This document shows positions 1-64,000 of a stretch of DNA of 64,000 nucleotides, piece after piece; within the stretch, counting starts at the first letter, position 1, and every line of letters starts with the position of its first letter. The DNA lies in NCBI GenBank assembly GCA_016196035.1, contig JACPYM010000022.1:62001-126000 (forward strand), in the 5' to 3' direction. The notes under the pieces are model-generated. The model saw only the letters and a list, made by a program, of their open reading frames with translations. It was not told the DNA's origin and made no database searches. The position numbers were made by a program, and so were the translations under genes. The DNA comes from Acidobacteriota bacterium. GTDB lineage: Bacteria; Acidobacteriota; Blastocatellia; RBC074.

Positions 1-584
1 GCCGCGCGCGCGAAGAATTGAAACAACAGAATCCGCAACACAACGGACAAGAGGAATACAACTTTTTCCAATGCGTGCTCTTCCCTGCCGACCAGTTGCA
101 GATTCTGGCGTATAACCGCGCGGTCAAAGATTTGAATAGCTATTCGGTGCAAGAGTTTTTGAATGAAGTCGCCGGGAGCTTTGAGATCACGCCGGACGCC
201 ACGCCCGTGCCCGCCAAACAGGCGCGCTTTGCGATGTACTTAAACGGGCGCTGGTATGGGTTGAAGTTGCGTAATGACATCACACGTTCGTTCGACATTA
301 CTGACCAACTGGATGTGAGCGTGCTGCAAAATCATTTGCTGGCGCCGGTGCTGGCCGTGCAAGACCCGCGCACCGACAAACGTATAGACTTCATCGGCGG
401 CATTCGCGGCGCCGCCGAGCTGGAACGCCTCGTCAACGAAGGCCAAGCTGCCGTCGCCTTCTCGCTTTTCCCGACCACGCTGGACGACCTGATGAACGTC
501 TCGGACGCGGGCGAAATCATGCCGCCCAAATCCACCTGGTTTGAACCGAAGCTGCGCGATGGTTTGTTGAGTCACTTGATATAG
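1..584 (+). CDS. DUF1015 family protein, C-terminal part (cut by window edge)
   Basis: The reading frame is open from the first bases (codons begin at base 3) through a TTG at 18 to a stop at 582-584, so the 5' end lies outside the window and TTG is not the real start. The visible 190 or so residues resemble the C-terminal half of DUF1015 proteins, which are about 400 residues long and have no settled biochemical function. The call rests on general sequence character and on context: DUF1015 genes commonly sit beside serA and serC, which follow on the same strand. No membrane segment or signal peptide is visible in this part. Confidence 0.7.
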   Translation, partial: RAREELKQQNPQHNGQEEYNFFQCVLFPADQLQILAYNRAVKDLNSYSVQEFLNEVAGSFEITPDATPVPAKQARFAMYLNGRWYGLKLRNDITRSFDITDQLDVSVLQNHLLAPVLAVQDPRTDKRIDFIGGIRGAAELERLVNEGQAAVAFSLFPTTLDDLMNVSDAGEIMPPKSTWFEPKLRDGLLSHLI

Positions 585-658
585 GGACTAGGGGCTTGGG
601 GTTAGGGGCTGCTGTTTGAGTTCCACCCCTAGCCTCTGCCCCCTCTTCCCTGACCTCT
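585..658. repeat. G-rich/C-rich 'ctagggg' inverted repeat
   Basis: The spacer before serA carries runs of the type GGGACTAGGGG and GGGGTTAGGGG, then about 14 bases later the complementary CCCCTAGCC and TGCCCC. It can fold into an imperfect hairpin. The same word family recurs at 21764-21825 and 25318-25433, so this is a dispersed intergenic repeat rather than a serA-specific signal. Confidence 0.55.
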
Positions 659-1861
659 ATGAAAGTTTTGATTGCAGATAGATTCGAGCAAAGCGGCCTG
701 GATGGCTTGGAAGCTCTCGGCTGTACGGTGATTTATAACCCCGGACTGAAAGAGGAGGGGTTGGCCAATGCGCTTTCTGAATCGCAAGCCGAAGTGCTGG
801 TCGTGCGTTCGACCAAAGTCACCGAAGCCATGCTCGACGCCGGGCGTTTGAGCCTGGTCGTGCGCGCGGGCGCGGGCTTCAACACGATTGACGTGAAGGC
901 AGCCTCGGCGCGCGGCATTTACGTCTCGAACTGTCCGGGCAAAAATTCGATTGCGGTGGCCGAACTGGCAATGGGTCTGCTGCTGGCGCTGGATCGGCGC
1001 ATCGCCGACAACGTCGCCGATTTGCGCGCGGGCCAGTGGAACAAGGGCGAATACGGCAAGGCGCGCGGCCTATATGGCAAAACCATCGGCCTGATCGGAC
1101 TGGGCCAAATCGGACGCGAGATGATCATGCGGGCACGCGGCTTCGGCTTGCGCGTCATCGGCTGGAGTCGCAGCCTGACGCCCGCAGCCGCCGAATTGCT
1201 GGGCATCACCTTTCGCCAAACCATCGCAGAGGTCGCCGATGACAGCGACATCCTGAGCGTGCACCTGGCGCTGACGCCCGACACGCGCGGCATCATCAAT
1301 GCCGAGGTGTTCGACGTGCTGAAACAAGGCGCCTATTTCATCAACACCTCGCGCGCCGAGGTCGTAGACCAAACCGCGCTCGCCAACGCCATCAAACACA
1401 AGGGCCTGCGGGTTGGATTGGACGTGTTTGCCACAGAACCCGCCGGGGCAACCGGCGCATTCACCGACCCCATCGTGCAATTACCGAATGTTTACGGCAC
1501 GCACCACATCGGCGCTTCGACCGAACAGGCGCAAGAGGCCATCGCCGCCGAAACCGTGCGCATCATCGGCGCGTTCAAAGAAACGGGCCGCGTGCCCAAC
1601 GTCGTCAACCTGGCTGACAGCACCCCCGCGACCAACTTGCTGGTCGTGCGCCACCGCGACCGCCCCGGCGTGCTGGCTCACGTGTTGAACGAAATTCGCG
1701 CCGCGCACATCAACGTCCAGCGCATGGAAAACATCGTCTTCGCGGGCGCGGAAGCCGCAATTGCCCGCATCGAATTGGATGGCCCCTTGCACGACGCCAC
1801 GCTGGAACGGGTGCGCGACGGCAATGAGGATATTATTGAAACAGCATTGCTTGTTCTTTGA
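659..1861 (+). CDS. serA: D-3-phosphoglycerate dehydrogenase
   Basis: Catalyses the NAD-dependent oxidation of 3-phosphoglycerate, the first step of serine synthesis in the cytoplasm. The 400-residue protein has the D-isomer 2-hydroxyacid dehydrogenase layout: an N-terminal substrate-domain half, the nucleotide-binding GLIGLGQIG near residue 144, the FINTSRAEVVD segment with the catalytic Arg region, the GLDVFATEP Glu region and the THHIGAST catalytic His. A C-terminal ACT domain (from about residue 325, beginning NLLVVRHRDRPGVLAHV) suggests serine feedback control. ATG at 659 fits the family N-terminus. The length is that of the short ACT-type SerA, without the extra ASB domain. serC lies downstream, separated by a two-gene nuclease islet. 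Confidence 0.93.
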   Translation: MKVLIADRFEQSGLDGLEALGCTVIYNPGLKEEGLANALSESQAEVLVVRSTKVTEAMLDAGRLSLVVRAGAGFNTIDVKAASARGIYVSNCPGKNSIAVAELAMGLLLALDRRIADNVADLRAGQWNKGEYGKARGLYGKTIGLIGLGQIGREMIMRARGFGLRVIGWSRSLTPAAAELLGITFRQTIAEVADDSDILSVHLALTPDTRGIINAEVFDVLKQGAYFINTSRAEVVDQTALANAIKHKGLRVGLDVFATEPAGATGAFTDPIVQLPNVYGTHHIGASTEQAQEAIAAETVRIIGAFKETGRVPNVVNLADSTPATNLLVVRHRDRPGVLAHVLNEIRAAHINVQRMENIVFAGAEAAIARIELDGPLHDATLERVRDGNEDIIETALLVL

Positions 1862-1935
1862 ACCACATGCTGAAGAAGAAGAACGCTTGCAATTCAGCAA
1901 CGTGAGTAAATTCGGAGTGTTTCAACGCGAAAATC

Positions 1936-2961
1936 ATGGCTAAGCATAGGAACCGGACTATACCTAAAAGTTTTTCTCAACGGTTAGTAACTTTGATCTC
2001 CGAGTCTGAATTTATCCGGTTTGAACACATTCTTGGAGAGCCAAACTTTTTTAGAATTGTTGGGCGAACTCATTATGAACGGTGGCATTCTTGCTTTTTA
2101 GGCTGGCTATTAGACCCCGGCGGGTCACACCTCTTATCGAACTACACCTTGATCCGGTTTTTACTGCTCTTGACTGACGAAAGGTGCTTGAAGCCAATAA
2201 CGGCCCAAAGCCAAAACTTGCTCGACATATTACCAACACTGGAGTTTAACGATGTCGAGGTTACACCTAACGAATACGTGTCAACTGAGACTAGCATACA
2301 GGGGGTTGGCAGATTCGATATTTTCCTAACTGCCACTTATCAAAACACTCTTGGCTCCAATGGCAAGATAAATATCATTTTCGAGCTAAAGATTGACTCA
2401 AAACCGAACGGAGAGCAGTCAAGAAAATATGCCGACTGGCTGCTTTCAAATCATCCAAATGACTCAAACTTTTTAGTTTACTTGCTACCGAAACTCGGCC
2501 AGTCCTCTGAAGAGACCGTAGATGATAACAGGTGGCATTGCATCAACTATCAACTATTAAACGACAAGTTGCTATTACCATTATTGGATCACCCAAGTCT
2601 CAACGACAAAGTTAAGCCTTTTGTTGTTCAATACCTAAAAAATCTAAAAAGCCGGTACAGAGGGATAAAAATGGCTATTACCAATGAAGAAAAGAAAATG
2701 GCTATTGCCTTGTACGAAAAATACAGCGACGTATTTGACTCCATATACGACGCGCTGTTTGCTGAAGGAATAATTGACTACAGCACTTCTGACATACAAG
2801 AACCGAAAGGTAGAGTCGCAGGACGTATTGCGGCTAAGGTAGACGGGAAGGTGTTTTCGAGTGAAAATTTAAGACTGTTGTTTTCAGATGTCTTAAAGTA
2901 TTTGGTGGATAAAGACCTTATCAAAAAACTTCCCTTGCCATGGGGAAGTACAAAACAATGA
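1936..2961 (+). CDS. PD-(D/E)XK nuclease family protein, ended early by an in-frame TGA
   Basis: 341 residues. An N-terminal block (GRTHYERWHSCFLGWLLDPGGSHLL, here named by its ends GRTHYERW and WLLDPGGSH) is typical of PD-(D/E)XK nucleases of the PDDEXK_4 kind. The active-site elements are visible as GRFDIFLT followed by IIFELKIDSK, supplying the Asp and the E-x-K. The gene is clearly AT-rich compared with its surroundings: positions 2041-2100 contain 22 G/C of 60, against 35 of 60 at 4021-4080 in serC. This suggests horizontal acquisition. The TGA at 2959-2961 is followed in the same frame by 57 more codons of family-like sequence, so the protein is probably truncated or needs readthrough. 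Substrate unknown; a defence role is inference. Confidence 0.75.
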   Translation: MAKHRNRTIPKSFSQRLVTLISESEFIRFEHILGEPNFFRIVGRTHYERWHSCFLGWLLDPGGSHLLSNYTLIRFLLLLTDERCLKPITAQSQNLLDILPTLEFNDVEVTPNEYVSTETSIQGVGRFDIFLTATYQNTLGSNGKINIIFELKIDSKPNGEQSRKYADWLLSNHPNDSNFLVYLLPKLGQSSEETVDDNRWHCINYQLLNDKLLLPLLDHPSLNDKVKPFVVQYLKNLKSRYRGIKMAITNEEKKMAIALYEKYSDVFDSIYDALFAEGIIDYSTSDIQEPKGRVAGRIAAKVDGKVFSSENLRLLFSDVLKYLVDKDLIKKLPLPWGSTKQ

Positions 2962-3135
2962 TATATCATCACCAACGAAGATCAGCCCGTTCACCCTAAT
3001 GGCAGAAACTTTTTTTATCCTGTTAAATACAATGGCTACACTTTAGAAAGTCACTATGCTCGCGAGAGGGGGCTACAGGTACTTAAAGACTTGTGCGAAA
3101 AGCTCGAAATCGATTTTGAGCCAATTGAAACGTAG
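2962..3135 (+). pseudogene. In-frame C-terminal continuation of the PD-(D/E)XK gene after TGA
   Basis: Reading straight on from the TGA at 2959 gives 57 sense codons starting YIITNEDQPVHPNG, continuing NFFYPVKYNGYTLESHYARE, and ending KLEIDFEPIET before TAG at 3133-3135. It has strong coding character and no start codon of its own at the beginning of the block. A single C-to-T change (CGA to TGA) would explain the break. Whether this is a real nonsense mutation, a recoded stop or a base error cannot be told from one sequence. Confidence 0.65.
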
Positions 3136-3153
3136 CTTTATCCGTGATGCATC

Positions 3154-3927
3154 ATGAACATTTCGCCCAGTCAAAATTACAATACCTACTTAAGCAAACA
3201 CGTCACCAACCCGCTCCATCAAGCTAGGATGAGCGCCCTAAATGAGTTGAGCTTGACGAGTCTTCTTATGGCGCAAAACCCATATCTTTTGCAATCTAAG
3301 AAAGTCACGAACATAAAGCCGATCTGGGAGTTGGTTAAGGCCCTCATTGATGCCTTTCTCTTCTCGCAAGAGGAAGTAATTCTTGACAACTTGCTCAAGG
3401 GGTTCGCTATCCAAATCTCTAAAACTTTATACGGCGGCTTCAAGTCGTCGTTGAAAAGCGTTGACCTGGAATTCGAGCGCGACGGCCTATACCACATTGT
3501 TGGTATCAAGTCCGGCACGAACTGGGGTAATAGTGATCAGATCAATCGTATGCGCGACGACTTCAAAACCGCGCGTGAGTTGCTGCGTGAACGCGGCTTG
3601 GAGCAGGAAATCATTGCCGTCAATGGCTGCATTTATGGCAAAGACCGCAAACCTTTCAAAACTCACCAAGACCCCGACAAGCAATACTTCAAGTATGCGG
3701 GCCAGGAATTTTGGCGCTTTATTTCCGGCGATGACCAACTATACCGCGAGATCATCACGCCGATTGACCAGGAGGCGCGGCAGAAAGACGAGGTCTTCAA
3801 AAAAGCCTACGCCGCTAAGATCAACGAAATGACCCAACAATTCAGCGCCCAATTTATGACCCCGGATAATCAGATTGATTGGCTTAAGCTGATTGATTTT
3901 GTTTCCAAACGCGAAGCGGCGGGTTAG
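3154..3927 (+). CDS. PmeII-family type II restriction endonuclease
   Basis: 257 residues, close to the usual size of this family. Family-like segments are the N-terminal block ending RMSALNELSL, the DLEFERDGLYHIVGIKSG stretch (the probable D...xK catalytic centre, residues about 106-123), NWGNSDQINRM, and EIIAVNGCIYGKDRKPF. A type II enzyme would cut DNA at a specific site and normally pairs with a modifying methyltransferase, but no DNA methyltransferase gene lies anywhere in this window. The first third is AT-rich while the rest approaches the composition of the host genes. ATG at 3154 lies 18 bases after the stop of the split nuclease, so the two genes look like one acquired unit. The endonuclease call is by family resemblance. 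Confidence 0.8.
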   Translation: MNISPSQNYNTYLSKHVTNPLHQARMSALNELSLTSLLMAQNPYLLQSKKVTNIKPIWELVKALIDAFLFSQEEVILDNLLKGFAIQISKTLYGGFKSSLKSVDLEFERDGLYHIVGIKSGTNWGNSDQINRMRDDFKTARELLRERGLEQEIIAVNGCIYGKDRKPFKTHQDPDKQYFKYAGQEFWRFISGDDQLYREIITPIDQEARQKDEVFKKAYAAKINEMTQQFSAQFMTPDNQIDWLKLIDFVSKREAAG

Positions 3928-3970
3928 TCCTGTGCCTTTGCTCATTTCTTTAAAAGGAGTTTTCATTCTC

Positions 3971-5059
3971 ATGACCGAACGTGTTTTCAACTTCAGCGCC
4001 GGCCCTGCCGTGCTGCCTGAAGCCGTACTCAAACAAGCGCAACAAGACCTCTTCGCCCTGCCCGGTGTTGGCATGTCCGTGCTCGAAATCAGCCACCGCT
4101 CGGCGGCCTTTGAGCAAATCATCGCCGAGGCCGAAGCCGACCTGCGCGCGCTGTTGGCGATTCCCGACAATTACAAGGTGCTCTTCCTGCAAGGCGGCGC
4201 GAGCATGCAATTCACGATGGTGCCGATGAATCTGCTGTCCAAAAGCGCGAGCGCCGATTACCTGACAACCGGCAGTTGGGGCCAGGCCGCAGTCAAAGAA
4301 GCTAAGAAGCTGGGCACGGTGCGCGAAGCCGCCAACACCAGCGACACCAACTTCAACCGCCTGCCCAACGCCGAAGAGATCAAGCTTGATCCGCAGGCGG
4401 CCTACGTGCATTTCACCTCGAACGAAACGATCTTCGGCGTCGAGTTTCAGGAAGAACCGCATTTCGGTGACGCGACGCTGGTCTGCGATATGTCCTCGAA
4501 CTTCATCAGCAAGCCGGTGGATGTGGCGCGTTACGGCTTGATTTACGCGGGCGCGCAAAAGAATGCCGGCCCGGCGGGCGCGACCATCGTCATCGTGCGC
4601 GAAGACTTGCTGGCCAGCGTGCCGGAAGGTTTGCCCGCGATGTTGGATTACCGGAACCTGGCCAAGAACGGTTCGATGTACAACACGCCGCCCTGCTTCG
4701 CGATTTACCTCTGCGGCTTGGTGTTCAAGTGGGCGCTCAACGAAGGCGGATTGGCGGCAATGCAGGCAAAGAACGCGGCGAAGGCGAAGATTCTGTACGA
4801 TGCCATTGACGCTTCGGACAATTACTATCGCGGCCACGCCCAACGGGATTGCCGCAGCCTGATGAATGTCACCTTCCGCCTGCCCAGCGAAGACCTCGAA
4901 AAGAAATTCATCAAGGAAGCCACCGCCGCCAAGCTGGACGGGCTGAAAGGCCATCGCTCGGTGGGTGGGTTGCGCGCTTCGATTTACAACGCGTTTCCAC
5001 AGACGGGCGTGGAGCGGCTGGTGGAGTTTATGGGCGAGTTTCAGAGGAACAACGGGTAA
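3971..5059 (+). CDS. serC: Phosphoserine aminotransferase
   Basis: PLP-dependent transamination of 3-phosphohydroxypyruvate to phosphoserine, the second serine step (also used for pyridoxal phosphate synthesis in some bacteria). The 362-residue protein begins TERVFNFSAGPAVLPE, diagnostic of SerC, and has the PLP lysine in YAGAQKNAGPAG, plus the conserved HRSVGGLRASIYNA near the C-terminus. The frame is open upstream to 3893, but ATG 3971 is preceded by AAAGGAGT (3952-3959) and matches the family start. It lies on the same strand as serA, with the nuclease islet between them. Confidence 0.95.
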   Translation: MTERVFNFSAGPAVLPEAVLKQAQQDLFALPGVGMSVLEISHRSAAFEQIIAEAEADLRALLAIPDNYKVLFLQGGASMQFTMVPMNLLSKSASADYLTTGSWGQAAVKEAKKLGTVREAANTSDTNFNRLPNAEEIKLDPQAAYVHFTSNETIFGVEFQEEPHFGDATLVCDMSSNFISKPVDVARYGLIYAGAQKNAGPAGATIVIVREDLLASVPEGLPAMLDYRNLAKNGSMYNTPPCFAIYLCGLVFKWALNEGGLAAMQAKNAAKAKILYDAIDASDNYYRGHAQRDCRSLMNVTFRLPSEDLEKKFIKEATAAKLDGLKGHRSVGGLRASIYNAFPQTGVERLVEFMGEFQRNNG

Positions 5060-5094
5060 CTAGAAGTGTCAGTAGCTCGACAGCGTACACGACA

Positions 5095-5550
5095 ATGATA
5101 ACGATGATATTTCGAAAAAAACCGGCTTTGATGTATGGGCTGGCGATGTTCATCGCGCTCGTCGGCATGTTCGACGCGCTTTATCTCACCGTCCAGCACC
5201 TAACCGGCAAAAGCGTCAAATGCTCCGTCACGCACGGCTGCTCGGTCGTGCTCAGCAGTGCGTATGCCACTATTGCGGGCATCCCAACGGCGGCGTTTGG
5301 CATATTGGCGTATTTCACGGCGTTCAGTTTGGCGACGCTGGCGGCGTTTGGTTACGGCTGGGCGCGCCTCGGATTGCTGGCGGTCGTCGTGCCGATGGTG
5401 TTGACCTCGCTCTGGCTGTTTTATTTGCAAGCCTTCGTGCTGCACGCCTTCTGTCAGTTTTGTTTGCTGTCGGCGGCACTGACGGTGCTGCTGACCTGTC
5501 TGGCGCTCGTGGGCAAATTCAAAGTACCTGCGCCTGCGCGGGACGTTTGA
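5095..5550 (+). CDS. Vitamin K epoxide reductase (VKOR) family membrane protein
   Basis: About 151 residues, with four or five hydrophobic segments. VKOR-type proteins reoxidise DsbA-like thiol oxidases using quinone. The hallmark cysteines are visible: a loop pair in KCSVTHGCSVVLSS and a CxxC (FCQFC) in the late membrane segment. The frame opens far upstream inside serC's alternate frame; the real start is ATG 5095 or ATG 5104 just before the first membrane segment, without a strong Shine-Dalgarno. It faces the DsbA-like gene convergently and shares a hairpin with it, which supports a working pair. Confidence 0.85.
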   Translation: MITMIFRKKPALMYGLAMFIALVGMFDALYLTVQHLTGKSVKCSVTHGCSVVLSSAYATIAGIPTAAFGILAYFTAFSLATLAAFGYGWARLGLLAVVVPMVLTSLWLFYLQAFVLHAFCQFCLLSAALTVLLTCLALVGKFKVPAPARDV

Positions 5551-5566
5551 CCACGACATTCCACTA

Positions 5567-5625
5567 CACAAATGCAAAGAGCACGCAGAGGCCTTCACCG
5601 CCCTTTCGTGCTCTTTGCATTTGTG
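5567..5625. terminator. Bidirectional hairpin between VKOR and DsbA-like genes
   Basis: A perfect 19-bp inverted repeat, arms 5567-5585 and 5607-5625 with a 21-base loop, fills the 91-base gap between two convergent stop codons. The arms start CACAAATGCAAAGAG. There is no long U-run right after either arm, so the terminator role is by position and stem strength. Confidence 0.65.
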
Positions 5626-5641
5626 CGGCAAAGCCTTGAAG

Positions 5642-6334
5642 TTATTTGCGCGGCGCCAGGCGCAGATTAATTTCTTTGCGCAACTCTTCCAACGTGAACT
5701 TTTCGTTGGGGACCTGCACGCCATTCAGAAAGAGCGTCGGGGTGGAATCCACTTTCAACGAGGTGGCGCGTTGCATATCCGAAGCAATCTGGGCGCGCAC
5801 GGCGGGGCTATTCACATCGCGCTTGAACTTTTCCATATCCAGCCCGATCTGGTGCGCGTAATCCATGGCAATCGGCGAAAAATCCTCCACTTCACTCCAG
5901 ACCTTCTGCGTGTCATAGAGCAGGTTATGCATGTCGGCAAAACGCCCCTGCAGCGCGGCGGCCACCGAGGTCATGGCGGCCGGCACCGCGTTCTTGTGAA
6001 TCTGGCTGAGCGGGAAATGATAGAAAGACAATTGCATGCGCCCGCCGAATTCGTTCTTCAGCGATTTGAGAATGGGGTGCAACGCGCCGCAGGGCGGGCA
6101 TTGATAATCACCGAATTCCTCAATGGCGACGACATCTTTTTTCACCAGCGCAGGCGTCGGACTCAGTTCGGTTTTGGCCGCGCCTTTCGCGGGCGTTGCA
6201 GCAGGACTGCCGCTGGCGGCGGGGGATTCGATTGGTTGCGGTTTGGGCGAAGACGCGCTGAATAACCAGGCGCCCGCGCCCACGATGACTAACAGCGTGA
6301 CGCCGATGATGACAAAGGGTAAATAGCGTTTCAT
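5642..6334 (-). CDS. DsbA-like thioredoxin-fold thiol:disulfide oxidoreductase
   Basis: 230 residues with an N-terminal membrane anchor (YLPFVIIGVTLLVIVGAG), a Ser/Pro/Ala-rich linker to about residue 65, then a DsbA/Thioredoxin_4 domain with the active site DYQCPPCGALHP. The CPPC centre and the later TPTLFLNG cis-proline loop fit periplasmic disulfide formation, with VKOR as the likely reoxidant. ATG at 6332-6334 directly precedes the anchor. Fold and active site are clear; the substrates are not. Confidence 0.9.
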   Translation of the reverse strand: MKRYLPFVIIGVTLLVIVGAGAWLFSASSPKPQPIESPAASGSPAATPAKGAAKTELSPTPALVKKDVVAIEEFGDYQCPPCGALHPILKSLKNEFGGRMQLSFYHFPLSQIHKNAVPAAMTSVAAALQGRFADMHNLLYDTQKVWSEVEDFSPIAMDYAHQIGLDMEKFKRDVNSPAVRAQIASDMQRATSLKVDSTPTLFLNGVQVPNEKFTLEELRKEINLRLAPRK

Positions 6335-6524
6335 CTAATTCGATCCTGTGAATAAGGTGCAGGCCGTAAGGATGACCTGTGGTGCGGCATACCTTACTGC
6401 AAGCGGCGCAATTCTCAAAGTTCCACCCAGCTTGAAAAGCTACGCTTGTGTAACCATTTTTTCTGGTGAAGCGCTCGGCCCAATCGCTGGCGCCAGTGGC
6501 CGCCAGCAAGCAGCGGTTTGGGGT

Positions 6525-6620
6525 TCATTGCGGCAGGTGTACGTAACGGTAAAGCGCGCTGGCCAGTAGCAACGTGAGCAGCAACCATGCGCCGAGTTGT
6601 TGGGTGCGGGTGAAATTCAT
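6525..6620 (-). CDS. Possible 31-residue single-span membrane peptide
   Basis: ATG at 6618-6620 opens MNFTRTQQLGAWLLLTLLLA, continuing to YRYVHLPQ and a stop at 6525. It is a short polar N-terminus followed by one hydrophobic helix. The frame stays open upstream, through the inverted repeat, to 6719. No Shine-Dalgarno is visible and no family is recognised. It could be chance or the remnant of a longer gene. Confidence 0.3.
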   Translation of the reverse strand: MNFTRTQQLGAWLLLTLLLASALYRYVHLPQ

Positions 6621-6631
6621 TGTGGAAACAA

Positions 6632-6844
6632 GTTCGTAGTACCGGCTGTGGCCGGAAACCTTTACGCTTTCAGCTCTCCGGCTAAAGCCCAATGAGGTTG
6701 AATTAGCAATGTCCGACAAGCTGCCAGCTTGTCGGCGACTCCGAATTTACACAATTGGAAGCCTCGACAAGCTGGCAGCTTGTCGGACATTGCGGCACGC
6801 GGCGCTTAATTCAACCTCATTAAGCTAGCGCCGGTACTACGAAC
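6632..6844. repeat. Nested 213-bp inverted repeat with CTGCCAG/CTGGCAG palindromes
   Basis: Three sets of paired arms are nested: 6632-6646 with 6830-6844 (15 bp perfect), 6691-6705 with 6807-6821 (15 bp perfect), and 6707-6723 with 6776-6792 (17 bp). The innermost arms each contain their own palindrome, CCGACAAGCTG-C-CAGCTTGTCGG on the left and a G-centred version on the right. The element ends five bases from the BNR gene stop. Palindromes with the same CTGSCAG core recur at 58966-59063. Confidence 0.75.
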
Positions 6845-6849
6845 GTTTG

Positions 6850-9800
6850 CTATTTCTTTGTATCCGCGGCTTCCCACTCCGCGCGCGTGAGCGGGTTGAC
6901 TGGTTCCAGCTTTTTGCCGGTCAGCGTGGCGTTAAGCTTGGCCAAATCCTTGGCGGCCCAATCGTCAAACGCTTTGACCACATCGGCCAACTCGCGGGCC
7001 AATGCGTCGGCGCGTTCGATCTGGGTTTGCGCGGGGCGGCCTTCGTAAAAAACCACGTCCGAATAAAGACTCGCCAGGTATTCGCGCAACCGTTCTTCGC
7101 CGGTGATCGCACCGCCCTCTTTGGTGGCGACGATTTTCTTGCGCAATTCGTCGGCTTGGGCGGCGGCGGCTTGCAATTGCGCGCGCAGCGGATCGCTGAC
7201 CGGAAGCTGCGCCGCGCGCTCTTCCAGTTTGAGCCGGGCGCTGTTGATGCGTTCGACGGCGAAGGTCATTTCGCTGAGTTGGGCGTGCAGCTTCAGCGCC
7301 AGGTCGAATTGGGCTTTGCGATCCGCCGCGCTGTGTTTGGCGCGCGGGTCTGCCGTGATTTGCAGTTGCGTGGTGTAAACGTTTTTGTCTTTGGTCAGCT
7401 TGACTGTATACATACCGGGCAACAGACGCGGGCCGACGCCGGGGCCAGCCGCCGTCGCACCGGGCGGCGTTTTGGGCGGCGGCACACGCATGCCCCACAA
7501 CGCGCGATTCAAACCGCGCCGCTTGCTGCTGGGCAGTGTGCCGAGCGATTTGCCGGATGCATCAAAGATTTCGAGTTTCAGATCGCCGAAGATGTGGCGT
7601 TTGCGCTGGTAATAGGTGATGACGGCCTCGCCGGTCGGATTCGCGCCGACAAAGGCCGCATCGCCATTGACCCAGCCGCCAAACGCCAGCAACTTCTGTT
7701 CAGTGGGCCGCGCCTGCACGAAACCCGCTTCCTGCGCCAGCAGCGCGGGCGTCAACGCGCGCAACGGCGTGATGTCGTCCACGATCCAAATGCCGCGCCC
7801 ATGCGTGGCGATGACCAGATCGTGTTCGCGCGGGTGAATTGCCAAATCGCGCACCGCGACGTTGGGCAAGTCGCCGCCTTTGTACTGCGCCCACTGCTGG
7901 CCGCCATCGAGCGTTATCCACAAGCCGAACTCGGTGCCGACAAATAGCAAATCACGGTTGACCAAATCTTCGCGCACGACGTGCGCATAGCCACGAACAC
8001 CCGCGTCATTTGCTACCAGCTTCGTCCACGTCTGGCCGAAATCGGTGGTCTTAAAAACATAAGGCCGCAGATCGCCGAAGGTGTGCAAATCGAACGTTGC
8101 GTAAACCGTGCCTTCGTCAAAGTGGCTGGCATCCAGGTATGAGACCCAGGCGTTTTTGGGCAGCCCCGCAATGTTGGCGACGACGTTCGTCCACGTCTTG
8201 CCGCCATCGCGCGTTAGTTGCAGATTGCCGTCATCAGTGCCCGCCCAGATTACGTTGGCGTTCTTGGGCGATTCGGCGATGGCATAAATCGTCGTGTGCA
8301 TCTCGGCGGCGGAATTGTCGGGCGTGATGCCGCCGGATTGTTCCTGCTTCTGTTTTTCGGGATCGTTGGTCGTCAGGTCGGGCGAGATGCGTTCCCAGCT
8401 TTGGCCGTGATCGCGCGAACGAAACAGAAATTGCGCGCCCAGGTAAAGCACGCCTTGCTGCGTCGGACTGAGATGGATCGGCGTGTTCCAATTCCAACGC
8501 AGCTTGCCTTCTTTGTACTGCGGCAGCGGTTGCACGGGACGCGCTTCAAACGTCTTGCGATTCACGCGCGCGATGTAACCGCCCTGCGATTCGGAATAAA
8601 CATAATCGGCGTCGCTGGGATCAGCGAAGACCCAGAAGCCGTCACCGCCGCCCACGTTTTCCCAACGGCCATTCGTGATGCCGCCCGGGTATTGCGAATC
8701 GCCGACCCACGAACTGTTGTCCTGCAAGCCACCGTAAATGTGATAGGGCCGGTCGTTGTCCAGGCTGACGTGATAAAACTGCGAGACGGGCAGGTTCTCC
8801 GCCTTCCACCACTTGTTGCCGCCGTCGTAGGAGTACCACAAACCGCCGTCATCGCCCGCGATCAGATGATCGGTGTTCGCCGGATCAATCCACACATCGT
8901 GATGATCGCCGTGCGTGCCGCCGCCCGAAATGCTGCTGAAGGTTTTGCCGCCATCGGTGCTGACGATCAGGTTGTAGCCTTCCTTGTAAACCTTGTTCTC
9001 ATCCTGCGGGTCTACGATCAGGTTGGCGAAGTAAAACGGGCGCACGATCACGCCCGGACTGCGGTCGAGCAACTGCCACGTCTTGCCGCCATCAGCCGAA
9101 CGATACAATCCGTCTTGCGGGATGACGGCTTCGATGGTGGCGTAAACGACATTCGGGTTGGATGGCGCGACCGCGATGGCCACGCGCCCCCAGGGCTTTG
9201 GCGGCAAACCTGTGGCGGTTTCGGTTTTCAATTCATTCCACGTCGCGCCGCCGTCGGTGCTTTTGAAGAGGCCGCTGCCACTGGGAACTTCGGCAGAATC
9301 GCCGCCCGAACGAAACGTCCAGCCTTTGCGGCGGAAATCCCACAGCCCGGCATAAATTGTTTTCGGGTTCTGTTTGTCCAGCGAGATCATCGAACAACCC
9401 GTTGAACGATTTCCACCTTTCAACACTTGCGCCCACGTCTTGCCGCCATCGGTGGTTTTGTAAAGGCCGCGCTCATCGCTGTCGCTCCACAGTTTGCCCG
9501 GCGCACAGACGTACACAGTGTTGGTGTCGGATGGGTCAACGGCGATCTTGGCGATGCGCTCGGTATCTTTCAGCCCGACGTTCGTCCAGTTTTCGCCGCC
9601 GTCAATTGATTTATAAACGCCATCGCCAACGGATGTGCTGTTGCGCGTCCACGGTTCGCCCGTGCCCGCCCAGATGACTTTGGGGTTTTTCGGATCAATC
9701 GTGATGGCGCCGATGGATTGCACCGGCTGTTTGTCGAATACCGGCTTGAAGGTCGTGCCGCCATTGACCGACTTCCACACGCCGCCGCTGGCCGAGCCGA

Positions 9801-9993
9801 CATAAACCGTCAGCCGTTTGCCTTCCTGCACGGCGTCGAGCGCGGCGATGCGCCCGCTCATGGTGGCCGAGCCGATGTTGCGCGCGCCCAAGCCGGAGAT
9901 GGTTTCGGAATCAACTTTGATGGCGGGTTTGACGGCGGGTGTTTGGGCGAGAATAGGCCCACAAAACACCAACAAAACAGTGGCCCAGAGCAT
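6850..9993 (-). CDS. Secreted sortilin/VPS10-like BNR-repeat beta-propeller protein
   Basis: 1047 residues from ATG 9991-9993, which begins a clear signal peptide (MLWATVLLVFCGPILAQ). The frame stays open to 10308, but that stretch is an inverted repeat, so the inner start is better. At least ten Asp-box/BNR motifs of the S/T-x-DGG-x-TW type are spread over the first 700 residues (for example SIDGGENW, TTDGGKTW, SADGGKTW, SRDHGQSW, TTDFGQTW), indicating one or two large beta-propellers. The last 250 residues form a sandwich-like and then a helical region. Such proteins are often labelled glycosyl hydrolase, but no catalytic residue can be assigned here. Probably periplasmic or outer-surface; substrate unknown. 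Confidence 0.85.
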   Translation of the reverse strand: MLWATVLLVFCGPILAQTPAVKPAIKVDSETISGLGARNIGSATMSGRIAALDAVQEGKRLTVYVGSASGGVWKSVNGGTTFKPVFDKQPVQSIGAITIDPKNPKVIWAGTGEPWTRNSTSVGDGVYKSIDGGENWTNVGLKDTERIAKIAVDPSDTNTVYVCAPGKLWSDSDERGLYKTTDGGKTWAQVLKGGNRSTGCSMISLDKQNPKTIYAGLWDFRRKGWTFRSGGDSAEVPSGSGLFKSTDGGATWNELKTETATGLPPKPWGRVAIAVAPSNPNVVYATIEAVIPQDGLYRSADGGKTWQLLDRSPGVIVRPFYFANLIVDPQDENKVYKEGYNLIVSTDGGKTFSSISGGGTHGDHHDVWIDPANTDHLIAGDDGGLWYSYDGGNKWWKAENLPVSQFYHVSLDNDRPYHIYGGLQDNSSWVGDSQYPGGITNGRWENVGGGDGFWVFADPSDADYVYSESQGGYIARVNRKTFEARPVQPLPQYKEGKLRWNWNTPIHLSPTQQGVLYLGAQFLFRSRDHGQSWERISPDLTTNDPEKQKQEQSGGITPDNSAAEMHTTIYAIAESPKNANVIWAGTDDGNLQLTRDGGKTWTNVVANIAGLPKNAWVSYLDASHFDEGTVYATFDLHTFGDLRPYVFKTTDFGQTWTKLVANDAGVRGYAHVVREDLVNRDLLFVGTEFGLWITLDGGQQWAQYKGGDLPNVAVRDLAIHPREHDLVIATHGRGIWIVDDITPLRALTPALLAQEAGFVQARPTEQKLLAFGGWVNGDAAFVGANPTGEAVITYYQRKRHIFGDLKLEIFDASGKSLGTLPSSKRRGLNRALWGMRVPPPKTPPGATAAGPGVGPRLLPGMYTVKLTKDKNVYTTQLQITADPRAKHSAADRKAQFDLALKLHAQLSEMTFAVERINSARLKLEERAAQLPVSDPLRAQLQAAAAQADELRKKIVATKEGGAITGEERLREYLASLYSDVVFYEGRPAQTQIERADALARELADVVKAFDDWAAKDLAKLNATLTGKKLEPVNPLTRAEWEAADTKK

Positions 9994-10304
9994 AGTCTTC
10001 AGCGTCAGGGGCTTTGTGGATTTCAGCCCGTGAACGCGGGCGGCAGCATAAAGCCCAGGGTGTAGCGCGACAGCGCGAAACCCTGGGAACGGTGACGAAA
10101 AACCAGCCAGCCCGCGAACGCGGGCGGCAGACTTTGGCTCAGCAAACAATCTCTGTCGCCCGCTTCGCGGGCTTACGAACTCGCTTGGACGCCTACCTGG
10201 GGTTGCGGCTGCGCCTTCACCCCAGGCTTTATGCTGTCGCCCGCCTTCGCGGGCTGCGAGACCTTCATGCACAGACAGATTGCGGTCATTATCCAAACGC
10301 GGAA
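9994..10304. other. Intergenic region, 311 bases, mostly repeat
   Basis: Upstream of the BNR gene and after the stop of the lipoprotein-sorting-like gene. Almost all of it is the inverted repeat 10024-10256. The reading frames crossing it are low-complexity translations of that repeat. Confidence 0.6.
10024..10256. repeat. About 233-bp inverted repeat rich in GCCCGCG...CGCGGGC
   Basis: The outer arms read CAGCCCGTGAACGCGGGCGG..CATAAAGCCCAGG from 10024 and, reversed, CCAGGCTTTATGCTGTCGCC..GCGGGCTG ending at 10256. An inner pair, CAGCCCGCGAACGCGGGCGG (10109-10128) against GTCGCCCGCTTCGCGGGCTT (10154-10173), nests inside. The sequence can fold into a long branched hairpin immediately 5' of the BNR gene. 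No second copy is seen in this window. Confidence 0.7.
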
Positions 10305-11063
10305 TCATTTGCTCTTCCCTCCCTCTGACTGAGTCGGTTTGGCGACCGGCGCTTTGAACCGGCTATCATCCAGCGCCATGTTCGCTTCGATCTTTGCGTA
10401 AGTGATCTGCGATTTGTTTGGGCTGCCTTTCAACCCGCTCTCAAATGAAAACGGGAAATAAACACCCGCGACCTCTTTGTAATCGCCAAGCACGGTTTCC
10501 GATTCCTGTTCGGCCCCGCGCACGATGCGCTTGGTTTCGATCTTGATCGGCACGTAATAATCCGTGTCCATGAAGTAATAACTCACATCGCCGTTTTTGA
10601 GCGTCACCTTGAGTTTATAGGTGTCGGTGCCTTCGATGGGTTCGGTGCCGGCGAATTCGACCTTGTGGCCTTTCTGCCGGTAATTGACGAGCGGCCCGTC
10701 GAAGTCAGCGTCTTCGACAATGCTCTTCAGTTCTTCTTCGCTGAGCGATTCGACATCTTTTTTGCCGCCCCAGGGTTCGATCTTCCAGCCGGTCTTGCCG
10801 TCATACGCATTCACGCCAGTCATGCCCTGAAAGGTGAATTCTTCGCGCACCAATGCGCCGCGTTTATTTTCCTGCACGACGACCGCTTCAAACCCGCCAC
10901 CACCGGTGAATTTGCCGGTGCGGCGCAGCGTTTTGAGCGCTTCGAGCTTGGGCGCGCCGCCGATGGTTTTGAGGTACTTGGCAATGATCTCGTCAGCGGT
11001 TTGCGCGGCGGCGGGCAGGGCGAACAGCGCCAACCCTGCCAAGGCGAGTAAACATTTCCGCAT
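10305..11063 (-). CDS. Secreted outer-membrane lipoprotein-sorting-like protein
   Basis: 252 residues. ATG 11061-11063 starts a signal peptide (MRKCLLALAGLALFALPAAAQ) and is preceded on its strand by CAAGGAGCAAG; the frame's earlier ATG at 11135 lacks these. The mature part (TADEIIAKYLKTIGGAPKLE, then KTLRRTGKFTGGG, YDGKTGW, YYFMDTDYYVPIKIE) resembles the LolA-like/DUF4292-type beta-sheet fold seen in many periplasmic proteins of Acidobacteriota. The actual ligand is unknown. It precedes the BNR gene on the same strand, separated by a repeat. Confidence 0.8.
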   Translation of the reverse strand: MRKCLLALAGLALFALPAAAQTADEIIAKYLKTIGGAPKLEALKTLRRTGKFTGGGGFEAVVVQENKRGALVREEFTFQGMTGVNAYDGKTGWKIEPWGGKKDVESLSEEELKSIVEDADFDGPLVNYRQKGHKVEFAGTEPIEGTDTYKLKVTLKNGDVSYYFMDTDYYVPIKIETKRIVRGAEQESETVLGDYKEVAGVYFPFSFESGLKGSPNKSQITYAKIEANMALDDSRFKAPVAKPTQSEGGKSK

Positions 11064-11316
11064 AAGCTTGCTCCTTGTTGTGATTGCGTGCGGTGACTTG
11101 CGCACAACTGGTAATGAAAATTCGAGACTGCTCAATCAACCCGGCGCAGTATGAGCAATGGCGGCGGCATCAAGCAACCAGGGAAGCCCAGGAAAAGCTC
11201 TGACAAGCGCGAATGCGCCGATCTTTTGCATGCCCAATTCCACATTCCCCACTCTCCTTTCCAAAGCAGCGTGGCAATCTTCCGCCGGTTTTGCCATTCA
11301 ATGCACGGTCAGGGTG

Positions 11317-11425
11317 CTAGTACTCCATCAAGCTGAAAATGAGGGATGTAGGGCGGGATTTAATCCCGCCCTACATCCCGGATGCGCTCTCAGCATCCAT
11401 CACTTACAGCTTGATGGAGTACTAG
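11317..11425. mobile_element. 109-bp MITE-like element, copy 1
   Basis: Bounded by perfect 18-bp terminal inverted repeats, CTAGTACTCCATCAAGCT and its complement. Inside is a near-complete palindrome: the 17-base GGGATGTAGGGCGGGAT and its reverse complement around TTA. It is base-for-base identical to 21655-21763. It has no coding capacity, so if mobile it must be moved by an enzyme encoded elsewhere. CTAG at both ends could be part of the element or a 4-bp target duplication. Confidence 0.8.
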
Positions 11426-11459
11426 ATCAGTTTGCACTTGCGTGTACGGGAAACTTCAT

Positions 11460-11560
11460 GCGCCGGGACAGTACCGCGCGCGTGAGCAAGCGGTGTTGCT
11501 GCGTGAGACCTCTGCGTGTACAGGGCGAGCGCCGCTTGCTCACGCGCGCGGTATCGTCCC
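11460..11560. repeat. Inverted repeat GGGACAGTACCGCGCGCGTG..., copy 1
   Basis: Left arm GGGACAGTACCGCGCGCGTG continuing AGCAAGCGG (11465-11493); right arm CCGCTTGCTCACGCGCGCGG continuing TATCGTCCC (11532-11560). The loop is about 38 bases. A second copy with a different loop lies at 50562-50656, so arms are conserved and loops are not. Adjacent GTACGGG and CCCGTAC words extend the symmetry further out. Confidence 0.75.
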
Positions 11561-11618
11561 GCTGTCCCACCCCGTACACGCAATTGCAAACCGATCTCAG
11601 CGTCAGTTCGTTCATAGC

Positions 11619-12575
11619 TCAACTTGCCTTCAACAACTGCGCTGCCTGCCGTTCCGCTTCGGCAATGATCTCCGGCTCGAAGCCGAAGCCCGGCAACCAA
11701 ATCGTATTCGATTGCGCGCGCCACCACGTCCATTGGCGTTTGGCGTAATGCCGCGTGTCGAGTTTCATCTGTTCGATGGCCGACGCCAGCGTGCGCGCGC
11801 CTTGCAGATATTCGACAAAGCGTTTGTACCCGTGCGCCTGAAAGGCCTTGGCGTCGAGCGGCACCCCGGCGGCCACGAGCCTTTCGATTTCGGCCAGCAA
11901 GCCGTTGGCGACCATCAGGTCTACGCGGCGATTGATGCGGTCGTACAACACCTCGCGCGGCGGTTGCAGCACGAAATAATGCAGCCGCGTGGCAAATGCC
12001 GTTGGCGCTTCCGGCGTTTGCGCTTGCCAGTAAGAAAGTGGCTGGCCGGAGGAGAAATAGACTTCGAGCGCCCGCGTGACGCGCGACCAATCCTTGGGCG
12101 CGAACCTGGCGGCGAGCGGCGGGTCAACGCGCTGCAACAGCCGATGCAAATGTTCCGGCCCCTGGCGGTCGAGCAGTTTGAGCAAGCGCGGGCGCAACCG
12201 TTCGTCAATTTCCGGCGCGGCAAAAAACTGCGTCGTCAGCGCGCGCAGATAAAACCCCGTCCCGCCCACCAGCCAGGCGGTCTTGCCGCGCGCCTCGATG
12301 TCGGCGCTGACGGCGCGCGCCTGTGCGGCCCAGGCCACGGCGGTGAAATTCGCGGTCGGTTCGACCAGATCAATCAGATGATGCGGAATGCCTTGCTGCT
12401 CTGCCGGCGGGACTTTGGCGGTGGCGACATATAGGCCGCGATAGACCTGCACCGAGTCGCAATTGATGACTTCGCCGTTGAAACGCTGGGCGAGCGCGAT
12501 GCCCAAATCGCTTTTGCCTGAAGCGGTCGGGCCAACGATGGCGATCAGGGGTTGGTTGTGCGGCGTGGAAGTCAC
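11619..12575 (-). CDS. miaA: tRNA dimethylallyltransferase
   Basis: Transfers dimethylallyl to N6 of A37 in tRNAs reading U-starting codons. The P-loop GPTASGKSDLG comes at the start, followed by the family's NCDSVQVYRGL and the later FQAHGYKRFVEYL and DTRHYAKRQWTWWR blocks, the last near the C-terminus as usual. About 318 residues from GTG 12573-12575, which places the P-loop 13 residues in; the frame is open to an ATG at 12642-12644, giving 341 residues. Neither start has a convincing Shine-Dalgarno. It lies 42-111 bases downstream of dsbD on the same strand. Confidence 0.92.
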   Translation of the reverse strand: MTSTPHNQPLIAIVGPTASGKSDLGIALAQRFNGEVINCDSVQVYRGLYVATAKVPPAEQQGIPHHLIDLVEPTANFTAVAWAAQARAVSADIEARGKTAWLVGGTGFYLRALTTQFFAAPEIDERLRPRLLKLLDRQGPEHLHRLLQRVDPPLAARFAPKDWSRVTRALEVYFSSGQPLSYWQAQTPEAPTAFATRLHYFVLQPPREVLYDRINRRVDLMVANGLLAEIERLVAAGVPLDAKAFQAHGYKRFVEYLQGARTLASAIEQMKLDTRHYAKRQWTWWRAQSNTIWLPGFGFEPEIIAEAERQAAQLLKAS

Positions 12576-12686
12576 AAAGGCAGGTGTTCGTAATGGGAAA
12601 GCAAGCGGGCGACGAAAACATCCAGCGACAGCCAATCGTCCCATGTTTGGCTGCGATGCGCGGCATCGCAGATTGCAACTGCGGAA

Positions 12687-14762
12687 TCAACGACTCGCCA
12701 TTTGTTGCCCGAACCGGCTCGCGCCCGCTTGCAGGAAACTGACGAACTCCTGCTTGTCGCGCGTCAGGCCAGGAAACTTGGCGAGCGTGTTGCCCTCCGG
12801 CGTGATGACGACATAGAGCGGTAAGGCGACTGTGTTGAACTTGGTGGACATCAATTCGGCGTTTTTCACATCACCCGCTTCGTGTTCGGGCGTTTCGCGG
12901 TCAGTGTAAAGTTCGGCGAGCACGAATTTTTCCAACTCTTTGCGCACCGCCGGATCGGGAAACATGTTCTTTTCCATCCAGCGGCAATTGGTGCAAGTCA
13001 CGCCGGTGAAATTCAAAAAGACCGGCTTGCTCTCGGCCTTGGCTTTCGTCACGGCAGCGTCATAACTCTCCAGCCAGGCGTGCGCATTCGCATTGGCCGT
13101 GGTTGTGCCGCCGCCGCCGTTCAAGGTGTTATAAATCGCCGCGCTGGTTGTATCCGGCGGCAGCCACGCATCCAGTTCGCCGAGCGGCGCGCCGAACAAG
13201 CCGGTCAGCAAATAGAAACTCGTCCCCAGAAAGAATACGCCAGCGAGCATGCGTTGCACGCTCAGCGTCTTCATAGGCGAATCCAACGGCAGTTGGAATT
13301 TGCCGAACAGATACAATGCCGCGCCCAAGGCCAGCCCAATCCACGCCGCCAGCACCAGGTTGCGCGAAACCGTATTCCAACCCCAAACCAGATCAACGTT
13401 GCTCAAAAACTTGAAGGCCGCGCCGATTTCCAAAAAGCCCAGCACGACCTTGACGCTGTTCATCCAGCCGCCCGATTTGGGCAGTGCTTGCAGGAAGCGC
13501 GGAAAGAGCGCGAACAAAAAGAACGGCGCGGCAAAGGCTGTCGCAAAGGCCGCCATCCCGATCACCGCCCAAAACCAATCGCCTTGTGTAGCGTAGATCA
13601 GCACCGAACCAACAAACGCCGTCGTGCATGTGAACGAGGTCAGCGTGAAGGTCACGCCCATCAGGACGGTCGCAAACAGCGTCGAATCCTGCGATTGCTT
13701 ATCCAGTTTGGTCAGCAGTGCCGAAGGAATGCGAATCTCGAACATACCGAATAGGTTCAGCGCAAAGACGACAAACAGCGTCGTCAAAAACAGATTCATC
13801 CACGGATTCGCCGCCAGTTTATTCAGCCCCGTCGGCCCCGCGATCAGCGCCAACGCCAGTCCCAGCACCGTGTACGTCAGGATGATGCCCAGGCAAAAAA
13901 TCACGGCATCGCGCATCGCTTTGGCGTGCGAATCGTGTTCGCGTTTGGTGAACACCGAAACCGTGATCGGAATCATCGGGAAGACGCAGGGCGTCAACAG
14001 CGCCAGCAACCCCGCGCCCAGGGCGAACCAGAGATAACCCAGCAACCCGCGCTTTTTCAGATCATTTGTCAGGTCGGGCGTCAGATTAGGCGTTTGGGCG
14101 GAAGGTGCCGTTGGTGGTAGTTGATTGCTCGTAACCGGCGCAACGCTGGCCGCAGATGCGCTCGGCGAAGGTTCCGCCGTAGCGGCGGGTGAAGCGCTCG
14201 GCGTTACACTGGGCGTCAATTTTGGCGTCGGGCTGGCGCTGGCAATTTGTGCTGGTGCGGGCGCGGGTGTCAGCGCCGCCGCCACAATCGTTGCATCCAG
14301 CACGAGCGGTACTTTTTTCGGCGGCAGGCATTGATGCTCATCGCACACCTGATAAGTGAAATTGACCGTCAGCTTTTGCGCGCCCGCCGCCGCGTCCGCC
14401 GCCAGTTTGACCGGCTGCGTGATCGTCACGGCATTCTCAAAGGTCTGGGTATTGATCTCGAAGTTCGGATCGAAGGCGGTCTTCGGTTTTGGCTGTTGCG
14501 GCGCGCCATCGGCCTTGAACGGGCCGCTCTCATCCACGGCCACTTTCATTGCGCGCGGCGGCGGCGGTTGCGTCAGCGCATAGACGTGCCAGCCCGGTTC
14601 GAGTTTGAGATTGATCAGCACTTTGGCCTTACCGCCCGCTTTGACTTGCGCCGGTTCCAGCGTGGAAGTAAGGGCGACCGGGTTCAGGCCCTGCGCCGCG
14701 GCGGGCAGCGCCAAGGCCAAAAGGGCGAACACAACGCGCGCGAATTGCTGCATACGATTCAT
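12687..14762 (-). CDS. dsbD: Thiol:disulfide interchange protein DsbD
   Basis: Carries electrons from cytoplasmic thioredoxin across the inner membrane to periplasmic partners. The 691 residues show the three-part DsbD plan: a signal peptide (residues 1-23), an N-terminal immunoglobulin-like domain with the CDEHQC pair (near residue 140), a long Ala/Pro/Ser-rich linker to about residue 225, eight hydrophobic segments (about 240-515) including the TPCVFPMIPITVS motif and FTCTTAFVG, and a C-terminal thioredoxin domain with TGVTCTNCRWME. Together with the VKOR/DsbA-like pair it gives this region both an oxidising and a reducing thiol route. ATG 14760-14762 starts the signal peptide. Confidence 0.94.
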   Translation of the reverse strand: MNRMQQFARVVFALLALALPAAAQGLNPVALTSTLEPAQVKAGGKAKVLINLKLEPGWHVYALTQPPPPRAMKVAVDESGPFKADGAPQQPKPKTAFDPNFEINTQTFENAVTITQPVKLAADAAAGAQKLTVNFTYQVCDEHQCLPPKKVPLVLDATIVAAALTPAPAPAQIASASPTPKLTPSVTPSASPAATAEPSPSASAASVAPVTSNQLPPTAPSAQTPNLTPDLTNDLKKRGLLGYLWFALGAGLLALLTPCVFPMIPITVSVFTKREHDSHAKAMRDAVIFCLGIILTYTVLGLALALIAGPTGLNKLAANPWMNLFLTTLFVVFALNLFGMFEIRIPSALLTKLDKQSQDSTLFATVLMGVTFTLTSFTCTTAFVGSVLIYATQGDWFWAVIGMAAFATAFAAPFFLFALFPRFLQALPKSGGWMNSVKVVLGFLEIGAAFKFLSNVDLVWGWNTVSRNLVLAAWIGLALGAALYLFGKFQLPLDSPMKTLSVQRMLAGVFFLGTSFYLLTGLFGAPLGELDAWLPPDTTSAAIYNTLNGGGGTTTANANAHAWLESYDAAVTKAKAESKPVFLNFTGVTCTNCRWMEKNMFPDPAVRKELEKFVLAELYTDRETPEHEAGDVKNAELMSTKFNTVALPLYVVITPEGNTLAKFPGLTRDKQEFVSFLQAGASRFGQQMASR

Positions 14763-14929
14763 AAAGTTGCTACCTCAGCTTGAGTGCGATGGGGTCAGGT
14801 GCTGGATTCTATCTCGCCGACTGCCTGCGGCGCTGTCAGTCAAGCTACAAAGTGTATGCCGAAGACAACGACGCGGCAACCTGTCGCTACAAGCTACCGC
14901 GTCGAATGCTACGTTGCGATGATCGCGCG

Positions 14930-15367
14930 TTATTTCCCAGCCCGCTGTTCCATCATCTTGGCAAAACGCTCGCGCATCATGTTCACACGCGCCTCACCAT
15001 TCGGAGCCGCCTTGACCAGCTTTTCCAAACTGACCAGATATTGCGGCCCAAAAAGCTTGCGCAAGTCTTCGATCAAGTGGCCGATCTTGGCCCAGATGGC
15101 GAAAAACTCGCCATTGGTGTCGAAAAACAATTCGCGATCAATCGCGCCGTGATTGACCATCGCCGCGGCCATTTCCCAATAACTGGTCGCCTGGCGGAAG
15201 TAAGCATTGAGTTCGGGGTGTTCCCGGTCGGCAAACAACGCCTGCACGTCGGCCATGCTTTGCGGGAAGAATTCCATGATCGTGAAGTTGCGTGCCCTGC
15301 GCATCGTCGCTTCGGTGCGCAGTTCATAAAGTTTCAGAATCAGTTCAGCGTCTTGAGCGGTTGCCAT
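14930..15367 (-). CDS. Conserved-looking cytoplasmic protein of unknown function
   Basis: 145 residues beginning MATAQDAELILKLYELRTEA, mostly helical, no signal peptide or membrane segment. It includes FNIMEFFPQS-like and AIDRELFFDTNGEFFAIW stretches. I do not recognise a named family. It follows BrnA-like/BrnT genes on the same strand with a 29-base gap, and a short run of GAGAAAGACAAGCAA lies upstream of the ATG at 15365-15367 on its strand. Confidence 0.7.
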   Translation of the reverse strand: MATAQDAELILKLYELRTEATMRRARNFTIMEFFPQSMADVQALFADREHPELNAYFRQATSYWEMAAAMVNHGAIDRELFFDTNGEFFAIWAKIGHLIEDLRKLFGPQYLVSLEKLVKAAPNGEARVNMMRERFAKMMEQRAGK

Positions 15368-15396
15368 TTGCTTGTCTTTCTCCAGTTATCGGCCAG

Positions 15397-15657
15397 TTAT
15401 CGAGTTGATGTTTGGGTTTCAGCGTTGTGCGCCGCACGAGCTGCGATGAGTTCGCGCAACGCTTGGTTGACCGCCTCCTCATTAGGAAAGGCGGTAGCAA
15501 CATCAGGCGCGAGTCTTACGAAACGTCGGCGCGTTTCATAGCCAGCCTGACGAGCCGCTTCACGCATTGCCGCAATGTCGTACTCAGGTGCGATGTCGTC
15601 TTCCAGGTCGTAATCGTCGTCAGTCAATATAGTTACTTCGTGCTGCATAGTACTCAA
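15397..15657 (-). CDS. Probable antitoxin of a BrnT-type toxin
   Basis: 86 residues (or 83 from the second ATG at 15646-15648). The N-terminus is acidic (TDDDYDLEDDIAPEYD) and the C-terminus reads RRRFVRLAPDVATAFPNEEAVNQALRELI, like a ribbon-helix-helix DNA-binding segment. Its start lies inside the 3' end of the BrnT-like gene, overlapping by up to 38 bases, so translation is probably coupled. The antitoxin role is inferred from this pairing; resemblance to BrnA itself is limited. Confidence 0.65.
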   Translation of the reverse strand: MSTMQHEVTILTDDDYDLEDDIAPEYDIAAMREAARQAGYETRRRFVRLAPDVATAFPNEEAVNQALRELIAARAAHNAETQTSTR

Positions 15658-15910
15658 GCTCCTCTCGCCGGGTTGCTAATCTGACACTGATGATTCGTGT
15701 AACATTCCTACGTTCTGTGTATATCACAGCCAAGACGCGCCCGCGCTCGGACATTCCTAAACACAAGAAACGAATCTCGCCCACAGAGTGTGCCAAGTCC
15801 GGGAGGTTCTCTTGAAACGGATCATCAAAGATTGTCTGCGCTTCCGTAAAGGAAATGCCATGTTTCACCAGATTATACTCAGCCTTAGACTCGTGCCACT
15901 CAAATTTCAT
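15620..15910 (-). CDS. brnT: BrnT family toxin
   Basis: BrnT toxins are small RelE-fold ribonucleases that block translation. 96 residues from ATG 15908-15910, opening MKFEWHESKAEYNLVKHGISF with the family's W-x-x-x-K-x-x-x-N-x-x-KHG-I-x-F signature, then EAQTIFDDP, a GxxRFLCLGMS strand, and RIISVRLATRREELEYY at the end (the family's ARxATxxERxxY tail is recognisable). The frame continues upstream to 15976, but that overlaps ETF-QO. It begins 17 bases after the ETF-QO stop. Confidence 0.85.
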   Translation of the reverse strand: MKFEWHESKAEYNLVKHGISFTEAQTIFDDPFQENLPDLAHSVGEIRFLCLGMSERGRVLAVIYTERRNVTRIISVRLATRREELEYYAARSNYID

Positions 15911-15927
15911 TACAACCCTGCCTTGCG

Positions 15928-17622
15928 TCAGAGATTGATGTAATTCGGCCCGCCACCACCTTCCGGCGTCACCCAATCAATAATCTGGTACGGATCCATA
16001 ATGTCGCAGGTCTTGCAATGCACGCAATTCGAGAAATTCAGCTTGGGCCGGCGTCCGCCTTCGACTTCTTCGATTTCATAGACTGCCGCCGGGCAGAAAT
16101 ACTGGCACGGATTGCCGAACGCCTGTGTGCACTGGTTGACACAGATGTCGGGCGCGAGGATTTTCAGGTGCGGCGGCTGGTCTTCGTTGTGCTCGGTGCC
16201 CGAACGGTACACGTCGGTGACTTTTTCAAACGTCAGTTTGTTATCGTACTTCGGCGCCTCGGCCTGAATGTATTCGCCCGCGTGTTGCGGCTGGCGGCCA
16301 TACACGTGCTGCTTTTTCATGTGCTCGTGCCCGGCCTCGACGTGCAAATCGCCAAAGAGGCCGAAGCCTTTGGTCGCCATCTGCACGCCGCTCTCAACCA
16401 AGCCCCACAACCGGCCGTGCCGGAACGCCTGGTGAAAGTTGCGCACCTCGTACAACTCTTCGTGCACGTAGCTGGCTTTGACTTTCTTTTCAAAGCTCTG
16501 CAACTGCGCTTCGTCAAAGCGCTCGGCCAGCAAGGCTTCAAAGATCGTCGCGGCGGCGAGCATGCCCGTCTTGAGCGCCATGTGAATGCCTTTGAGCTTT
16601 TGCGAATTCAGGAAGCTGGCCGCATCGCCGATGATCAGGAAGCCGTCGCCGTAATACTTCGGCTGCGACAGCAAGCCGCCTTCGGGAATCGTCTTCGCGC
16701 CGTAATGCAGCATCTTGCCGCCTTCGAGCATGGCCGCAATCGCCGGGTGCTGTTTGAACTCGTTGAAGAGGCGATGTGGGTCGGTAAAGGGATCGCTGTA
16801 ATCCAACCCCGCCACCAAGCCGACATCGAGCAAATCGTTTTGCATCCCATAAACAAAACCGCCGCCGAAGACATCGTTGGGCAGTGGATAGCCTAATGTG
16901 TGCATCACGGAGCCAGGCACGACGCGGCCTTTCGGCAATTCCCAAATCTCTTTAACGCCGCAGGCATAGACCTGCGGATTGCGGTCTTTGTCCAGGTTCA
17001 GCTTCTGCACCAGCTTCTTGGTCAGCGAACCGCGCGAGCCTTCGCCCAGCACGGTGACTTTGGCAAAGATGTCCGCGCCCGGCTCGAAATTGGATTTCGG
17101 TTCGCCATCCCGGCCAACGCCTTTGTCGCCCGTGCGCACGCCGACGACGCGATTTTGGTCGTCGTAAAGCAGCTTGTCGCCGGGAAATTCAGGCAAGAGC
17201 ATAATGTCTTCGGCCTCGACGATGGGCGCGAGCCAGCGAATCAGCTTGTTCAAACTGACGACGTATTTGCCGTGGTTGTTGAGCGGCGGCGGGATGATGG
17301 GGAATTTCAGCTTGCGGTGCCTGGTCAGGTACGAAACGTCTTCTTCGGTCACTTCGGCTTCGACCGGCGCGCCGCGTTCCAGCCAATCGGGCATCAGTTC
17401 GCGGATGGCGCGCGGATCGAGCACCGCACCTGAAATCATGTGCGCGCCAACTTCACGGCCCTTTTCGATCACGGCGATTTGCACTTCGCCGAGCGCGTCG
17501 TGGTGGGCGGCGTTATGGGCCTTGATGAGTTGCCGCAAGCGCAAGGCCCCGGCGAGTGAGGCCGGGCCTGCGCCGACAAAGAGCACATCCATTTCCAAGC
17601 TATCGCGTTCGATGTTGTCCAT
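15928..17622 (-). CDS. Electron transfer flavoprotein-ubiquinone oxidoreductase
   Basis: Membrane-associated flavo-iron-sulfur enzyme passing electrons from reduced ETF to quinone, linking acyl-CoA and amino-acid dehydrogenases to respiration. 564 residues. The FAD-binding VLFVGAGPASLAGALRL is at residues 14-30; the middle carries the family's GRVVPGSVMHTLGYPL and GDAASFLN motifs; the C-terminal 4Fe-4S domain has CVNQC..C...C and NCVHCKTCDIMDPYQIIDW. The length is typical. Its partners EtfA and EtfB are encoded on the same strand at 20654-22605, with a VapBC pair and a serine hydrolase in between. Confidence 0.95.
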   Translation of the reverse strand: MDNIERDSLEMDVLFVGAGPASLAGALRLRQLIKAHNAAHHDALGEVQIAVIEKGREVGAHMISGAVLDPRAIRELMPDWLERGAPVEAEVTEEDVSYLTRHRKLKFPIIPPPLNNHGKYVVSLNKLIRWLAPIVEAEDIMLLPEFPGDKLLYDDQNRVVGVRTGDKGVGRDGEPKSNFEPGADIFAKVTVLGEGSRGSLTKKLVQKLNLDKDRNPQVYACGVKEIWELPKGRVVPGSVMHTLGYPLPNDVFGGGFVYGMQNDLLDVGLVAGLDYSDPFTDPHRLFNEFKQHPAIAAMLEGGKMLHYGAKTIPEGGLLSQPKYYGDGFLIIGDAASFLNSQKLKGIHMALKTGMLAAATIFEALLAERFDEAQLQSFEKKVKASYVHEELYEVRNFHQAFRHGRLWGLVESGVQMATKGFGLFGDLHVEAGHEHMKKQHVYGRQPQHAGEYIQAEAPKYDNKLTFEKVTDVYRSGTEHNEDQPPHLKILAPDICVNQCTQAFGNPCQYFCPAAVYEIEEVEGGRRPKLNFSNCVHCKTCDIMDPYQIIDWVTPEGGGGPNYINL

Positions 17623-17730
17623 AGGTATTTGCTATTTTGCGGAGATGAGTCATTGACTCCTCTTTGCAGAATTGTTTCGTCGTACTAAAGTCATCGCCTA
17701 GAATGTGTCAGCGTTTGGAGGAATTTTGTG

Positions 17731-17985
17731 ATGAACACCGTAACACTTGAAATCCCTGCCGCATTAAGCCTCAAACTCCTCGAAGCCGCCAGCAAGCGCG
17801 GGGCATCGGCTCGCCAACTGCTCAGCGAAGCTTTGGAAGAATATCTGGCGCGTGAAGAGCAGTTTCCTGCCACCGCTTCATTCGCACAACTAGCGGCAGC
17901 AATCCTTGATACGCCTGGCGATGAAACCAGCCCGGCGGATCTTTCCACCAACAAAACCCATCTGGAAGGTTATGGGCAATGCTGA
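17731..17985 (+). CDS. VapB-like antitoxin
   Basis: 84 residues opening MNTVTLEIPAALSLKLLEAA, a strand-helix pattern like ribbon-helix-helix antitoxins, followed by ASARQLLSEALEEYLAREE. ATG 17731 is favoured over the in-frame GTG 17728 because GGAGGAA (17717-17723) sits at good spacing. The stop overlaps the start of the PIN toxin gene by 7 bases, as usual for vapBC. DNA-binding and neutralisation are inferred from family and pairing. Confidence 0.75.
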   Translation: MNTVTLEIPAALSLKLLEAASKRGASARQLLSEALEEYLAREEQFPATASFAQLAAAILDTPGDETSPADLSTNKTHLEGYGQC

Positions 17986-18410
17986 CCTCCACGATCATCA
18001 TTGACACTGACCCGCTGGTCGCGTTGACTGATGAAAAAGACCTACAACATCACTGGGCGCGGCAAACCTCTGAACAGTTCAAAGCGCCACTGCTGACCTG
18101 CGATGCCGTCCTGTCTGAAACATGGTTCTTGCTACGACACTTGCCAAAAGCTCAGGCTAAATTGCTCGCGTTGCTGAGACAGGGACTGATTCATTCACGG
18201 TTCGACTCACTTGCCGAAACAGACAGCCTCATCGAACTGCTGCAAAAGTACGCTGATCTTCCCATGTCCTTTGCCGATGCCTGTCTGGTGCGGATGTGCG
18301 AGTTGCATCCCGACAGCTTGATCTTCACGCTAGACAGCGATTTTACGATTTATCGCCGCCGCCGCACGGAGCTGATTCCCCAGATCAGTCCGGCAAATCC
18401 AACACACTGA
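17979..18410 (+). CDS. vapC: PIN-domain toxin (VapC family)
   Basis: 143 residues. PIN-domain RNases use a cluster of acidic residues with Mg2+. Visible here: IIIDTDPLVAL (first Asp), the SETWFLLRH Glu, SFADACLVRMCE with its Asp, and FTLDSDFTIYR with the last acidic positions. The length is normal for VapC. Translation is coupled to the antitoxin through a 7-base overlap. The pair lies between ETF-QO and the serine hydrolase, divergent from ETF-QO. Confidence 0.85.
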   Translation: MLTSTIIIDTDPLVALTDEKDLQHHWARQTSEQFKAPLLTCDAVLSETWFLLRHLPKAQAKLLALLRQGLIHSRFDSLAETDSLIELLQKYADLPMSFADACLVRMCELHPDSLIFTLDSDFTIYRRRRTELIPQISPANPTH

Positions 18411-18441
18411 AAGCCTGCTTCTGCCGCTTCAATCTGCGTTG

Positions 18442-20544
18442 TTATTTTGCCGGTTTGCGCTTCGCATTCAACACGGCCCCGCGCTGCCGCACTTCAATAC
18501 CAGTCACCTGCCCCTGCCCATCAGTCGTGAAATACCACGTCTGGGCACGCGATTGTTTCAGCGTGAAGCCGCCATCCACGCCGGGTATCAATTCCTGCGG
18601 CGGTGCGCCCGGCGCTTGGGCAATCAGCGTATTGCCGCGCAAGCTGACGCTGATCGTCTGATTGATCAACGTGTAATCGCCGACGAAGCGCGCCAAATAC
18701 GCCGCCTCGAACCATTGCGCGGCGGGTTTCTTCTTGAACACAATCTCGTTGACGGATGGTTCCATCAGCGCCGACAGGTTGACGACATTGCCGTTGGCGT
18801 CGGTCTGGAAGGTCAGCTTCGCATCTTCAAACGTAGGGTCTTCGCCTTTGAGCGCGTTAAACGTCTCGTAATGCCAATGCTCCAGCGGCGCGTTGATGCC
18901 GTTGTAGGTGAATTGCAACTTGCCTTCGCGCAACGCGACTTTCAGCACACCATAACCAGGATGTTCGTAATCACCCGCGTAGTCGTCCAGCTTGTGCGCC
19001 GCCTGTGTGCCGCTGACGCGCGCCACTGTCTTGCGCTGACTGCCTACTTTCAACGCGGCCTCACTCATTGCCAACTCACCTGCGCCCGCGTTCAGCCAGG
19101 GCACGGCTTCCAGTTTGAAAAGCCGGTCGGCAAGCTCGCGCACGATCAGTTCGCGTAACGGCGTGCCGTTCAGATTGGTCAGCACGACGATGCCATAGCC
19201 GTCATTCGGGAACAGCACCGCGTTTGCCGAAAAGCCGTCAATGTTGCCGCCGTGATGCACGCGCTGGTGGCCGCGATAGGTGTCAATGAACCAGCCCATG
19301 CCGTAATCCTGCGCCGAAATATCGGGCCGCGTGCTGGGCGCGCCCGTCGCCATTTGCGGCTGATGCAGTTCGTTGACAGTCGCGGCGGCAGCGACTCTTT
19401 TGCCGTTGTACTGGCCGCCGTTCAAATGCGTGATCACCCAATGCGCCATCTCGTTCGCGCTGGAATTGATCGAACCCGCCGGGCCGATGTTAGTGATCGG
19501 ACGGAATGGAAGCTTGACGACTTTGTCATCACGTTTGGCATACGGATAAGCAAAGTCGGCGTCCTTTTGCGAATCGGTGACCGCAAAGTTTGTGCGTTGC
19601 ATGTCCAGCGGCGCAAACACGCGTTCGCGCACGGCGGCTTCCCAGGTCTTGCCGGTCAGAACTTCGGTCAAGTAGCCCGCCGTGACGAACATCAAATTGT
19701 TGTATTGAAAGCGCGCCCGCAGATCGGCGCTGAGTTCCAGATAGGGCAAGCGCCGCACCAACTGTTCGCGGCTCGCGTCGTAGTTGTTGTACCAAACCAG
19801 ATCGTGGCGCGGCAGGCCCGAACGGTGCGTTACCAGATCGCGCACGCTCAACCGTTCAGTCACGCTCGCCTCATTCATCCTGAACCACGGAATGTACGTG
19901 CGCACCGGCTGATCCCATTCGACCTTGCCGTCGTCAACCAACGTCCCCAGCACAAAGGTCGTAAACGCCTTTGAACACGAACCAATCGCGAACAGCGTAT
20001 CCGGCGTCACCGGCAACTGTTTCTCGACATCGCGGTAGCCGAAGCCTTTGGCGTAAATGATTTCCTTGCCCTTCACGACAGCGATGGACATGCCGGGCAC
20101 GTCAAACTTTTTCAGCCCATCGTTGATGAGCGCATCCAGCGAGGCCAACATCGCTTTCGTGTCCGTGCCCGGATCGGCCTTGCGTTCGAGATTGCAGGGG
20201 AAGCTTTGTCCGCTCTGCGTAAAGGCGCCGAGGATTTTATCCTTGCTGACAAAGGAGCCGCGAAACTTCGGCTCACCAGGTACGTTTGGCAAATCGAACG
20301 AAAGATCATCAATCCCGGTGGTGAAGTTTGTCAGCGGCAAGTCACGTGCGCCTTGCGCCGGAATGGTAATCGTCGCCGCCAGTTTGCCATCCGCACCGAC
20401 CTTCACATCCACCTGAATGGCGAGTGGTGCGCCGGGCAGTTGAATTGCACCTTCCCAGTGGCCGGGGATCTGCGACTGTGCAAAAGCCAGCGCACTCAAT
20501 AGACAAAGCAATGTGACGAAACGAAACGGGTACAGGCGGGACAT
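18442..20544 (-). CDS. Secreted serine hydrolase (beta-lactamase class C/PBP4* type) with C-terminal lipocalin-like domain
   Basis: 700 residues from ATG 20542-20544, preceded on its strand by GCAAGGAGAATCCCT and followed by a signal peptide (LYPFRFVTLLCLLSALAFAQ). Residues about 25-145 form an N-terminal beta domain. The catalytic domain follows with AIGSCSKAFT (SxxK), YNNLMF (YxN) and VHHGGNIDGFS (the HxG third motif). The last 200 residues resemble the DUF3471-type domain often found after such enzymes. Substrates could be D-amino peptides or esters; classic beta-lactam hydrolysis is not implied. Confidence 0.87.
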   Translation of the reverse strand: MSRLYPFRFVTLLCLLSALAFAQSQIPGHWEGAIQLPGAPLAIQVDVKVGADGKLAATITIPAQGARDLPLTNFTTGIDDLSFDLPNVPGEPKFRGSFVSKDKILGAFTQSGQSFPCNLERKADPGTDTKAMLASLDALINDGLKKFDVPGMSIAVVKGKEIIYAKGFGYRDVEKQLPVTPDTLFAIGSCSKAFTTFVLGTLVDDGKVEWDQPVRTYIPWFRMNEASVTERLSVRDLVTHRSGLPRHDLVWYNNYDASREQLVRRLPYLELSADLRARFQYNNLMFVTAGYLTEVLTGKTWEAAVRERVFAPLDMQRTNFAVTDSQKDADFAYPYAKRDDKVVKLPFRPITNIGPAGSINSSANEMAHWVITHLNGGQYNGKRVAAAATVNELHQPQMATGAPSTRPDISAQDYGMGWFIDTYRGHQRVHHGGNIDGFSANAVLFPNDGYGIVVLTNLNGTPLRELIVRELADRLFKLEAVPWLNAGAGELAMSEAALKVGSQRKTVARVSGTQAAHKLDDYAGDYEHPGYGVLKVALREGKLQFTYNGINAPLEHWHYETFNALKGEDPTFEDAKLTFQTDANGNVVNLSALMEPSVNEIVFKKKPAAQWFEAAYLARFVGDYTLINQTISVSLRGNTLIAQAPGAPPQELIPGVDGGFTLKQSRAQTWYFTTDGQGQVTGIEVRQRGAVLNAKRKPAK

Positions 20545-20575
20545 AGGGATTCTCCTTGCAGAGATAAAGTAGGGC

Positions 20576-20640
20576 AACCTGCCGAGGTTGCCCTTGCTTG
20601 GGTGTACCACAATAACGTAGCAGCACAACCTCGGCAGGTT
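20576..20640. terminator. Inverted repeat between etfA and the serine hydrolase
   Basis: Perfect 14-bp arms AACCTGCCGAGGTT (20576-20589) and AACCTCGGCAGGTT (20627-20640). Each arm is itself nearly palindromic. It starts 13 bases beyond the etfA stop, so it probably ends the etf transcript; it could equally be a mobile palindromic repeat. Confidence 0.5.
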
Positions 20641-20653
20641 ATGTTACAGGGGG

Positions 20654-21637
20654 TTAGCCTTTCAGCTTTTCGGCTTCCGCCGTCAGCGCGGGCACGATCT
20701 CGAACAAATCGCCCACGATGCCGTAATCGGCGATCTCGAAGATCGGCGCTTCGGCGTCTTTGTTGATCGCGACGATGGTGCGCGCGCCTTTCATGCCGAC
20801 CAGATGCTGAATCGCGCCGGAAATGCCGACAGCGAGATAGAGCTTCGGCGCGACGGTTTGGCCGGACGAACCGACCTGACGATCCATCGGCAACCAGTCG
20901 TTGTCGCAAATCGGACGCGAAGCCGCGATTTCGGCGCCCATCGCTGCGGCCAGTTTTTTGACGATTTCGATGTTTTTCTGTTCCTTGATGCCGCGCCCGA
21001 CCGAAACGATCAGCGGCGCTTGCGTCAGGTCAACGGCGGCTTTGGCTTCCTTGAAGCGTTCTTCCGGCTGCTGCCGCACGCCAGCGGCATCCAGATTGAC
21101 GGTCAAAGCTTCGACGGACGCGTTGCCCGCTTCGCATTCATCGCCCCGGAACGAACCAATTTGGAAGCTGGCGAAATGCGGCGCGTCGCCGACCGGCACG
21201 ACATCGGCGGCCAGCTTGCCCTGGAAGACCTGGCGCGTGAAAACGAGTTCGCCGCCCTCGTGTTTATAAGCAACGTTGTCGCCCAACAACGCCTTCTTGT
21301 GCGCGGCTGCCAACTTCGGCGCGAAATCGCGGGCTTCATACGTATGCGTCAATAACACCAGCGCCGGTTGCAATTGGGCGATGACTTGTTTCAATGCCTG
21401 TGTGTACCCATCGGCGGTATACGACTTCAGCCATTCGCTCTCGACGGTGTAAACGCGGTTGAGCTTTTTGCCCGCGATTTCCTGGGCCAGCGCGCCGATG
21501 CCATTGCCCAGCACGACGGCTTCGGTTTCTTGGCCGGTTTGCGCGCTAATGAGTTGCGCCGCGCGCACGGCTTCGAGCGAAGCTTTGTTGAGCTTCCCGT
21601 CAACGTGTTCGATGAAAACTAAAATTGCGTTTGCCAT
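20654..21637 (-). CDS. etfA: Electron transfer flavoprotein subunit alpha
   Basis: 327 residues. EtfA holds the FAD of the soluble ETF dimer. The C-terminal FAD domain is clear: SRPICDNDWLPMDRQVGSSG, then TVAPKLYLAVGISGAIQHLV and FEIADYGIVGDLFEIVPALT. The N-terminal half (ILVFIEHVDGKLNKASLE) is the usual subunit domain. It is downstream of etfB on the same strand, but the 188-base gap between them holds a MITE-like element and a second G-rich repeat, unlike the usual tight etfBA spacing. A Shine-Dalgarno-like TGGAGAAATC precedes the ATG at 21635-21637. Confidence 0.95.
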   Translation of the reverse strand: MANAILVFIEHVDGKLNKASLEAVRAAQLISAQTGQETEAVVLGNGIGALAQEIAGKKLNRVYTVESEWLKSYTADGYTQALKQVIAQLQPALVLLTHTYEARDFAPKLAAAHKKALLGDNVAYKHEGGELVFTRQVFQGKLAADVVPVGDAPHFASFQIGSFRGDECEAGNASVEALTVNLDAAGVRQQPEERFKEAKAAVDLTQAPLIVSVGRGIKEQKNIEIVKKLAAAMGAEIAASRPICDNDWLPMDRQVGSSGQTVAPKLYLAVGISGAIQHLVGMKGARTIVAINKDAEAPIFEIADYGIVGDLFEIVPALTAEAEKLKG

Positions 21638-21654
21638 GATTTCTCCATGAGAGG

Positions 21655-21763
21655 CTAGTACTCCATCAAGCTGAAAATGAGGGATGTAGGGCGGGATTTA
21701 ATCCCGCCCTACATCCCGGATGCGCTCTCAGCATCCATCACTTACAGCTTGATGGAGTACTAG
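21655..21763. mobile_element. 109-bp MITE-like element, copy 2
   Basis: Identical to 11317-11425, with the same 18-bp perfect ends and inner palindrome. It sits between etfB and etfA, 17 bases upstream of the etfA start. If transcribed, it makes a long hairpin in the mRNA just before the etfA ribosome-binding site. Confidence 0.8.
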
Positions 21764-21825
21764 GGACTAGGGGTTAGGGGCTAGTTTGATTTCAACACTA
21801 GCCCTAACCCCTAGTCCCTAGCCTC
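21764..21825. repeat. 'ctagggg' hairpin repeat between etfB and etfA
   Basis: GGACTAGGGGTTAGGGGCTAG directly after the MITE-like element, then after about 15 bases CTAGCCCTAACCCCTAGTCC. The arms are close to perfect complements. Same family as 585-658 and 25318-25433. It follows the etfB stop closely. Confidence 0.65.
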
Positions 21826-22605
21826 TCAAAACACTCTCGCCTCGTTCTTCAATTTCTCGATCAACTGCGCCGCGACCTCTGACGCGGAGCCGGTGAGGAA
21901 TTGCGTCTGTTTGCTCTTTTGCGGCACGTAAACCTTGCGGAAAGCCATACGCGGGGCGAGCGCGGTCGCATCCAGACCGAGCGCGGCGGCATCAAGTTTC
22001 TTAATCTCTTTTTTCTTCGCGGCCATGATGCCTTTGAGCGTGGCGTAACGCAGCGTGTTGATGCCGGATTGGATCGTCAGTACGGCGGGCGACGGCATGC
22101 GCACCCATTGGAAGAAGCCGTTCTCCAATTCGCGTTTGACACGCAGGCTGCCGTCATTGACTTCGACATCCATCACGATGGTGGCGTGCGGCAGGCCGAG
22201 CAATTCCGCCGCAATCACGCCGGTTTGCGCGTAGCCGTAATCGTCCGATTGCAAGCCGGTCAGCAGCAGATCGAAGCCTTCCGCTTTGGCCGCCGCCGCA
22301 ATCACGGAGCTGATGCCGAAGGCGTCGAGGCCGTCAAACGCGGTGTCTTCCAGAAGCAAGCCGCGATCAGCACCGCGCGCGAGGGCTTCTTTGATGACGG
22401 TCTGGACGCGCTGGGGCCCCAGCGAAAGCGCGATGACTTCGCCGCCGTGTTTCTCTTTGAGTTGCAGTGCGGCTTCCAACCCGTACTGGTCAGACTCGTT
22501 GATCTCGTATGTCAGGTCACGCTCCTGAATCCACGTGCCCTGTTCGTTGATACGCAGCACCGAATCGTTTTTCGGCACCTGCTTGAGACAGACGATAATT
22601 TTCAT
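21826..22605 (-). CDS. etfB: Electron transfer flavoprotein subunit beta
   Basis: 259 residues from ATG 22603-22605, preceded on its strand by CAGGGAGTCGTC. The frame is open to 22683, but the family starts at MKIIVCLKQVPKNDSVLRI. Other family marks are EINESDQYGLEAAL, GLQSDDYGYAQTGVIAAELL and GLPHATIVMDVEV. EtfB binds AMP and, with EtfA, accepts electrons from acyl-CoA dehydrogenases. A FadR-like palindrome lies 64-81 bases upstream, pointing to control by fatty-acid supply. Confidence 0.95.
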   Translation of the reverse strand: MKIIVCLKQVPKNDSVLRINEQGTWIQERDLTYEINESDQYGLEAALQLKEKHGGEVIALSLGPQRVQTVIKEALARGADRGLLLEDTAFDGLDAFGISSVIAAAAKAEGFDLLLTGLQSDDYGYAQTGVIAAELLGLPHATIVMDVEVNDGSLRVKRELENGFFQWVRMPSPAVLTIQSGINTLRYATLKGIMAAKKKEIKKLDAAALGLDATALAPRMAFRKVYVPQKSKQTQFLTGSASEVAAQLIEKLKNEARVF

Positions 22606-22668
22606 GACGACTCCCTGTCGCTGGTGAAAGTTGAATTGGGTTAGGATAAAGCCTGTGTAATGCCGGGT

Positions 22669-22686
22669 TGAATGAATGCTCATTCA
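22669..22686. promoter_or_regulatory. Candidate FadR-type operator upstream of etfB
   Basis: TGAATGAATGCTCATTCA: perfect 7-bp arms around ATGC. From memory, the box of the TetR-family FadR of Bacillus subtilis is TGAATGAMTANTCATTCA, and its regulon includes etfB-etfA. This site matches at all but one central position. It lies 64 bases upstream of the etfB start, where an operator is expected. No TetR gene is present in the window, so the regulator is unknown. Confidence 0.6.
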
Positions 22687-22727
22687 GCCGCACTTTTATA
22701 CTGTACGGCCTGGTTTTCGGCAAATCG

Positions 22728-25274
22728 TTATTCCTTCTTTTCCAGCCCTGCAATCGCATCCAGCAATGCGCCCCGCAACTGATCCAGGCACTCGCGCTGC
22801 TGCATTTCGCGCAAGGGGCCGAGCGCGCGTTTATTCCCAACTTTGCCCAATGCGCGCACCGCCGTCACGCGGGCGCGGATGTTTTTGTCTTTGAGCAATT
22901 CGCACAGCGCGTCCACGAGGCGGTCGGCTTGGCCATCTTTGTGCAACTCTTTGCCGAGCGTACCGAGGCAGCCAATTGCGGCTAACCGCAACGGCACAGG
23001 TTTACCGTAGACGCTGTATTCGAGCGCCAGATCCACCGCGCGTTTCTCTTTGGCCTGTGCCCAGCCGTGAAAGACCGACTGCGCAATCACCTGTTGCCAG
23101 GAAGGGCGCGCCAGCGTTTCTTTCAACAACTCGAAGCTGCGTTCACCGCCGCGTTTGGCGAGTGCGCGGATGGCCGCGACCGTGACGAAATAGCTTTCGC
23201 TGTGTTGCAAAGCGTCGCTCAGTTGCCCCAGGCTGCCATCGTCTTTGAACTGGCCCAGCGCATAAATGCAAGCGCGTCGCACGGCTGGATGTAATGTGGC
23301 CGGTGATGTTTCTGAGAGCGCTTCCAAAGCGTCCTCGGTACCGATTTCACCAAGCGAAATGGCGGCGGCCATTTGCACGCCGTAATGTTCGGCGGCTTGC
23401 AGCGCGTTGAATAAGGCCGCGACGGCTTCAGTGCTTTTATAGACGCTGAGTTCGCGGGCAGCACGGATGCGACCCAGCAAGTCTTCATCGTGGTTGAGTT
23501 GGAAGATCAGTTCCTGTGCCGACTTTTCAAAACGCATCAGTTTGAAGAGGCGATGGCCTTTGTCGAAGAGCACCAGGCGCGGTTTGGTTTCGCAGGGGAA
23601 ATAAAAATCCTGCGTTTGCTGCTCCAGCCAGACACGCACGGTTTGGCGTTCCGGCGCAGCCTCTGGAGCGGGGGTCGTCACGATTTCGACGTCAACCGGG
23701 AATTTGAAGAGGGACGCGCCGTCTTTCAGTTCCTGCACCTGTTTTACTGAGAGCTTTAACAGGTGACTTTCACGGTGCCATTCATAACTCGCTTCCAATT
23801 CGGGATAGCCCGCGCCGTGCAGCCAGTTGTCGTAAAACCAATAGAGGTTCTGCCCCGTCGCCGTTTCCACCGCGTCTTTGAAGGCCTGGGCATCGCCGTT
23901 GCCGTGCGCGTGCGTTTCCAGATACAACCGCAAGGCGCGGAAGAAGGCTTCATCGCCCAGCACCCAGCGCAGCATGTCCAGGATGCACGCGCCTTTTTCG
24001 TAAGCGTGCCGATCCATCAATTCTTCAGAAAAGCGGTAGCGGTTGCAATCCAGCGCGCGGCGGTGGCTGGTCAGGTCTTCGCGCAGATAGGTCAGCCAAT
24101 CCTGAAAGAGCACGAAGCGCGCTTCATCGCGGCCCCGCGTGTGTTCGCGCCAGAGATATTCGCTGTAAGTGGCGAAGCTCTCGTTGAGCCAAATCTGCGT
24201 CCAGTCTTTGCACGTCACCAAATCGCCGAACCAGTGGTGCGCCAGTTCGTGCGCGACGATGTCTTCGTAATTCACGTCGAGCGCGGCGCGCGCGTCCAGC
24301 AAACAGCGGTCGGTGAAAGTCGAAGCCGTGGTGTTTTCCATCGCGCCAAACAGGAAATCATCCACCAGAATTTGGGCATACTTGGCGTAGGGATAAGGCA
24401 CGCCAAACTTCGACTCGAATAATTCAATCATTTCGGGCGTGCGTTCAAAGAGCTTCGCGCCTGCTTCCTTGCGGTCGCGATAAACGTAATAAGCGAGCGG
24501 CAAATCTTTGTAACGCGCTTCGATCAATTCGTATTCGCCAATGACAACCGTGACCAGATAGGCCGGCTGCGGCTGCTCCTGCCGCCAGTGATAGGTTTTG
24601 GTGCGTGCGATTTCGTTGTCACTGACGGCGACGAGCGTGCCATTTGAGAGCGCAAAATACTTGGCGTTGACCGTGGCAATCAGTTCGGTCGTCATCTTCT
24701 GATTGGTCACGTCGTGACAGAGGAACCACCAATGCGCGTCTTCGTTTTGGCCTTGCGACCAGATTTGGCGCGGTTTGCCGGGGTAGGCCTCGTCGGGCTT
24801 GATGAAATAGAGGCCCTTGCGCGGATGGCAGGAATAGTTGATCTCGACGGTCAGTTGGTCGTAACGCGAATAGCTGCGCGGCAATTCGATTGCCAGCGTC
24901 TCGCGGTAGGTCTCGAATTGCAGCTTGCGCGAGACCTCGGCGTTTTCGACCACCTTGCCACCGTCAACACGGGCGTGGCGCGTCAGCCGCACGCTGCGCA
25001 CATCGAGTTCGGCGGCGTCGAGTTCGACCAATTGCAAACCATCCTGCAAGGGCGCGAAGGTCAGGCTGGCGCTGCCGCTGACGGCTTCCTGTTCGTCATC
25101 GAAATACAGTTCAAGTTTCAGGTGTTTGACGGCAAAGCGGCGGTCAGGCGTATGCTGCACCGCGCCTTGCACGGGGTCGCGGTCAACGTTGAGCGTCGCG
25201 TCGTACAGATCAACGCTGCCCCATTGGCGCGGATCGAGCAGTGCCGGGTGCATCAATTTGTCTTGGAGGATCAT
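22728..25274 (-). CDS. M1 family aminopeptidase with C-terminal HEAT-like repeats
   Basis: 848 residues from ATG 25272-25274, which has TTGGAGGATC next to it. Zinc peptidase of the gluzincin type. Visible are the exopeptidase motif GAMEN (in FGAMENTTAST) and the zinc site HELAHHW with the downstream Glu in WLNESFATY. The N-terminal beta domain spans roughly residues 1-210 and the catalytic domain 210-460. From about residue 600 the chain becomes helical repeats (ARELSVYKSTEAVAALFNAL, AAISLGEIGTEDALEALSE and so on) typical of HEAT/armadillo tails. No signal peptide is visible, so a cytoplasmic site is likely. Confidence 0.92.
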   Translation of the reverse strand: MILQDKLMHPALLDPRQWGSVDLYDATLNVDRDPVQGAVQHTPDRRFAVKHLKLELYFDDEQEAVSGSASLTFAPLQDGLQLVELDAAELDVRSVRLTRHARVDGGKVVENAEVSRKLQFETYRETLAIELPRSYSRYDQLTVEINYSCHPRKGLYFIKPDEAYPGKPRQIWSQGQNEDAHWWFLCHDVTNQKMTTELIATVNAKYFALSNGTLVAVSDNEIARTKTYHWRQEQPQPAYLVTVVIGEYELIEARYKDLPLAYYVYRDRKEAGAKLFERTPEMIELFESKFGVPYPYAKYAQILVDDFLFGAMENTTASTFTDRCLLDARAALDVNYEDIVAHELAHHWFGDLVTCKDWTQIWLNESFATYSEYLWREHTRGRDEARFVLFQDWLTYLREDLTSHRRALDCNRYRFSEELMDRHAYEKGACILDMLRWVLGDEAFFRALRLYLETHAHGNGDAQAFKDAVETATGQNLYWFYDNWLHGAGYPELEASYEWHRESHLLKLSVKQVQELKDGASLFKFPVDVEIVTTPAPEAAPERQTVRVWLEQQTQDFYFPCETKPRLVLFDKGHRLFKLMRFEKSAQELIFQLNHDEDLLGRIRAARELSVYKSTEAVAALFNALQAAEHYGVQMAAAISLGEIGTEDALEALSETSPATLHPAVRRACIYALGQFKDDGSLGQLSDALQHSESYFVTVAAIRALAKRGGERSFELLKETLARPSWQQVIAQSVFHGWAQAKEKRAVDLALEYSVYGKPVPLRLAAIGCLGTLGKELHKDGQADRLVDALCELLKDKNIRARVTAVRALGKVGNKRALGPLREMQQRECLDQLRGALLDAIAGLEKKE

Positions 25275-25317
25275 GGCCGTAGTTTCATTTTTCAGCGCCG
25301 GAGTTGCAAGCGCTGAA

Positions 25318-25433
25318 TAGGGGGGGTTAGGGGTTAGCAAACGATCAATAGTTGCGGTTGCTTATGGGATGACAACTCCGCTCCACAACATCAGCCCTTA
25401 GTCCCTAGCCCCTAGCCCCTAGCCCCAAATCCC
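25318..25433. repeat. 'ctagggg' repeat in the divergent promoter region
   Basis: GGGGGGTTAGGGGTTAG at the left and CCTTAGTCCCTAGCCCCTAG continuing CCCCTAGCCCC at the right, about 60 bases apart. It lies between the divergent aminopeptidase and carboxylesterase genes, so it is in a promoter-bearing gap rather than at a gene end. Confidence 0.55.
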
Positions 25434-25488
25434 CTTGACGCGCTCGCCGTCCATCGCGCACCCTGGCGTCCATTCCAAAGGACAACCC

Positions 25489-26166
25489 ATGCACGAATCA
25501 TCGTTCTCACTCTTTCACCACTCTGCGCCGCCGAAAACTGGAGGTGACGAAAAAGCGCCGCTGCTGTTGCTGTTGCACGGTTACGGCGCGAATGAAGACG
25601 ACCTGTTCGGACTCGCGCCGTATGTGGATGAGCGCTTCCTGGTCATCAGCGCGCGCGCACCAGTGCGGCTGGGTTTGGGAATGCACGCCTGGTTCCGGCT
25701 CGGTTTCACGCCCGAAGGCATCCTGATTGATCCGCACGAAGTCGAACAGGCGCGCACGATCTTGCGCCGCTTTCTCGACGAATTGCTGGCCGCTTATCCT
25801 GTGGATACCAACGCGATTTATCTGTTGGGGTTCAGCCAAGGCGCGATGATGGGCCTTGATCTGGCGTTGCGCGAACCGGAGTTGATTGCCGGTGTCGCCG
25901 CGCTGAGCGGGCGCATCATGCCCAGCAGCCTGGAAACGCTTGCCGAGCCTGACCGTCTGATCGGCCTGCCCGTCTTTGTCGCTCACGGTACCGAAGACAA
26001 CATCCTGCCCATCAGTCACGGGCGCGCGACCCGCGAACGGCTGGGCGAGTTGCCCGTGTCCCTGACTTATCGGGAATACGAGATGGGTCACACGATTTCA
26101 GGGGATTCGCTGCGCGAGGTGGCGGACTGGCTGAAAATGCAGTTGAGCCAGCAGACGATTCATTGA
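25489..26166 (+). CDS. Alpha/beta hydrolase, phospholipase/carboxylesterase family
   Basis: 225 residues from ATG 25489, with AAAGGACAACCC upstream; the frame opens at 25435 but without a site. The alpha/beta hydrolase core shows LLLLHGYGANEDD (oxyanion loop), the nucleophile elbow LGFSQGAMMG (Ser of GFSQG), and a C-terminal acid/His region (VFVAHGTEDNILP; YEMGHTIS). Size and motifs match the small carboxylesterases that cleave acyl esters. No signal peptide. The substrate cannot be told. Confidence 0.87.
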   Translation: MHESSFSLFHHSAPPKTGGDEKAPLLLLLHGYGANEDDLFGLAPYVDERFLVISARAPVRLGLGMHAWFRLGFTPEGILIDPHEVEQARTILRRFLDELLAAYPVDTNAIYLLGFSQGAMMGLDLALREPELIAGVAALSGRIMPSSLETLAEPDRLIGLPVFVAHGTEDNILPISHGRATRERLGELPVSLTYREYEMGHTISGDSLREVADWLKMQLSQQTIH

Positions 26167-26171
26167 GAAAT

Positions 26172-26277
26172 AGTGGTCAGTGGTCAGTGGTCAGTGGTCA
26201 GTAGCAGATTCTGGCTGCACTTGCAGGCTAAATTACCGACCACTGACCACTGACCACTGACCACTGACCACTGACTA
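26172..26277. repeat. Convergent 7-bp tandem repeats (TGGTCAG / CTGACCA)
   Basis: Four copies of TGGTCAG at 26174-26201, then about 40 bases, then five copies of CTGACCA (the last is CTGACTA) at 26243-26277. The two arrays are reverse complements and would pair into a hairpin. It fills the gap between two convergent genes and slightly overlaps the stop of the esterase gene. A similar array with TAGTCAG/CTGACTA units is at 56867-56977. Confidence 0.8.
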
Positions 26278-27057
26278 TTTTGCCGGAAACAAAAATTTCA
26301 GTGCCGGGCCGACGCGCTTGGCCCAGGCGCTTTCGGTATGCCGCGCGCCACGCGCTTCGTGGTAATGCAAATCGGCCTTCAACTGCCAGCCTTGGGCCAG
26401 CAACCGGTCGCGCAGCATGCGCGCCTGTTCCAGCAGGATGTGCCCTTCCCTGCTGCCCATATCCAGCCAGATGCGCGTCGGAGGTTTGGCGCGCAACCAT
26501 TCAACTTCACGCAGGATCACGCCGCGATCCCACCAGACCGAAGGGGACATCACCAGCAATTTGCCGAAGTATTGCTGATAGCGCAGCCCCAGATGCAGCG
26601 TCACCAAGCCGCCTAACGATGAGCCGCCTAAACCTGTGTGTTGCGGTTCGTGCCGCGTGCGATAACGCCGGTCAATGAAGGGCTTGATCTCTTCGACCAG
26701 CATGCGCCCGTACAAACCTGCCTGACCACCCGCGTGTTTTCGTTCGTCGTGCGTCTGGGTGTATTCGTTGATGCGCTGCTCGCCCGTGTTGTAAATGCCG
26801 ACGATGATCAGCGGTTCGATCTTGCCTTGTTCGATCAGGGTCTGCGCCGTCTCGTCTACCTGCCATTCCTGCCCCATAAACGCCGTCGCACGATCAAACA
26901 CGTTCTGTCCATCGTGCAGGTACAACACCGGGTAACGGCGCTCCGCTTCGTAGTCATAACCGGGCGGCAGATACACGATCAGCGTGCGTTGATTGCCGAG
27001 GAATTGCGAAGCAAAGTTTTCGTGATAGCGAAACTCGCCGGTAAGTGTGTGCTCCAT
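26275..27057 (-). CDS. Enterochelin-esterase-like alpha/beta hydrolase
   Basis: 260 residues from ATG 27055-27057, opening MEHTLTGEFRYHENFASQFL; an earlier in-frame ATG at 27108 overlaps the neighbour. Family marks: RTLIVYLPPGYDYEAERRYP, VLYLHDGQNVFD, the nucleophile in LGGSSLGGLVTLHLGL and a C-terminal His in HYHEARGARHTESAW. These fit the Fes/YbbA-type esterase_D group. No signal peptide. Siderophore hydrolysis is only one possibility. It follows the nitroreductase gene by 14 bases on the same strand. Confidence 0.87.
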   Translation of the reverse strand: MEHTLTGEFRYHENFASQFLGNQRTLIVYLPPGYDYEAERRYPVLYLHDGQNVFDRATAFMGQEWQVDETAQTLIEQGKIEPLIIVGIYNTGEQRINEYTQTHDERKHAGGQAGLYGRMLVEEIKPFIDRRYRTRHEPQHTGLGGSSLGGLVTLHLGLRYQQYFGKLLVMSPSVWWDRGVILREVEWLRAKPPTRIWLDMGSREGHILLEQARMLRDRLLAQGWQLKADLHYHEARGARHTESAWAKRVGPALKFLFPAK

Positions 27058-27071
27058 AGATACTGCTGGCA

Positions 27072-27710
27072 CTATCCGCCAAACGGCGCACCGCCAAATT
27101 TCTCGCAAACCGCGAACTCCGCCACTGGCAGCCGCTTTAGCCTGGTCACCTTGGCGCCCGGCGCGGGATAGCCAATGGGCACCAGCGCGGCAAAGGCGTA
27201 ATCATCCGGCAATTCGAGCAACCGCCGCACTACGGCTTCGCGCGTGCCGAGCAGCGTGGTCAACACCGTGCCCAGGCCTTCGGCGTGACAGGCCAGCAGC
27301 AGGTTTTGCACGAAGGGATAGACCGACGCGCCACCCGTGATGCTGGGATTGGCCTGCGGGTCGGTCACATTGAGCGCCGAGCGCTGCACACAAACCAGCA
27401 AATGCACGGGCGCGTCATCCAGATGCGCGGCGAATTCGTTGGAGCGTTGCAGCTTGGGCGGAGTTTCAGCGCCCGGCGCAAGCGGATACCAGCGCGCGAC
27501 ATACTCGCCCCAAGGTTCCTGATAAAGATCGCGCAAAGCTCGGCGGGTGGCGGCTTCGCGCACCACGATGACGCGCCAGCCCTGGCGATTGCCGCCGCTG
27601 GGGGCATAGCGCGCGGCGTCCAGGACGCGCGACAGCGTTTCATCCGGCACCGGCTCGGTCAGAAAGCGCCGCGTCGCGCCTGCCGTCGTCATTGCTTCAT
27701 AAAGTTCCAT
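27072..27710 (-). CDS. Nitroreductase family protein
   Basis: 212 residues from ATG 27708-27710, with GGAGAAACAC upstream on its strand. FMN-dependent reductase fold: MELYEAMTTAGATRRFLTEP, AARYAPSGGNRQGWRVIVV (FMN-binding), a mid segment ASVYPFVQNLLLACHAEGLG, and FAALVPIGYPAPGAKVTRLKR near the end. These are typical of the BluB/nitroreductase-like group. NAD(P)H would be the donor; the natural acceptor is unknown. It probably forms a two-gene unit with the esterase downstream. Confidence 0.9.
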   Translation of the reverse strand: MELYEAMTTAGATRRFLTEPVPDETLSRVLDAARYAPSGGNRQGWRVIVVREAATRRALRDLYQEPWGEYVARWYPLAPGAETPPKLQRSNEFAAHLDDAPVHLLVCVQRSALNVTDPQANPSITGGASVYPFVQNLLLACHAEGLGTVLTTLLGTREAVVRRLLELPDDYAFAALVPIGYPAPGAKVTRLKRLPVAEFAVCEKFGGAPFGG

Positions 27711-27818
27711 GTGTTTCTCCTGTGGGAATAGCGGCTGGCTGTACAAGCCCCGCGCCGATGCAGAATAATACCGGCTCATCTCACATCATGCGAATCCGGA
27801 AAGAGGAGAACCCCACGC

Positions 27819-28526
27819 TTGAACAATTCTGATTCAGGGCCGTTGCGCCGCCAGTACAAATACTACGATCTGGTGATGGCGGCGTTTGTGACGGTGCTGC
27901 TGTGCGCCAACATCATCGGCGTGCAAAAACGCAGCACTTTCTTTGGCTTCACCTTCGGCACGGGCATTCTGTTTTTTCCGCTCAGTTATGTGTTCGGCGA
28001 TGTCCTGACCGAAGTCTATGGCTATGCGCGTTCGCGGCGGGTGATCTGGGCGGGTTTTGGCGCAGAGGTCTTTGCGGCGTTCATGGCTTACGTCATTGTC
28101 GCGATGCCGCCCGCGCCCGGCTGGGACGGACAGCCAATGTATGAGCGTGTGTTCGGTTCGACACCGCGCATTGTGCTGGCTTCACTGTGCGCTTTCTGGG
28201 CGGGCGAATTCGCCAATTCATTTGTGCTGGCGAAAATGAAAATCCGCACCGACGGGCGCTTTCTGTGGATGCGCACGATTGGCTCAACCATCGTGGGCGA
28301 GGGCGTAGATTCATTGATCTTTTATCCGCTGGCGTTTTATGGCGCGGCGGGCTGGACGCCGCAGCAGGTGCTGGCGGTGATGGCGACCAATTATGTGCTC
28401 AAGGTCGGCTGGGAAGCGGTCGCCACGCCGGTCACGTATCGCGTGGTCAATTTCCTCAAACGGGCCGAGAACGAAGACTATTATGACCGCGAGACCAAGT
28501 TCACACCCTTCTCGCTGGAAGCATAA
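27819..28526 (+). CDS. Queuosine precursor transporter (YhhQ/VUT family)
   Basis: 235 residues. The TTG start at 27819 is chosen because AAGAGGAG (27801-27808) precedes it and no in-frame ATG lies nearby upstream. Six hydrophobic segments are visible, with family marks YYDLVMAAFVTVLLCANIIG, FPLSYVFGDVLTEVYGY, WAGEFANSFVLAKMK and the MRTIGSTIVGEGVDSLIFYP loop. It imports a 7-deazaguanine precursor for tRNA queuosine. No preQ1 riboswitch is recognised in the short leader. Confidence 0.9.
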   Translation: MNNSDSGPLRRQYKYYDLVMAAFVTVLLCANIIGVQKRSTFFGFTFGTGILFFPLSYVFGDVLTEVYGYARSRRVIWAGFGAEVFAAFMAYVIVAMPPAPGWDGQPMYERVFGSTPRIVLASLCAFWAGEFANSFVLAKMKIRTDGRFLWMRTIGSTIVGEGVDSLIFYPLAFYGAAGWTPQQVLAVMATNYVLKVGWEAVATPVTYRVVNFLKRAENEDYYDRETKFTPFSLEA

Positions 28527-28638
28527 GCCAAAAGTATTAGTTGGAAACCGAATCATCGCCAGTGGCGTTTTTAGTTACAGTTTTAGCGCTGACCAATTCC
28601 CAATTACTTCAACGTCATTCTAAAAAGGCAGGCAAGCA

Positions 28639-29736
28639 ATGAGTGCAGCATCACCGACATCCACCGATCTTCAAACCCGCATCAACAACGCCCGCGCGGC
28701 GCTCGACATCTGGACGCGCGAAGTCGTCCAGTGGCATTTCCATCCCGACACCGGCACGCCGTTCTGGCTCGAACGCGCCAAGACGCTGGACTTCGATCCG
28801 CTGAAAGACGTCAACAGCTACGCCGACCTGGACAAGTTCGGCTTCTTTCAGGACGAATGGCTGCGCGGCGGCCCCGTGCGGCGCTGGGTGCCGAAAGGCT
28901 TGGGCGACAAACCGATTTACACCTTTGAAACCGGCGGTTCGACCGGCATCCCGAAATCGCGCATCGCTTCAGACGACTTCCGCATTGACTATTCCAACTT
29001 CAGCGAAACGCTGCCCGATGAATTCTTCCCGAAAGGCGCTGACTGGCTGATGCTCGGCCCGTCTGGCCCACGCCGTTTGCGCCTCGCAGTCGAGCATCTG
29101 GCCCAGGTGCGCGGCGGCATCGCGTTTTGCGTTGACCTCGATCCGCGCTGGGTCATCAAGCTCATCAAGATGGGCGAGATGCAGATGATGGAAAAATACA
29201 AAGCCCACGTCATCGAACAGGCGCTCACCATCCTGCGCGCGCACGACACGGTCAAATGCATGTTCGCCACGCCCAAGCTGCTCGAAGCACTGTGCGAAAA
29301 GATTTCGCTCAAGAAAGCCGGCATCACCGGCGTCTTTTGCGGCGGCACCGAGATGACCCCGCAATTCCACCGCTTCGCCGTCGAAGAGTTGATGGAAGGC
29401 GCATATTTCGCCCCGACCTATGGCAACACCCTGATGGGCCTCGCCACGCACAAAGTGCCCGACCCGGAAGACAACTGGGCGATCATCTATTATCCGCCCG
29501 CGCCACGCGCGATGATCGAAGTGATTGATCCCGACAATCCGACCGAGTTGGTCGAGTACGGCAAAACGGGCCGCGCGCGCCTGACCACGCTGACCAAGGA
29601 ATTTTTCATGCCGCGCTTTCTGGAACGCGACGAATGCGAACGCGAAGCGCCGTGCGAGCAGTATCCGTGGGATGGCGTGCGCAATGTGCGGCCCTTTTCG
29701 CGCTTCCAGACGACGGTGGTTGAGGGTGTGTATTGA
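28639..29736 (+). CDS. ANL-superfamily (adenylate-forming, PaaK/EhpF-like) protein
   Basis: 365 residues. The phosphate-binding loop typical of adenylating enzymes is present as YTFETGGSTGIPKSR, followed by FCGGTEMTPQF and YFAPTYGNTLMGLA where A5-type motifs are expected, and TGRARLTTLTKEFFMPRF with the hinge-like region. It is shorter than phenylacetate-CoA ligases (about 430) and seems to lack much of the small C-terminal domain, like the phenazine-pathway EhpF-type proteins. Substrate and product are unknown. GGCAGGCAAGCA precedes the ATG. It stands alone with no obvious pathway partners. Confidence 0.75.
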   Translation: MSAASPTSTDLQTRINNARAALDIWTREVVQWHFHPDTGTPFWLERAKTLDFDPLKDVNSYADLDKFGFFQDEWLRGGPVRRWVPKGLGDKPIYTFETGGSTGIPKSRIASDDFRIDYSNFSETLPDEFFPKGADWLMLGPSGPRRLRLAVEHLAQVRGGIAFCVDLDPRWVIKLIKMGEMQMMEKYKAHVIEQALTILRAHDTVKCMFATPKLLEALCEKISLKKAGITGVFCGGTEMTPQFHRFAVEELMEGAYFAPTYGNTLMGLATHKVPDPEDNWAIIYYPPAPRAMIEVIDPDNPTELVEYGKTGRARLTTLTKEFFMPRFLERDECEREAPCEQYPWDGVRNVRPFSRFQTTVVEGVY

Positions 29737-29770
29737 ACGCTGAACATTTCAAGGATTCCAAGGAGGAGGT

Positions 29771-30445
29771 ATGCACAAACTTGTATTGACCTGTGTCACG
29801 ATTGGCTATTTGACCATTTGCGGTTCCATTGGGTTGGCACAACAACCAGCCCCTACTCCGACGCCATCTAACATTCGCCAATTCAAATGTGGAAAGATCA
29901 TCACTACTTATAACAAAGACACCGATGAAACCACTGTTCAGCTTTTTCCTCGGCTGATCTATGGAACGATCAATACTGGGGTAGGAAGGTTTCTCACATC
30001 GGAACCGCCCCGCCCAACCCGGCAGTTTGGTGAGCCGCCAATTTCCGATGAACCACAACGCGGGTTGATGTTACAGACCTTCTTCACTTATCACGGCAAA
30101 ACTCCACGCGCGCCAGACAAGGTTGCGCTGTTGTTTACTTCACAAGATACCGCCCCTAGATACAACGTTGGGCGGCGCGTAATTTTCGAGATTGATGGCG
30201 AAAAGCTGGATATTGGGGATGCAGAAATTATTCAATCTCGTGCCGAAAACTATGGGGTAGGAGAGAAACAGCCTGACAGCTACAGCTACCACAAAGAATT
30301 GCTTGGTATCTCAATGCCCTTCGAGACTTTTCTCCGCTTGGGCCAGGCCAAGAAGCTAAAGCTAAAACTGCATACAACAGAAATCCCATACAACGCCTGT
30401 AATATTGAGGCGTTGAGAAATCTTGCCAGCCAAACAACCAAATAA
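29771..30445 (+). CDS. Secreted protein of unknown function
   Basis: 224 residues with a signal peptide (MHKLVLTCVTIGYLTICGSI ending GLAQQ) after a strong AAGGAGGAGGT. The mature part has a Pro/Thr-rich stretch (PAPTPTPSN) then a beta-rich domain with FFTYHGKTPRAPDKVALLF and KLKLKLHTTEIPYNACNIEA. It is more AT-rich than its neighbours. I recognise no family. It is followed by the PQQ-like propeller gene in 21 bases, so the two may be co-transcribed. Confidence 0.7.
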   Translation: MHKLVLTCVTIGYLTICGSIGLAQQPAPTPTPSNIRQFKCGKIITTYNKDTDETTVQLFPRLIYGTINTGVGRFLTSEPPRPTRQFGEPPISDEPQRGLMLQTFFTYHGKTPRAPDKVALLFTSQDTAPRYNVGRRVIFEIDGEKLDIGDAEIIQSRAENYGVGEKQPDSYSYHKELLGISMPFETFLRLGQAKKLKLKLHTTEIPYNACNIEALRNLASQTTK

Positions 30446-30466
30446 CTGCGCGGGCGACAACTCAAT

Positions 30467-31717
30467 ATGAAATTAAAAAGAGCAAGCAGCACGTTTCGGT
30501 TTTTGAGTTATCTGCTTTTGGCGATCAGCACTCCGACCACACTAGCCCAAGATTGGCCACAATGGCGCGGCCCGCAACGCGACGGCGTCGTCAACGATTT
30601 CGCCACGCCTGCCGTCTGGCCCGAAAAGCTCAAACTCGTTTGGAAAACACCGGTCGGCGGCGGTTACTCTTCGCCCGTCGTCAGCCAGGGCAAGGTCTGG
30701 CTGCATTCACGCAAAGACGAAACCGAAGTCGTTTCCTGCTTCGATTACAACATCGGCAAGCTGCTGTGGAGCCAAAGCTACCCCTCCGGCTTCAATAAAA
30801 ACCAGTACGCCACGCAAATGGGCAAGGGGCCGTTCTCGACGCCGGTGCTTTATCAAGGCCATCTGTACACGTTGGGTGTCAGCGCAGTGCTCTCGTGTTT
30901 TGACGCCGCGACCGGCGTGTTGAAATGGCGCAGGGATTTCGGCGTGCCCAATACGTCAAAGATGTTTTGCGGCACGGCGATGTCGCCGCTGATTGACGGC
31001 GGCAACGTCATCGTCCACGTGGGCGACGACATTCGCGACGGCCAGATGATCGCCGTCAACGCCAAGACCGGCCAAGAAAGTTGGAAGCTGGATTGCGACG
31101 GCCCCGGTTACGCATCGCCGATTCTGGCGACGCTGGGCGGCACGCGGCAATTGGTCACGATGACGCGCAAGTCGGTCATCGGCGTCGCAGCGCAAACCGG
31201 CCAACTGCTCTGGACGCTACCCTGGGCTGACGATTGGGACGAGAACATCGTTACGCCGCTGCAATACAAAGACCTGCTGATTCTTTCCGGCGTCCGCAAA
31301 GGCACGCTGGCCGTGCGCGTGACGAAACAGGCCGCACAATGGCAAACGCAACAGGTCTGGCACAACGCCGAACTGACCATGTACATGAATTCGCCCGTGC
31401 TTTCCGGCGAACACTTCTTCGGCTTCACCAACAAACGCAAAGGCCAGCTTTTTTGCCTGGAAGCCGCGACCGGCAAAGTCTTGTGGACGACCGAAGGCCG
31501 CGATGGCGCGAACGCCGCGCTGCTCAATACGCCCGCTGCGCTGTTGATGCTGACTGCGGACGGCAATCTGTTCGCCGTGCAAAAGAGCGCGCAGGGCTTC
31601 AAACAACTGGCCAAATACGCCGTCGCCGACAGTGCGACGTATGCGCATCCGGTGGTGGGCGGGAAACGGATTTTGGTAAAAGATGAGGCGGCACTGGCGT
31701 TGTGGAGCTTGGAATAA
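30467..31717 (+). CDS. Secreted PQQ-like beta-propeller (BamB-like) protein
   Basis: 416 residues with an N-terminal signal peptide (SYLLLAISTPTTLAQDW). The mature chain is a series of PQQ-type blades: WPQWRGPQRDGV, GGYSSPVVSQGKVWLHSR, SCFDAATGVLKWRRDF, MIAVNAKTGQESWKL, GVAAQTGQLLWTLPW and FCLEAATGKVLWTTEGRD. Proteins with this opening are common in Acidobacteriota and Planctomycetes and are probably periplasmic scaffolds rather than quinoprotein dehydrogenases, since no PQQ-binding Trp/Ca2+ set is evident. Function unknown. Confidence 0.85.
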   Translation: MKLKRASSTFRFLSYLLLAISTPTTLAQDWPQWRGPQRDGVVNDFATPAVWPEKLKLVWKTPVGGGYSSPVVSQGKVWLHSRKDETEVVSCFDYNIGKLLWSQSYPSGFNKNQYATQMGKGPFSTPVLYQGHLYTLGVSAVLSCFDAATGVLKWRRDFGVPNTSKMFCGTAMSPLIDGGNVIVHVGDDIRDGQMIAVNAKTGQESWKLDCDGPGYASPILATLGGTRQLVTMTRKSVIGVAAQTGQLLWTLPWADDWDENIVTPLQYKDLLILSGVRKGTLAVRVTKQAAQWQTQQVWHNAELTMYMNSPVLSGEHFFGFTNKRKGQLFCLEAATGKVLWTTEGRDGANAALLNTPAALLMLTADGNLFAVQKSAQGFKQLAKYAVADSATYAHPVVGGKRILVKDEAALALWSLE

Positions 31718-32525
31718 CTCGCGCCTTTAGCCCGCGCCTATAGAAAGAAAAGACATTCACCACGAAGAAGCGAAGCGCCGAAGGATATTCCAGCCAATTT
31801 TTGAGTCTTGCTGAACACTCTAGACGAAAGCATTTCAAGCATAGCGGGAAAAGCGCTGTGTGTCTTATGTCTGGGTATGCATGCCTATGAAGAATTAAAT
31901 TTCAAGGCCATAACAGGCAGATGGCTTATAGCAGTAGCGCGGTAGCGCTATCTGCTTGTATTAGACCGCTTGTTCCTACCATAAGGTGTAATGTTTCGTT
32001 AGCTCTTCCACTATTGAGTGTCTGTGGATTTTCAGGGACTAGAGCTTCAGTTGGATTTAGGAATCCAGCTTGAGCTTTGCAGTGTCGGCGGGTCAAAGCT
32101 TCGAAGCGGGTTGCCTTATCATCACTGGGCTTTATAAGCAGATAAGGTTTTGATCGCCAACTTCGCAGTCAAGGCTAGCCAACACATTCTGCCGTTCTTG
32201 CAAGGGAAGCCAGTACATTACCGATCGTAATTGTAACAGCTCCCTTGCAGGGATTTTTTCCCGGTTGTTATCTAATCAAGCTGACACCATCCATCCCCCA
32301 GCTTGCCGTGGTTTAAGTCGCTGTTTCAGCACTTAAATTCTGAACTCTGTGCCTTGTGCCTAAGTTTGGGATAGAAGACCCCTCTCCTCTATTTGGCCCG
32401 TTACCTAAAGAGGTAAGTCGCCATACCCTGTAAAAGCGTAGCGCTTTGGCTTATCCGCAAGTCACTAAACGCTGTTCGCCACCTACTTAAATCCTGCTCT
32501 CGAGCTTGAAAGAAAAAGTGACATT
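31718..32525. other. Long AT-rich non-coding region upstream of the response regulator
   Basis: About 808 bases with no credible reading frame on either strand and lower GC than the genes around it. Features seen: a 9-bp inverted pair TGCAAGGGA (32199-32207) and TCCCTTGCA (32241-32249), followed by GGGATTTTTTCCC, which looks like a terminator-style stem and T-run; and a small hairpin AAAGCG-TAG-CGCTTT at 32433-32447. The region may hold a small RNA or a long structured leader of the EPS regulator. I recognise no known riboswitch. Confidence 0.5.
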
Positions 32526-33299
32526 ATGAAACCAATGCCCGGCTCAGTTGCCCAACCGATTCGCATACAGTTGATTGACGATCAAGTCATCGTGCGCGAA
32601 GGTTTACGCTTGCTGCTGGAATCACAATCAGGCTTGCACGTGGTCGGTGATGCGGCAAGTTGTAAGGAAGCCGTGGCCTTGGCGCAGTCCGAACAGCCGG
32701 ATGTTATCTTATTGGATTTAGACCTCGGCGACAGTCATGGCCTTAATTGCCTAAGTGAACTGTTAACGGTTGCGCCCAAAGCCAAAGTTCTCATTCTAAC
32801 CGGCGTATACGATCTCGATGTACATCACGCCGCCATTAGCAGCGGCGCCATGGGAATTGTCCGCAAGCTGGAAGCCGGAGATGTATTAGTCAAAGCAATT
32901 CGTAAGGTTTCGGCGGGTGAGGTGTGGCTTGATGGCGTGCTTATGGCGCGCGTGCTGAGCGACCTTTGGAATACGCGCACGCCCTCCGCAGATACTCCGG
33001 CAGCGGCGCCCGCCCTTTCAGAAAAAGAACGCCAAGTGGCTGAAATGTGGCGTCCGAAAAATCAACCGCAAGATGATTACGAAGCGGTCAAGATTGCACG
33101 TTTAACCGAACGTGAGCGTGAAGTCGTCACCTTAATCGGAGAAGGGCTGCGCAACCAACAGATTGCTGATCGTCTTTGCATTAGTGTGATCACCGTGCGT
33201 CATCACCTCTCTTCGGTCTTTTCAAAACTGGAAGTTGGCGACCGTTTTGAGCTAGCAATCTATTCTTATCGTCACGGCTTAGCCAAGCCTCCCATGTAG
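32526..33299 (+). CDS. LuxR/NarL-type response regulator heading the EPS cluster
   Basis: 257 residues. The receiver domain (about 12-130) has the acidic pair D18-D19, the phospho-acceptor Asp64 in ILLDLDLGDSHG, the switch Thr in LILTGVY and the Lys in IVRKLEAGD. The C-terminal LuxR HTH is LTEREREVVTLIGEGLRNQQ then IADRLCISVITVRHHLSSVF. A linker of about 60 residues carries a second sequence, ALSEKERQVAEMW, that looks like the first helix of another LuxR HTH. No histidine kinase is encoded nearby. The position suggests it controls the EPS genes that follow. Confidence 0.9.
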   Translation: MKPMPGSVAQPIRIQLIDDQVIVREGLRLLLESQSGLHVVGDAASCKEAVALAQSEQPDVILLDLDLGDSHGLNCLSELLTVAPKAKVLILTGVYDLDVHHAAISSGAMGIVRKLEAGDVLVKAIRKVSAGEVWLDGVLMARVLSDLWNTRTPSADTPAAAPALSEKERQVAEMWRPKNQPQDDYEAVKIARLTEREREVVTLIGEGLRNQQIADRLCISVITVRHHLSSVFSKLEVGDRFELAIYSYRHGLAKPPM

Positions 33300-34229
33300 T
33301 TTTGGCTTAGCAATGAACCTCTGATTGGCACCAAACAAATAAAATTTAGCAGTCTTTATCCAATCATTCTTTGCCCTGTTCGATTTGCTGCGCTACTACT
33401 TCCAAACAGCAGTGCTGCCAATTTAACTTTACTTGATGGTAACCTGCCAACAAGTACGAAAGCTTCCAGTCATTTCCCAAACCCAGACAGTATTTTTAAT
33501 TCAAGTTATTTGTTGTCTGCATAATTAAGGCAACAATGTAGCTCTTTGCCAATATCAGCAAACGGGACTGCCAGCCGGATAGCACAAACAGCCTTATTGT
33601 TTGCTGGCCTCACCTATTTAGACAGTAACCCACACATATCTGCTATACGGGGGTCACACATGAGTACTAAATACTCGACAATAGCAGCACTTAGCCATGC
33701 ATTGCGCGCTTAAAATAGTCACGCTGGCCGATGTCCACCGAGAACAAATGATGTATTCATATAGCCGTCAGAGGCAATCATAAGTTAAAGCGGTAAGGCG
33801 CTCCCGACTTCTTACTTTAGCAGTGAGGTCGGTAACCCTTCTCCTATACTCGGAGTGTGTGGAGATTTTCGCCTAAGCCAAGTTTGTGATGCCTGCTAAT
33901 TGAAAGCGCGCGTTGTGGCGTGACAGGTGCTAGGGAGCCTCGTGGTAACGAAGTTTGGCGGTTAAACTATCGAGCGGTGGATAAGGCAGTAGTTGATTCC
34001 AGGGTCAGCCCAGTTCAGCGGCTAGTTTTGTTTCTGCTCTTCCACTTCACGAATAGTTGCACAAACTCCGATAGCCTGGCTGGTAACAGTGAGGCTACTA
34101 GCTACCCCCACACAGCGTCCTAATGACGCGCTCTCCGGAGTACAAAGTACCCCCAATGCTTCCGCTTCTGTTATGTCAGGTGGCACTGTATTGCATCGCT
34201 TATCTATCAAGAGAGGCAGAGAGGTTTCA
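33300..34229. other. Long AT-rich non-coding region before the EPS structural genes
   Basis: About 930 bases with only short, unconvincing frames. It contains several small inverted repeats, for example CAGCAAAC and GTTTGCTG around 33557-33609, and CCGAC...GTCGG around 33807-33829. A TGGCAC...TTGCA pair at 34181-34195 looks like a sigma-54 site but has a 4-base instead of a 5-base spacer. Likely the promoter and leader region for the cluster; no known RNA family recognised. Confidence 0.5.
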
Positions 34230-34400
34230 ATGTTCGCTTTTTCATCATCCCTTGCTGAGCCAATGTGGCTGTTATTTTTTGGTATTGTTTTTTTGGCAGT
34301 GGCGACCGGCATCCAAATGCGCCTAACAAAAAAGCAACGCCCTACGGGCGAAGAGATTGATTTACTGCAATCCGAACCGAATTCCATGCAAAGCCGGTAA
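34230..34400 (+). CDS. Small single-span membrane protein
   Basis: 56 residues from ATG 34230, which has GAGAGGCAGAGAGG just upstream. One hydrophobic helix (MWLLFFGIVFLAVATGIQM) is followed by a basic and then acidic polar tail (RLTKKQRPTGEEIDLLQSEP). The frame is open upstream to 34089, without a good site. No family is recognised. It lies 56 bases before the Wzz gene, so a small accessory role in the EPS export apparatus is plausible but unproven. Confidence 0.6.
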   Translation: MFAFSSSLAEPMWLLFFGIVFLAVATGIQMRLTKKQRPTGEEIDLLQSEPNSMQSR

Positions 34401-34456
34401 CAAGAATTAGATTTCGTCAGTTATGGTTGAGTAGCTATTTAATGTGAGGTGATAGG

Positions 34457-36034
34457 ATGGCAAGTTTCAGGCCCCGAAGCTTAGGTGATTTCAGCGCGAT
34501 TCTTTGGCGACGAAAAGGCTTGCTTCTTTTAGTAGCCGCCGCAATGTTGCAAGCATCATGGCTAGTCATTAAGAAGCTGCCGGATGTCTTTGAATCCCGC
34601 GCGCAACTGGCAATTTTAACCAAGCCTAGCGATGAAACTCAGTCGCTGGCAGCGCAAATTGCCGCGTTAACACAACGCGCGGTCAGCCGCGAAAGTCTCG
34701 CGCCGTTGATCAAAACTTATAAGCTGAATAAGGGTGATGAAGACTTGGAAGCTACTGCCACACGCTTACGCAAAGAGATTAAGATCGAGATCAAACTGCG
34801 CCAGTTTTATCCGGAATTTCCCGAAACAATCTTGGTTTCGTACCGGCACACTGATCCTGAAATTGCCAAGCAAGTCGTGGCTGACATGGTCGCCAATTTC
34901 ACTGATACCAATGAATCGTTGCGGCAACAGGCTGCCAAAGAGATCAAAGATATTGAGTTGCAACTGGGCGAAATGGAAAGCCCCTTGGGCAAAATTTCCA
35001 GTCAACGCTTAGCGACTTTGCGCTCACAAACGACGGCCACTGGCGGGGCGGCGCTAGAAGACCCCCGCATCTTGCGGCGCACGCTCTTGTCTGAAATCAA
35101 TGCCCTCAACGATAAACAGTTTCAACTCGATAAACAGATTGCCTTACAGCAACAGCAAATTGCTGAACAGCAAACAGTGGCGAAATCCGCTACTGTCGTC
35201 GCAAGCGGCGCCACGGCCAACAGTTCCTACGGGGTGTTAATCACCAAAAAGGCTGAACTCGACGCGCAGGTTAAGGAGTTTGAAAAACAGTACACCAACG
35301 AGAACCCCAAGCTGAAACAGGCGCGGGCGCAAGCACAGGAACTCAATTTACAAATTGAGAAGATGGAGCGCAGCACCCCGGGTTCGCAGGCGGTGGCGGC
35401 CACGCCGGAAGGCCGTGAATTGCGCGGTTTGGAACGCGAACTTGAGCGACAAAAAACCGAGTTGGCCATTACCCAACGCAATCTTGAAAGTAAACGGCAA
35501 GAGTTGGCCAACCTGCCCAATGCTGGCCCTAGCGCAGCAGCGCCAAATAGCGCGGCAATCCCTGATCCGGCGACGGACGCCGAGTATGAGCGGCTGAGCA
35601 AGCGTTATATTCGTTTGCTGGATAAGCAGGAAGCGTTGCAACAAGCCACGAACAACATGCATATCGGCCCGAATTTGAACTTGTTTCGGGTGATTGACCC
35701 GGCTTTTTTGCCTTCCAAACCAGCCGCGCCCAATCGCACGCTGCTCAAATTGATCGCGTTGGGCCTGGCGCTGGGGATGGGCTTATTAACTGTGGCGGTG
35801 CTTGAGGCGCGCCAGTTCTTCCGGATTCAGGATGAGCGCGACGTCGAGTATTACCTCGGCGCGCCGGTAATGGGATTGATTCCCGAAACACTGACGCCGG
35901 TGGAGCATAGCTTGATGCGGCGTCAAAAAGTTACACGTGTCGCCTTGGTGGTGATTATCGTGGCCGCCTGCGTTCCCATCTTTGCGCTGCTGCTCAACGG
36001 CAGCGGGCTTTTTGAAGTACTGGGGAACAAATAA
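34457..36034 (+). CDS. Polysaccharide chain-length determinant (Wzz/GNVR type)
   Basis: 525 residues with the PCP co-polymerase plan: N-terminal membrane span (KGLLLLVAAAMLQASWLVI, about 17-35), a periplasmic domain starting FESRAQLAILTKP, extended coiled coils (about 165-190 and 210-340, rich in Gln/Lys/Glu such as DKQIALQQQQIAEQQ), a GNVR-like segment ahead of the final span, and a C-terminal membrane region (LIALGLALGMGLLTVAVLEA) plus a last hydrophobic helix near the end. It sets polymer length with the Wzy ligase and docks the export channel. The kinase domain is in the next gene, so the system is split, unlike fused Wzc. Confidence 0.88.
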   Translation: MASFRPRSLGDFSAILWRRKGLLLLVAAAMLQASWLVIKKLPDVFESRAQLAILTKPSDETQSLAAQIAALTQRAVSRESLAPLIKTYKLNKGDEDLEATATRLRKEIKIEIKLRQFYPEFPETILVSYRHTDPEIAKQVVADMVANFTDTNESLRQQAAKEIKDIELQLGEMESPLGKISSQRLATLRSQTTATGGAALEDPRILRRTLLSEINALNDKQFQLDKQIALQQQQIAEQQTVAKSATVVASGATANSSYGVLITKKAELDAQVKEFEKQYTNENPKLKQARAQAQELNLQIEKMERSTPGSQAVAATPEGRELRGLERELERQKTELAITQRNLESKRQELANLPNAGPSAAAPNSAAIPDPATDAEYERLSKRYIRLLDKQEALQQATNNMHIGPNLNLFRVIDPAFLPSKPAAPNRTLLKLIALGLALGMGLLTVAVLEARQFFRIQDERDVEYYLGAPVMGLIPETLTPVEHSLMRRQKVTRVALVVIIVAACVPIFALLLNGSGLFEVLGNK

Positions 36035-36064
36035 CTGGCAAGCCGCAGGGTGAAAGAGGTGGTC

Positions 36065-37831
36065 ATGGATAAAGGTGCAAGGACGCAAAGATCGCAAAAA
36101 GGCAAAAGTAGAAAGCTGACCGTGAACAGCAACCAATCGCTTCCAAAAGAATTTTGGGCCGACGACGAAAACGTGCTGCCGGTACTTGATGAATCTCTAG
36201 CGGCGCCGAGCCGTAACGGCGCGTCTTATCAAGTGTCTGGCGATGACGTACTGCAATTATTCGATGCGCCTTCTGTCAGACGAGTGGGGAATAAAGTCAG
36301 CGGGTTGCTTAACGCAGCGGCGACGGCGGAAACCTCGAAGGTTGCGCAATTGAACGAATATCAAAAATCACCAGCGGATGGCCCGCCCGCGCGCCAGGTC
36401 GCGGGCGAATACATTGCGCCCCCACCAACGCATCCTTCGCAACGCAGTCAAGGGCGCAAGGCGACGGCCAAGTTGGACTACTACAAGAAACTGGCTGAGT
36501 TGCAACAGATGAACCTGGAGTTTGGCCGCAGCATACGCGCGGCACGGAATGAAGCGCGCACCGAGGTCAATGGCAATAACGGCAATGGCAATGGTTACGC
36601 GAATCCCGAACTGGTCAATGGCAATACACACGCCCAGGCGTTTGAAACGCGCCAGCAAACGGGGCGGCGCGAGCTAACGCATCCGTTGACAACGTCGTTT
36701 CACGTCGCCACCAAACGCGGCGAAGCGCGCCCCGTCAGCGCGCAGCCGTCGGTAAAACAACCGACGCCGCATCCGTTGCCGGCCCATCAACAGCGCGTCA
36801 CGGCCAAGCTGGATTACAACCGGTTGCTGGAATTTCAGCGCCGCTACGAAGAGACGCAACCGCATGCGCCGACGATTGAAGACCGGTTGGCCAACAATCT
36901 GACGCAGCGCCAAGCCGCTGATTTTGCGCGCGAGACCGTGCGCCTGGCCGAGCCGCTCCGCCCGCGTTTGCCGGTGCGCGAAGTGGAGCCCCGGCAGGCC
37001 TTGCCCGAAATGCGTGATTGGCAAAACACGGCCAACCACGAGGCTGTCGTGCGGCGGCAACAGGCTGAACAGGATTTGCAACGTCACGCAGCGCCCGTGT
37101 TGACGCCGCAAACCGGCGGATTACGGCGCAGTACGCCGGAGCAACTCGCGGCGCAATTGCGCCAGCCGGTTGAGCGCGTGCGCGAAGTCTTGCTCGATCC
37201 GACACGGATTGACCCGCATCTGATCGCGCTCTCGGATTTCAATCCGCGCGCGGCCCGCTATTTCGATCAAGTGGCGGTTTCTTTGATTTCGGTTTCATAC
37301 AAACGCCTGTGCAAACGCGTGCTGCTGGCTTCGGCCCTGCCCGGTGAAGGGCGCACCTGCGTGGCGCTCAATTTGGCGGGCGCGCTAGCGCGAGCGCGGC
37401 AACGCGTCTTGGTGGTGGATTGCGATTTGGCGAATCCTTCGGTGCTGCGACTGTTGGGCATTGACGCGCCGCTGGGGTTGAGCGAGGCCGTGCATCGTGG
37501 CCTGGGGCCGAACAGCGCGGCGCTGCGGGTGCAACCGGCGGGGTTCAACATTTTGCCGACGCGCGAAAAAGTTCAGCATACAGCGGAGTTGCTGGCCGCG
37601 CCGCGCTTTCACGAAATGCTGCAAATGTGCGAGCCGGACTACGATTTTATTTTGTTCGATTCGTCGCCGCTGCTCGAGAGCGCCGATGCCAATCTGTTGG
37701 CGGGACTGACTGACGCCACCATGCTGGTGATCCGCCCAGGTATGACCACGACGCAACAGATGGCCAAGGCCGTGTCGCTCTTCAATGAAAAAGACATTTG
37801 CGGCGTGGTGCTCAACCGCGTGGCGAAATAA
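36065..37831 (+). CDS. BY-kinase-like (CpsD/CapB) ATPase with long N-terminal extension and Arg in Walker A
   Basis: 588 residues from ATG 36065 (preceded by GAGGTGG; an in-frame GTG at 36050 is possible). The C-terminal 200 residues are the MinD-like fold of bacterial tyrosine kinases: Walker A in SALPGEGRTCVALNLA, A' in VLVVDCDLANPSVLRLLGI, Walker B in YDFILFDSSPLLES. Arg430 (codon CGC, 37352-37354) replaces the usual Walker A Lys, and no Tyr-rich tail follows VVLNRVAK. The first 390 residues are Gln/Arg/Ala-rich and contain a repeated TAKLDY-x-x-LxExQ motif (around residues 136 and 250). It may be a regulatory ATPase or pseudokinase paired with the Wzz protein 30 bases upstream. Confidence 0.85.
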   Translation: MDKGARTQRSQKGKSRKLTVNSNQSLPKEFWADDENVLPVLDESLAAPSRNGASYQVSGDDVLQLFDAPSVRRVGNKVSGLLNAAATAETSKVAQLNEYQKSPADGPPARQVAGEYIAPPPTHPSQRSQGRKATAKLDYYKKLAELQQMNLEFGRSIRAARNEARTEVNGNNGNGNGYANPELVNGNTHAQAFETRQQTGRRELTHPLTTSFHVATKRGEARPVSAQPSVKQPTPHPLPAHQQRVTAKLDYNRLLEFQRRYEETQPHAPTIEDRLANNLTQRQAADFARETVRLAEPLRPRLPVREVEPRQALPEMRDWQNTANHEAVVRRQQAEQDLQRHAAPVLTPQTGGLRRSTPEQLAAQLRQPVERVREVLLDPTRIDPHLIALSDFNPRAARYFDQVAVSLISVSYKRLCKRVLLASALPGEGRTCVALNLAGALARARQRVLVVDCDLANPSVLRLLGIDAPLGLSEAVHRGLGPNSAALRVQPAGFNILPTREKVQHTAELLAAPRFHEMLQMCEPDYDFILFDSSPLLESADANLLAGLTDATMLVIRPGMTTTQQMAKAVSLFNEKDICGVVLNRVAK

Positions 37832-37869
37832 CGGGTGCGGGTGAAACTGGTTAGAAGGAGTCAGGCGCG

Positions 37870-39252
37870 ATGAAAGCCAAGCACTGGAAACGAACGTTCC
37901 TGTTGATGCTGTTTGAAGGAGCTTTGATCTACGGTTGCGGCCTCATGGCGATCCTGTTGCGTTTTGGCGCTGACGCGGGCGCAGTGCTGACCCAGCGCCA
38001 AGGGTTGTTGAAACTGCTGGTGGCGATGGCCGTGACGCAAGGCGCGTTTTATCTTTTTGATCTTTACGATTTCGGCATGATCCGCCGCTTGAGCGTGCTG
38101 GCGATTCGCCTGTGCCAGGCCTTGGGTTTGGCGGCGATGTTGTTGGCGCTGCTCTTTTACCTGCTGCCGCATTTGATGCTGGGGCGCGGCGTTTTCCTGA
38201 CGCAGTTGGCGTTGATGCTGACGATTATGACGGGCTGGCGCCTGATTGCGCGCTGGTTGCTGGGCCATCCACGGCTGGCTGAGCGCGTCATTATTCTGGG
38301 CACTGAACAGCAGGCGATAGATTTAGCACGTGAGGTTTTGAATCGGCGCGAAGCAGGTTATGAGGTCGTCGGCTTCATCGGCGATGACCCGGCGCTGATT
38401 GGAAAGAGCCTGATCAACCCTTGCGTGATCGGCACTGCCGACGATTTGGAAGCCGTCACACGCCGTTATAACGCCGACCGCATCGTGGTCGCGTTGACCG
38501 ACCGGCGGGGCCGCATGCCGCTTGATACGCTCTTGAACCTGAAGCTGCGCGATGATGTCGTGGTTGAGGACTGGGCGAATTTCTTTGAACGTCTGACGGG
38601 CAAAATCAGCACGGATCGCTTGCAACCGAGCCAATTGATCTTCGCTGATAACATGCGCTGGATACGCTTTTACCGCCGCGTGCGGCGCGTGGCCGACATC
38701 ATCATCGCCTCTATCGGGTTAGTCCTGAGCGCGCCACTGATGTTGCTAACCGCGCTGTTGATCAAGCTGGAATCGGCGGGGCCGATCTTTTATTCGCAGG
38801 AGCGCGTGGGGCAGCACGACCAGCCGTTCCACATCATCAAGTTCCGCTCGATGCGCACTGATGCCGAAAAGAACGGCGCGGTGTGGGCCAGCAAGGATGA
38901 CCCGCGCGTCACACGCGTGGGCCGCATCATTCGCAAGCTGCGCATAGACGAGTTGCCGCAATTCATCAACGTGCTGCGCGGCGAGATGAGCATGATCGGG
39001 CCGCGCCCTGAACGCCGCCAGTTCGTCCAGCAGTTGAGCGAAGTGCTGCCGTATTACTCGCAGCGCCATTTGGTGAAGCCGGGCATCACGGGCTGGGCGC
39101 AGGTTTGTTATCCCTATGGCGCGTCGGTCGAAGATGCGCGCATGAAGCATCAATACGATCTTTACTACATCAAGAATCAATCGCCGCTGCTCGATGCGGT
39201 GATTCTTTTCGAGACGTTGCGGGTGGTGTTTTTCGGCAGGCTGGGCCGCTAA
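37870..39252 (+). CDS. Polyprenyl-phosphate sugar-1-phosphate transferase (initiating glycosyltransferase)
   Basis: 460 residues. Starts repeat-unit synthesis by placing a sugar phosphate on undecaprenyl phosphate at the inner membrane. Four N-terminal spans (about 10-120) are followed by a Rossmann-like CoA-binding-type domain (RVIILGTEQQAIDLAREVL). A fifth span (ADIIIASIGLVLSAPLMLL) leads into the catalytic domain with GPIFYSQERVGQ, FHIIKFRSMRTDAE, RKLRIDELPQFINVLRGEMS, MIGPRPERRQFV and KPGITGWAQV. This is the WbaP/EpsE-type plan; the sugar cannot be deduced. AGAAGGAG sits just before the ATG. Confidence 0.93.
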   Translation: MKAKHWKRTFLLMLFEGALIYGCGLMAILLRFGADAGAVLTQRQGLLKLLVAMAVTQGAFYLFDLYDFGMIRRLSVLAIRLCQALGLAAMLLALLFYLLPHLMLGRGVFLTQLALMLTIMTGWRLIARWLLGHPRLAERVIILGTEQQAIDLAREVLNRREAGYEVVGFIGDDPALIGKSLINPCVIGTADDLEAVTRRYNADRIVVALTDRRGRMPLDTLLNLKLRDDVVVEDWANFFERLTGKISTDRLQPSQLIFADNMRWIRFYRRVRRVADIIIASIGLVLSAPLMLLTALLIKLESAGPIFYSQERVGQHDQPFHIIKFRSMRTDAEKNGAVWASKDDPRVTRVGRIIRKLRIDELPQFINVLRGEMSMIGPRPERRQFVQQLSEVLPYYSQRHLVKPGITGWAQVCYPYGASVEDARMKHQYDLYYIKNQSPLLDAVILFETLRVVFFGRLGR

Positions 39253-39307
39253 CGCTATAACCGAAGATTAGACTTCCGGTGATGGTGAAACAGGACGGGA
39301 AGAACGT

Positions 39308-40567
39308 ATGAACAGCAATTTCTATAACAAGTTTGCGGCGCAAATCAGTTGCGCGGCGGTGCTGGCGGTGATGACGGCTGGTGCGCCCCTACAGGCGGCA
39401 CAGCGTTCGACCGCCGCCCAAAGTTTGAGTTCGGAGCCACAATCGCTATCTGTGGCTTCAGCGGCGCAGGTGCAGATGTCCTGGGGGGGAACGTCTGCAC
39501 CTGCCGTTTCGCTCACTGAAGTTTTGAGTTCGAGTTTGAAGCTGTGGGCAAACGCGCCCGCCGCTTCAGCGTTGCAGGCGCGGAGGTCCTGGGGGGGAGC
39601 GTCCGCGCCTGTCACAACGTCTTCAACGAGTTTGGGGTCACCGGTAACCGTGCCGGCGGCTTCAGCGTTGCAGGCGCGGGAGTCCTGGGGGGGAGCGCCC
39701 GCGCCTGCTACAACGTCTTTTATGAGTTTGGGCACGAGTTTGGAGCCGCAGGCAGTTGTTCTTGGGAATGAACCGGCGGCTTCAGCGTCGCAGGTGCGGA
39801 GGTCCTGGGGGGGAGCATCCGCACCTGCCACACGCAACCAACGCCCGGCTCGATCATCCGCCAATCCCGTTAGCACTGATGTGAATGACGACAAAACCGG
39901 GAAAAGCAATCAGACTAAAACCAAAGAGGCCGCGCCCACTGTGCAAGTGCCGGATGATCCGCAAGTTTTTGAATTGATGTATGAGAATTTCCGCCGTACC
40001 TACCGGCTCGGCCCCGCCGACGAGATTGCAGTGCGGGTGCGCCTGGAGCCGGATTATTCGATTGACCGGGCCAAGATTTCGCCCGATGGACGCGTCTTTC
40101 ATCCGCTGCTCGGCGATGTCGTCGTGGGCGGGCTGACCGTTGAACAATTGACCAGGAAACTCAAACAGGATTTGCTGCGCTATATCAAACAACCCGAAGT
40201 GAGCGTGCAATTGCTGGAAGCCAGGAGCGCCAAAATCGGCGTGCTCGGCGAAGTCGGCCACCCCGGCATTTTGCCGATGGTCGGCCCGATGACGGTGTTG
40301 GACGCCATCACGCAATCGGGCGGCTTTGCGCGTACCGGCAGCCGCAGCAATGTTTCGTTGATACGGCAAAGTCAAACCGGCAAATACCAAACCTTAAACG
40401 TGGACGTGAAAAAGCTGCTGGCCGGCAAGGCTGATGCGGAAGAAAACCTGCCGTTGCAACCGGGTGACACGGTCATCGTGCACGGCAATTTTTTGAAGAA
40501 ATTGGAATACGTGACGGCGCTGACAGGGTTTACTCAGTTCCTCGCCTTTGTCGCCCTGACGCGCTGA
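39308..40567 (+). CDS. Polysaccharide export protein (Wza-like, Poly_export/SLBB)
   Basis: 419 residues with a signal peptide (AAVLAVMTAGAPLQAAQ). The Poly_export domain is about residues 225-310 (YRLGPADEIAVRVRLEPDYS, ISPDGRVFHPLLGDV, GLTVEQLTRKLKQDL), and the SLBB domain follows (KIGVLGEVGHPGILPMVGPM, TVLDAITQSGGFARTGSRSN). A C-terminal segment LPLQPGDTVIVHGN ends before a hydrophobic tail. Between the signal peptide and the first domain, residues about 53-174 contain four copies of Q-x-R/Q-x-SWGG-x-x-AP, each encoded by a 39-bp palindrome. That insert is absent from ordinary Wza proteins. Outer-membrane export channel for the EPS. Confidence 0.9.
   Translation: MNSNFYNKFAAQISCAAVLAVMTAGAPLQAAQRSTAAQSLSSEPQSLSVASAAQVQMSWGGTSAPAVSLTEVLSSSLKLWANAPAASALQARRSWGGASAPVTTSSTSLGSPVTVPAASALQARESWGGAPAPATTSFMSLGTSLEPQAVVLGNEPAASASQVRRSWGGASAPATRNQRPARSSANPVSTDVNDDKTGKSNQTKTKEAAPTVQVPDDPQVFELMYENFRRTYRLGPADEIAVRVRLEPDYSIDRAKISPDGRVFHPLLGDVVVGGLTVEQLTRKLKQDLLRYIKQPEVSVQLLEARSAKIGVLGEVGHPGILPMVGPMTVLDAITQSGGFARTGSRSNVSLIRQSQTGKYQTLNVDVKKLLAGKADAEENLPLQPGDTVIVHGNFLKKLEYVTALTGFTQFLAFVALTR
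39466..39828. repeat. Four in-frame 39-bp palindromic units inside the export-protein gene
   Basis: Units at 39466-39504, 39574-39612, 39670-39708 and 39790-39828. Each has 11-bp arms (for example GCAGGTGCAGA and TCTGCACCTGC) around a 17-base loop with CCTGGGGGGG. Start-to-start distances of 108, 96 and 120 bases are all multiples of three, so every unit is read in the same frame. Arm positions 6, 9 and 11 differ between units and the opposite arm changes with them, so pairing is preserved. Confidence 0.85.
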
Positions 40568-40856
40568 AAACCAAATTCCGCTCGGATGTGCGTGGGTGGT
40601 GCGCCCGCGCGCATCACCGGTAGTAAAGCTCTCTTTACGGTTCCGGCTGCCACGCAAGCCACGAATCCCTCACTCCCCTGACCGGACCGCTGGATGGCGC
40701 AAAGATAAACCAGGGGGTTGTTGCACAACCAATTAACAGAATAACAAGCAATCACCCGTCTGACTGAAGGCGGCCAGCGGTGCCGTTGGCTAACTAAAAC
40801 AAAAGGTAACTTGTGCGTATACCTAGATCCGAAAATCCATAGAGGCTAAGTTAACA

Positions 40857-41372
40857 ATGAAAAACTCCGAACTCCTCCTGAATACGGGGATGAGTGAGCG
40901 AGGTGCTTGGGAAGGTGTTGCAGAGGAACAGAACGCTCCACTAACAAATTCAACCGCTGTCACGGGTGTGGCAACAACCGGCTTCCGTCCGCTGCCGGTG
41001 GCGCCGCAAATGACGCTGTCAAATGCGCATGGCACACACGGGCCAGCTCCTAACGGTACCCTCTGGCGGGTGCCGCCCAAAAAGAACAATGAAATGACCC
41101 AACTGGCCGCGCTCGTCCGCGAGCGGCTGGCGCAGATGGGCGTGCGGCAATCGGAATTTTGCCGGTTGTATCGCTTTGATCAGGGCTTGCTCTCCAAGAT
41201 TCAAAACTCCGTCATTACCAATTTGAGTCTGGAAAGCGTCTTGCGGCTCTCGGTCGGCCTTGCGGTGCCGCCCCAAAAGATTCTGGCACTGATTGAACGC
41301 CCGGATTTACACGACCTGGTCTTGCAAGCCTACGGCAAGGAACTGACGCCAGACGACAACCGCGCAAATTGA
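40857..41372 (+). CDS. XRE-type helix-turn-helix protein inside the EPS cluster
   Basis: 171 residues from ATG 40857, preceded by GAGGCTAAGTTAACA. The last 90 residues are the DNA-binding part: LVRERLAQMGVRQSEFCRLY, then FDQGLLSKIQNSVITNLSLE and SVLRLSVGLAVPP, the five-helix XRE pattern. The first 75 residues are low-complexity and Thr/Ala/Pro-rich with no domain I recognise. An inner ATG at 41091 would give just the HTH domain. It may act as a local repressor of the cluster. Confidence 0.75.
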   Translation: MKNSELLLNTGMSERGAWEGVAEEQNAPLTNSTAVTGVATTGFRPLPVAPQMTLSNAHGTHGPAPNGTLWRVPPKKNNEMTQLAALVRERLAQMGVRQSEFCRLYRFDQGLLSKIQNSVITNLSLESVLRLSVGLAVPPQKILALIERPDLHDLVLQAYGKELTPDDNRAN

Positions 41373-41565
41373 ACTTTGCCGCATCAATCAATGCTCCAGG
41401 GCAAGGCTCTACGGCAAGGCTCCACGGCGTCCAACCAGCGTATACCAACGTAATGTTGGCAACGCCAAGCCACTGTTAAAGGGGGCTGTCTGCGCTTCTG
41501 CTGAGTTATTGCTGCCGGCCGCAGAGCCCCTTTCAACTTTCGCGCGTTTGGGATGTAAAGAACGT

Positions 41566-42642
41566 ATGCTGAAACAAACCGTGCTCAATCTGATGCGGGT
41601 GACTGGCGCCTTTGCTCCGTTTCGGCTGGCGAACCGGACTAAAGTGCTGATCCTGACCTACCACCGGTTCAGCGAACAGGAGGAGCCAAACAAAACCTCG
41701 GCGCAGGCTTTTGCGGAGCACCTGGAATACTTGACCCAGCATTACCGGCTGTTGCCGCTGTCGGACATTGCCGACTGTCTGGCGACGGGCCGCACCCTGC
41801 CGCCCGCCACCGCCGCGATCACAATTGATGACGGGTACCGCGATTTTTACGAAGTGGCCTTTCCGCTACTCTTGAAATACCGCGCCCCCGCGACGCTTTA
41901 CGTCGCGACGGATTTCATTGATCACAAGACCTGGCTGTGGACAGACAAATTACGCTTCCTGACGGAGCGCACACCGGCTAGCGAGGTCGTGGCGGTCTTA
42001 AAAAGCCGCACGCAGCGCTTCGCCCTCACCGATCATCTGTCGCGGTTGCGGGCCGCCGATAAAATCAATGCAGCCCTGAAAACGCTGCCGAACGACCAAA
42101 AGGAAGAAACGATCAAACGCATCGCCGCCACTTTGGACGTACTGGTGCCGCCCTTGCCCCCGCATGAATTCGGCGGGCTGACCTGGGCGCAAATACGAGA
42201 GATGGATGCCGAGGGCATCGAAGTCGGCTCGCATACCGTGACGCATCCGATTCTGCCCAACGTCACGGATGATGAAGTGCTGCAATATGAATTGGCCGCA
42301 TCCAAAGCGCGCCTAGAAGAGATGCTGGGCCGCCAGGTGCCGCTGTTCTGCTATCCCAATGGCCGCAATGATGCGCGCGTCCAACGCGCGACGGCCACCG
42401 CCGGGTATAGTTGCGCCGTTACCAACGTGCCGGGGATGAATACCAATCTTACGCCGCTCTTGGCGTTGCGCCGCATTTGCCCCCAACCCGATCTGGCGCA
42501 CTTCGTGCAAAGCACCAGCGGATTTGAACAATGGCGGCGCAGCCTGGCAGGCGCCGATACAGCCCCCACGGCCCAGACATTGCCAGCGGCAGCTTTGGCG
42601 GCGGTTTCTAAAGAATTGGCGCATCAAGTCCGGCAGGTGTAG
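41566..42642 (+). CDS. Polysaccharide deacetylase family protein
   Basis: 358 residues from ATG 41566 (family start; the frame opens with TTG at 41509). NodB-type metal-dependent deacetylase: VLILTYHRFSEQEEPN, the AAITIDDGYRDFYEVAFPLL motif with the DD pair, and the SHTVTHPIL His pair, with FCYPNGRNDARV later. It probably removes acetyl groups from amino sugars of the EPS. No signal peptide is evident, so it could act on the lipid-linked precursor in the cytoplasm. It ends eight bases before the flippase start. Confidence 0.87.
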   Translation: MLKQTVLNLMRVTGAFAPFRLANRTKVLILTYHRFSEQEEPNKTSAQAFAEHLEYLTQHYRLLPLSDIADCLATGRTLPPATAAITIDDGYRDFYEVAFPLLLKYRAPATLYVATDFIDHKTWLWTDKLRFLTERTPASEVVAVLKSRTQRFALTDHLSRLRAADKINAALKTLPNDQKEETIKRIAATLDVLVPPLPPHEFGGLTWAQIREMDAEGIEVGSHTVTHPILPNVTDDEVLQYELAASKARLEEMLGRQVPLFCYPNGRNDARVQRATATAGYSCAVTNVPGMNTNLTPLLALRRICPQPDLAHFVQSTSGFEQWRRSLAGADTAPTAQTLPAAALAAVSKELAHQVRQV

Positions 42643-42650
42643 GGCCAGCT

Positions 42651-44273
42651 ATGAGTCAGATCACCGAGCAGCAGGCGGCGGCGCTTGAAAATAACTTGTT
42701 GAATGACGCTGCGTTGTCCCTGCCAACCCCTGCGCCGCGGCTTCAGCAATCGGGCGAGCACGCCAGCAACAGCCCCAGTTTTGCCCAACGCACTCTCTGG
42801 CTTTCGGCAGCGCGCTTGGTTTCGCTGGTACTCTCGTTTCTGCTGCCCTTCATCCTGGTGCGCAAACTCAGCACGGCGGAATTCGGTCTTTACAAACAGG
42901 CGTTTCAGATTTTGCAAACGGCGCTGGGGTTGTTGGGCTTGCAAGTCAGTGGCGGCATTTACTACTTCATCCCGCGCTATCCGGACAAGAAAGCCCAGGT
43001 GGCGATGAATGCCGTGCTGTTTTATGCCTTGTTGGGCGCGGCCGTGGCGCTCTGGTTCGCCTGGCATCCGGCCTGGGTCACGCAGGCGTTCAAAGGCGAC
43101 GGGCTGGTGCCCATCGTACCGCTGTTGGGCTTGGCGATCATGCTCTGGCTGATCGCTTCGGCGTTTGAGAGCGTGATGATCGCCGACAACGATGTGCGGC
43201 GCGCCTCGCTGATCACGGTGCTGCTGCAACTGGCCAAAACGGTGCTGCTGATTTCGGCTGCTGTTTGGCAAGGCGACATTCGCACGATGATCACGGCGGC
43301 GCTGCTTTTCGGAGCGGTGCATTGCCTGGTGTTCTTTGTTTATCTGTATCGGCGCTTGGGGCGTTTTTGGTGGCCGTTGGATGGCGCGTTATTGCGCGCA
43401 CAACTCGCCAATGCCCTGCCCTTTGGCTTGGGCGCGTTTGCTTTTAGTTGGCAGTACGACCTGCATAACTATTACGTGATGCACTATTTCGACGCGGCGG
43501 CCTATGCGATCTATTCGACAGGCTGTTTTCAATTGCCGCTGCTGCTGGTGCTGCTGGACGCCACCGACACGATCATGATTCCGGAAATCGCGCGCCTGGA
43601 AAGCGCGGGTGCGTACCGGCGTATCGCCGAGACCTGGTTGGGCGCGATTCGCACGCTGGCGTTTTGTTTTATGCCCGCCTGCGCGCTGATGTTTGTGCTG
43701 CGGCGCGAATTAATCGTCGGCTTATACACCGACAAGCTCGCGGCGGCAGTCCCGATCTTTGCCATTGCGCTGTTGAATACGCTGCTTTTGATGAATCTGA
43801 CCGGAGCGGTGATGCGCGCGTTTGAAGACCTGAAGTTTTACCGCATGAAGCTTTACTTGTGCCTGATGCCGTTCACCGCCGCGCTGCTTTACGCGGGCGT
43901 GCGCTTGGCCGGGCTGGTGGGCGTCATGCTGGCCGTGGTGATCGCGCGTGGCATTGATGTCACGCTGACGACGCGGCGGTTGGCGCAACGCATCGGCATG
44001 ACGCGACACGATTGGCATTACGCGACGCCGCTGTTGCGCATTGCGGCGGCAGCGGCCCTGGCGGCGGGCTTGACCCAACTCGCAAAACCGTTGCTGCCCG
44101 GCGGGCATCCGCTGGTCACGTTTCTGGCGGGCGGCGTGGTCTTCGGGCTGGCGTATCTGCCGCTGGCGTTTCTGGTCGGCGCGGTGTCGGACAAAGAGAA
44201 AGAATGGCTGCGCGGTTTGTTACGTAAGTTCGAAGGTGCATGGGCGCGATTGCGCTGGTCAGCGGCGGCGTAG
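42651..44273 (+). CDS. Oligosaccharide flippase (Wzx/MATE-like)
   Basis: 540 residues, about twelve to fourteen hydrophobic segments after a 45-residue polar N-terminus (SQITEQQAAALENNLLN...). The first spans contain RLVSLVLSFLLPFILVRKLS and a YKQAFQILQTALGLLGLQ stretch typical of polysaccharide_synt proteins. It would flip the lipid-linked repeat unit across the inner membrane. It is followed by the ligase gene, whose ATG lies 34 bases beyond its stop. Confidence 0.88.
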   Translation: MSQITEQQAAALENNLLNDAALSLPTPAPRLQQSGEHASNSPSFAQRTLWLSAARLVSLVLSFLLPFILVRKLSTAEFGLYKQAFQILQTALGLLGLQVSGGIYYFIPRYPDKKAQVAMNAVLFYALLGAAVALWFAWHPAWVTQAFKGDGLVPIVPLLGLAIMLWLIASAFESVMIADNDVRRASLITVLLQLAKTVLLISAAVWQGDIRTMITAALLFGAVHCLVFFVYLYRRLGRFWWPLDGALLRAQLANALPFGLGAFAFSWQYDLHNYYVMHYFDAAAYAIYSTGCFQLPLLLVLLDATDTIMIPEIARLESAGAYRRIAETWLGAIRTLAFCFMPACALMFVLRRELIVGLYTDKLAAAVPIFAIALLNTLLLMNLTGAVMRAFEDLKFYRMKLYLCLMPFTAALLYAGVRLAGLVGVMLAVVIARGIDVTLTTRRLAQRIGMTRHDWHYATPLLRIAAAAALAAGLTQLAKPLLPGGHPLVTFLAGGVVFGLAYLPLAFLVGAVSDKEKEWLRGLLRKFEGAWARLRWSAAA

Positions 44274-44307
44274 GCGGCAAGGGCCGCGGCAGGGTGGTGA
44301 AAGAACA

Positions 44308-45939
44308 ATGGCTGGAGCTTTCTTCAAACCGAAAAAAACGGCAACGCTCTTTCAGGACGCGCCGCCGCCGAGCGGGCTGACTTGGCGCGCGAATGAAAGT
44401 GATTTTGGCGGCGCGCTAGTGCGCGAAAAGCTGCTGCACTTCGATCTCAAACAGAACAGCTACCGCCTGGCTTTTGTCTTCGCCTGGCTCTTTACGCTGG
44501 TTTTGTACGTGCGCCCGCAGGAGCTGTTTCCGCACCTCTTTGCGGCCTACCCGATTCAGCTTCCGATGCTCTTTGCCACGGCGGCCCCGGTGGCCTTTTT
44601 TGCCGCGCGCGCGCTGGGCGGCGAGCGGCTCTTTCTGTGGACGAAAGAGTTGCAGATGGCCTTTGTGATTCTGGCGCTGGCGATTTTGTTTTACCCGCTT
44701 TCGATTGATAAAGCCGTCACGTGGAAGGAATGGAACGAGAACTACCTGCGGGTGTTTCTGATCTTCGGCATCCTGATCGGCACCTTGTATTCGCGCGCGC
44801 GCATTTACTGGATGATGCGGGTGACGGTGCTGAGCGGGGCCTGGATCGCCTTTGATTCGATTCAACGCTACCGCGCCGGCGAGTTCAACGATCCCAAAAT
44901 GATCAACCGCATGGTGGCTTCGGTGGGCGGAATGTTTGGCAATCCGAACGATCTGGCGACGACCTTCGGGATGTTGCTGCCGCTGGCGGTGGTCTTGCTG
45001 ATCGTGAGCCGCAGTTACGCCAAGCTGCTTTACGCGCTTTGCATCGTGCTCTTTCTGGGCGCCACGATTGTGACCTTTTCGCGCGGCGGCTTTCTGGCGC
45101 TGGCGGCGGTGGTGGGCGTGCTGCTCTGGAAGTTCCGCAAACGTCACCGCGCCATCCCCTGGGTCGCGGGAGCCATGTTGGGCGGGGTGTTGTTGTTGGC
45201 GACGCCGGGCGGATTCGGCGACCGGCTCTGGACGATCATCAAGCCCGACGCCGATTCGACCGGCTCGGCGCAGGAACGCCGCGACAACTTGAAACGCGGC
45301 GTCGTGATTTTCCTGCGTCATCCCGTTTTCGGCATCGGCATGGGCACCTTTTATGTGATGGGCATTCGCGGTCGGCGTGCTCACAACTCCTACTTGGAGA
45401 TTGCCACCGATTTGGGGGTGCTCGGTTTGCTGGCGTATCTGGTGCTGATTTTTAAGCCGCTCAAGGCGCTGTGGAAGATCGAGGCTGAAACCGTGGGCGC
45501 GCGCGACCCGCAGGATTTTGAAAACTATTTATTGAGCGTGGCCTTGCAGGCGGCGTTGGTGGCGTATTACGTCAACAGCTTTTTCGCCTCGATCCAGTAT
45601 ATGTGGTTCGTCTACTTCCCCATCGCTTATGCCGTCGGATTGCGGCGCATTTACGAGCGGGAACAGGCGATTCGCACCCAAATTGACGCGCCCGCGCATC
45701 TCGCCGATTTCCATGTCGGCGAGGAAGACAAGGGCACTTTATGGAAAGCACGTCCGCTCGGACGTCTTTTTCAACCGACAGTGAGACAACCAGACAGCGC
45801 GACAACCAACCAGCAAGACGGGGAAACGGAACAAGCCGCGAGCGTTCCGGCCCCCCGACTCGCGGTTTCGCCTGTTGCTGTTCAACCCCCGACTCCGGCT
45901 ACCCATAGACAGTTGCCACCCCCGTCCACGAACGGCTAG
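44308..45939 (+). CDS. O-antigen ligase/polymerase (Wzy/WaaL-like) membrane protein
   Basis: 543 residues from ATG 44308 (the frame opens at 44236 inside the flippase gene). About ten membrane segments with the large periplasmic loop characteristic of this family near the C-terminal half (RDNLKRGVVIFLRHPVFGIG, GIRGRRAHNSYLEIATDLGV, where the R and H pattern HNSYLE is the family mark). The last 70 residues are Gln/Pro/Ala-rich and cytoplasmic. It would polymerise the repeat units under control of the Wzz protein. Confidence 0.87.
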   Translation: MAGAFFKPKKTATLFQDAPPPSGLTWRANESDFGGALVREKLLHFDLKQNSYRLAFVFAWLFTLVLYVRPQELFPHLFAAYPIQLPMLFATAAPVAFFAARALGGERLFLWTKELQMAFVILALAILFYPLSIDKAVTWKEWNENYLRVFLIFGILIGTLYSRARIYWMMRVTVLSGAWIAFDSIQRYRAGEFNDPKMINRMVASVGGMFGNPNDLATTFGMLLPLAVVLLIVSRSYAKLLYALCIVLFLGATIVTFSRGGFLALAAVVGVLLWKFRKRHRAIPWVAGAMLGGVLLLATPGGFGDRLWTIIKPDADSTGSAQERRDNLKRGVVIFLRHPVFGIGMGTFYVMGIRGRRAHNSYLEIATDLGVLGLLAYLVLIFKPLKALWKIEAETVGARDPQDFENYLLSVALQAALVAYYVNSFFASIQYMWFVYFPIAYAVGLRRIYEREQAIRTQIDAPAHLADFHVGEEDKGTLWKARPLGRLFQPTVRQPDSATTNQQDGETEQAASVPAPRLAVSPVAVQPPTPATHRQLPPPSTNG

Positions 45940-45957
45940 GCAGCAGGAGTTCGCACA

Positions 45958-47154
45958 ATGACAGTCGTATTACTTGCGCAAATTATTTTCTGCGGCGCCT
46001 TGGCGTTGCTGCTTTATACCTACATTGGTTACCCAGTGTTGATGTTTGTGTTGAGCCGCGTGTACGCCTTACCGGTCAAGCGCGTCAACATCTTTCCGCG
46101 CGTTTCGATGGTGATCGCCGCGCATAACGAAGAGTCCGACATTGCGGCCAAACTCGAAAACGCGCTGGCGCTAGATTATCCCAAAGAGAAGTTCGAAATC
46201 GTGGTCGCGTCGGATTGCTCGTCAGACCGCACCGACGAGATCGTCAAAAGCTACGCCGCGCGGGGCGTCAAGCTGTACCGGCAGGAACAGCATTACGGCA
46301 AAACCATCGCCCAGAACTCGGCAGTCAAAATCACCAACGGCGAAATCCTGCTTTTTTCGGACGCGACGACGATGTACCGCCCCGATGTGGTGCGCAAGAT
46401 CGTGCGTCCCTTTGCCGACCCGACGGTTGGGTGCGTCGCGGGACAGTTGATTTATGAAGACCGCACATCCACGGTCGTGGGCGATGGCTGCAAGTCCTAT
46501 TGGGGCTACGAGAAGCTGATCAAACAGTGCGAAAGCGTGGTGTGTTCGCTAATCGGCGTCAGCGGCTGCCTCTATGCCGTGCGCCGCAGTTGTCATCAAA
46601 AGCTGGCGAACGACATGATTGATGATTTCGTCATCGCCACTGAGATTCGCCTGCAAGGCTTGCGCACAGTGTACGAGCCGGAAGCGATCTCGACAGAAGA
46701 TACGAATAAGAAGGGCCAAGACGAATTCCGCATGCGCGTGCGGGTGATTCAGCAAACGTTCAGCGCCTTGCAGCGTTACAGCGAAGTGCTCAGCCTGCAA
46801 AAGCAAGGGATGTATGCCTTCCAGATGATCTCGCACAAAGTGCTGCGTTATCTGGTGCCGGCGTTTTTGCTGGCTGCGCTGCTGGCGAACGCGCTGCTGG
46901 TGCACGTGCATCTGGCCTATAGCGTTGCTTTCTTCGCGCAACTCGCCTGTTACCTGCTGGCCGCGCTCGGCTGGCTCGGTGACAAGCTGGGCCTGCGCTT
47001 AGGTTCGTTCTCACTGCCATATTATTTCGTGCTGGCGAATGCGGCGATTGTCCGCGCCTTCATCAAATACATGCGCGGCGAATCCCGCGTGGTCTGGCAG
47101 TCGGTGCGCGACAATAAATTGCCGGCGGAAGCCAAGGCCGGGCAAACGGCTTGA
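45958..47154 (+). CDS. Family 2 glycosyltransferase, membrane-bound
   Basis: 398 residues. An N-terminal membrane helix (LLAQIIFCGALALLLYTYIG) is followed by a GT2 A-fold: RVSMVIAAHNEESDIAAKL, FEIVVASDCSSDRTDEIV (first acidic motif), LLFSDATTMYRPDVVRKIV (DxD-like), DDFVIATEIRLQG (catalytic acid) and a QQTFSALQRY region comparable to the Q/RxxRW block. C-terminal spans close the protein. It adds a sugar to the lipid-linked unit; donor and linkage unknown. Confidence 0.9.
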   Translation: MTVVLLAQIIFCGALALLLYTYIGYPVLMFVLSRVYALPVKRVNIFPRVSMVIAAHNEESDIAAKLENALALDYPKEKFEIVVASDCSSDRTDEIVKSYAARGVKLYRQEQHYGKTIAQNSAVKITNGEILLFSDATTMYRPDVVRKIVRPFADPTVGCVAGQLIYEDRTSTVVGDGCKSYWGYEKLIKQCESVVCSLIGVSGCLYAVRRSCHQKLANDMIDDFVIATEIRLQGLRTVYEPEAISTEDTNKKGQDEFRMRVRVIQQTFSALQRYSEVLSLQKQGMYAFQMISHKVLRYLVPAFLLAALLANALLVHVHLAYSVAFFAQLACYLLAALGWLGDKLGLRLGSFSLPYYFVLANAAIVRAFIKYMRGESRVVWQSVRDNKLPAEAKAGQTA

Positions 47155-47363
47155 GCCTGTTTGCAGTTCGGTTCGACGTTTGAGTTCTCTGAAGTAATCC
47201 AATTACGTAGCAGACGGGGGAACCATTCCCCGGCTGAACTACCAATCAGGCGCAGCGGCTGTTTCAGAGATTGACCCCACATCTGTAAGGTCAGCCGCGC
47301 GTCAATCAATGACTCTCTGGAATCCTGGCAGACATGAGACACGCCCCAGGTATTTGAGGAATT

Positions 47364-49313
47364 ATGTGTGGAATCGCAGGTTTTTTTGAGCCTCAAGCGG
47401 CTCTGACTGCGATTGAAAGACGCGACGTCATCCAACACATGTGCGACGTAATCGCCCATCGGGGTCCGGATGACGAGGGGTTTTATGTCAGCGGTGGTGT
47501 GGCGATCGGGATGCGGCGGCTTTCAATCATTGACCTGGCGACAGGTCATCAACCGATCTCGAATGAAGACGGTTCCGTGTGGCTCGTCTTTAACGGCGAA
47601 ATCTATAACTACGCCGAGTTGCGCGCGGGTTTGCTGCAACGCGGCCACCAGTTCCGCACCAACAGCGACACCGAAACCATCGTGCATCTATACGAAGAGT
47701 TGGGCGACCGCTGTGTTGAAAAACTGCGCGGGATGTTCGGCTTTGCCATCTGGGACGCGCGCGAACACAAGCTGCTGCTGGCCCGTGACCGGCTGGGCAA
47801 GAAGCCCATGCATTACGCCCACCAGGGCGACGCGCTGATCTTTGGCTCGGAAATCAAATCGCTCTTGCAGCATCCCTCCATCCAGCGCGCGGCCAATCTC
47901 GAGGCGCTCTCTGATTTCCTCTCGTTCGGCTATGTGCCGGGTTCTCAGACGGCCTTTCGCGGCATTCACAAATTGCTGCCGGGCCACACGCTGACGTTCA
48001 AAAATGGGCAGGTCAGCACGCGCTGTTATTGGGATTTCAACTACAACGGCGACGGCGCACACCACAAAGACGAGCGCACCTATATCGAAGAGTTGCGGCA
48101 CGAAATTGACGAGGCCGTGCGCATCCGTTTGATGAGCGAGGTGCCGCTCGGCGCGTTTCTCTCCGGCGGCATTGATTCCAGCACCATCGTGGGCACGATG
48201 GCGGGCTTGATGGAGCAGCCGGTCAAGACCTTCTCCATCGGCTTTTCCGAAGCGAGTTTTGATGAATTGGAATTCGCCCGGTTGACGGCGAAACGATTCA
48301 ACACCGAGCATCACGAATTCGTGGTCACCCCCGATGTTTGCCATCTGGTCGAAGAGATTGTCTGGCATCACGATGAACCTTTTGCGGATGTTTCGAGCAT
48401 CCCCACCTACGTCGTGTCAAAGATGGCGCGCGAACACGTCACGGTGGTGCTTTCCGGCGATGGCGGCGACGAAGTGTTTGCCGGCTATGGCCGCTACGCC
48501 GTCCACAAACGGCGCGAAGTGTTTGAACGCATCCCCAGTGCGGCACGGCGCGGTCTGATGTTGCCGTTGAGCCACTCACTGCCGCGCTTTACGCCCGGCA
48601 AAAACTATCTGCGCAACATCGCGCTCGATGCGGCGGCACGTTATGTAGACAGCCTGGCGTTCTTTGACGAACGGGCCAAACGGCGCCTGCTGTCTGACAC
48701 GACCGCGCGCCTGTTGCGGCATCACGATTCGACCGCCGAGTTCCGGCAGTTGTTCAACGTGCCGAGTTCGCTCGAACGCATAGATCATCTGATTTACCTG
48801 GACAGTAAAACCTATTTGCCCGGCGATATTCTGGCCAAAGTGGACCGCATGAGCATGGCGCATTCGATTGAAACGCGCGCGCCGCTGCTGGATCACAAAC
48901 TGATCGAGTATGTGCAAACGATTCCCGGCTCGCTGAAATTGCGTGGCATGGAAACCAAGCACATCCTCAAGCGCGCGGTCACGGGACTGGTGCCGGATGA
49001 AATCATTCAGCGCCAGAAGAAAGGCTTCAGCGTGCCCATTCGCCAGTGGTTCAAACGCGAATTGAAAGACATGCTGAATGACACGCTGAGCGATCAGCGC
49101 ACGCGCGAGCGCGGGTTATTGAATCCAAACGCGGTGCGGGCGCTGGTCAATGAACATCAGATCGGTCGCCGCGATCATGCGCATAAGCTCTGGGGGCTTT
49201 TAACGCTGGAACTCTGGCACCGGGCCTTTATTGACCAGCAACCCGAAATGAGTTTTGAAGGCGCCAAAACGCTGAGCTTGAGCCAACTCACGCCCATCGC
49301 GCCCGCCGCCTAA
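47364..49313 (+). CDS. asnB: Asparagine synthase-like amidotransferase (first of two)
   Basis: 649 residues, opening MCGIAGFFEP, where Cys2 is the glutaminase nucleophile after Met removal. The glutaminase domain (1-about 210) has IAHRGPDDEGFY and MRRLSIIDLATG; the synthetase domain has the PP-loop FLSGGIDSSTIVGTM and later LSGDGGDEVFAGYGRY, plus KVDRMSMAHSIETRAPLLDH. In EPS and O-antigen clusters such enzymes often amidate uronic acids or related sugars. TTGAGGAATT gives a good ribosome site. A free-asparagine role cannot be excluded. Confidence 0.9.
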   Translation: MCGIAGFFEPQAALTAIERRDVIQHMCDVIAHRGPDDEGFYVSGGVAIGMRRLSIIDLATGHQPISNEDGSVWLVFNGEIYNYAELRAGLLQRGHQFRTNSDTETIVHLYEELGDRCVEKLRGMFGFAIWDAREHKLLLARDRLGKKPMHYAHQGDALIFGSEIKSLLQHPSIQRAANLEALSDFLSFGYVPGSQTAFRGIHKLLPGHTLTFKNGQVSTRCYWDFNYNGDGAHHKDERTYIEELRHEIDEAVRIRLMSEVPLGAFLSGGIDSSTIVGTMAGLMEQPVKTFSIGFSEASFDELEFARLTAKRFNTEHHEFVVTPDVCHLVEEIVWHHDEPFADVSSIPTYVVSKMAREHVTVVLSGDGGDEVFAGYGRYAVHKRREVFERIPSAARRGLMLPLSHSLPRFTPGKNYLRNIALDAAARYVDSLAFFDERAKRRLLSDTTARLLRHHDSTAEFRQLFNVPSSLERIDHLIYLDSKTYLPGDILAKVDRMSMAHSIETRAPLLDHKLIEYVQTIPGSLKLRGMETKHILKRAVTGLVPDEIIQRQKKGFSVPIRQWFKRELKDMLNDTLSDQRTRERGLLNPNAVRALVNEHQIGRRDHAHKLWGLLTLELWHRAFIDQQPEMSFEGAKTLSLSQLTPIAPAA

Positions 49314-49322
49314 AGATCAAGC

Positions 49323-50525
49323 ATGGAAGCGTTGTTGAACAAAACTGTCGTGGAACCGAGCCTGACGCAAGCTGCCGCCAGCACACGGCGGCGGCTCCGC
49401 GTGCTGCATCTGCTCAACAGTTTTGAGTTGGGCGGCACCGAACGGCAGGACATCGAGTTGCTCAAGCGGTTGGATCAAACACGTTTTGACGTGCGGCTGG
49501 CGGCGCTGCAACGCCAAGGGCCGCTTTATGACGAAGTGGCGACCCGCTATCCGCGCCTGCTCGAATTTCCGCTCAACAGCCTTTACAACGCCCAGGCGCT
49601 GCGCCAGATGCGGCGACTGCGTGCCTGGCTGTTGGAGGAACAAATTGACATTTTGCACGCGCACGATTTTTACGCGGGCTGGCTGGGCACGCTGGCGGCG
49701 CAATTCACCGGCGTAAAAATCATCGCCTGCCAGCGCCACCTGCGCCTGTCAGATCGCTGGGTGCACGCCGCAGGCCGCCGCGTCATCAACCGTCTGGCCC
49801 ATCGCGTCGTCGTCAACGCTGAGTTGATTCGCAAACACGTACTCGAAACCGGCACGGCCCGCGCGGACAAACTCATCGTCATCCGCAACGGGTTGATCTA
49901 TCAGGCTGAACCCGCCGCGCGGAATGCAGTGCGGGCGGCGTTATTGGCTGAATTGCAGCTTCCGGCAGACGTGTTGCTGATCGGCAATGTCGCCAATTTA
50001 CGCCCGGTCAAAGGGCATCGTTATTTGTTGCAGGCGGCGGCCACCGTCGTGCGCCAGTTCCCCCACGCGCATTTCCTGCTCATTGGCAAAGGCGAATTAC
50101 AGGTGGCGTTGCAGGCGCAAGCCGCCGCATTGGGCATCAGCGCCAACGTGCATTTCCTCGGACAGCGCTCCAACGCCGCGCAACTGGCCCAGGCCTTTGA
50201 TCTCGCGGTGCTGGCCTCGCTGCACGAAGGGCTGCCCAACACCGTGATGGAAGCAATGGCAGCAGGCGTCCCCGTCGTCGCCACGGCGGTGGGCGGCGTC
50301 TTGGAAATGATTACCGACGGCGAAACCGGCTATCTCGCGCCTGCGGCGGATGCCGCGCATTTGGCCGAAAAGATATTGCAGGCGCTCGCCGATGAAGCAG
50401 GCCGCGCCCAACGCGCCGCGCATGGCCAGGCCTTCGTGCTGGATCAATTCAGCATGCAACGTATGGTCGCGGCGACTGAACAGCTCTATGACGAAGTGTG
50501 TGGTAATCCGCACACGGCAAACTAG
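49323..50525 (+). CDS. Family 4 glycosyltransferase
   Basis: 400 residues with the GT-B fold. The N-terminal domain reads LRVLHLLNSFELGGTERQDI (the nucleotide-sugar glycosyltransferase loop GGTE). The C-terminal GT4 domain has LIGNVANLRPVKGHRYLLQA, FLLIGKGELQVALQ, VHFLGQRSN and the donor-binding EX7E region in ASLHEGLPNTVMEAMAAGVP. It is 9 bases downstream of the first asparagine synthase and probably in the same operon. Confidence 0.92.
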   Translation: MEALLNKTVVEPSLTQAAASTRRRLRVLHLLNSFELGGTERQDIELLKRLDQTRFDVRLAALQRQGPLYDEVATRYPRLLEFPLNSLYNAQALRQMRRLRAWLLEEQIDILHAHDFYAGWLGTLAAQFTGVKIIACQRHLRLSDRWVHAAGRRVINRLAHRVVVNAELIRKHVLETGTARADKLIVIRNGLIYQAEPAARNAVRAALLAELQLPADVLLIGNVANLRPVKGHRYLLQAAATVVRQFPHAHFLLIGKGELQVALQAQAAALGISANVHFLGQRSNAAQLAQAFDLAVLASLHEGLPNTVMEAMAAGVPVVATAVGGVLEMITDGETGYLAPAADAAHLAEKILQALADEAGRAQRAAHGQAFVLDQFSMQRMVAATEQLYDEVCGNPHTAN

Positions 50526-50794
50526 ATCGGTTTTACTTCGGTATATGGGAAAAACCGCGCAGCGGGACAGTACCGCGCGCGTGAGCAAGCGGCCCGTTGG
50601 CAGTTCAGCCAAGGGGTAAGTTTGACGGGCCGCTTGCTCACGCGCGCGGTACTGTCACAGCGTCAACTGATTCCCATAACCGCAATTGCAAAGCCATCCC
50701 CCCGCTGTAACGTTTGCCGCGCTTTCCCCACTAGAAGCACAGGCACCAGACACAGGGCTTACTTTGCCCTACGCATTGGCAAGTCATCCCTTGA
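50526..50794. other. Intergenic region with the second 'GGGACAGTACCG' inverted repeat
   Basis: Gap of 269 bases between two glycosyltransferase genes. It contains the repeat 50562-50656 and no gene. Otherwise unremarkable. Confidence 0.6.
50562..50656. repeat. Inverted repeat GGGACAGTACCGCGCGCGTG..., copy 2
   Basis: Left arm GGGACAGTACCGCGCGCGTG continuing AGCAAGCGG (50564-50592); right arm CCGCTTGCTCACGCGCGCGG continuing TACTGTC (50630-50656). The loop differs completely from that of copy 1 at 11460-11560. The symmetric ends and different loops suggest selection on the stem. Confidence 0.75.
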
Positions 50795-51940
50795 ATGAGT
50801 GAAGCGATGTCCCAAGTCGAAACAATTCGTGTCTGCCTGGTCGCGCCTTCGCTGGAAATCACCGGCGGCCAGTCGCGGCAGGCTGCGCGTTTGCTCGCCG
50901 CTTTCCAACACGAACGGACGCTCGCCCTCGGTTTCATCCCGCACAATCCGCGTTTGCCCGCCCCCTGGCGCAAGTTGCAACGACTCAAATTCGTCCGCAC
51001 GGTCGTAACGACGTCTTATTATTGGTGGTTGCTGCTGACGCAACTGTGGCGTTACGACATCGTCCACATCTTTTCAGCGTCTTACTTTTCCTATCTGCTT
51101 GCAGTCGCGCCGGCCATCCTGATCGGCAAGCTTTATGGCAAACGGGTCATCCTGAATTATCGCAGCGGCGAGGCCGAAGACCATCTGCAACACTGGCCGC
51201 TGACGACCAAGCCGATCATGCGCTTGGCCGACCGCATTGTGGCGCCATCCAGCTACCTCGTGGACGTCTTCGCCCGCTTCGGCTTGCAGGCAGAGTCTAT
51301 TTTCAACATCGTCGAACTCGACCGCTTCCGGTTTCGCGCGCGCGCGCCATTGCAACCGAAGTTTCTCTGTTGCCGCCTGCTTGAACCGCTTTACAACGTC
51401 GGTTTGGTGCTGCGCGCGTTTCAACAAATTCAGCAACGTTACCCCAACGCCAGCCTGACGATTGCGGGCGATGGCAGCCAGCGCGCCGCGTTGGAGCAGT
51501 TGGCGCGGACTTTGGCAGTACGCCAGGTCGCCTTTCGCGGCATCGTGCCGTTTGAACAGATGCCGCAACTTTATGACGAACATGATGTCTGTCTGATCGG
51601 CAACGACATTGACAACATGCCCGCGACAATTCTGGAAGCCTGCGCCAGCGGGTTACCGGTCGTCAGCACCGAGGCAGGTGGTATCCCCTATTTGGTCAAA
51701 CACGAAGTGAGCGCGTTGCTGGTGCCGTGCGGCGATCATGCGGGGCTGGCGCGTGAGGCCATGCGTTTGCTGGAAGATGCGACATTGGCGCAGCAGTTGA
51801 GACAGCAGGCGCACGCTCTTGTTCAACAATGCACCTGGGAAAGCGTGCGCGGGCAGTGGTTAAAGCTGTATATGGATTTGATGCAGGCGCAAAACGCGCC
51901 GCGCCGCGCCAGCCGCGCGACATTGCCGCAGCGGAGCTAA
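50795..51940 (+). CDS. Family 4 glycosyltransferase
   Basis: 381 residues (377 if ATG 50807 is used). GT-B fold with IRVCLVAPSLEITGGQSRQA at the N-terminus and LVASELDRFRF-like donor domain start around VELDRFRFRARAPLQPKFLC, then RYPNASLTIAGDGSQRAALE, VAFRGIVPFEQMPQLYDEHD and the EX7E region MPATILEACASGLPVVSTEA. Likely adds another sugar of the repeat unit. Separated from the previous GT4 by an inverted repeat. Confidence 0.92.
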   Translation: MSEAMSQVETIRVCLVAPSLEITGGQSRQAARLLAAFQHERTLALGFIPHNPRLPAPWRKLQRLKFVRTVVTTSYYWWLLLTQLWRYDIVHIFSASYFSYLLAVAPAILIGKLYGKRVILNYRSGEAEDHLQHWPLTTKPIMRLADRIVAPSSYLVDVFARFGLQAESIFNIVELDRFRFRARAPLQPKFLCCRLLEPLYNVGLVLRAFQQIQQRYPNASLTIAGDGSQRAALEQLARTLAVRQVAFRGIVPFEQMPQLYDEHDVCLIGNDIDNMPATILEACASGLPVVSTEAGGIPYLVKHEVSALLVPCGDHAGLAREAMRLLEDATLAQQLRQQAHALVQQCTWESVRGQWLKLYMDLMQAQNAPRRASRATLPQRS

Positions 51941-52337
51941 ACCCGGTAACGCCGGCGCGCTTTCGTAGCGCTGGCGTTCGAAACGTCGCGCTTTGAACCT
52001 TTATGTGAAGACCCAAAAGCGCTGCGTGCTTTTGGGTAAACTTGATAGATAGAACGCTGGAATGCAGGAAGGAAGGGTGAGAAGTAACCAGGGCAACTCC
52101 AGCCTGAGCACGAGGAATTCATGTCCTTTCCGCATCAGGCCCAAGCAGTATTTGCCTGTCAACCAACACAATCCCGACAGCGGCGGCGGTCTGGCCTAAT
52201 GCGCCATCGCGCGCCAAAACGGGCTTGGTCTTTGAAAACATTTTTGAAAACATTGCAGTGTCGCGCACCGGCAGTACGCGCGGCCCGTATTTCCGGCTTG
52301 AACATCCCCCCTCAAGCGATTCAAAAGGAGTCTTGAG
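51941..52337. other. Intergenic region, 397 bases
   Basis: Between the second GT4 and the acyltransferase gene. It contains one clear hairpin (52011-52037). A small frame at 52121-52336 begins ATG after GAGGAATTC, but its arginine-rich translation lacks recognisable features and an equally long frame runs on the other strand; it is not called as a gene. Confidence 0.55.
52011..52037. terminator. Hairpin ACCCAAAAGC...GCTTTTGGGT
   Basis: Perfect 10-bp arms, 52011-52020 and 52028-52037, around GCTGCGT. Located 71 bases after the glycosyltransferase stop. No T-run follows, so the terminator call is tentative. Confidence 0.4.
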
Positions 52338-53498
52338 GTGGTCGCATACGAAGGTCAACTGCCCTTACCCGGACGTGTCAAAGCACGCACCGCCGCACAG
52401 GTGTTGAGTCAAGAGCACGTCCCCGAATTTGACGGCGTGCGCGCCCTGGCCATCTGGCTGGTGTTGCTGACACATATTTTTCTCGCCTATCCGAATCCGG
52501 CGGGCGCGCTGGACGCCATCCCCCGTCCGCTGTACGAAATCATCAATCGCGGCTGGCTCGGGGTGGATTTGTTTTTCGTGCTATCGGGTTTGCTGATCAC
52601 AGGCATCCTGCTCGATGCCAAAGGCAAGCCACATTATTACCGCAATTTTTATGGCCGCCGGGTGCTGCGCATCCTGCCGCTGTATCTGGCGTGCATCGCG
52701 GTGATGAGCCTGTTTTATACCGGCTATGGCAGCTACTTTTTGTTGAGCCTGCCGTTCCTGGCGAATTTCGCCTCGGGCTTTGGCATTGCGACGCCGCACG
52801 GGCCGGGCGTGTTCTGGTCGCTGTGCGTCGAAGAGCATTTTTACCTGCTCTGGCCGCTGGTGGTTTCGCTGCTGCCCCGGCGCGCGCTGGCGGTGCTGGG
52901 CTGCCTGCTGCTGGTCGTTTCGCCGTTGCTGCGCGCCTGGGGCGTGCAACGTGGAATGAGCATTGATATGGAGGTTTATCAATACTCGTTCTTCCGCTTT
53001 GACGGTCTGGCATTGGGCAGCTTGTTGGCAATTTGGCTGCGGTCGGATTACGCGGCGCGCCGCACTTCGCTGGGGTTGGCGGCGTCAATGATTGGTTTGG
53101 CGGTCGTGGTCACCCTCGCGGGCTTGCCTTACGGCATCTTGAGCAAGTCGGTCGCGGGCGTGGCGCTGCGTTATACGCAGATGAATCTGCTGTTCGGCGC
53201 ATTCATCGTCACGGCTTTTGCTTTGCGCGGCACTTGGGTTACTGACGTCTTGCGCAGTTCGTTCGCGTCGGTCAGCGGCAAGCTGAGTTATTGCTTGTAC
53301 CTGATCCATCTGGCGGTAGGCGATGCTTATTACCATTTGACGGCCCCTTACGCGGCGGTGCTGGTGGCGCGGTTGGGCAGCTTGGGCAGTGTGCTGGCGC
53401 GGGCGGCGACGATTCTGTTGCTTTCGTTTGGACTGGCCTGGCTGTCGCAACGTTTTTTGGAAGGCCCGGCGTTACGGTTGAAAAGGTATCTGGTTTGA
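52338..53498 (+). CDS. Acyltransferase family 3 (OafA/YrhL-like)
   Basis: 386 residues from GTG 52338, which has AAAGGAGTCTTGA in front. About ten membrane helices with family marks PEFDGVRALAIWLVLLTHIF (the catalytic-region His in LTHIF), WLGVDLFFVLSGLLITGIL, RNFYGRRVLRILPLYLA and the WSLCVEEHFYLLWPLVV motif. These enzymes transfer acetyl or other acyl groups to sugars on the periplasmic side. It probably decorates the EPS. Confidence 0.9.
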   Translation: MVAYEGQLPLPGRVKARTAAQVLSQEHVPEFDGVRALAIWLVLLTHIFLAYPNPAGALDAIPRPLYEIINRGWLGVDLFFVLSGLLITGILLDAKGKPHYYRNFYGRRVLRILPLYLACIAVMSLFYTGYGSYFLLSLPFLANFASGFGIATPHGPGVFWSLCVEEHFYLLWPLVVSLLPRRALAVLGCLLLVVSPLLRAWGVQRGMSIDMEVYQYSFFRFDGLALGSLLAIWLRSDYAARRTSLGLAASMIGLAVVVTLAGLPYGILSKSVAGVALRYTQMNLLFGAFIVTAFALRGTWVTDVLRSSFASVSGKLSYCLYLIHLAVGDAYYHLTAPYAAVLVARLGSLGSVLARAATILLLSFGLAWLSQRFLEGPALRLKRYLV

Positions 53499-53581
53499 AT
53501 TGGCGGGTGCTCGTCCTCGCCCACATTGGCGCTGCGCTTGCCACCGGTGAGCGCGCTATTTGTCGCTGGAGATCACAGACC

Positions 53582-53923
53582 ATGAACAATGAATTGATGG
53601 CCCGCTGGCTGGATGATTCGCGCGCGCGTGCGCTAGCGCTCGTGAACAACTTGCATCACAAATTGGAACAGCGGCTGGCCCCGTCAGCACCGCCAGAAAC
53701 CATGCCCGAACGCGCGTTGATTTTGCCGTTCGATCCGCACTCGCCCTCGACGCGCGCGGTGCAGGTGTTGCGGCTCAACGCGCTGCCCGTCCAGGAAACG
53801 CGCGACGAACCGCCGACCGAGAGCTTTTTGCCCGCGTTGCACAAACTGGCAACCAACGAGCGCCGCGCCACGCTTTCAGAGGCGCTGAGCCGTCATAGTT
53901 TTGTGGTGAAGTCGAAACGGTGA
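53582..53923 (+). CDS. Small hypothetical protein upstream of the heparinase gene
   Basis: 113 residues from ATG 53582 with GGAG at 53568-53571. The frame is open upstream but without a better site. It opens MNNELMARWLDDSRARALAL, is helical and basic at first, then has proline-rich segments (SAPPETMPERALILPFDP). No family is recognised. Its stop overlaps the heparinase start by 4 bases (GTGA), so the two are translationally coupled. Confidence 0.6.
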   Translation: MNNELMARWLDDSRARALALVNNLHHKLEQRLAPSAPPETMPERALILPFDPHSPSTRAVQVLRLNALPVQETRDEPPTESFLPALHKLATNERRATLSEALSRHSFVVKSKR

Positions 53924-56046
53924 AACGCAGCAAACTCGACAAACTGCGCGGCATGAGTCCGCACGAATGGCGGACGCGCAGCGCACAGGAACTGGCTAAG
54001 CTCAGCGAACGCTATCTTGGACGCGGCACGCGCGAGTTGACCGACAGCGAGTTCCTGCGCGAATGGCAAGCGCCAGCAGACGCCAGGCCCGTCAATACGG
54101 CACAGGCAGCAGCAGCCGACTTGCTGAAACGCTTGCAACAAAGGCCGCGCTTCTTCCCTGCTCTTTCTCAACGAACGACGGTCGTGCAAACGCTGCAAAC
54201 ACGCTTTGCAGCTGAGTGCGAACAACTGCTGGCCCGGGCTGACCGCGTGCTGGCAAACCGCTTCGACATCTTTGCATGCTGCGGGGAGCACGCAGGGCTG
54301 AGCTTTGGCGAACCGGTGAACTGGCGCTTGGAACCAAGCTCTGGCAAAGCCACGCCGCTTGCGCATTGGAGCGCCATTGATTTTCTGAACCCGGCGGTCG
54401 CGGGCGACAAGAAATTCACCTGGGAACTCAATCGCTGCCAGTTTTTCATCACGCTAGGCCAGGCCTATTGGCTGACTGGGGATGAAAAATACGCCGAGCA
54501 GTTCGTCGCGCTCACCACCGCCTGGCTCGACGCCAATCCGCCCAAACGCGGCATCAATTGGGCCAGCAGTTTGGAATTGTCCTTCCGCGTCATCGCCTGG
54601 CTGTGGGCCTTGCATCTCTTTGCGGACGCCAAAGCCTTGACGCCGGAATTCACCACGCGCGTGTTGAAATCACTGCTCGCACAAGGACGCCACATCGAAA
54701 CGTACCTGTCGCTTTATTTCAGCCCGAATACGCATCTGACCGGCGAAGCGCTGGGCTTGTTTTATCTGGGCGTGGCCTTGCCGGAATTGTGCCGGGCCGA
54801 GCATTGGCGGCAATTGGGTTTGCGCATCCTGCTGGAACAGTTGCCGGTGCACGTGCGGCGCGATGGCGTTTATTTCGAGCAGGCGTCGTATTACCACCGC
54901 TACACGGCGGATTTTTATACGCATCTGCTGTTGCTGAGCCGGGCGAGTGACACGGCGTTGCCGCCATTGGTCGAAGAGAAGCTGATTGGCTTGCACGAGC
55001 ATCTGCTGTGGCTCACGCGGCCCGACGGTACGTCGCCGTTTTACGGCGACGATGACGGTGGACGCACAGTGATGCTGAGCACGCGGCGCGCCGACGATTT
55101 CCGCGACACGCTGGCGACCGGGGCGGCGCTCTTGCAACGTCCAGACTGGAAATTCGTCGCGGGTGAAGCCGCCGTTGAAACACTGTGGTTGCTGGGCGCA
55201 GATGGCTTGCGAACCTTTGATGAATTGGCCGCGCACGCGCCGACAGCGCGGCACAAAGCATTCGCCGACAGCGGCGCTTACGTCATGCGCGACGGTTGGA
55301 CGCCTGATGCGAGTTATCTGTTCATTGATTGCGGCCCGCACGGCGTGTCGAATGGCGGCCACGCTCACAGCGACGCTTTGTCCTTTGAATTTGCGGCGGG
55401 CGGCGCGACCTGGTTGGTTGACCCGGGCACGTTCAGTTACACCGGCGATTTGCAGCAACGCAATGAAATACGTTGCTCGCAAAACCACAATACAGTGAGT
55501 GTGGATGGTCTGTCGCAATCCACGCCCCAAACCGCGTTCACCTGGGCACAGACGGCGCGCTGTTTGCCGCGCGAGTTCCGCGCAAGTGACGAAGGTCTTT
55601 TTTTTGCGGGCCAGCAGGACGGTTACACGCGGCTGGCTGACCCGGTGCGGCAGCAACGCGCGTGGCTGTTGCATCCGGCGGAGGCCGGCGCGCCGTTGTA
55701 TCTGCTGATGACTGACCGGCTGGAAGCGCAAGGCGCGCACCAGTATCAATGGCATTTTCATTTTGCCGCCGGTTGCCGCACGCGACTTGACGGCAACCTG
55801 GTGCGGGTCGTGGCGGCGACGGGGCAAGAGTTGTGGCTGGCGGCGCGCGTGACGGGCGACAACGAATTGCACTTTGCCGTAACGGAGGGCTGGGTCTCGC
55901 GCTGTTACGGCCAACGCGAGGCCGCGCCGACGGTCACCATCAGCACCGTGGGGCGCGGCGGGTTGACGGTTGAGACATTGCTCGTGCCGCTGGCTGACAA
56001 GCAGGCTGAAGAGTTCGTGCGGGAGTGGCCGACGCGCATTCATTGA
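53920..56046 (+). CDS. Heparinase II/III family polysaccharide lyase
   Basis: 708 residues from GTG 53920, which overlaps the preceding stop. The N-terminal part (to about 380) is the alpha/alpha toroid: FTWELNRCQFFITLGQAYWL, WASSLELSFRVIAWLWALHL, YLSLYFSPNTHLTGEALGLF and YFEQASYYHRYTADFYTHLL. The beta-sandwich follows with DCGPHGVSNGGHAHSDALSF and RCSQNHNTVSVDGLSQS carrying the family's catalytic-region His/Asn. Such lyases in EPS clusters cleave or trim uronic-acid polymers. No signal peptide is visible, and the N-terminus is basic. Confidence 0.88.
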   Translation: MKRSKLDKLRGMSPHEWRTRSAQELAKLSERYLGRGTRELTDSEFLREWQAPADARPVNTAQAAAADLLKRLQQRPRFFPALSQRTTVVQTLQTRFAAECEQLLARADRVLANRFDIFACCGEHAGLSFGEPVNWRLEPSSGKATPLAHWSAIDFLNPAVAGDKKFTWELNRCQFFITLGQAYWLTGDEKYAEQFVALTTAWLDANPPKRGINWASSLELSFRVIAWLWALHLFADAKALTPEFTTRVLKSLLAQGRHIETYLSLYFSPNTHLTGEALGLFYLGVALPELCRAEHWRQLGLRILLEQLPVHVRRDGVYFEQASYYHRYTADFYTHLLLLSRASDTALPPLVEEKLIGLHEHLLWLTRPDGTSPFYGDDDGGRTVMLSTRRADDFRDTLATGAALLQRPDWKFVAGEAAVETLWLLGADGLRTFDELAAHAPTARHKAFADSGAYVMRDGWTPDASYLFIDCGPHGVSNGGHAHSDALSFEFAAGGATWLVDPGTFSYTGDLQQRNEIRCSQNHNTVSVDGLSQSTPQTAFTWAQTARCLPREFRASDEGLFFAGQQDGYTRLADPVRQQRAWLLHPAEAGAPLYLLMTDRLEAQGAHQYQWHFHFAAGCRTRLDGNLVRVVAATGQELWLAARVTGDNELHFAVTEGWVSRCYGQREAAPTVTISTVGRGGLTVETLLVPLADKQAEEFVREWPTRIH

Positions 56047-56051
56047 GCACC

Positions 56052-56152
56052 GGCGCGGCAAGCGTTTAGAGTTCCGCCTCGCGTAGTGCCCAATTGACGC
56101 GCCTGCGGCGCGCTGACCGCCTAAAGGCGGAACTCTAAACGCTTGCCGCGCC
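56052..56152. repeat. Perfect 28-bp inverted repeat after the heparinase gene
   Basis: Arms 56052-56079 and 56125-56152, each beginning or ending with GGCGCGGCAAGCGTTTAGAG and its complement, with a 45-base loop. The left arm starts 5 bases after the heparinase stop. Likely acts as a terminator or is a mobile palindromic repeat; the next gene starts at 56217. Confidence 0.7.
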
Positions 56153-56216
56153 ACGCTTGCATTTTTCAACCACGGCTCCAAATTCGGTTGTTTCGATTTC
56201 GTGGAATGGGACGACG

Positions 56217-56876
56217 ATGAGCACACTCGAATACCATCGGGCCGAACTGGCGATTGCCAAAGCGAAGGATGACCCGCGCCGTGTGATGCCCGCGCTGCCC
56301 GCCGCGTTCGGCAGCATCCTCGATCTCGGTTGCGGCGCGGGACAGACGCTCATCGCCTGTGAATTGCCGCCGGAAGTTTTCGCTTGCGGGGCTGATGTTG
56401 ATGAAGAGGCGCTGCGCTATGGCCGGCAACTGAGTGGTGAAATTCATTTCGTGCGCGCGGGCGGCGAAGCCTTGCCGTTCGCCGCGCAAACCTTTGATGT
56501 CGTGATCTCGCGCGTGGCGATCCCGTATATGCACATCCCGACGGCGCTGGACGAAATCGCGCGCGTCTTGAAACCGGGCGGGCACGTCTGGTTCACGCTG
56601 CACCCGCTGGCGCTGGTGCGGAAATGGCTGTGGAGCGCCTTGCGCCACGGCCATTTGAAAAGCGTCATTTACCAGAGCTACACGCTCGTGAACGGGCTGC
56701 TCCTGCATTGCTTTGGCAAACAGGTGCGCTTCCCGCTCAACCGCGCGCGCTGCGAATCGTTTCAGAGCGAACGCGGCATCACACGCGCCCTGCAAGCGGC
56801 CGGCTTAACGCGTGTCGAAACGGAATTGAACGAACAGTTTTTTGTCGTCAAAGCGGTAAGACAAAGTAGTCGGTAG
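56217..56876 (+). CDS. Class I SAM-dependent methyltransferase
   Basis: 219 residues from ATG 56217 (the frame opens at 56157, but the inverted repeat lies there). Motif I is SILDLGCGAGQTLIACEL; motif II CGADVDEEALRYG; the next motifs are FVRAGGEALPFAAQTFDVVI and IARVLKPGGHVWFTLHP. This is the UbiE/COQ5-like methyltransferase_11 pattern. Its stop codon lies inside the tandem array 56867-56977. It probably methylates a sugar or lipid intermediate of the EPS. Confidence 0.85.
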   Translation: MSTLEYHRAELAIAKAKDDPRRVMPALPAAFGSILDLGCGAGQTLIACELPPEVFACGADVDEEALRYGRQLSGEIHFVRAGGEALPFAAQTFDVVISRVAIPYMHIPTALDEIARVLKPGGHVWFTLHPLALVRKWLWSALRHGHLKSVIYQSYTLVNGLLLHCFGKQVRFPLNRARCESFQSERGITRALQAAGLTRVETELNEQFFVVKAVRQSSR

Positions 56877-56977
56877 TCAGTAGTCAGTAGTCAGCAAGAA
56901 ACGGCCCATTGCTACTGACTACTGACTACTGACTACTGACTACTGACTACTGACTACTGACTACTGACTACTGACTA
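56867..56977. repeat. Convergent 7-bp tandem repeats (TAGTCAG / CTACTGA)
   Basis: Four units (TAGTCGG then three TAGTCAG) at 56867-56894, then 17 bases, then nine perfect CTACTGA units at 56912-56974 and CTA. The arrays are complementary and would form a hairpin. TTGGTTTTTTATG follows, so the stem is followed by a T-run and then by the ATG of the second asparagine synthase at 56988. Confidence 0.85.
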
Positions 56978-56987
56978 TTGGTTTTTT

Positions 56988-58955
56988 ATGTGTGGCATTT
57001 GCGGAACGGCGATTCCGCGACAACTCAATCGGCGCGTTAATGCCGACAGCTTGACCCGGATGCGGGATGCGCTGGTGCATCGCGGGCCGGACGATGCCGG
57101 GTTGTGGCTGAACGGTTCGGTCGGGCTGGGCCAGCGGCGGCTCTCCATCGTGGATTTGGGCGGCGGACATCAGCCGTTGTCTAATCAAGGCTGTGCGGGT
57201 GGTGAGGACGGCACGGTTTGGATCGCCTTTAACGGCGAGATTTATAACCACGCCGAATTGCGCGCACAGTTGGAAAGCCAAGGCCACGTCTATCGCACGT
57301 CGAGCGACACCGAAACCATCGTGCATCTGTACGAAGAGTTCGGCCTGGCAGGCGTTGAACAATTGCGCGGCATGTTCGCCTATGCCATCTGGGACGCGCC
57401 GCAACGCCGCCTGGTGCTGACGCGCGACCGCGTCGGCATCAAGCCGCTGTATTACCTGCTGACCGAAGACGGCACGCTGCACTTCGCCTCGGAAATCAAA
57501 GCGCTGCTCGCCGGACGCGCGCTCAAACCGGAGTTGAACTACAACGCGCTGAGCGACCAATTCGCCAACCGTTATACCTCGGGCGAAGAGACGTTGTTCA
57601 AAGGCGTCAAACGACTGCTGCCTGGGCATACGCTGGTGTGGCAGGACGGCCAAGTCGAGCTTAGCCACTACTGGTCGCTGAGTTTCAGCAAGCCCGCGCA
57701 ACGACTCAGCGAAGCCGACTACATAGAGCAATTCCGCGCACTCTTCCGCGATTGCGTCGCCTCGCACCTGATGGCCGATGTGCCGCTGGGCATGTTCCTG
57801 TCGGGTGGCATTGATTCGAGCGCGATTGCGGCGGTCATGAGCGGCTTGGTCAAAGATCGCATCAAGACCTTCTCGGTTGCTTTCGCCGAGCGCGAGGCGA
57901 ACGAATTGGATTTCGCGCGCACCGTCGCGCAAGCCTACAACACCGACCATCACGAAATCGTCGTCAGCCCCACAGAGTTTTTCGCGGCGCTGCCCACGCT
58001 GATCTATCAGGAAGACGAACCGCTGGCGCATCCGTCCAGTGTGCCGCTCTATTTCGTCTCGCGGCTGGCGCGCGAACACGTCAAGGTCGTGCTGACCGGC
58101 GAAGGTGCCGACGAATTGCTGGCGGGTTACAACAAATACCGCGTCACGCGCTACAACCTGCAATTGGGCGGCGTATACGAACGCCTGCTGCCCGGCTTCG
58201 CGCGGCACGCCATCAAAGGCGGCATCGAACGGCTGGACGGCGCGACGCGCGCGCGGCAAATTTTGCAACGCACGTTTCTGTGTCTGCCCGCGAGCCTGCG
58301 CGACATTTACTTCGACAATTTCGCGGTCTTTGCGCCGCCGTTGCAACAGCGTTTGTTCACGGCGGAAACGCGCGCGCGGCTGACCGACACCGACCCATAC
58401 CGCACGATGGTGGCGTATGCCGCTGAGAGCGACGCCGACAATTTGCTGGATCAATTGCTGGCGGCGGACATGCAATCGTACCTGCACGAACTGCTGATGA
58501 AACAGGATCAGATGAGCATGGCCGCCTCAATTGAGAGCCGCGTGCCTTTCCTGGATCACCGGCTGATTGAATTCGCCACGCACTTGCCGGTGGAAATGAA
58601 GCTGCGCGGCACGACGACGAAATATATTTTGCGGCAGGCCATGCAAGGCGTCTTGCCCGCTGAGATTCTGACGCGCAAGAAAATGGGCTTCCCCGTGCCG
58701 CTGGGCGCGTGGTTCCGTGGCCCATTCAAACACGTCGTGGACGAATACGTGCTGGGCGAACGCGCGCTCGGACGCGGTTTTTTCAATGCCGATTACGTGC
58801 GCGAATTGGCGGCGCGGCAACAGGCGGGCGAAAACCACGCCGAACGGTTGTGGGCGTTGCTGAATTTTGAATTGTGGCAGCGGCGCTTTTTCGACGGCGA
58901 GGCGCTTGCAGAAAACACAGCAACGCCTGCAATGGCGCGCGCGGTAGCTCTTTGA
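56988..58955 (+). CDS. Asparagine synthase-like amidotransferase (second of two)
   Basis: 655 residues opening MCGICGTAIPRQLN, with Cys2 as the glutaminase nucleophile. VHRGPDDAGLWLNG and QRRLSIVDLGGGHQPL complete the N-terminal domain; the PP-loop is FLSGGIDSSAIAAVMSG and the later motif LTGEGADELLAGYNKYR. It is a paralogue of the 47364 gene, not a copy: the sequences have diverged throughout. No Shine-Dalgarno is visible; the ATG directly follows the tandem-array hairpin and a T-run. It probably amidates another EPS sugar. Confidence 0.9.
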   Translation: MCGICGTAIPRQLNRRVNADSLTRMRDALVHRGPDDAGLWLNGSVGLGQRRLSIVDLGGGHQPLSNQGCAGGEDGTVWIAFNGEIYNHAELRAQLESQGHVYRTSSDTETIVHLYEEFGLAGVEQLRGMFAYAIWDAPQRRLVLTRDRVGIKPLYYLLTEDGTLHFASEIKALLAGRALKPELNYNALSDQFANRYTSGEETLFKGVKRLLPGHTLVWQDGQVELSHYWSLSFSKPAQRLSEADYIEQFRALFRDCVASHLMADVPLGMFLSGGIDSSAIAAVMSGLVKDRIKTFSVAFAEREANELDFARTVAQAYNTDHHEIVVSPTEFFAALPTLIYQEDEPLAHPSSVPLYFVSRLAREHVKVVLTGEGADELLAGYNKYRVTRYNLQLGGVYERLLPGFARHAIKGGIERLDGATRARQILQRTFLCLPASLRDIYFDNFAVFAPPLQQRLFTAETRARLTDTDPYRTMVAYAAESDADNLLDQLLAADMQSYLHELLMKQDQMSMAASIESRVPFLDHRLIEFATHLPVEMKLRGTTTKYILRQAMQGVLPAEILTRKKMGFPVPLGAWFRGPFKHVVDEYVLGERALGRGFFNADYVRELAARQQAGENHAERLWALLNFELWQRRFFDGEALAENTATPAMARAVAL

Positions 58956-58965
58956 GTTGGAGGTA

Positions 58966-59063
58966 CAGCAGGCTGCCAGCCTGCTGGGAACTGGCGATGT
59001 AAGAACTCGATTGCCAGTTTGTTCTTTAGCGCAAGTACAGCAGACTGGCAGTCTGCTGTACTT
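58966..59063. repeat. Two CTGSCAG palindromes in the gap before a methyltransferase
   Basis: First palindrome: CAGCAGGCTG-C-CAGCCTGCTG near 58967-58987. Second: TACAGCAGACTG-G-CAGTCTGCTGTA near 59037-59061. Arms are perfect. The CTGCCAG/CTGGCAG core is shared with the nested repeat at 6632-6844, which suggests one dispersed family. Confidence 0.65.
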
Positions 59064-59098
59064 CAAATGGTACCACTTCCCCCCGGAAGGTGAGTTCG

Positions 59099-59942
59099 AT
59101 GCAGAAGCTGACTGAAAAGGGTTTTTGGAATCGGGTCTACGCCAACAATCAAGCGCAGATCAATATGGGGGGGGGTAAAGAGTGCGGCCAAACGCTGGTT
59201 CAAAGCGCGTTTTGGCGAATACTTGCGCGATTATCGGCACTATCTGGAATTGGATGTTCTTTTGAAAACCCATTTGCCGCCACAAGCGGGTTTGCAGGTC
59301 TTGGAAGTCGGCAGCGCGCCGGGTGAAAACCTGGTGAGACTGCGGCGGAAATTCGGCTATGACGTTTACGGCGTCGAATATGCCGAGGTGGGCGTAGCGA
59401 TCAACCGCGCGAACTTCGCGCAAGCTGGCATCGCGGACGACCGCGTCATTCAGGCAGATTTTTTCGCGCCGGAGTTTCAGACGCGCTACCGCGAGCGTTT
59501 CGACATTGTCGTCTCGCGCGGTTTCATCGAGCATTTCGATGACGTGACGGTAGTGCTTGAACGGCATCTGACACTGCTCAAAGCGGGCGGGCGACTGGTG
59601 GTCACCATTCCGCGGCTGACCGGCATCAATTATCCGCTGTGCCGCTTTTTCGACGCGGAACTGCTGGACAAGCACAACTTGAAGATTATGGAGCAGGCTG
59701 CGTTCGCGGCTTTGTTCGCGCCGCTGCCGTTGCAACCGCAGTTTTGCGGCTACTTCGGCACGTTCAGCTTTCAGTTGTTCGACACCAAAGCGCCGCGCGG
59801 CGCGCGTTTCGCGCTCTTGCGGCTGAGCTGGAAAGTACAGCTTGGGTTAAACCTGCTCTTCCGGCTGCTGTTGCGCGAACGGGGCTGGGAGAGTTGGTTG
59901 GGCAGCCCGCATCTAATGTATGTGGGTGTGAAGAAGAGTTGA
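59099..59942 (+). pseudogene. Class I SAM-dependent methyltransferase, frameshifted at a G9 tract
   Basis: ATG 59099 (GGAAGGTGAGTTCG upstream) starts MQKLTEKGFWNRVYANNQAQ, a methyltransferase-like N-terminus, but a run of nine G at 59167-59175 leaves the following sequence in another frame. Removing one G joins it to KSAAKRWFKARFGEYLRDYR and the rest: LQVLEVGSAPGENLVRLRRK (motif I), VYGVEYAEVGVAINRANFAQ, FDIVVSRGFIEHFDDV and LTLLKAGGRLVVTIPRL. The joined protein would be about 280 residues. Without the shift, only a TTG at 59223 opens the second part, giving 239 residues without the first 40. Could be phase variation, a null allele or a sequencing slip. AdoMet-dependent methylation of an EPS sugar is likely. 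Confidence 0.8.
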
Positions 59943-59944
59943 TT

Positions 59945-61183
59945 ATGCGCATTCTCTGGGTCAAAGCCGGTAAGCTCCTGCCCGTGGACACGGGCGGCAA
60001 AATCCGGTCGTACAACATCCTGAAACATCTGGCCGCGCGCCACGAACTGACGCTGCTGTCATATTACGGCGGGCCGCGTGACATGGCGTATGAGCAGGCG
60101 ATTCAAGCGGAATTGCCCGGCACGCGCGCCGTTCACACCGGCGCCGCCGAGGGCAACGCGCTGGATTATCTGCGCCGTTTGCCTTCGCCCGCGCCCTATG
60201 CCGTCAGCAAATTCACCGACCGTGAAGTCAGACGCATCGTCACGGTTTGTTTGCAAGAACAACGTTACGACGTAGCGGTGTGCGATTTCCTGAGCGCGAC
60301 GTTGAACTTTCCGGCGCATGCGGCCACGCCGACCGTGCTCTTTCAGCACAACGTCGAATCCATTCTCTGGCAGCGCCAGGCCAAGCACGAACCCAATTTG
60401 CTCAAACGCCTCGCCTTCAAAATCGAAGCCGCCAAGATGACGCGCTACGAAGCGCGTGCCGTCGGCCAGTTCACCCACGTCATCGCCGTATCGGATGCCG
60501 ACCGCGACCTCATGAAACCGATGACGGAGGCCGCGCGCCTGAGCGTCGTGCCCACCGGCGTGGATTTGGCGCAGTATCGCGCGGCGGCGGCGAGCGACAG
60601 CGCGGCTGAACCGTTAGTGATGTTCCTGGGTTCGATGGATTGGGAAGCGAACATTGACGGCGTCGAGTATTTCCACCGCGAAATCTGGCCGCAGGTCAAA
60701 CAGTCCGTACCCAACGCGCGTTTCCGCGTTGTCGGGCGCAACCCGCATGCACGCATCCAACGGCTCGCAGCAGCAGCTGTCGAAGTCACAGGCACCGTGC
60801 CTTCGGTGCTCGAACATCTGCGCGCAGCGGCGGTCTTTGTGGTGCCGCTCAGAATCGGCGGCGGCACGCGGCTGAAAATTTACGAAGCAATGGCGCTGGG
60901 CAAGGCGACGGTCTCGACCACCATCGGCGCCGAAGGGCTGGACGTCAATCACGGCCAGGACATTTTGCTGGCCGATGATCCCGCCAGCTTTGCGCAAAGC
61001 ACGATTGCGCTGTTGCAAGACGCGGCCTTGCGCCAACAACTGGAACAGGCGGCGGCGGCCCAAGCGGCGAAATTCGATTGGCCGCTGATCGTGGATCGGT
61101 TTGAAGAAGTGCTGGCGCTGGCGATGCGGCAAGCTGGCACGGCAACGCAAGCCGCACCCACAGCAGTCCCGGTGAACGCATGA
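59945..61183 (+). CDS. Family 4 glycosyltransferase
   Basis: 412 residues from ATG 59945 (the frame is open much further upstream, over the methyltransferase, in a different reading). N-terminus: MRILWVKAGKLLPVDTGGKI, GT-B type; the C-terminal GT4 domain shows VVPTGVDLAQYR, VMFLGSMDWEANIDGVEYFH, FRVVGRNPHARIQRL and the EX7E-containing VPLRIGGGTRLKIYEAMALG. It starts two bases after the methyltransferase stop. It overlaps the next start by 4 bases (ATGA). Confidence 0.92.
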   Translation: MRILWVKAGKLLPVDTGGKIRSYNILKHLAARHELTLLSYYGGPRDMAYEQAIQAELPGTRAVHTGAAEGNALDYLRRLPSPAPYAVSKFTDREVRRIVTVCLQEQRYDVAVCDFLSATLNFPAHAATPTVLFQHNVESILWQRQAKHEPNLLKRLAFKIEAAKMTRYEARAVGQFTHVIAVSDADRDLMKPMTEAARLSVVPTGVDLAQYRAAAASDSAAEPLVMFLGSMDWEANIDGVEYFHREIWPQVKQSVPNARFRVVGRNPHARIQRLAAAAVEVTGTVPSVLEHLRAAAVFVVPLRIGGGTRLKIYEAMALGKATVSTTIGAEGLDVNHGQDILLADDPASFAQSTIALLQDAALRQQLEQAAAAQAAKFDWPLIVDRFEEVLALAMRQAGTATQAAPTAVPVNA

Positions 61184-62451
61184 ATGTTTTAGTGCTCGAT
61201 GGCAACGAAAATCAGGCCGTCGCCAGCGTGCGTTCGCTGGCGCGCGCCGGGCATCGTGTCGCCGTCGGCGCGGCTACGTCGTGGTCAAAAGCGGGCTGGT
61301 CGCGCGACTTCGCCGAGAGTTTTGTTTATCCCGCGCCGCAACAGAGCGCGGCGGATTTCGTCGCGTGCGTTGCGGAACAAGTGCAACGCAGGCCCGGCGC
61401 ATTGGTGCTGCCGATGACCGAGCGCACGACGCTGCCGCTGTCCGCCGCGCGCGAACGCATTCTGGCAGCGGGCGGCAAGCTGGTGCTGCCGCCGCACGCG
61501 ACAGTGCTGCGCGCCTTTGACAAAGAGCAAACCACGCAACTGGCTGCGCAACTGGGCATCGAAACCCCGCGCACGTGGACGATTCGTGATGACGTTTCCT
61601 TGCATGAGGCCGCGCGGGCCATCACCTTTCCGGCGGTGCTCAAGCCGCAATCGTCCGAAGAAGTTTCCTGCAACGGCCAAGTGCGCGCGACGGGCGCGCC
61701 GGTCTATGCGCGCAACGCGGCGGAGTTTGCGGCGGCTTATGCCGAGTTGCGCCAGCGTTGCAGCGTCGTGCTGGCGCAAGAATTCATCGCAGGCATAGGT
61801 TGTGGCTATTTCGCGTTGCTGCGCGAAGGCGAATTGCGCGCGGAGTTCGCGCACCGCCGCATCCGCGACGTGCGCCCGACCGGTTCGGGCAGCGCCGTGC
61901 GTGAGAGCCTCGAACCCGACGCAGCGTTACGCGACGCCGGTCTGGCAATCTTGCGAGCGTTGCGTTGGCACGGCGTGGCGATGGTCGAATTCCGGCGGCG
62001 GCCCGACGGTTCGCTGGTCTTTCTGGAAGTCAACGGGCGGTTCTGGAATTCGCTGCCACTGGCGGTTTACGCGGGCGCGGATTTCCCGGCGTTGCTGGCG
62101 CAGTTGGATGCGCGCGGCGATTGCGACCTGTTGCCGCCCGCGCGCGCGGGTGTGCGTTGCCGCTGGCTGTTGGGCGATGTGCGGCACATGCTGGAAGTCT
62201 GGCGCGGCGCACCGGCGGGCTTTGCCGGTGAATTCCCCAAACGCGGGCGCACCTTGTTGGATTTTCTGACGCCCGTGCCAGGCACGTATCACGACAATTT
62301 CATGTGGCGCGATCCGTGGCCGGAGCTAGGCGATTGGTTGGATTTTGCGTTGCGCAAAGTGCCTGCGCAGCGGCGCAAAACGCGCGCCGCGCAGGCATCC
62401 CGGACGAACGGTTTGCCAGCGTCTGCGTTTGGCTCGCAATCTGAAATTTGA
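61180..62451 (+). CDS. ATP-grasp family ligase
   Basis: 423 residues. The N-terminal pre-ATP-grasp domain begins NVLVLDGNENQAVASVRSLA. The ATP-grasp core includes TFPAVLKPQSSEEVSCNG (the ATP-binding Lys), VLAQEFIAGIGCGYFALLRE and FLEVNGRFWNSLPLAVYAGA with the metal-binding E-x-N. These enzymes join a carboxylate to an amine or thiol through an acyl phosphate; in EPS clusters they may attach amino acids to sugars. Coupled to the upstream GT4 by a 4-base overlap. Substrate unknown. Confidence 0.87.
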   Translation: MNVLVLDGNENQAVASVRSLARAGHRVAVGAATSWSKAGWSRDFAESFVYPAPQQSAADFVACVAEQVQRRPGALVLPMTERTTLPLSAARERILAAGGKLVLPPHATVLRAFDKEQTTQLAAQLGIETPRTWTIRDDVSLHEAARAITFPAVLKPQSSEEVSCNGQVRATGAPVYARNAAEFAAAYAELRQRCSVVLAQEFIAGIGCGYFALLREGELRAEFAHRRIRDVRPTGSGSAVRESLEPDAALRDAGLAILRALRWHGVAMVEFRRRPDGSLVFLEVNGRFWNSLPLAVYAGADFPALLAQLDARGDCDLLPPARAGVRCRWLLGDVRHMLEVWRGAPAGFAGEFPKRGRTLLDFLTPVPGTYHDNFMWRDPWPELGDWLDFALRKVPAQRRKTRAAQASRTNGLPASAFGSQSEI

Positions 62452-62479
62452 GATTTGAAATTAGGGTTTGAAAGCAAAG

Positions 62480-63274
62480 ATGTTCAAAGGCGTCATTCAC
62501 ACGCACAGCACCTACTCCGACGGCGAATTCACATTGGCCGAATTGCGTGTGGTCTTGCTGGCCGCCGGTTGCGGCTTTGTCTGCATGAGCGACCACGCCG
62601 AAGCCTTTGACGCCGCGAAGCTCAAAGAATACGTGGCCGAATGCGCGGCGCGTTCGGATGAGCGCTTCCAATTCATCGCGGGGCTGGAATTTGAATGCGA
62701 GCAGCGCATGCACGTGCTGGGTTATGGCGCGCCCGCGCTGGCGACGACGCAAGACCCGCAAGAAGTCATCCGGCACATCCGGCGGCACCAGGGCCTCGCC
62801 GTGATCGCGCATCCGAAAGACGAATTCTTTCCGTGGATCGAATCTTTCACCGAATTACCGGACGGCATCGAGACGTGGAATTCGAAATACGACAGCCGCT
62901 ATGCGCCGCGCATCGGCACCTTTCGTTTGCTCGAACGCTTGCAGCAGCGGCAGCCGCAGATACGCGCGTTTTTCGGCGTGGACTTGCACTGGCGGCGGCA
63001 GTATCGCGGGCTGTTCAACGAGGTCGAAGCGGTCAGCAACAGACGCGACGACGTATTGGCGGCCTTTGCGCGCGGGAGCTATCGCGGGGTGAAAGAAGAA
63101 TTGGCGCTGCCGTCAAGCGGCGTGTTGACGGCTGAACAAGTGGCGGCGTTTGAGGCGCGGCACGCCCAATCGGATCGTCTGCGGCAGTGGGTCAAACGCA
63201 TCAAAGGCGTAGTCAAAAGCTCCGGCTTGCAGGTGCCCGCGCCGCTGAAGGCGCAATTGCGCCGGATTTTCTAG
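62480..63274 (+). CDS. PHP-domain phosphoesterase
   Basis: 264 residues from ATG 62480 (TTG 62468 is also in frame). PHP-fold metal sites: FKGVIHTHSTYSDGEF (HxH), CMSDHAEAFDAAKLKEY (SDH), FIAGLEFECEQRMHVLGYG (E and H), AVIAHPKDEFFPWI (H) and FFGVDLHWRRQYRG (DxH). It may hydrolyse a phosphorylated sugar, a phosphotyrosine (as in CpsB/Wzb-type PHP phosphatases) or another phosphoester. The CpsB possibility is of interest because a BY-kinase-like gene is in the cluster, but homology is only at the fold level. Confidence 0.85.
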   Translation: MFKGVIHTHSTYSDGEFTLAELRVVLLAAGCGFVCMSDHAEAFDAAKLKEYVAECAARSDERFQFIAGLEFECEQRMHVLGYGAPALATTQDPQEVIRHIRRHQGLAVIAHPKDEFFPWIESFTELPDGIETWNSKYDSRYAPRIGTFRLLERLQQRQPQIRAFFGVDLHWRRQYRGLFNEVEAVSNRRDDVLAAFARGSYRGVKEELALPSSGVLTAEQVAAFEARHAQSDRLRQWVKRIKGVVKSSGLQVPAPLKAQLRRIF

Positions 63275-63351
63275 TCGCGGATTTCTCCGCAGCAACCATT
63301 GATAACCAACGACAGGCCAAGCGGTAACGGTCTTTTTCCCTGAGTAACTAT

Positions 63352-64000
63352 ATGGCAATGGCATCCCTTTTTGCCGCACTGGACGGTGTAAATTTCCAGG
63401 GTCTCCGCTTAGCGCTGCGTGACCGTGAACGTGCGCGCGTGTATCTATCCCGCAGCGTGCGGCTATTTGACGAGTTGAGCGGACGTGGGTTGACGGGCCG
63501 CGATCCTCTGCGGTTCGTTTATCAGCAAGGTTGGGCGAGTCGCTCACCTGAGACGCGGGTCGTTTTTCCCGCCACGCTGGAAACGGGCGGTGGCACGCAA
63601 CTCAATGAGCAGGTGTATTTGGCGACCATGGCGCAGGTGTTACGCCCGCGCAAGGTGTTTGAAATCGGCACGTATCGCGGCCACACCACCAGTTTGTTCA
63701 TTCTGAACACCCCGGCGGAAACCGAGGTATGGACGCTGGACCTGCCGCCGCAAGTCGCGCTCGGTGACGCGGAGTTAGCCAGCTATCTTGACTCAGACGT
63801 AACGCTGGTGCGCCAACGCGCGCTGGCGCATTACGTGCGCGAGTTGGGTTTGACCGAACGTTGCCAGCAGGTGTTTGGCGATTCGTTGCAATTCGACCCC
63901 GCGCCGCATCGCGGGACGGTGGAGTTGGGGTTTATTGATGGGGCGCATGCGCGGCGCTACGTCGAAAGCGACACGCGCAAGATGGCCGTGATGATGGCTG
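63352..64000 (+). CDS. Class I SAM-dependent methyltransferase, partial at window end
   Basis: The frame from ATG 63352 (or the second ATG 63358) stays open to the last base, so the 3' end is missing. About 216 residues are visible: MAMASLFAALDGVNFQGLRL at the start, then EQVYLATMAQVLRPRKVFEI continuing IGTYRGHTTSLF (motif I), VWTLDLPPQ (motif II) and VELGFIDGAHARRYVESDTR. This matches the methyltransferase_24/class I type that contains an FIDGAH motif. It is likely another EPS-modifying enzyme. Confidence 0.8.
   Translation, partial: MAMASLFAALDGVNFQGLRLALRDRERARVYLSRSVRLFDELSGRGLTGRDPLRFVYQQGWASRSPETRVVFPATLETGGGTQLNEQVYLATMAQVLRPRKVFEIGTYRGHTTSLFILNTPAETEVWTLDLPPQVALGDAELASYLDSDVTLVRQRALAHYVRELGLTERCQQVFGDSLQFDPAPHRGTVELGFIDGAHARRYVESDTRKMAVMMA

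Follow-up and report, generated by a model that had tools for sequence, protein, structure and literature searches.

The OPX (Wza/EpsE-like) polysaccharide export gene described here carries four hairpin-forming units that multiplied through in-frame tandem duplication inside the gene, and two such units are also found in a congener. The hairpin is conserved at the nucleic-acid level, beyond what the encoded peptide needs. On the best reading of the data, this is a tandem repeat inside one gene and specific to the genus, and its copies do not come from a spreading mobile element.

The window, that is, the whole stretch of 64,000 nucleotides that was analysed, belongs to a genome of 9.59 Mb in 139 contigs (G000). 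The OPX gene lies at 39308-40567 on the plus strand and encodes a protein of 419 aa, with a Poly_export domain at residues 230-302 and SLBB from about residue 309; its best NCBIfam match, to the XrtA/PEP-CTERM exopolysaccharide export family, falls below the cut-off. The gene is part of a polysaccharide cluster, in which genes for a chain-length protein, a tyrosine kinase and a sugar transferase are followed by the OPX gene and then by a deacetylase gene and a flippase-like gene. The tyrosine-kinase-like protein (36050-37831) has about 415 residues of low-complexity-looking, Gln/Arg-rich sequence ahead of its ATPase domain (residues 418-589). A small gene (40857-41372) that lies downstream of OPX encodes a protein whose C-terminal half looks helix-turn-helix-like by eye, and it has a counterpart in the equivalent position in the congener. 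Within the OPX protein, the repeat array occupies the linker that joins the N-terminal segment, a predicted signal, to the Poly_export domain. A Pfam scan of the N-terminal region returned no repeat family, and structure prediction was poor throughout the protein (mean pLDDT 37).

The original prediction placed four 39-nt palindromes in one frame of a Wza-like gene, and they are present exactly there, in identical codon phase, each with a G7 run in its loop. On the plus strand, unit 1 is at 39466-39504 (Q-V-Q-M-SWGG-T-S-A-P; 14-bp stem), unit 2 at 39574-39612 (Q-A-R-R-SWGG-A-S-A-P; 11-pair stem including one G.T), unit 3 at 39670-39708 (Q-A-R-E-SWGG-A-P-A-P; 11-bp stem) and unit 4 at 39790-39828 (Q-V-R-R-SWGG-A-S-A-P; 11-bp stem). 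The peptide Q-x-R-x-SWGG-x-x-AP, proposed for every unit, holds for units 2-4, and the consensus has to be widened to Q-x-[RQ]-x-SWGG-x-x-AP because copy 1 reads Q-V-Q-M. Similarly, the description of the arms as 11 bp long and perfect or near-perfect fits the 11-pair stems, but copy 1 has a longer stem, of 14 bp with an 11-nt loop. Copy 2 is made up of 10 Watson-Crick pairs and one wobble because of the G.T pair at the foot of its stem. All 44 cells of the 11-pair stem in the four units are standard pairs, and the hairpin loop, CCTGGGGGGGA, is almost invariant. On the arms, positions 6, 9 and 11 show exactly the changes earlier described, as do the facing positions 34, 31 and 29; pairs 6:34, 9:31 and 11:29 change on both sides among the four units. 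The four 39-mers have folding energies of -29.7 to -30.9 kcal/mol, with z-scores of -3.7 to -7.3 relative to dinucleotide shuffles and -4.1 to -5.4 relative to synonymous recodings. In 100 shuffled versions of the window, the unit pattern did not occur even with up to 3 mismatches allowed.

The palindromes do not recur by themselves. Each repeat unit consists of a variable linker and the 39-nt hairpin, about 96-120 nt (32-40 codons) in all, and the spacings of 108, 96 and 120 nt are all in frame. Linkers 1-2 (39505-39573, plus strand, as are the others), 2-3 (39613-39669) and 3-4 (39709-39789) are mutually similar at scores that none of 400 shuffles reached, and linker 3-4 is also homologous to the linker of the congener (0/400 shuffles). 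The segment ahead of unit 1 (39397-39465) shows weak similarity to the later linkers, its score being reached by 1/400 to 12/400 shuffles. Over copies 2 and 3 there is a tandem period of 96 nt with 87% matches. Because the inter-unit linkers are homologous too, we conclude that whole units of 96-120 nt were duplicated in tandem.

The sole same-genus relative found in a scan of genome contigs was the MAG 'Acidobacteria bacterium isolate S-RSF-IL-17' (G001), and the repeat is known in these two congeneric genomes only, at the orthologous gene. The G001 orthologue contains one SWGG unit (GCAGGCGCAGACATCCTGGGGGGGAATGTCTGCGTCCGC) and, upstream of it, a diverged unit (GCGGGGCGCAAGCGGCTCGGGGGGGATCGCTTGCGTCTCCCGC) that encodes QAARGGSLASP and has lost the Trp of the peptide while keeping the stem and the G7 loop; the two units are 111 nt apart, measured from G7 to G7. 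SWGG is kept in five of the six units over the two species. At four-fold sites the two species are 47% identical (156/330), and TCCTGGGGGGGA is identical between them despite this divergence. Each of the six units has GGG.GGA as its loop Gly codons (codon usage gives P = 0.0097 per unit), whereas only 3 of the 12 rare (GGG/GGA) Gly codons found elsewhere in G000 are kept in G001. Orthologues from other genera within the family and class have short linkers without WGG, in agreement with the earlier statement that ordinary Wza has only a short linker at the repeat site.

To separate the stem from the peptide, we used a synonymous-recoding null in which the peptide was fixed and the codons were redrawn by the genome's own usage. 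Hairpins like those observed arose in 0, 1, 0 and 2 of 3000 recodings for the four units, and in G001 in 0 of 3000 for the good unit and 14 of 3000 for the diverged one. When the four G000 and two G001 units were aligned on G7, 95.5% of the cells of the 11-pair core paired, whereas 5000 recodings averaged 54% and none exceeded 71%. Covariation was assessed on the same six related units from two species, and two-sided compensatory change was found in 6 of the 11 pairs (10 such cells), with a score of 0.58 compared with 0.31 for shuffled alignments and 0 of 500 shuffles reaching it; slid registers scored 0.03-0.24. The changes at position 6 (Val/Ala) and position 9 (Gln/Arg) alter amino acids on the 5' arm, and their partners, which are third-codon positions on the 3' arm, follow silently, while at pair 11:29 the amino acids are altered on both sides. 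The claim that the stem rather than codon meaning is conserved is borne out, the covariation reaching the orthologue of the second species and the diverged unit without SWGG. Since this unit keeps stem and G7 in the absence of Trp and so many pairs show two-sided change, it is the nucleic-acid structure that is conserved.

Some features of the units differ between the strands. Wherever a standard pair in the core stems of the six units is not Watson-Crick, it reads G.U on the coding strand. The core has no A.C mismatch; one A.C is found outside it, at the foot of a G001 unit. The asymmetry amounts to about four or five independent events versus at most one and is not significant alone, and we regard the coding-strand G.U bias as suggestive only, because the independent events are so few (about four). 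Sense RNA folds more stably than antisense RNA in all six units, an energy gap that is partly a trivial effect of the G7 loop.

The best explanation, which we hold tentatively, is that of a genus-specific tandem repeat whose hairpin is kept as a structure of the coding-strand transcript, with the arms helped by template correction. The hairpin is probably kept as an mRNA hairpin. It would have been retained because it is active as a structure in the coding-strand transcript, where it could, for example, hold back ribosomes or RNA polymerase near the start of the gene or, alternatively, set how stable the mRNA is within the polysaccharide operon. During replication, correction templated by the hairpin would help the arms to stay matched, and the peptide Q-x-[RQ]-x-SWGG-x-x-AP would then be largely a tolerated by-product of the linker segment. 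A more specific proposal, that a tandemly amplified in-frame RNA hairpin with a conserved G7 loop regulates expression of the polysaccharide export gene, appears rather doubtful; no described family of this kind was found.

Selection on the RNA hairpin, aided by template switching, is favoured, if without great confidence, over homogenisation by template switching without function, which is a close rival although we consider it the less likely of the two. According to the latter explanation, the stem is a functionless mutational relic of tandem duplication and of template switching between the arms (quasipalindrome correction), in a linker that tolerates amino-acid changes. Template switching does homogenise the arms of inverted repeats in coding DNA, nonsynonymous changes included (PMC8604942; PMC8794818), and, by producing paired and nonsynonymous changes without selection, it mimics compensatory evolution (PMC8794818; PMC8604942). 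The compensatory covariation beyond coding constraint by which a functional mRNA hairpin is recognised is seen in the OPX units, but template switching can yield an equal pattern, and the outer 11 pairs are indeed nearly all perfect Watson-Crick. Template switching accounts for the arms; on its own, however, it does not keep the loop, and the G7 run and the rare Gly codons are present in all six units. It also predicts that a loop should now and then be inverted, which is the case in none of the six units, and it does not lead one to expect that the non-Watson-Crick standard pairs lean to coding-strand G.U.

A different role for the G7 runs, that of a slippage switch, is improbable. Runs in the hairpin loops would vary in length, so that the export gene switches OFF and ON by phase variation, the presence of several runs raising the rate. 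G7 is found in every one of the six units, a slip by a single base in either species brings the frame to a stop ahead of the Poly_export domain, and runs of G7 or longer are rare, with 16 in an 864-kb sample of the genome. Four of these 16 are in the OPX gene, and they coincide with the four most stable hairpins among them. Yet no length variants are seen (one genome per species), each of the six runs having exactly 7 G and leaving the gene in the ON frame; slippage needs no hairpin stem, and multiple OFF sites in series would be costly.

The original prediction had likened the units to the palindromic elements of Rickettsia, which would mean that a mobile element colonised the gene by separate in-frame insertions. 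This is very unlikely, even though all units are in one frame and absent from the orthologues of other genera, and other hairpins are abundant and dispersed in the genome. The linkers were duplicated along with the palindromes, and separate insertions of a palindrome are disfavoured because insertion would leave the linkers uncopied. What is more, the copies are confined to one gene in both genomes. The core 12-mer TCCTGGGGGGGA has exactly four copies in the 9.6-Mb G000 genome, always in the OPX gene, and a single one in G001, in the orthologue; a 25-base pattern with 3 mismatches detected only the four known units in their own genome. Covariance models revealed no further convincing copy in the genome itself and the family, and no convincing dispersed copies among 162 class genomes and 396 phylum genomes; the best outside matches, at 33-35 bits, were in unrelated contexts, with E-values as expected by chance over so many genomes. 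Because filtering was stricter in these large scans and the number of candidates scored in each genome was limited, weak, diverged copies could be missed. A loose 16-mer pattern was too noisy in the relatives and was left out of the results. An Rfam scan gave nothing above the gathering score, the loop-plus-arms pattern had no match in viral contigs, and the repeat region used as a query had none in plasmids. With only chance-level extra matches from the searches of the genome, family, class and phylum sample, a dispersed mobile palindrome was rejected. Mobile-element insertion is therefore largely refuted as the cause of copy multiplication, a conclusion that applies to the multiplication and not to the origin of the first copy.

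Least probable of all is selection on Q-x-[RQ]-x-SWGG-x-x-AP as a functional motif with the palindrome as a codon coincidence: despite the recurrence of SWGG in two species, such stems almost never arise by synonymous recoding, where one arm changes an amino acid the opposite arm follows silently, and the diverged unit loses Trp but keeps the stem. The recoding and covariation results refute the peptide as sole explanation, although it may contribute. Peptide selection should have shown itself in the same peptides being encoded by unrelated, non-palindromic DNA in orthologues; the outcome was the opposite, though the repeat is carried by one congener only. A CRISPR-like array was ruled out by the location of the repeats, in frame inside a conserved gene, and by spacers that are homologous rather than unique.

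Other hairpins and repeats are present in the genome. In a census of the 864-kb sample, 85% of which is predicted coding DNA, there were 146 perfect hairpins with arms of at least 11, 27 of them in predicted genes, and by the census listing no gene besides the OPX gene had more than one. A 37-nt perfect hairpin, GGGATGTAGGGCGGGATT(T/A)AATCCCGCCCTACATCCC, is dispersed, with copies in the window at 11343-11379 and 21681-21717 and others near 565 in L051, 3293 in L054 (inside a predicted 365-codon frame) and 6912 in L061; as a possible mobile palindromic family, it makes a stronger case than the OPX repeat. Arrays of 7-bp units that form inverted pairs of tandem repeats are found in the window at 26172-26275 and 56865-56977 (AGTGGTC facing GACCACT; AGTAGTC facing CTACTGA) and elsewhere in the genome, for example at about 730-804 in L069 and near 17134 in L073. 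Long perfect hairpins with arms of 28-39 bp (50566-50656 and 6706-6793 in the window; also in L053, L061, L068, L072 and L079) are numerous, belong to several recurring families and are mostly outside predicted genes.

In kind, the OPX repeat is nearest to PARCELs and Rickettsia palindromic elements (RPE), but it belongs to neither group. In PARCELs, palindromic DNA encodes tandem protein repeats (PMC2996958); these have a 25-residue amphipathic motif (DUF285/TIGR02167), a wide, sporadic distribution and links to mobile elements (PMC2996958). The OPX repeat resembles them as a variable-number tandem protein repeat from dyad-symmetric DNA in an exported or membrane protein. Its units, however, have 32-40 residues, are Ala/Ser/Pro-rich with SWGG and are limited to one gene of one genus; DUF285/TIGR02167 was unmatched in the OPX protein in Pfam and NCBIfam scans, and the repeat lacks a wide distribution or a match to plasmids or viral contigs. 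Many PARCEL coding regions also have opposite-strand frames (PMC2996958); a 195-codon open frame on the minus strand (39322-39909) is antisense to the whole OPX repeat region and is probably a by-product of composition. RPEs are dispersed and inserted in frame within genes (PMC3733652; PMC2996958), and the OPX palindromes are similarly in frame and in one codon phase, with stems of 11-14 bp, in a segment missing from ordinary homologues. RPEs span many genes, whereas the OPX copies are all in one and share homologous flanking linkers, not the palindrome alone. REP elements (repetitive extragenic palindromes) are short, high-copy and dispersed (PMC3733652); the likeness is that of short palindromes of 20-40 bp, but the OPX element is coding and has four copies in a single gene. 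Mitochondrial genes of Nematomorpha have long, perfect coding inverted repeats of up to 284 bp (PMC6649704), also retained within functional coding sequence, but these fall in regions of animal mitochondrial proteins that are conserved, and no tandem array is described for them. We file the OPX repeat as a variant among palindromic coding tandem repeats, outside the PARCEL, RPE, REP and Nematomorpha families.

Bacterial coding repeats whose stems show clear compensatory change, the amino acids yielding to the pairing, are unusual. Selection on RNA structure and replication-templated correction of the arms are easily confounded, and this small array sets one against the other in a case that allows comparison of copies, orthologue and codons alike. 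The array shows, too, that plain tandem duplication is enough for a palindromic coding repeat to expand, with no mobile palindrome involved.
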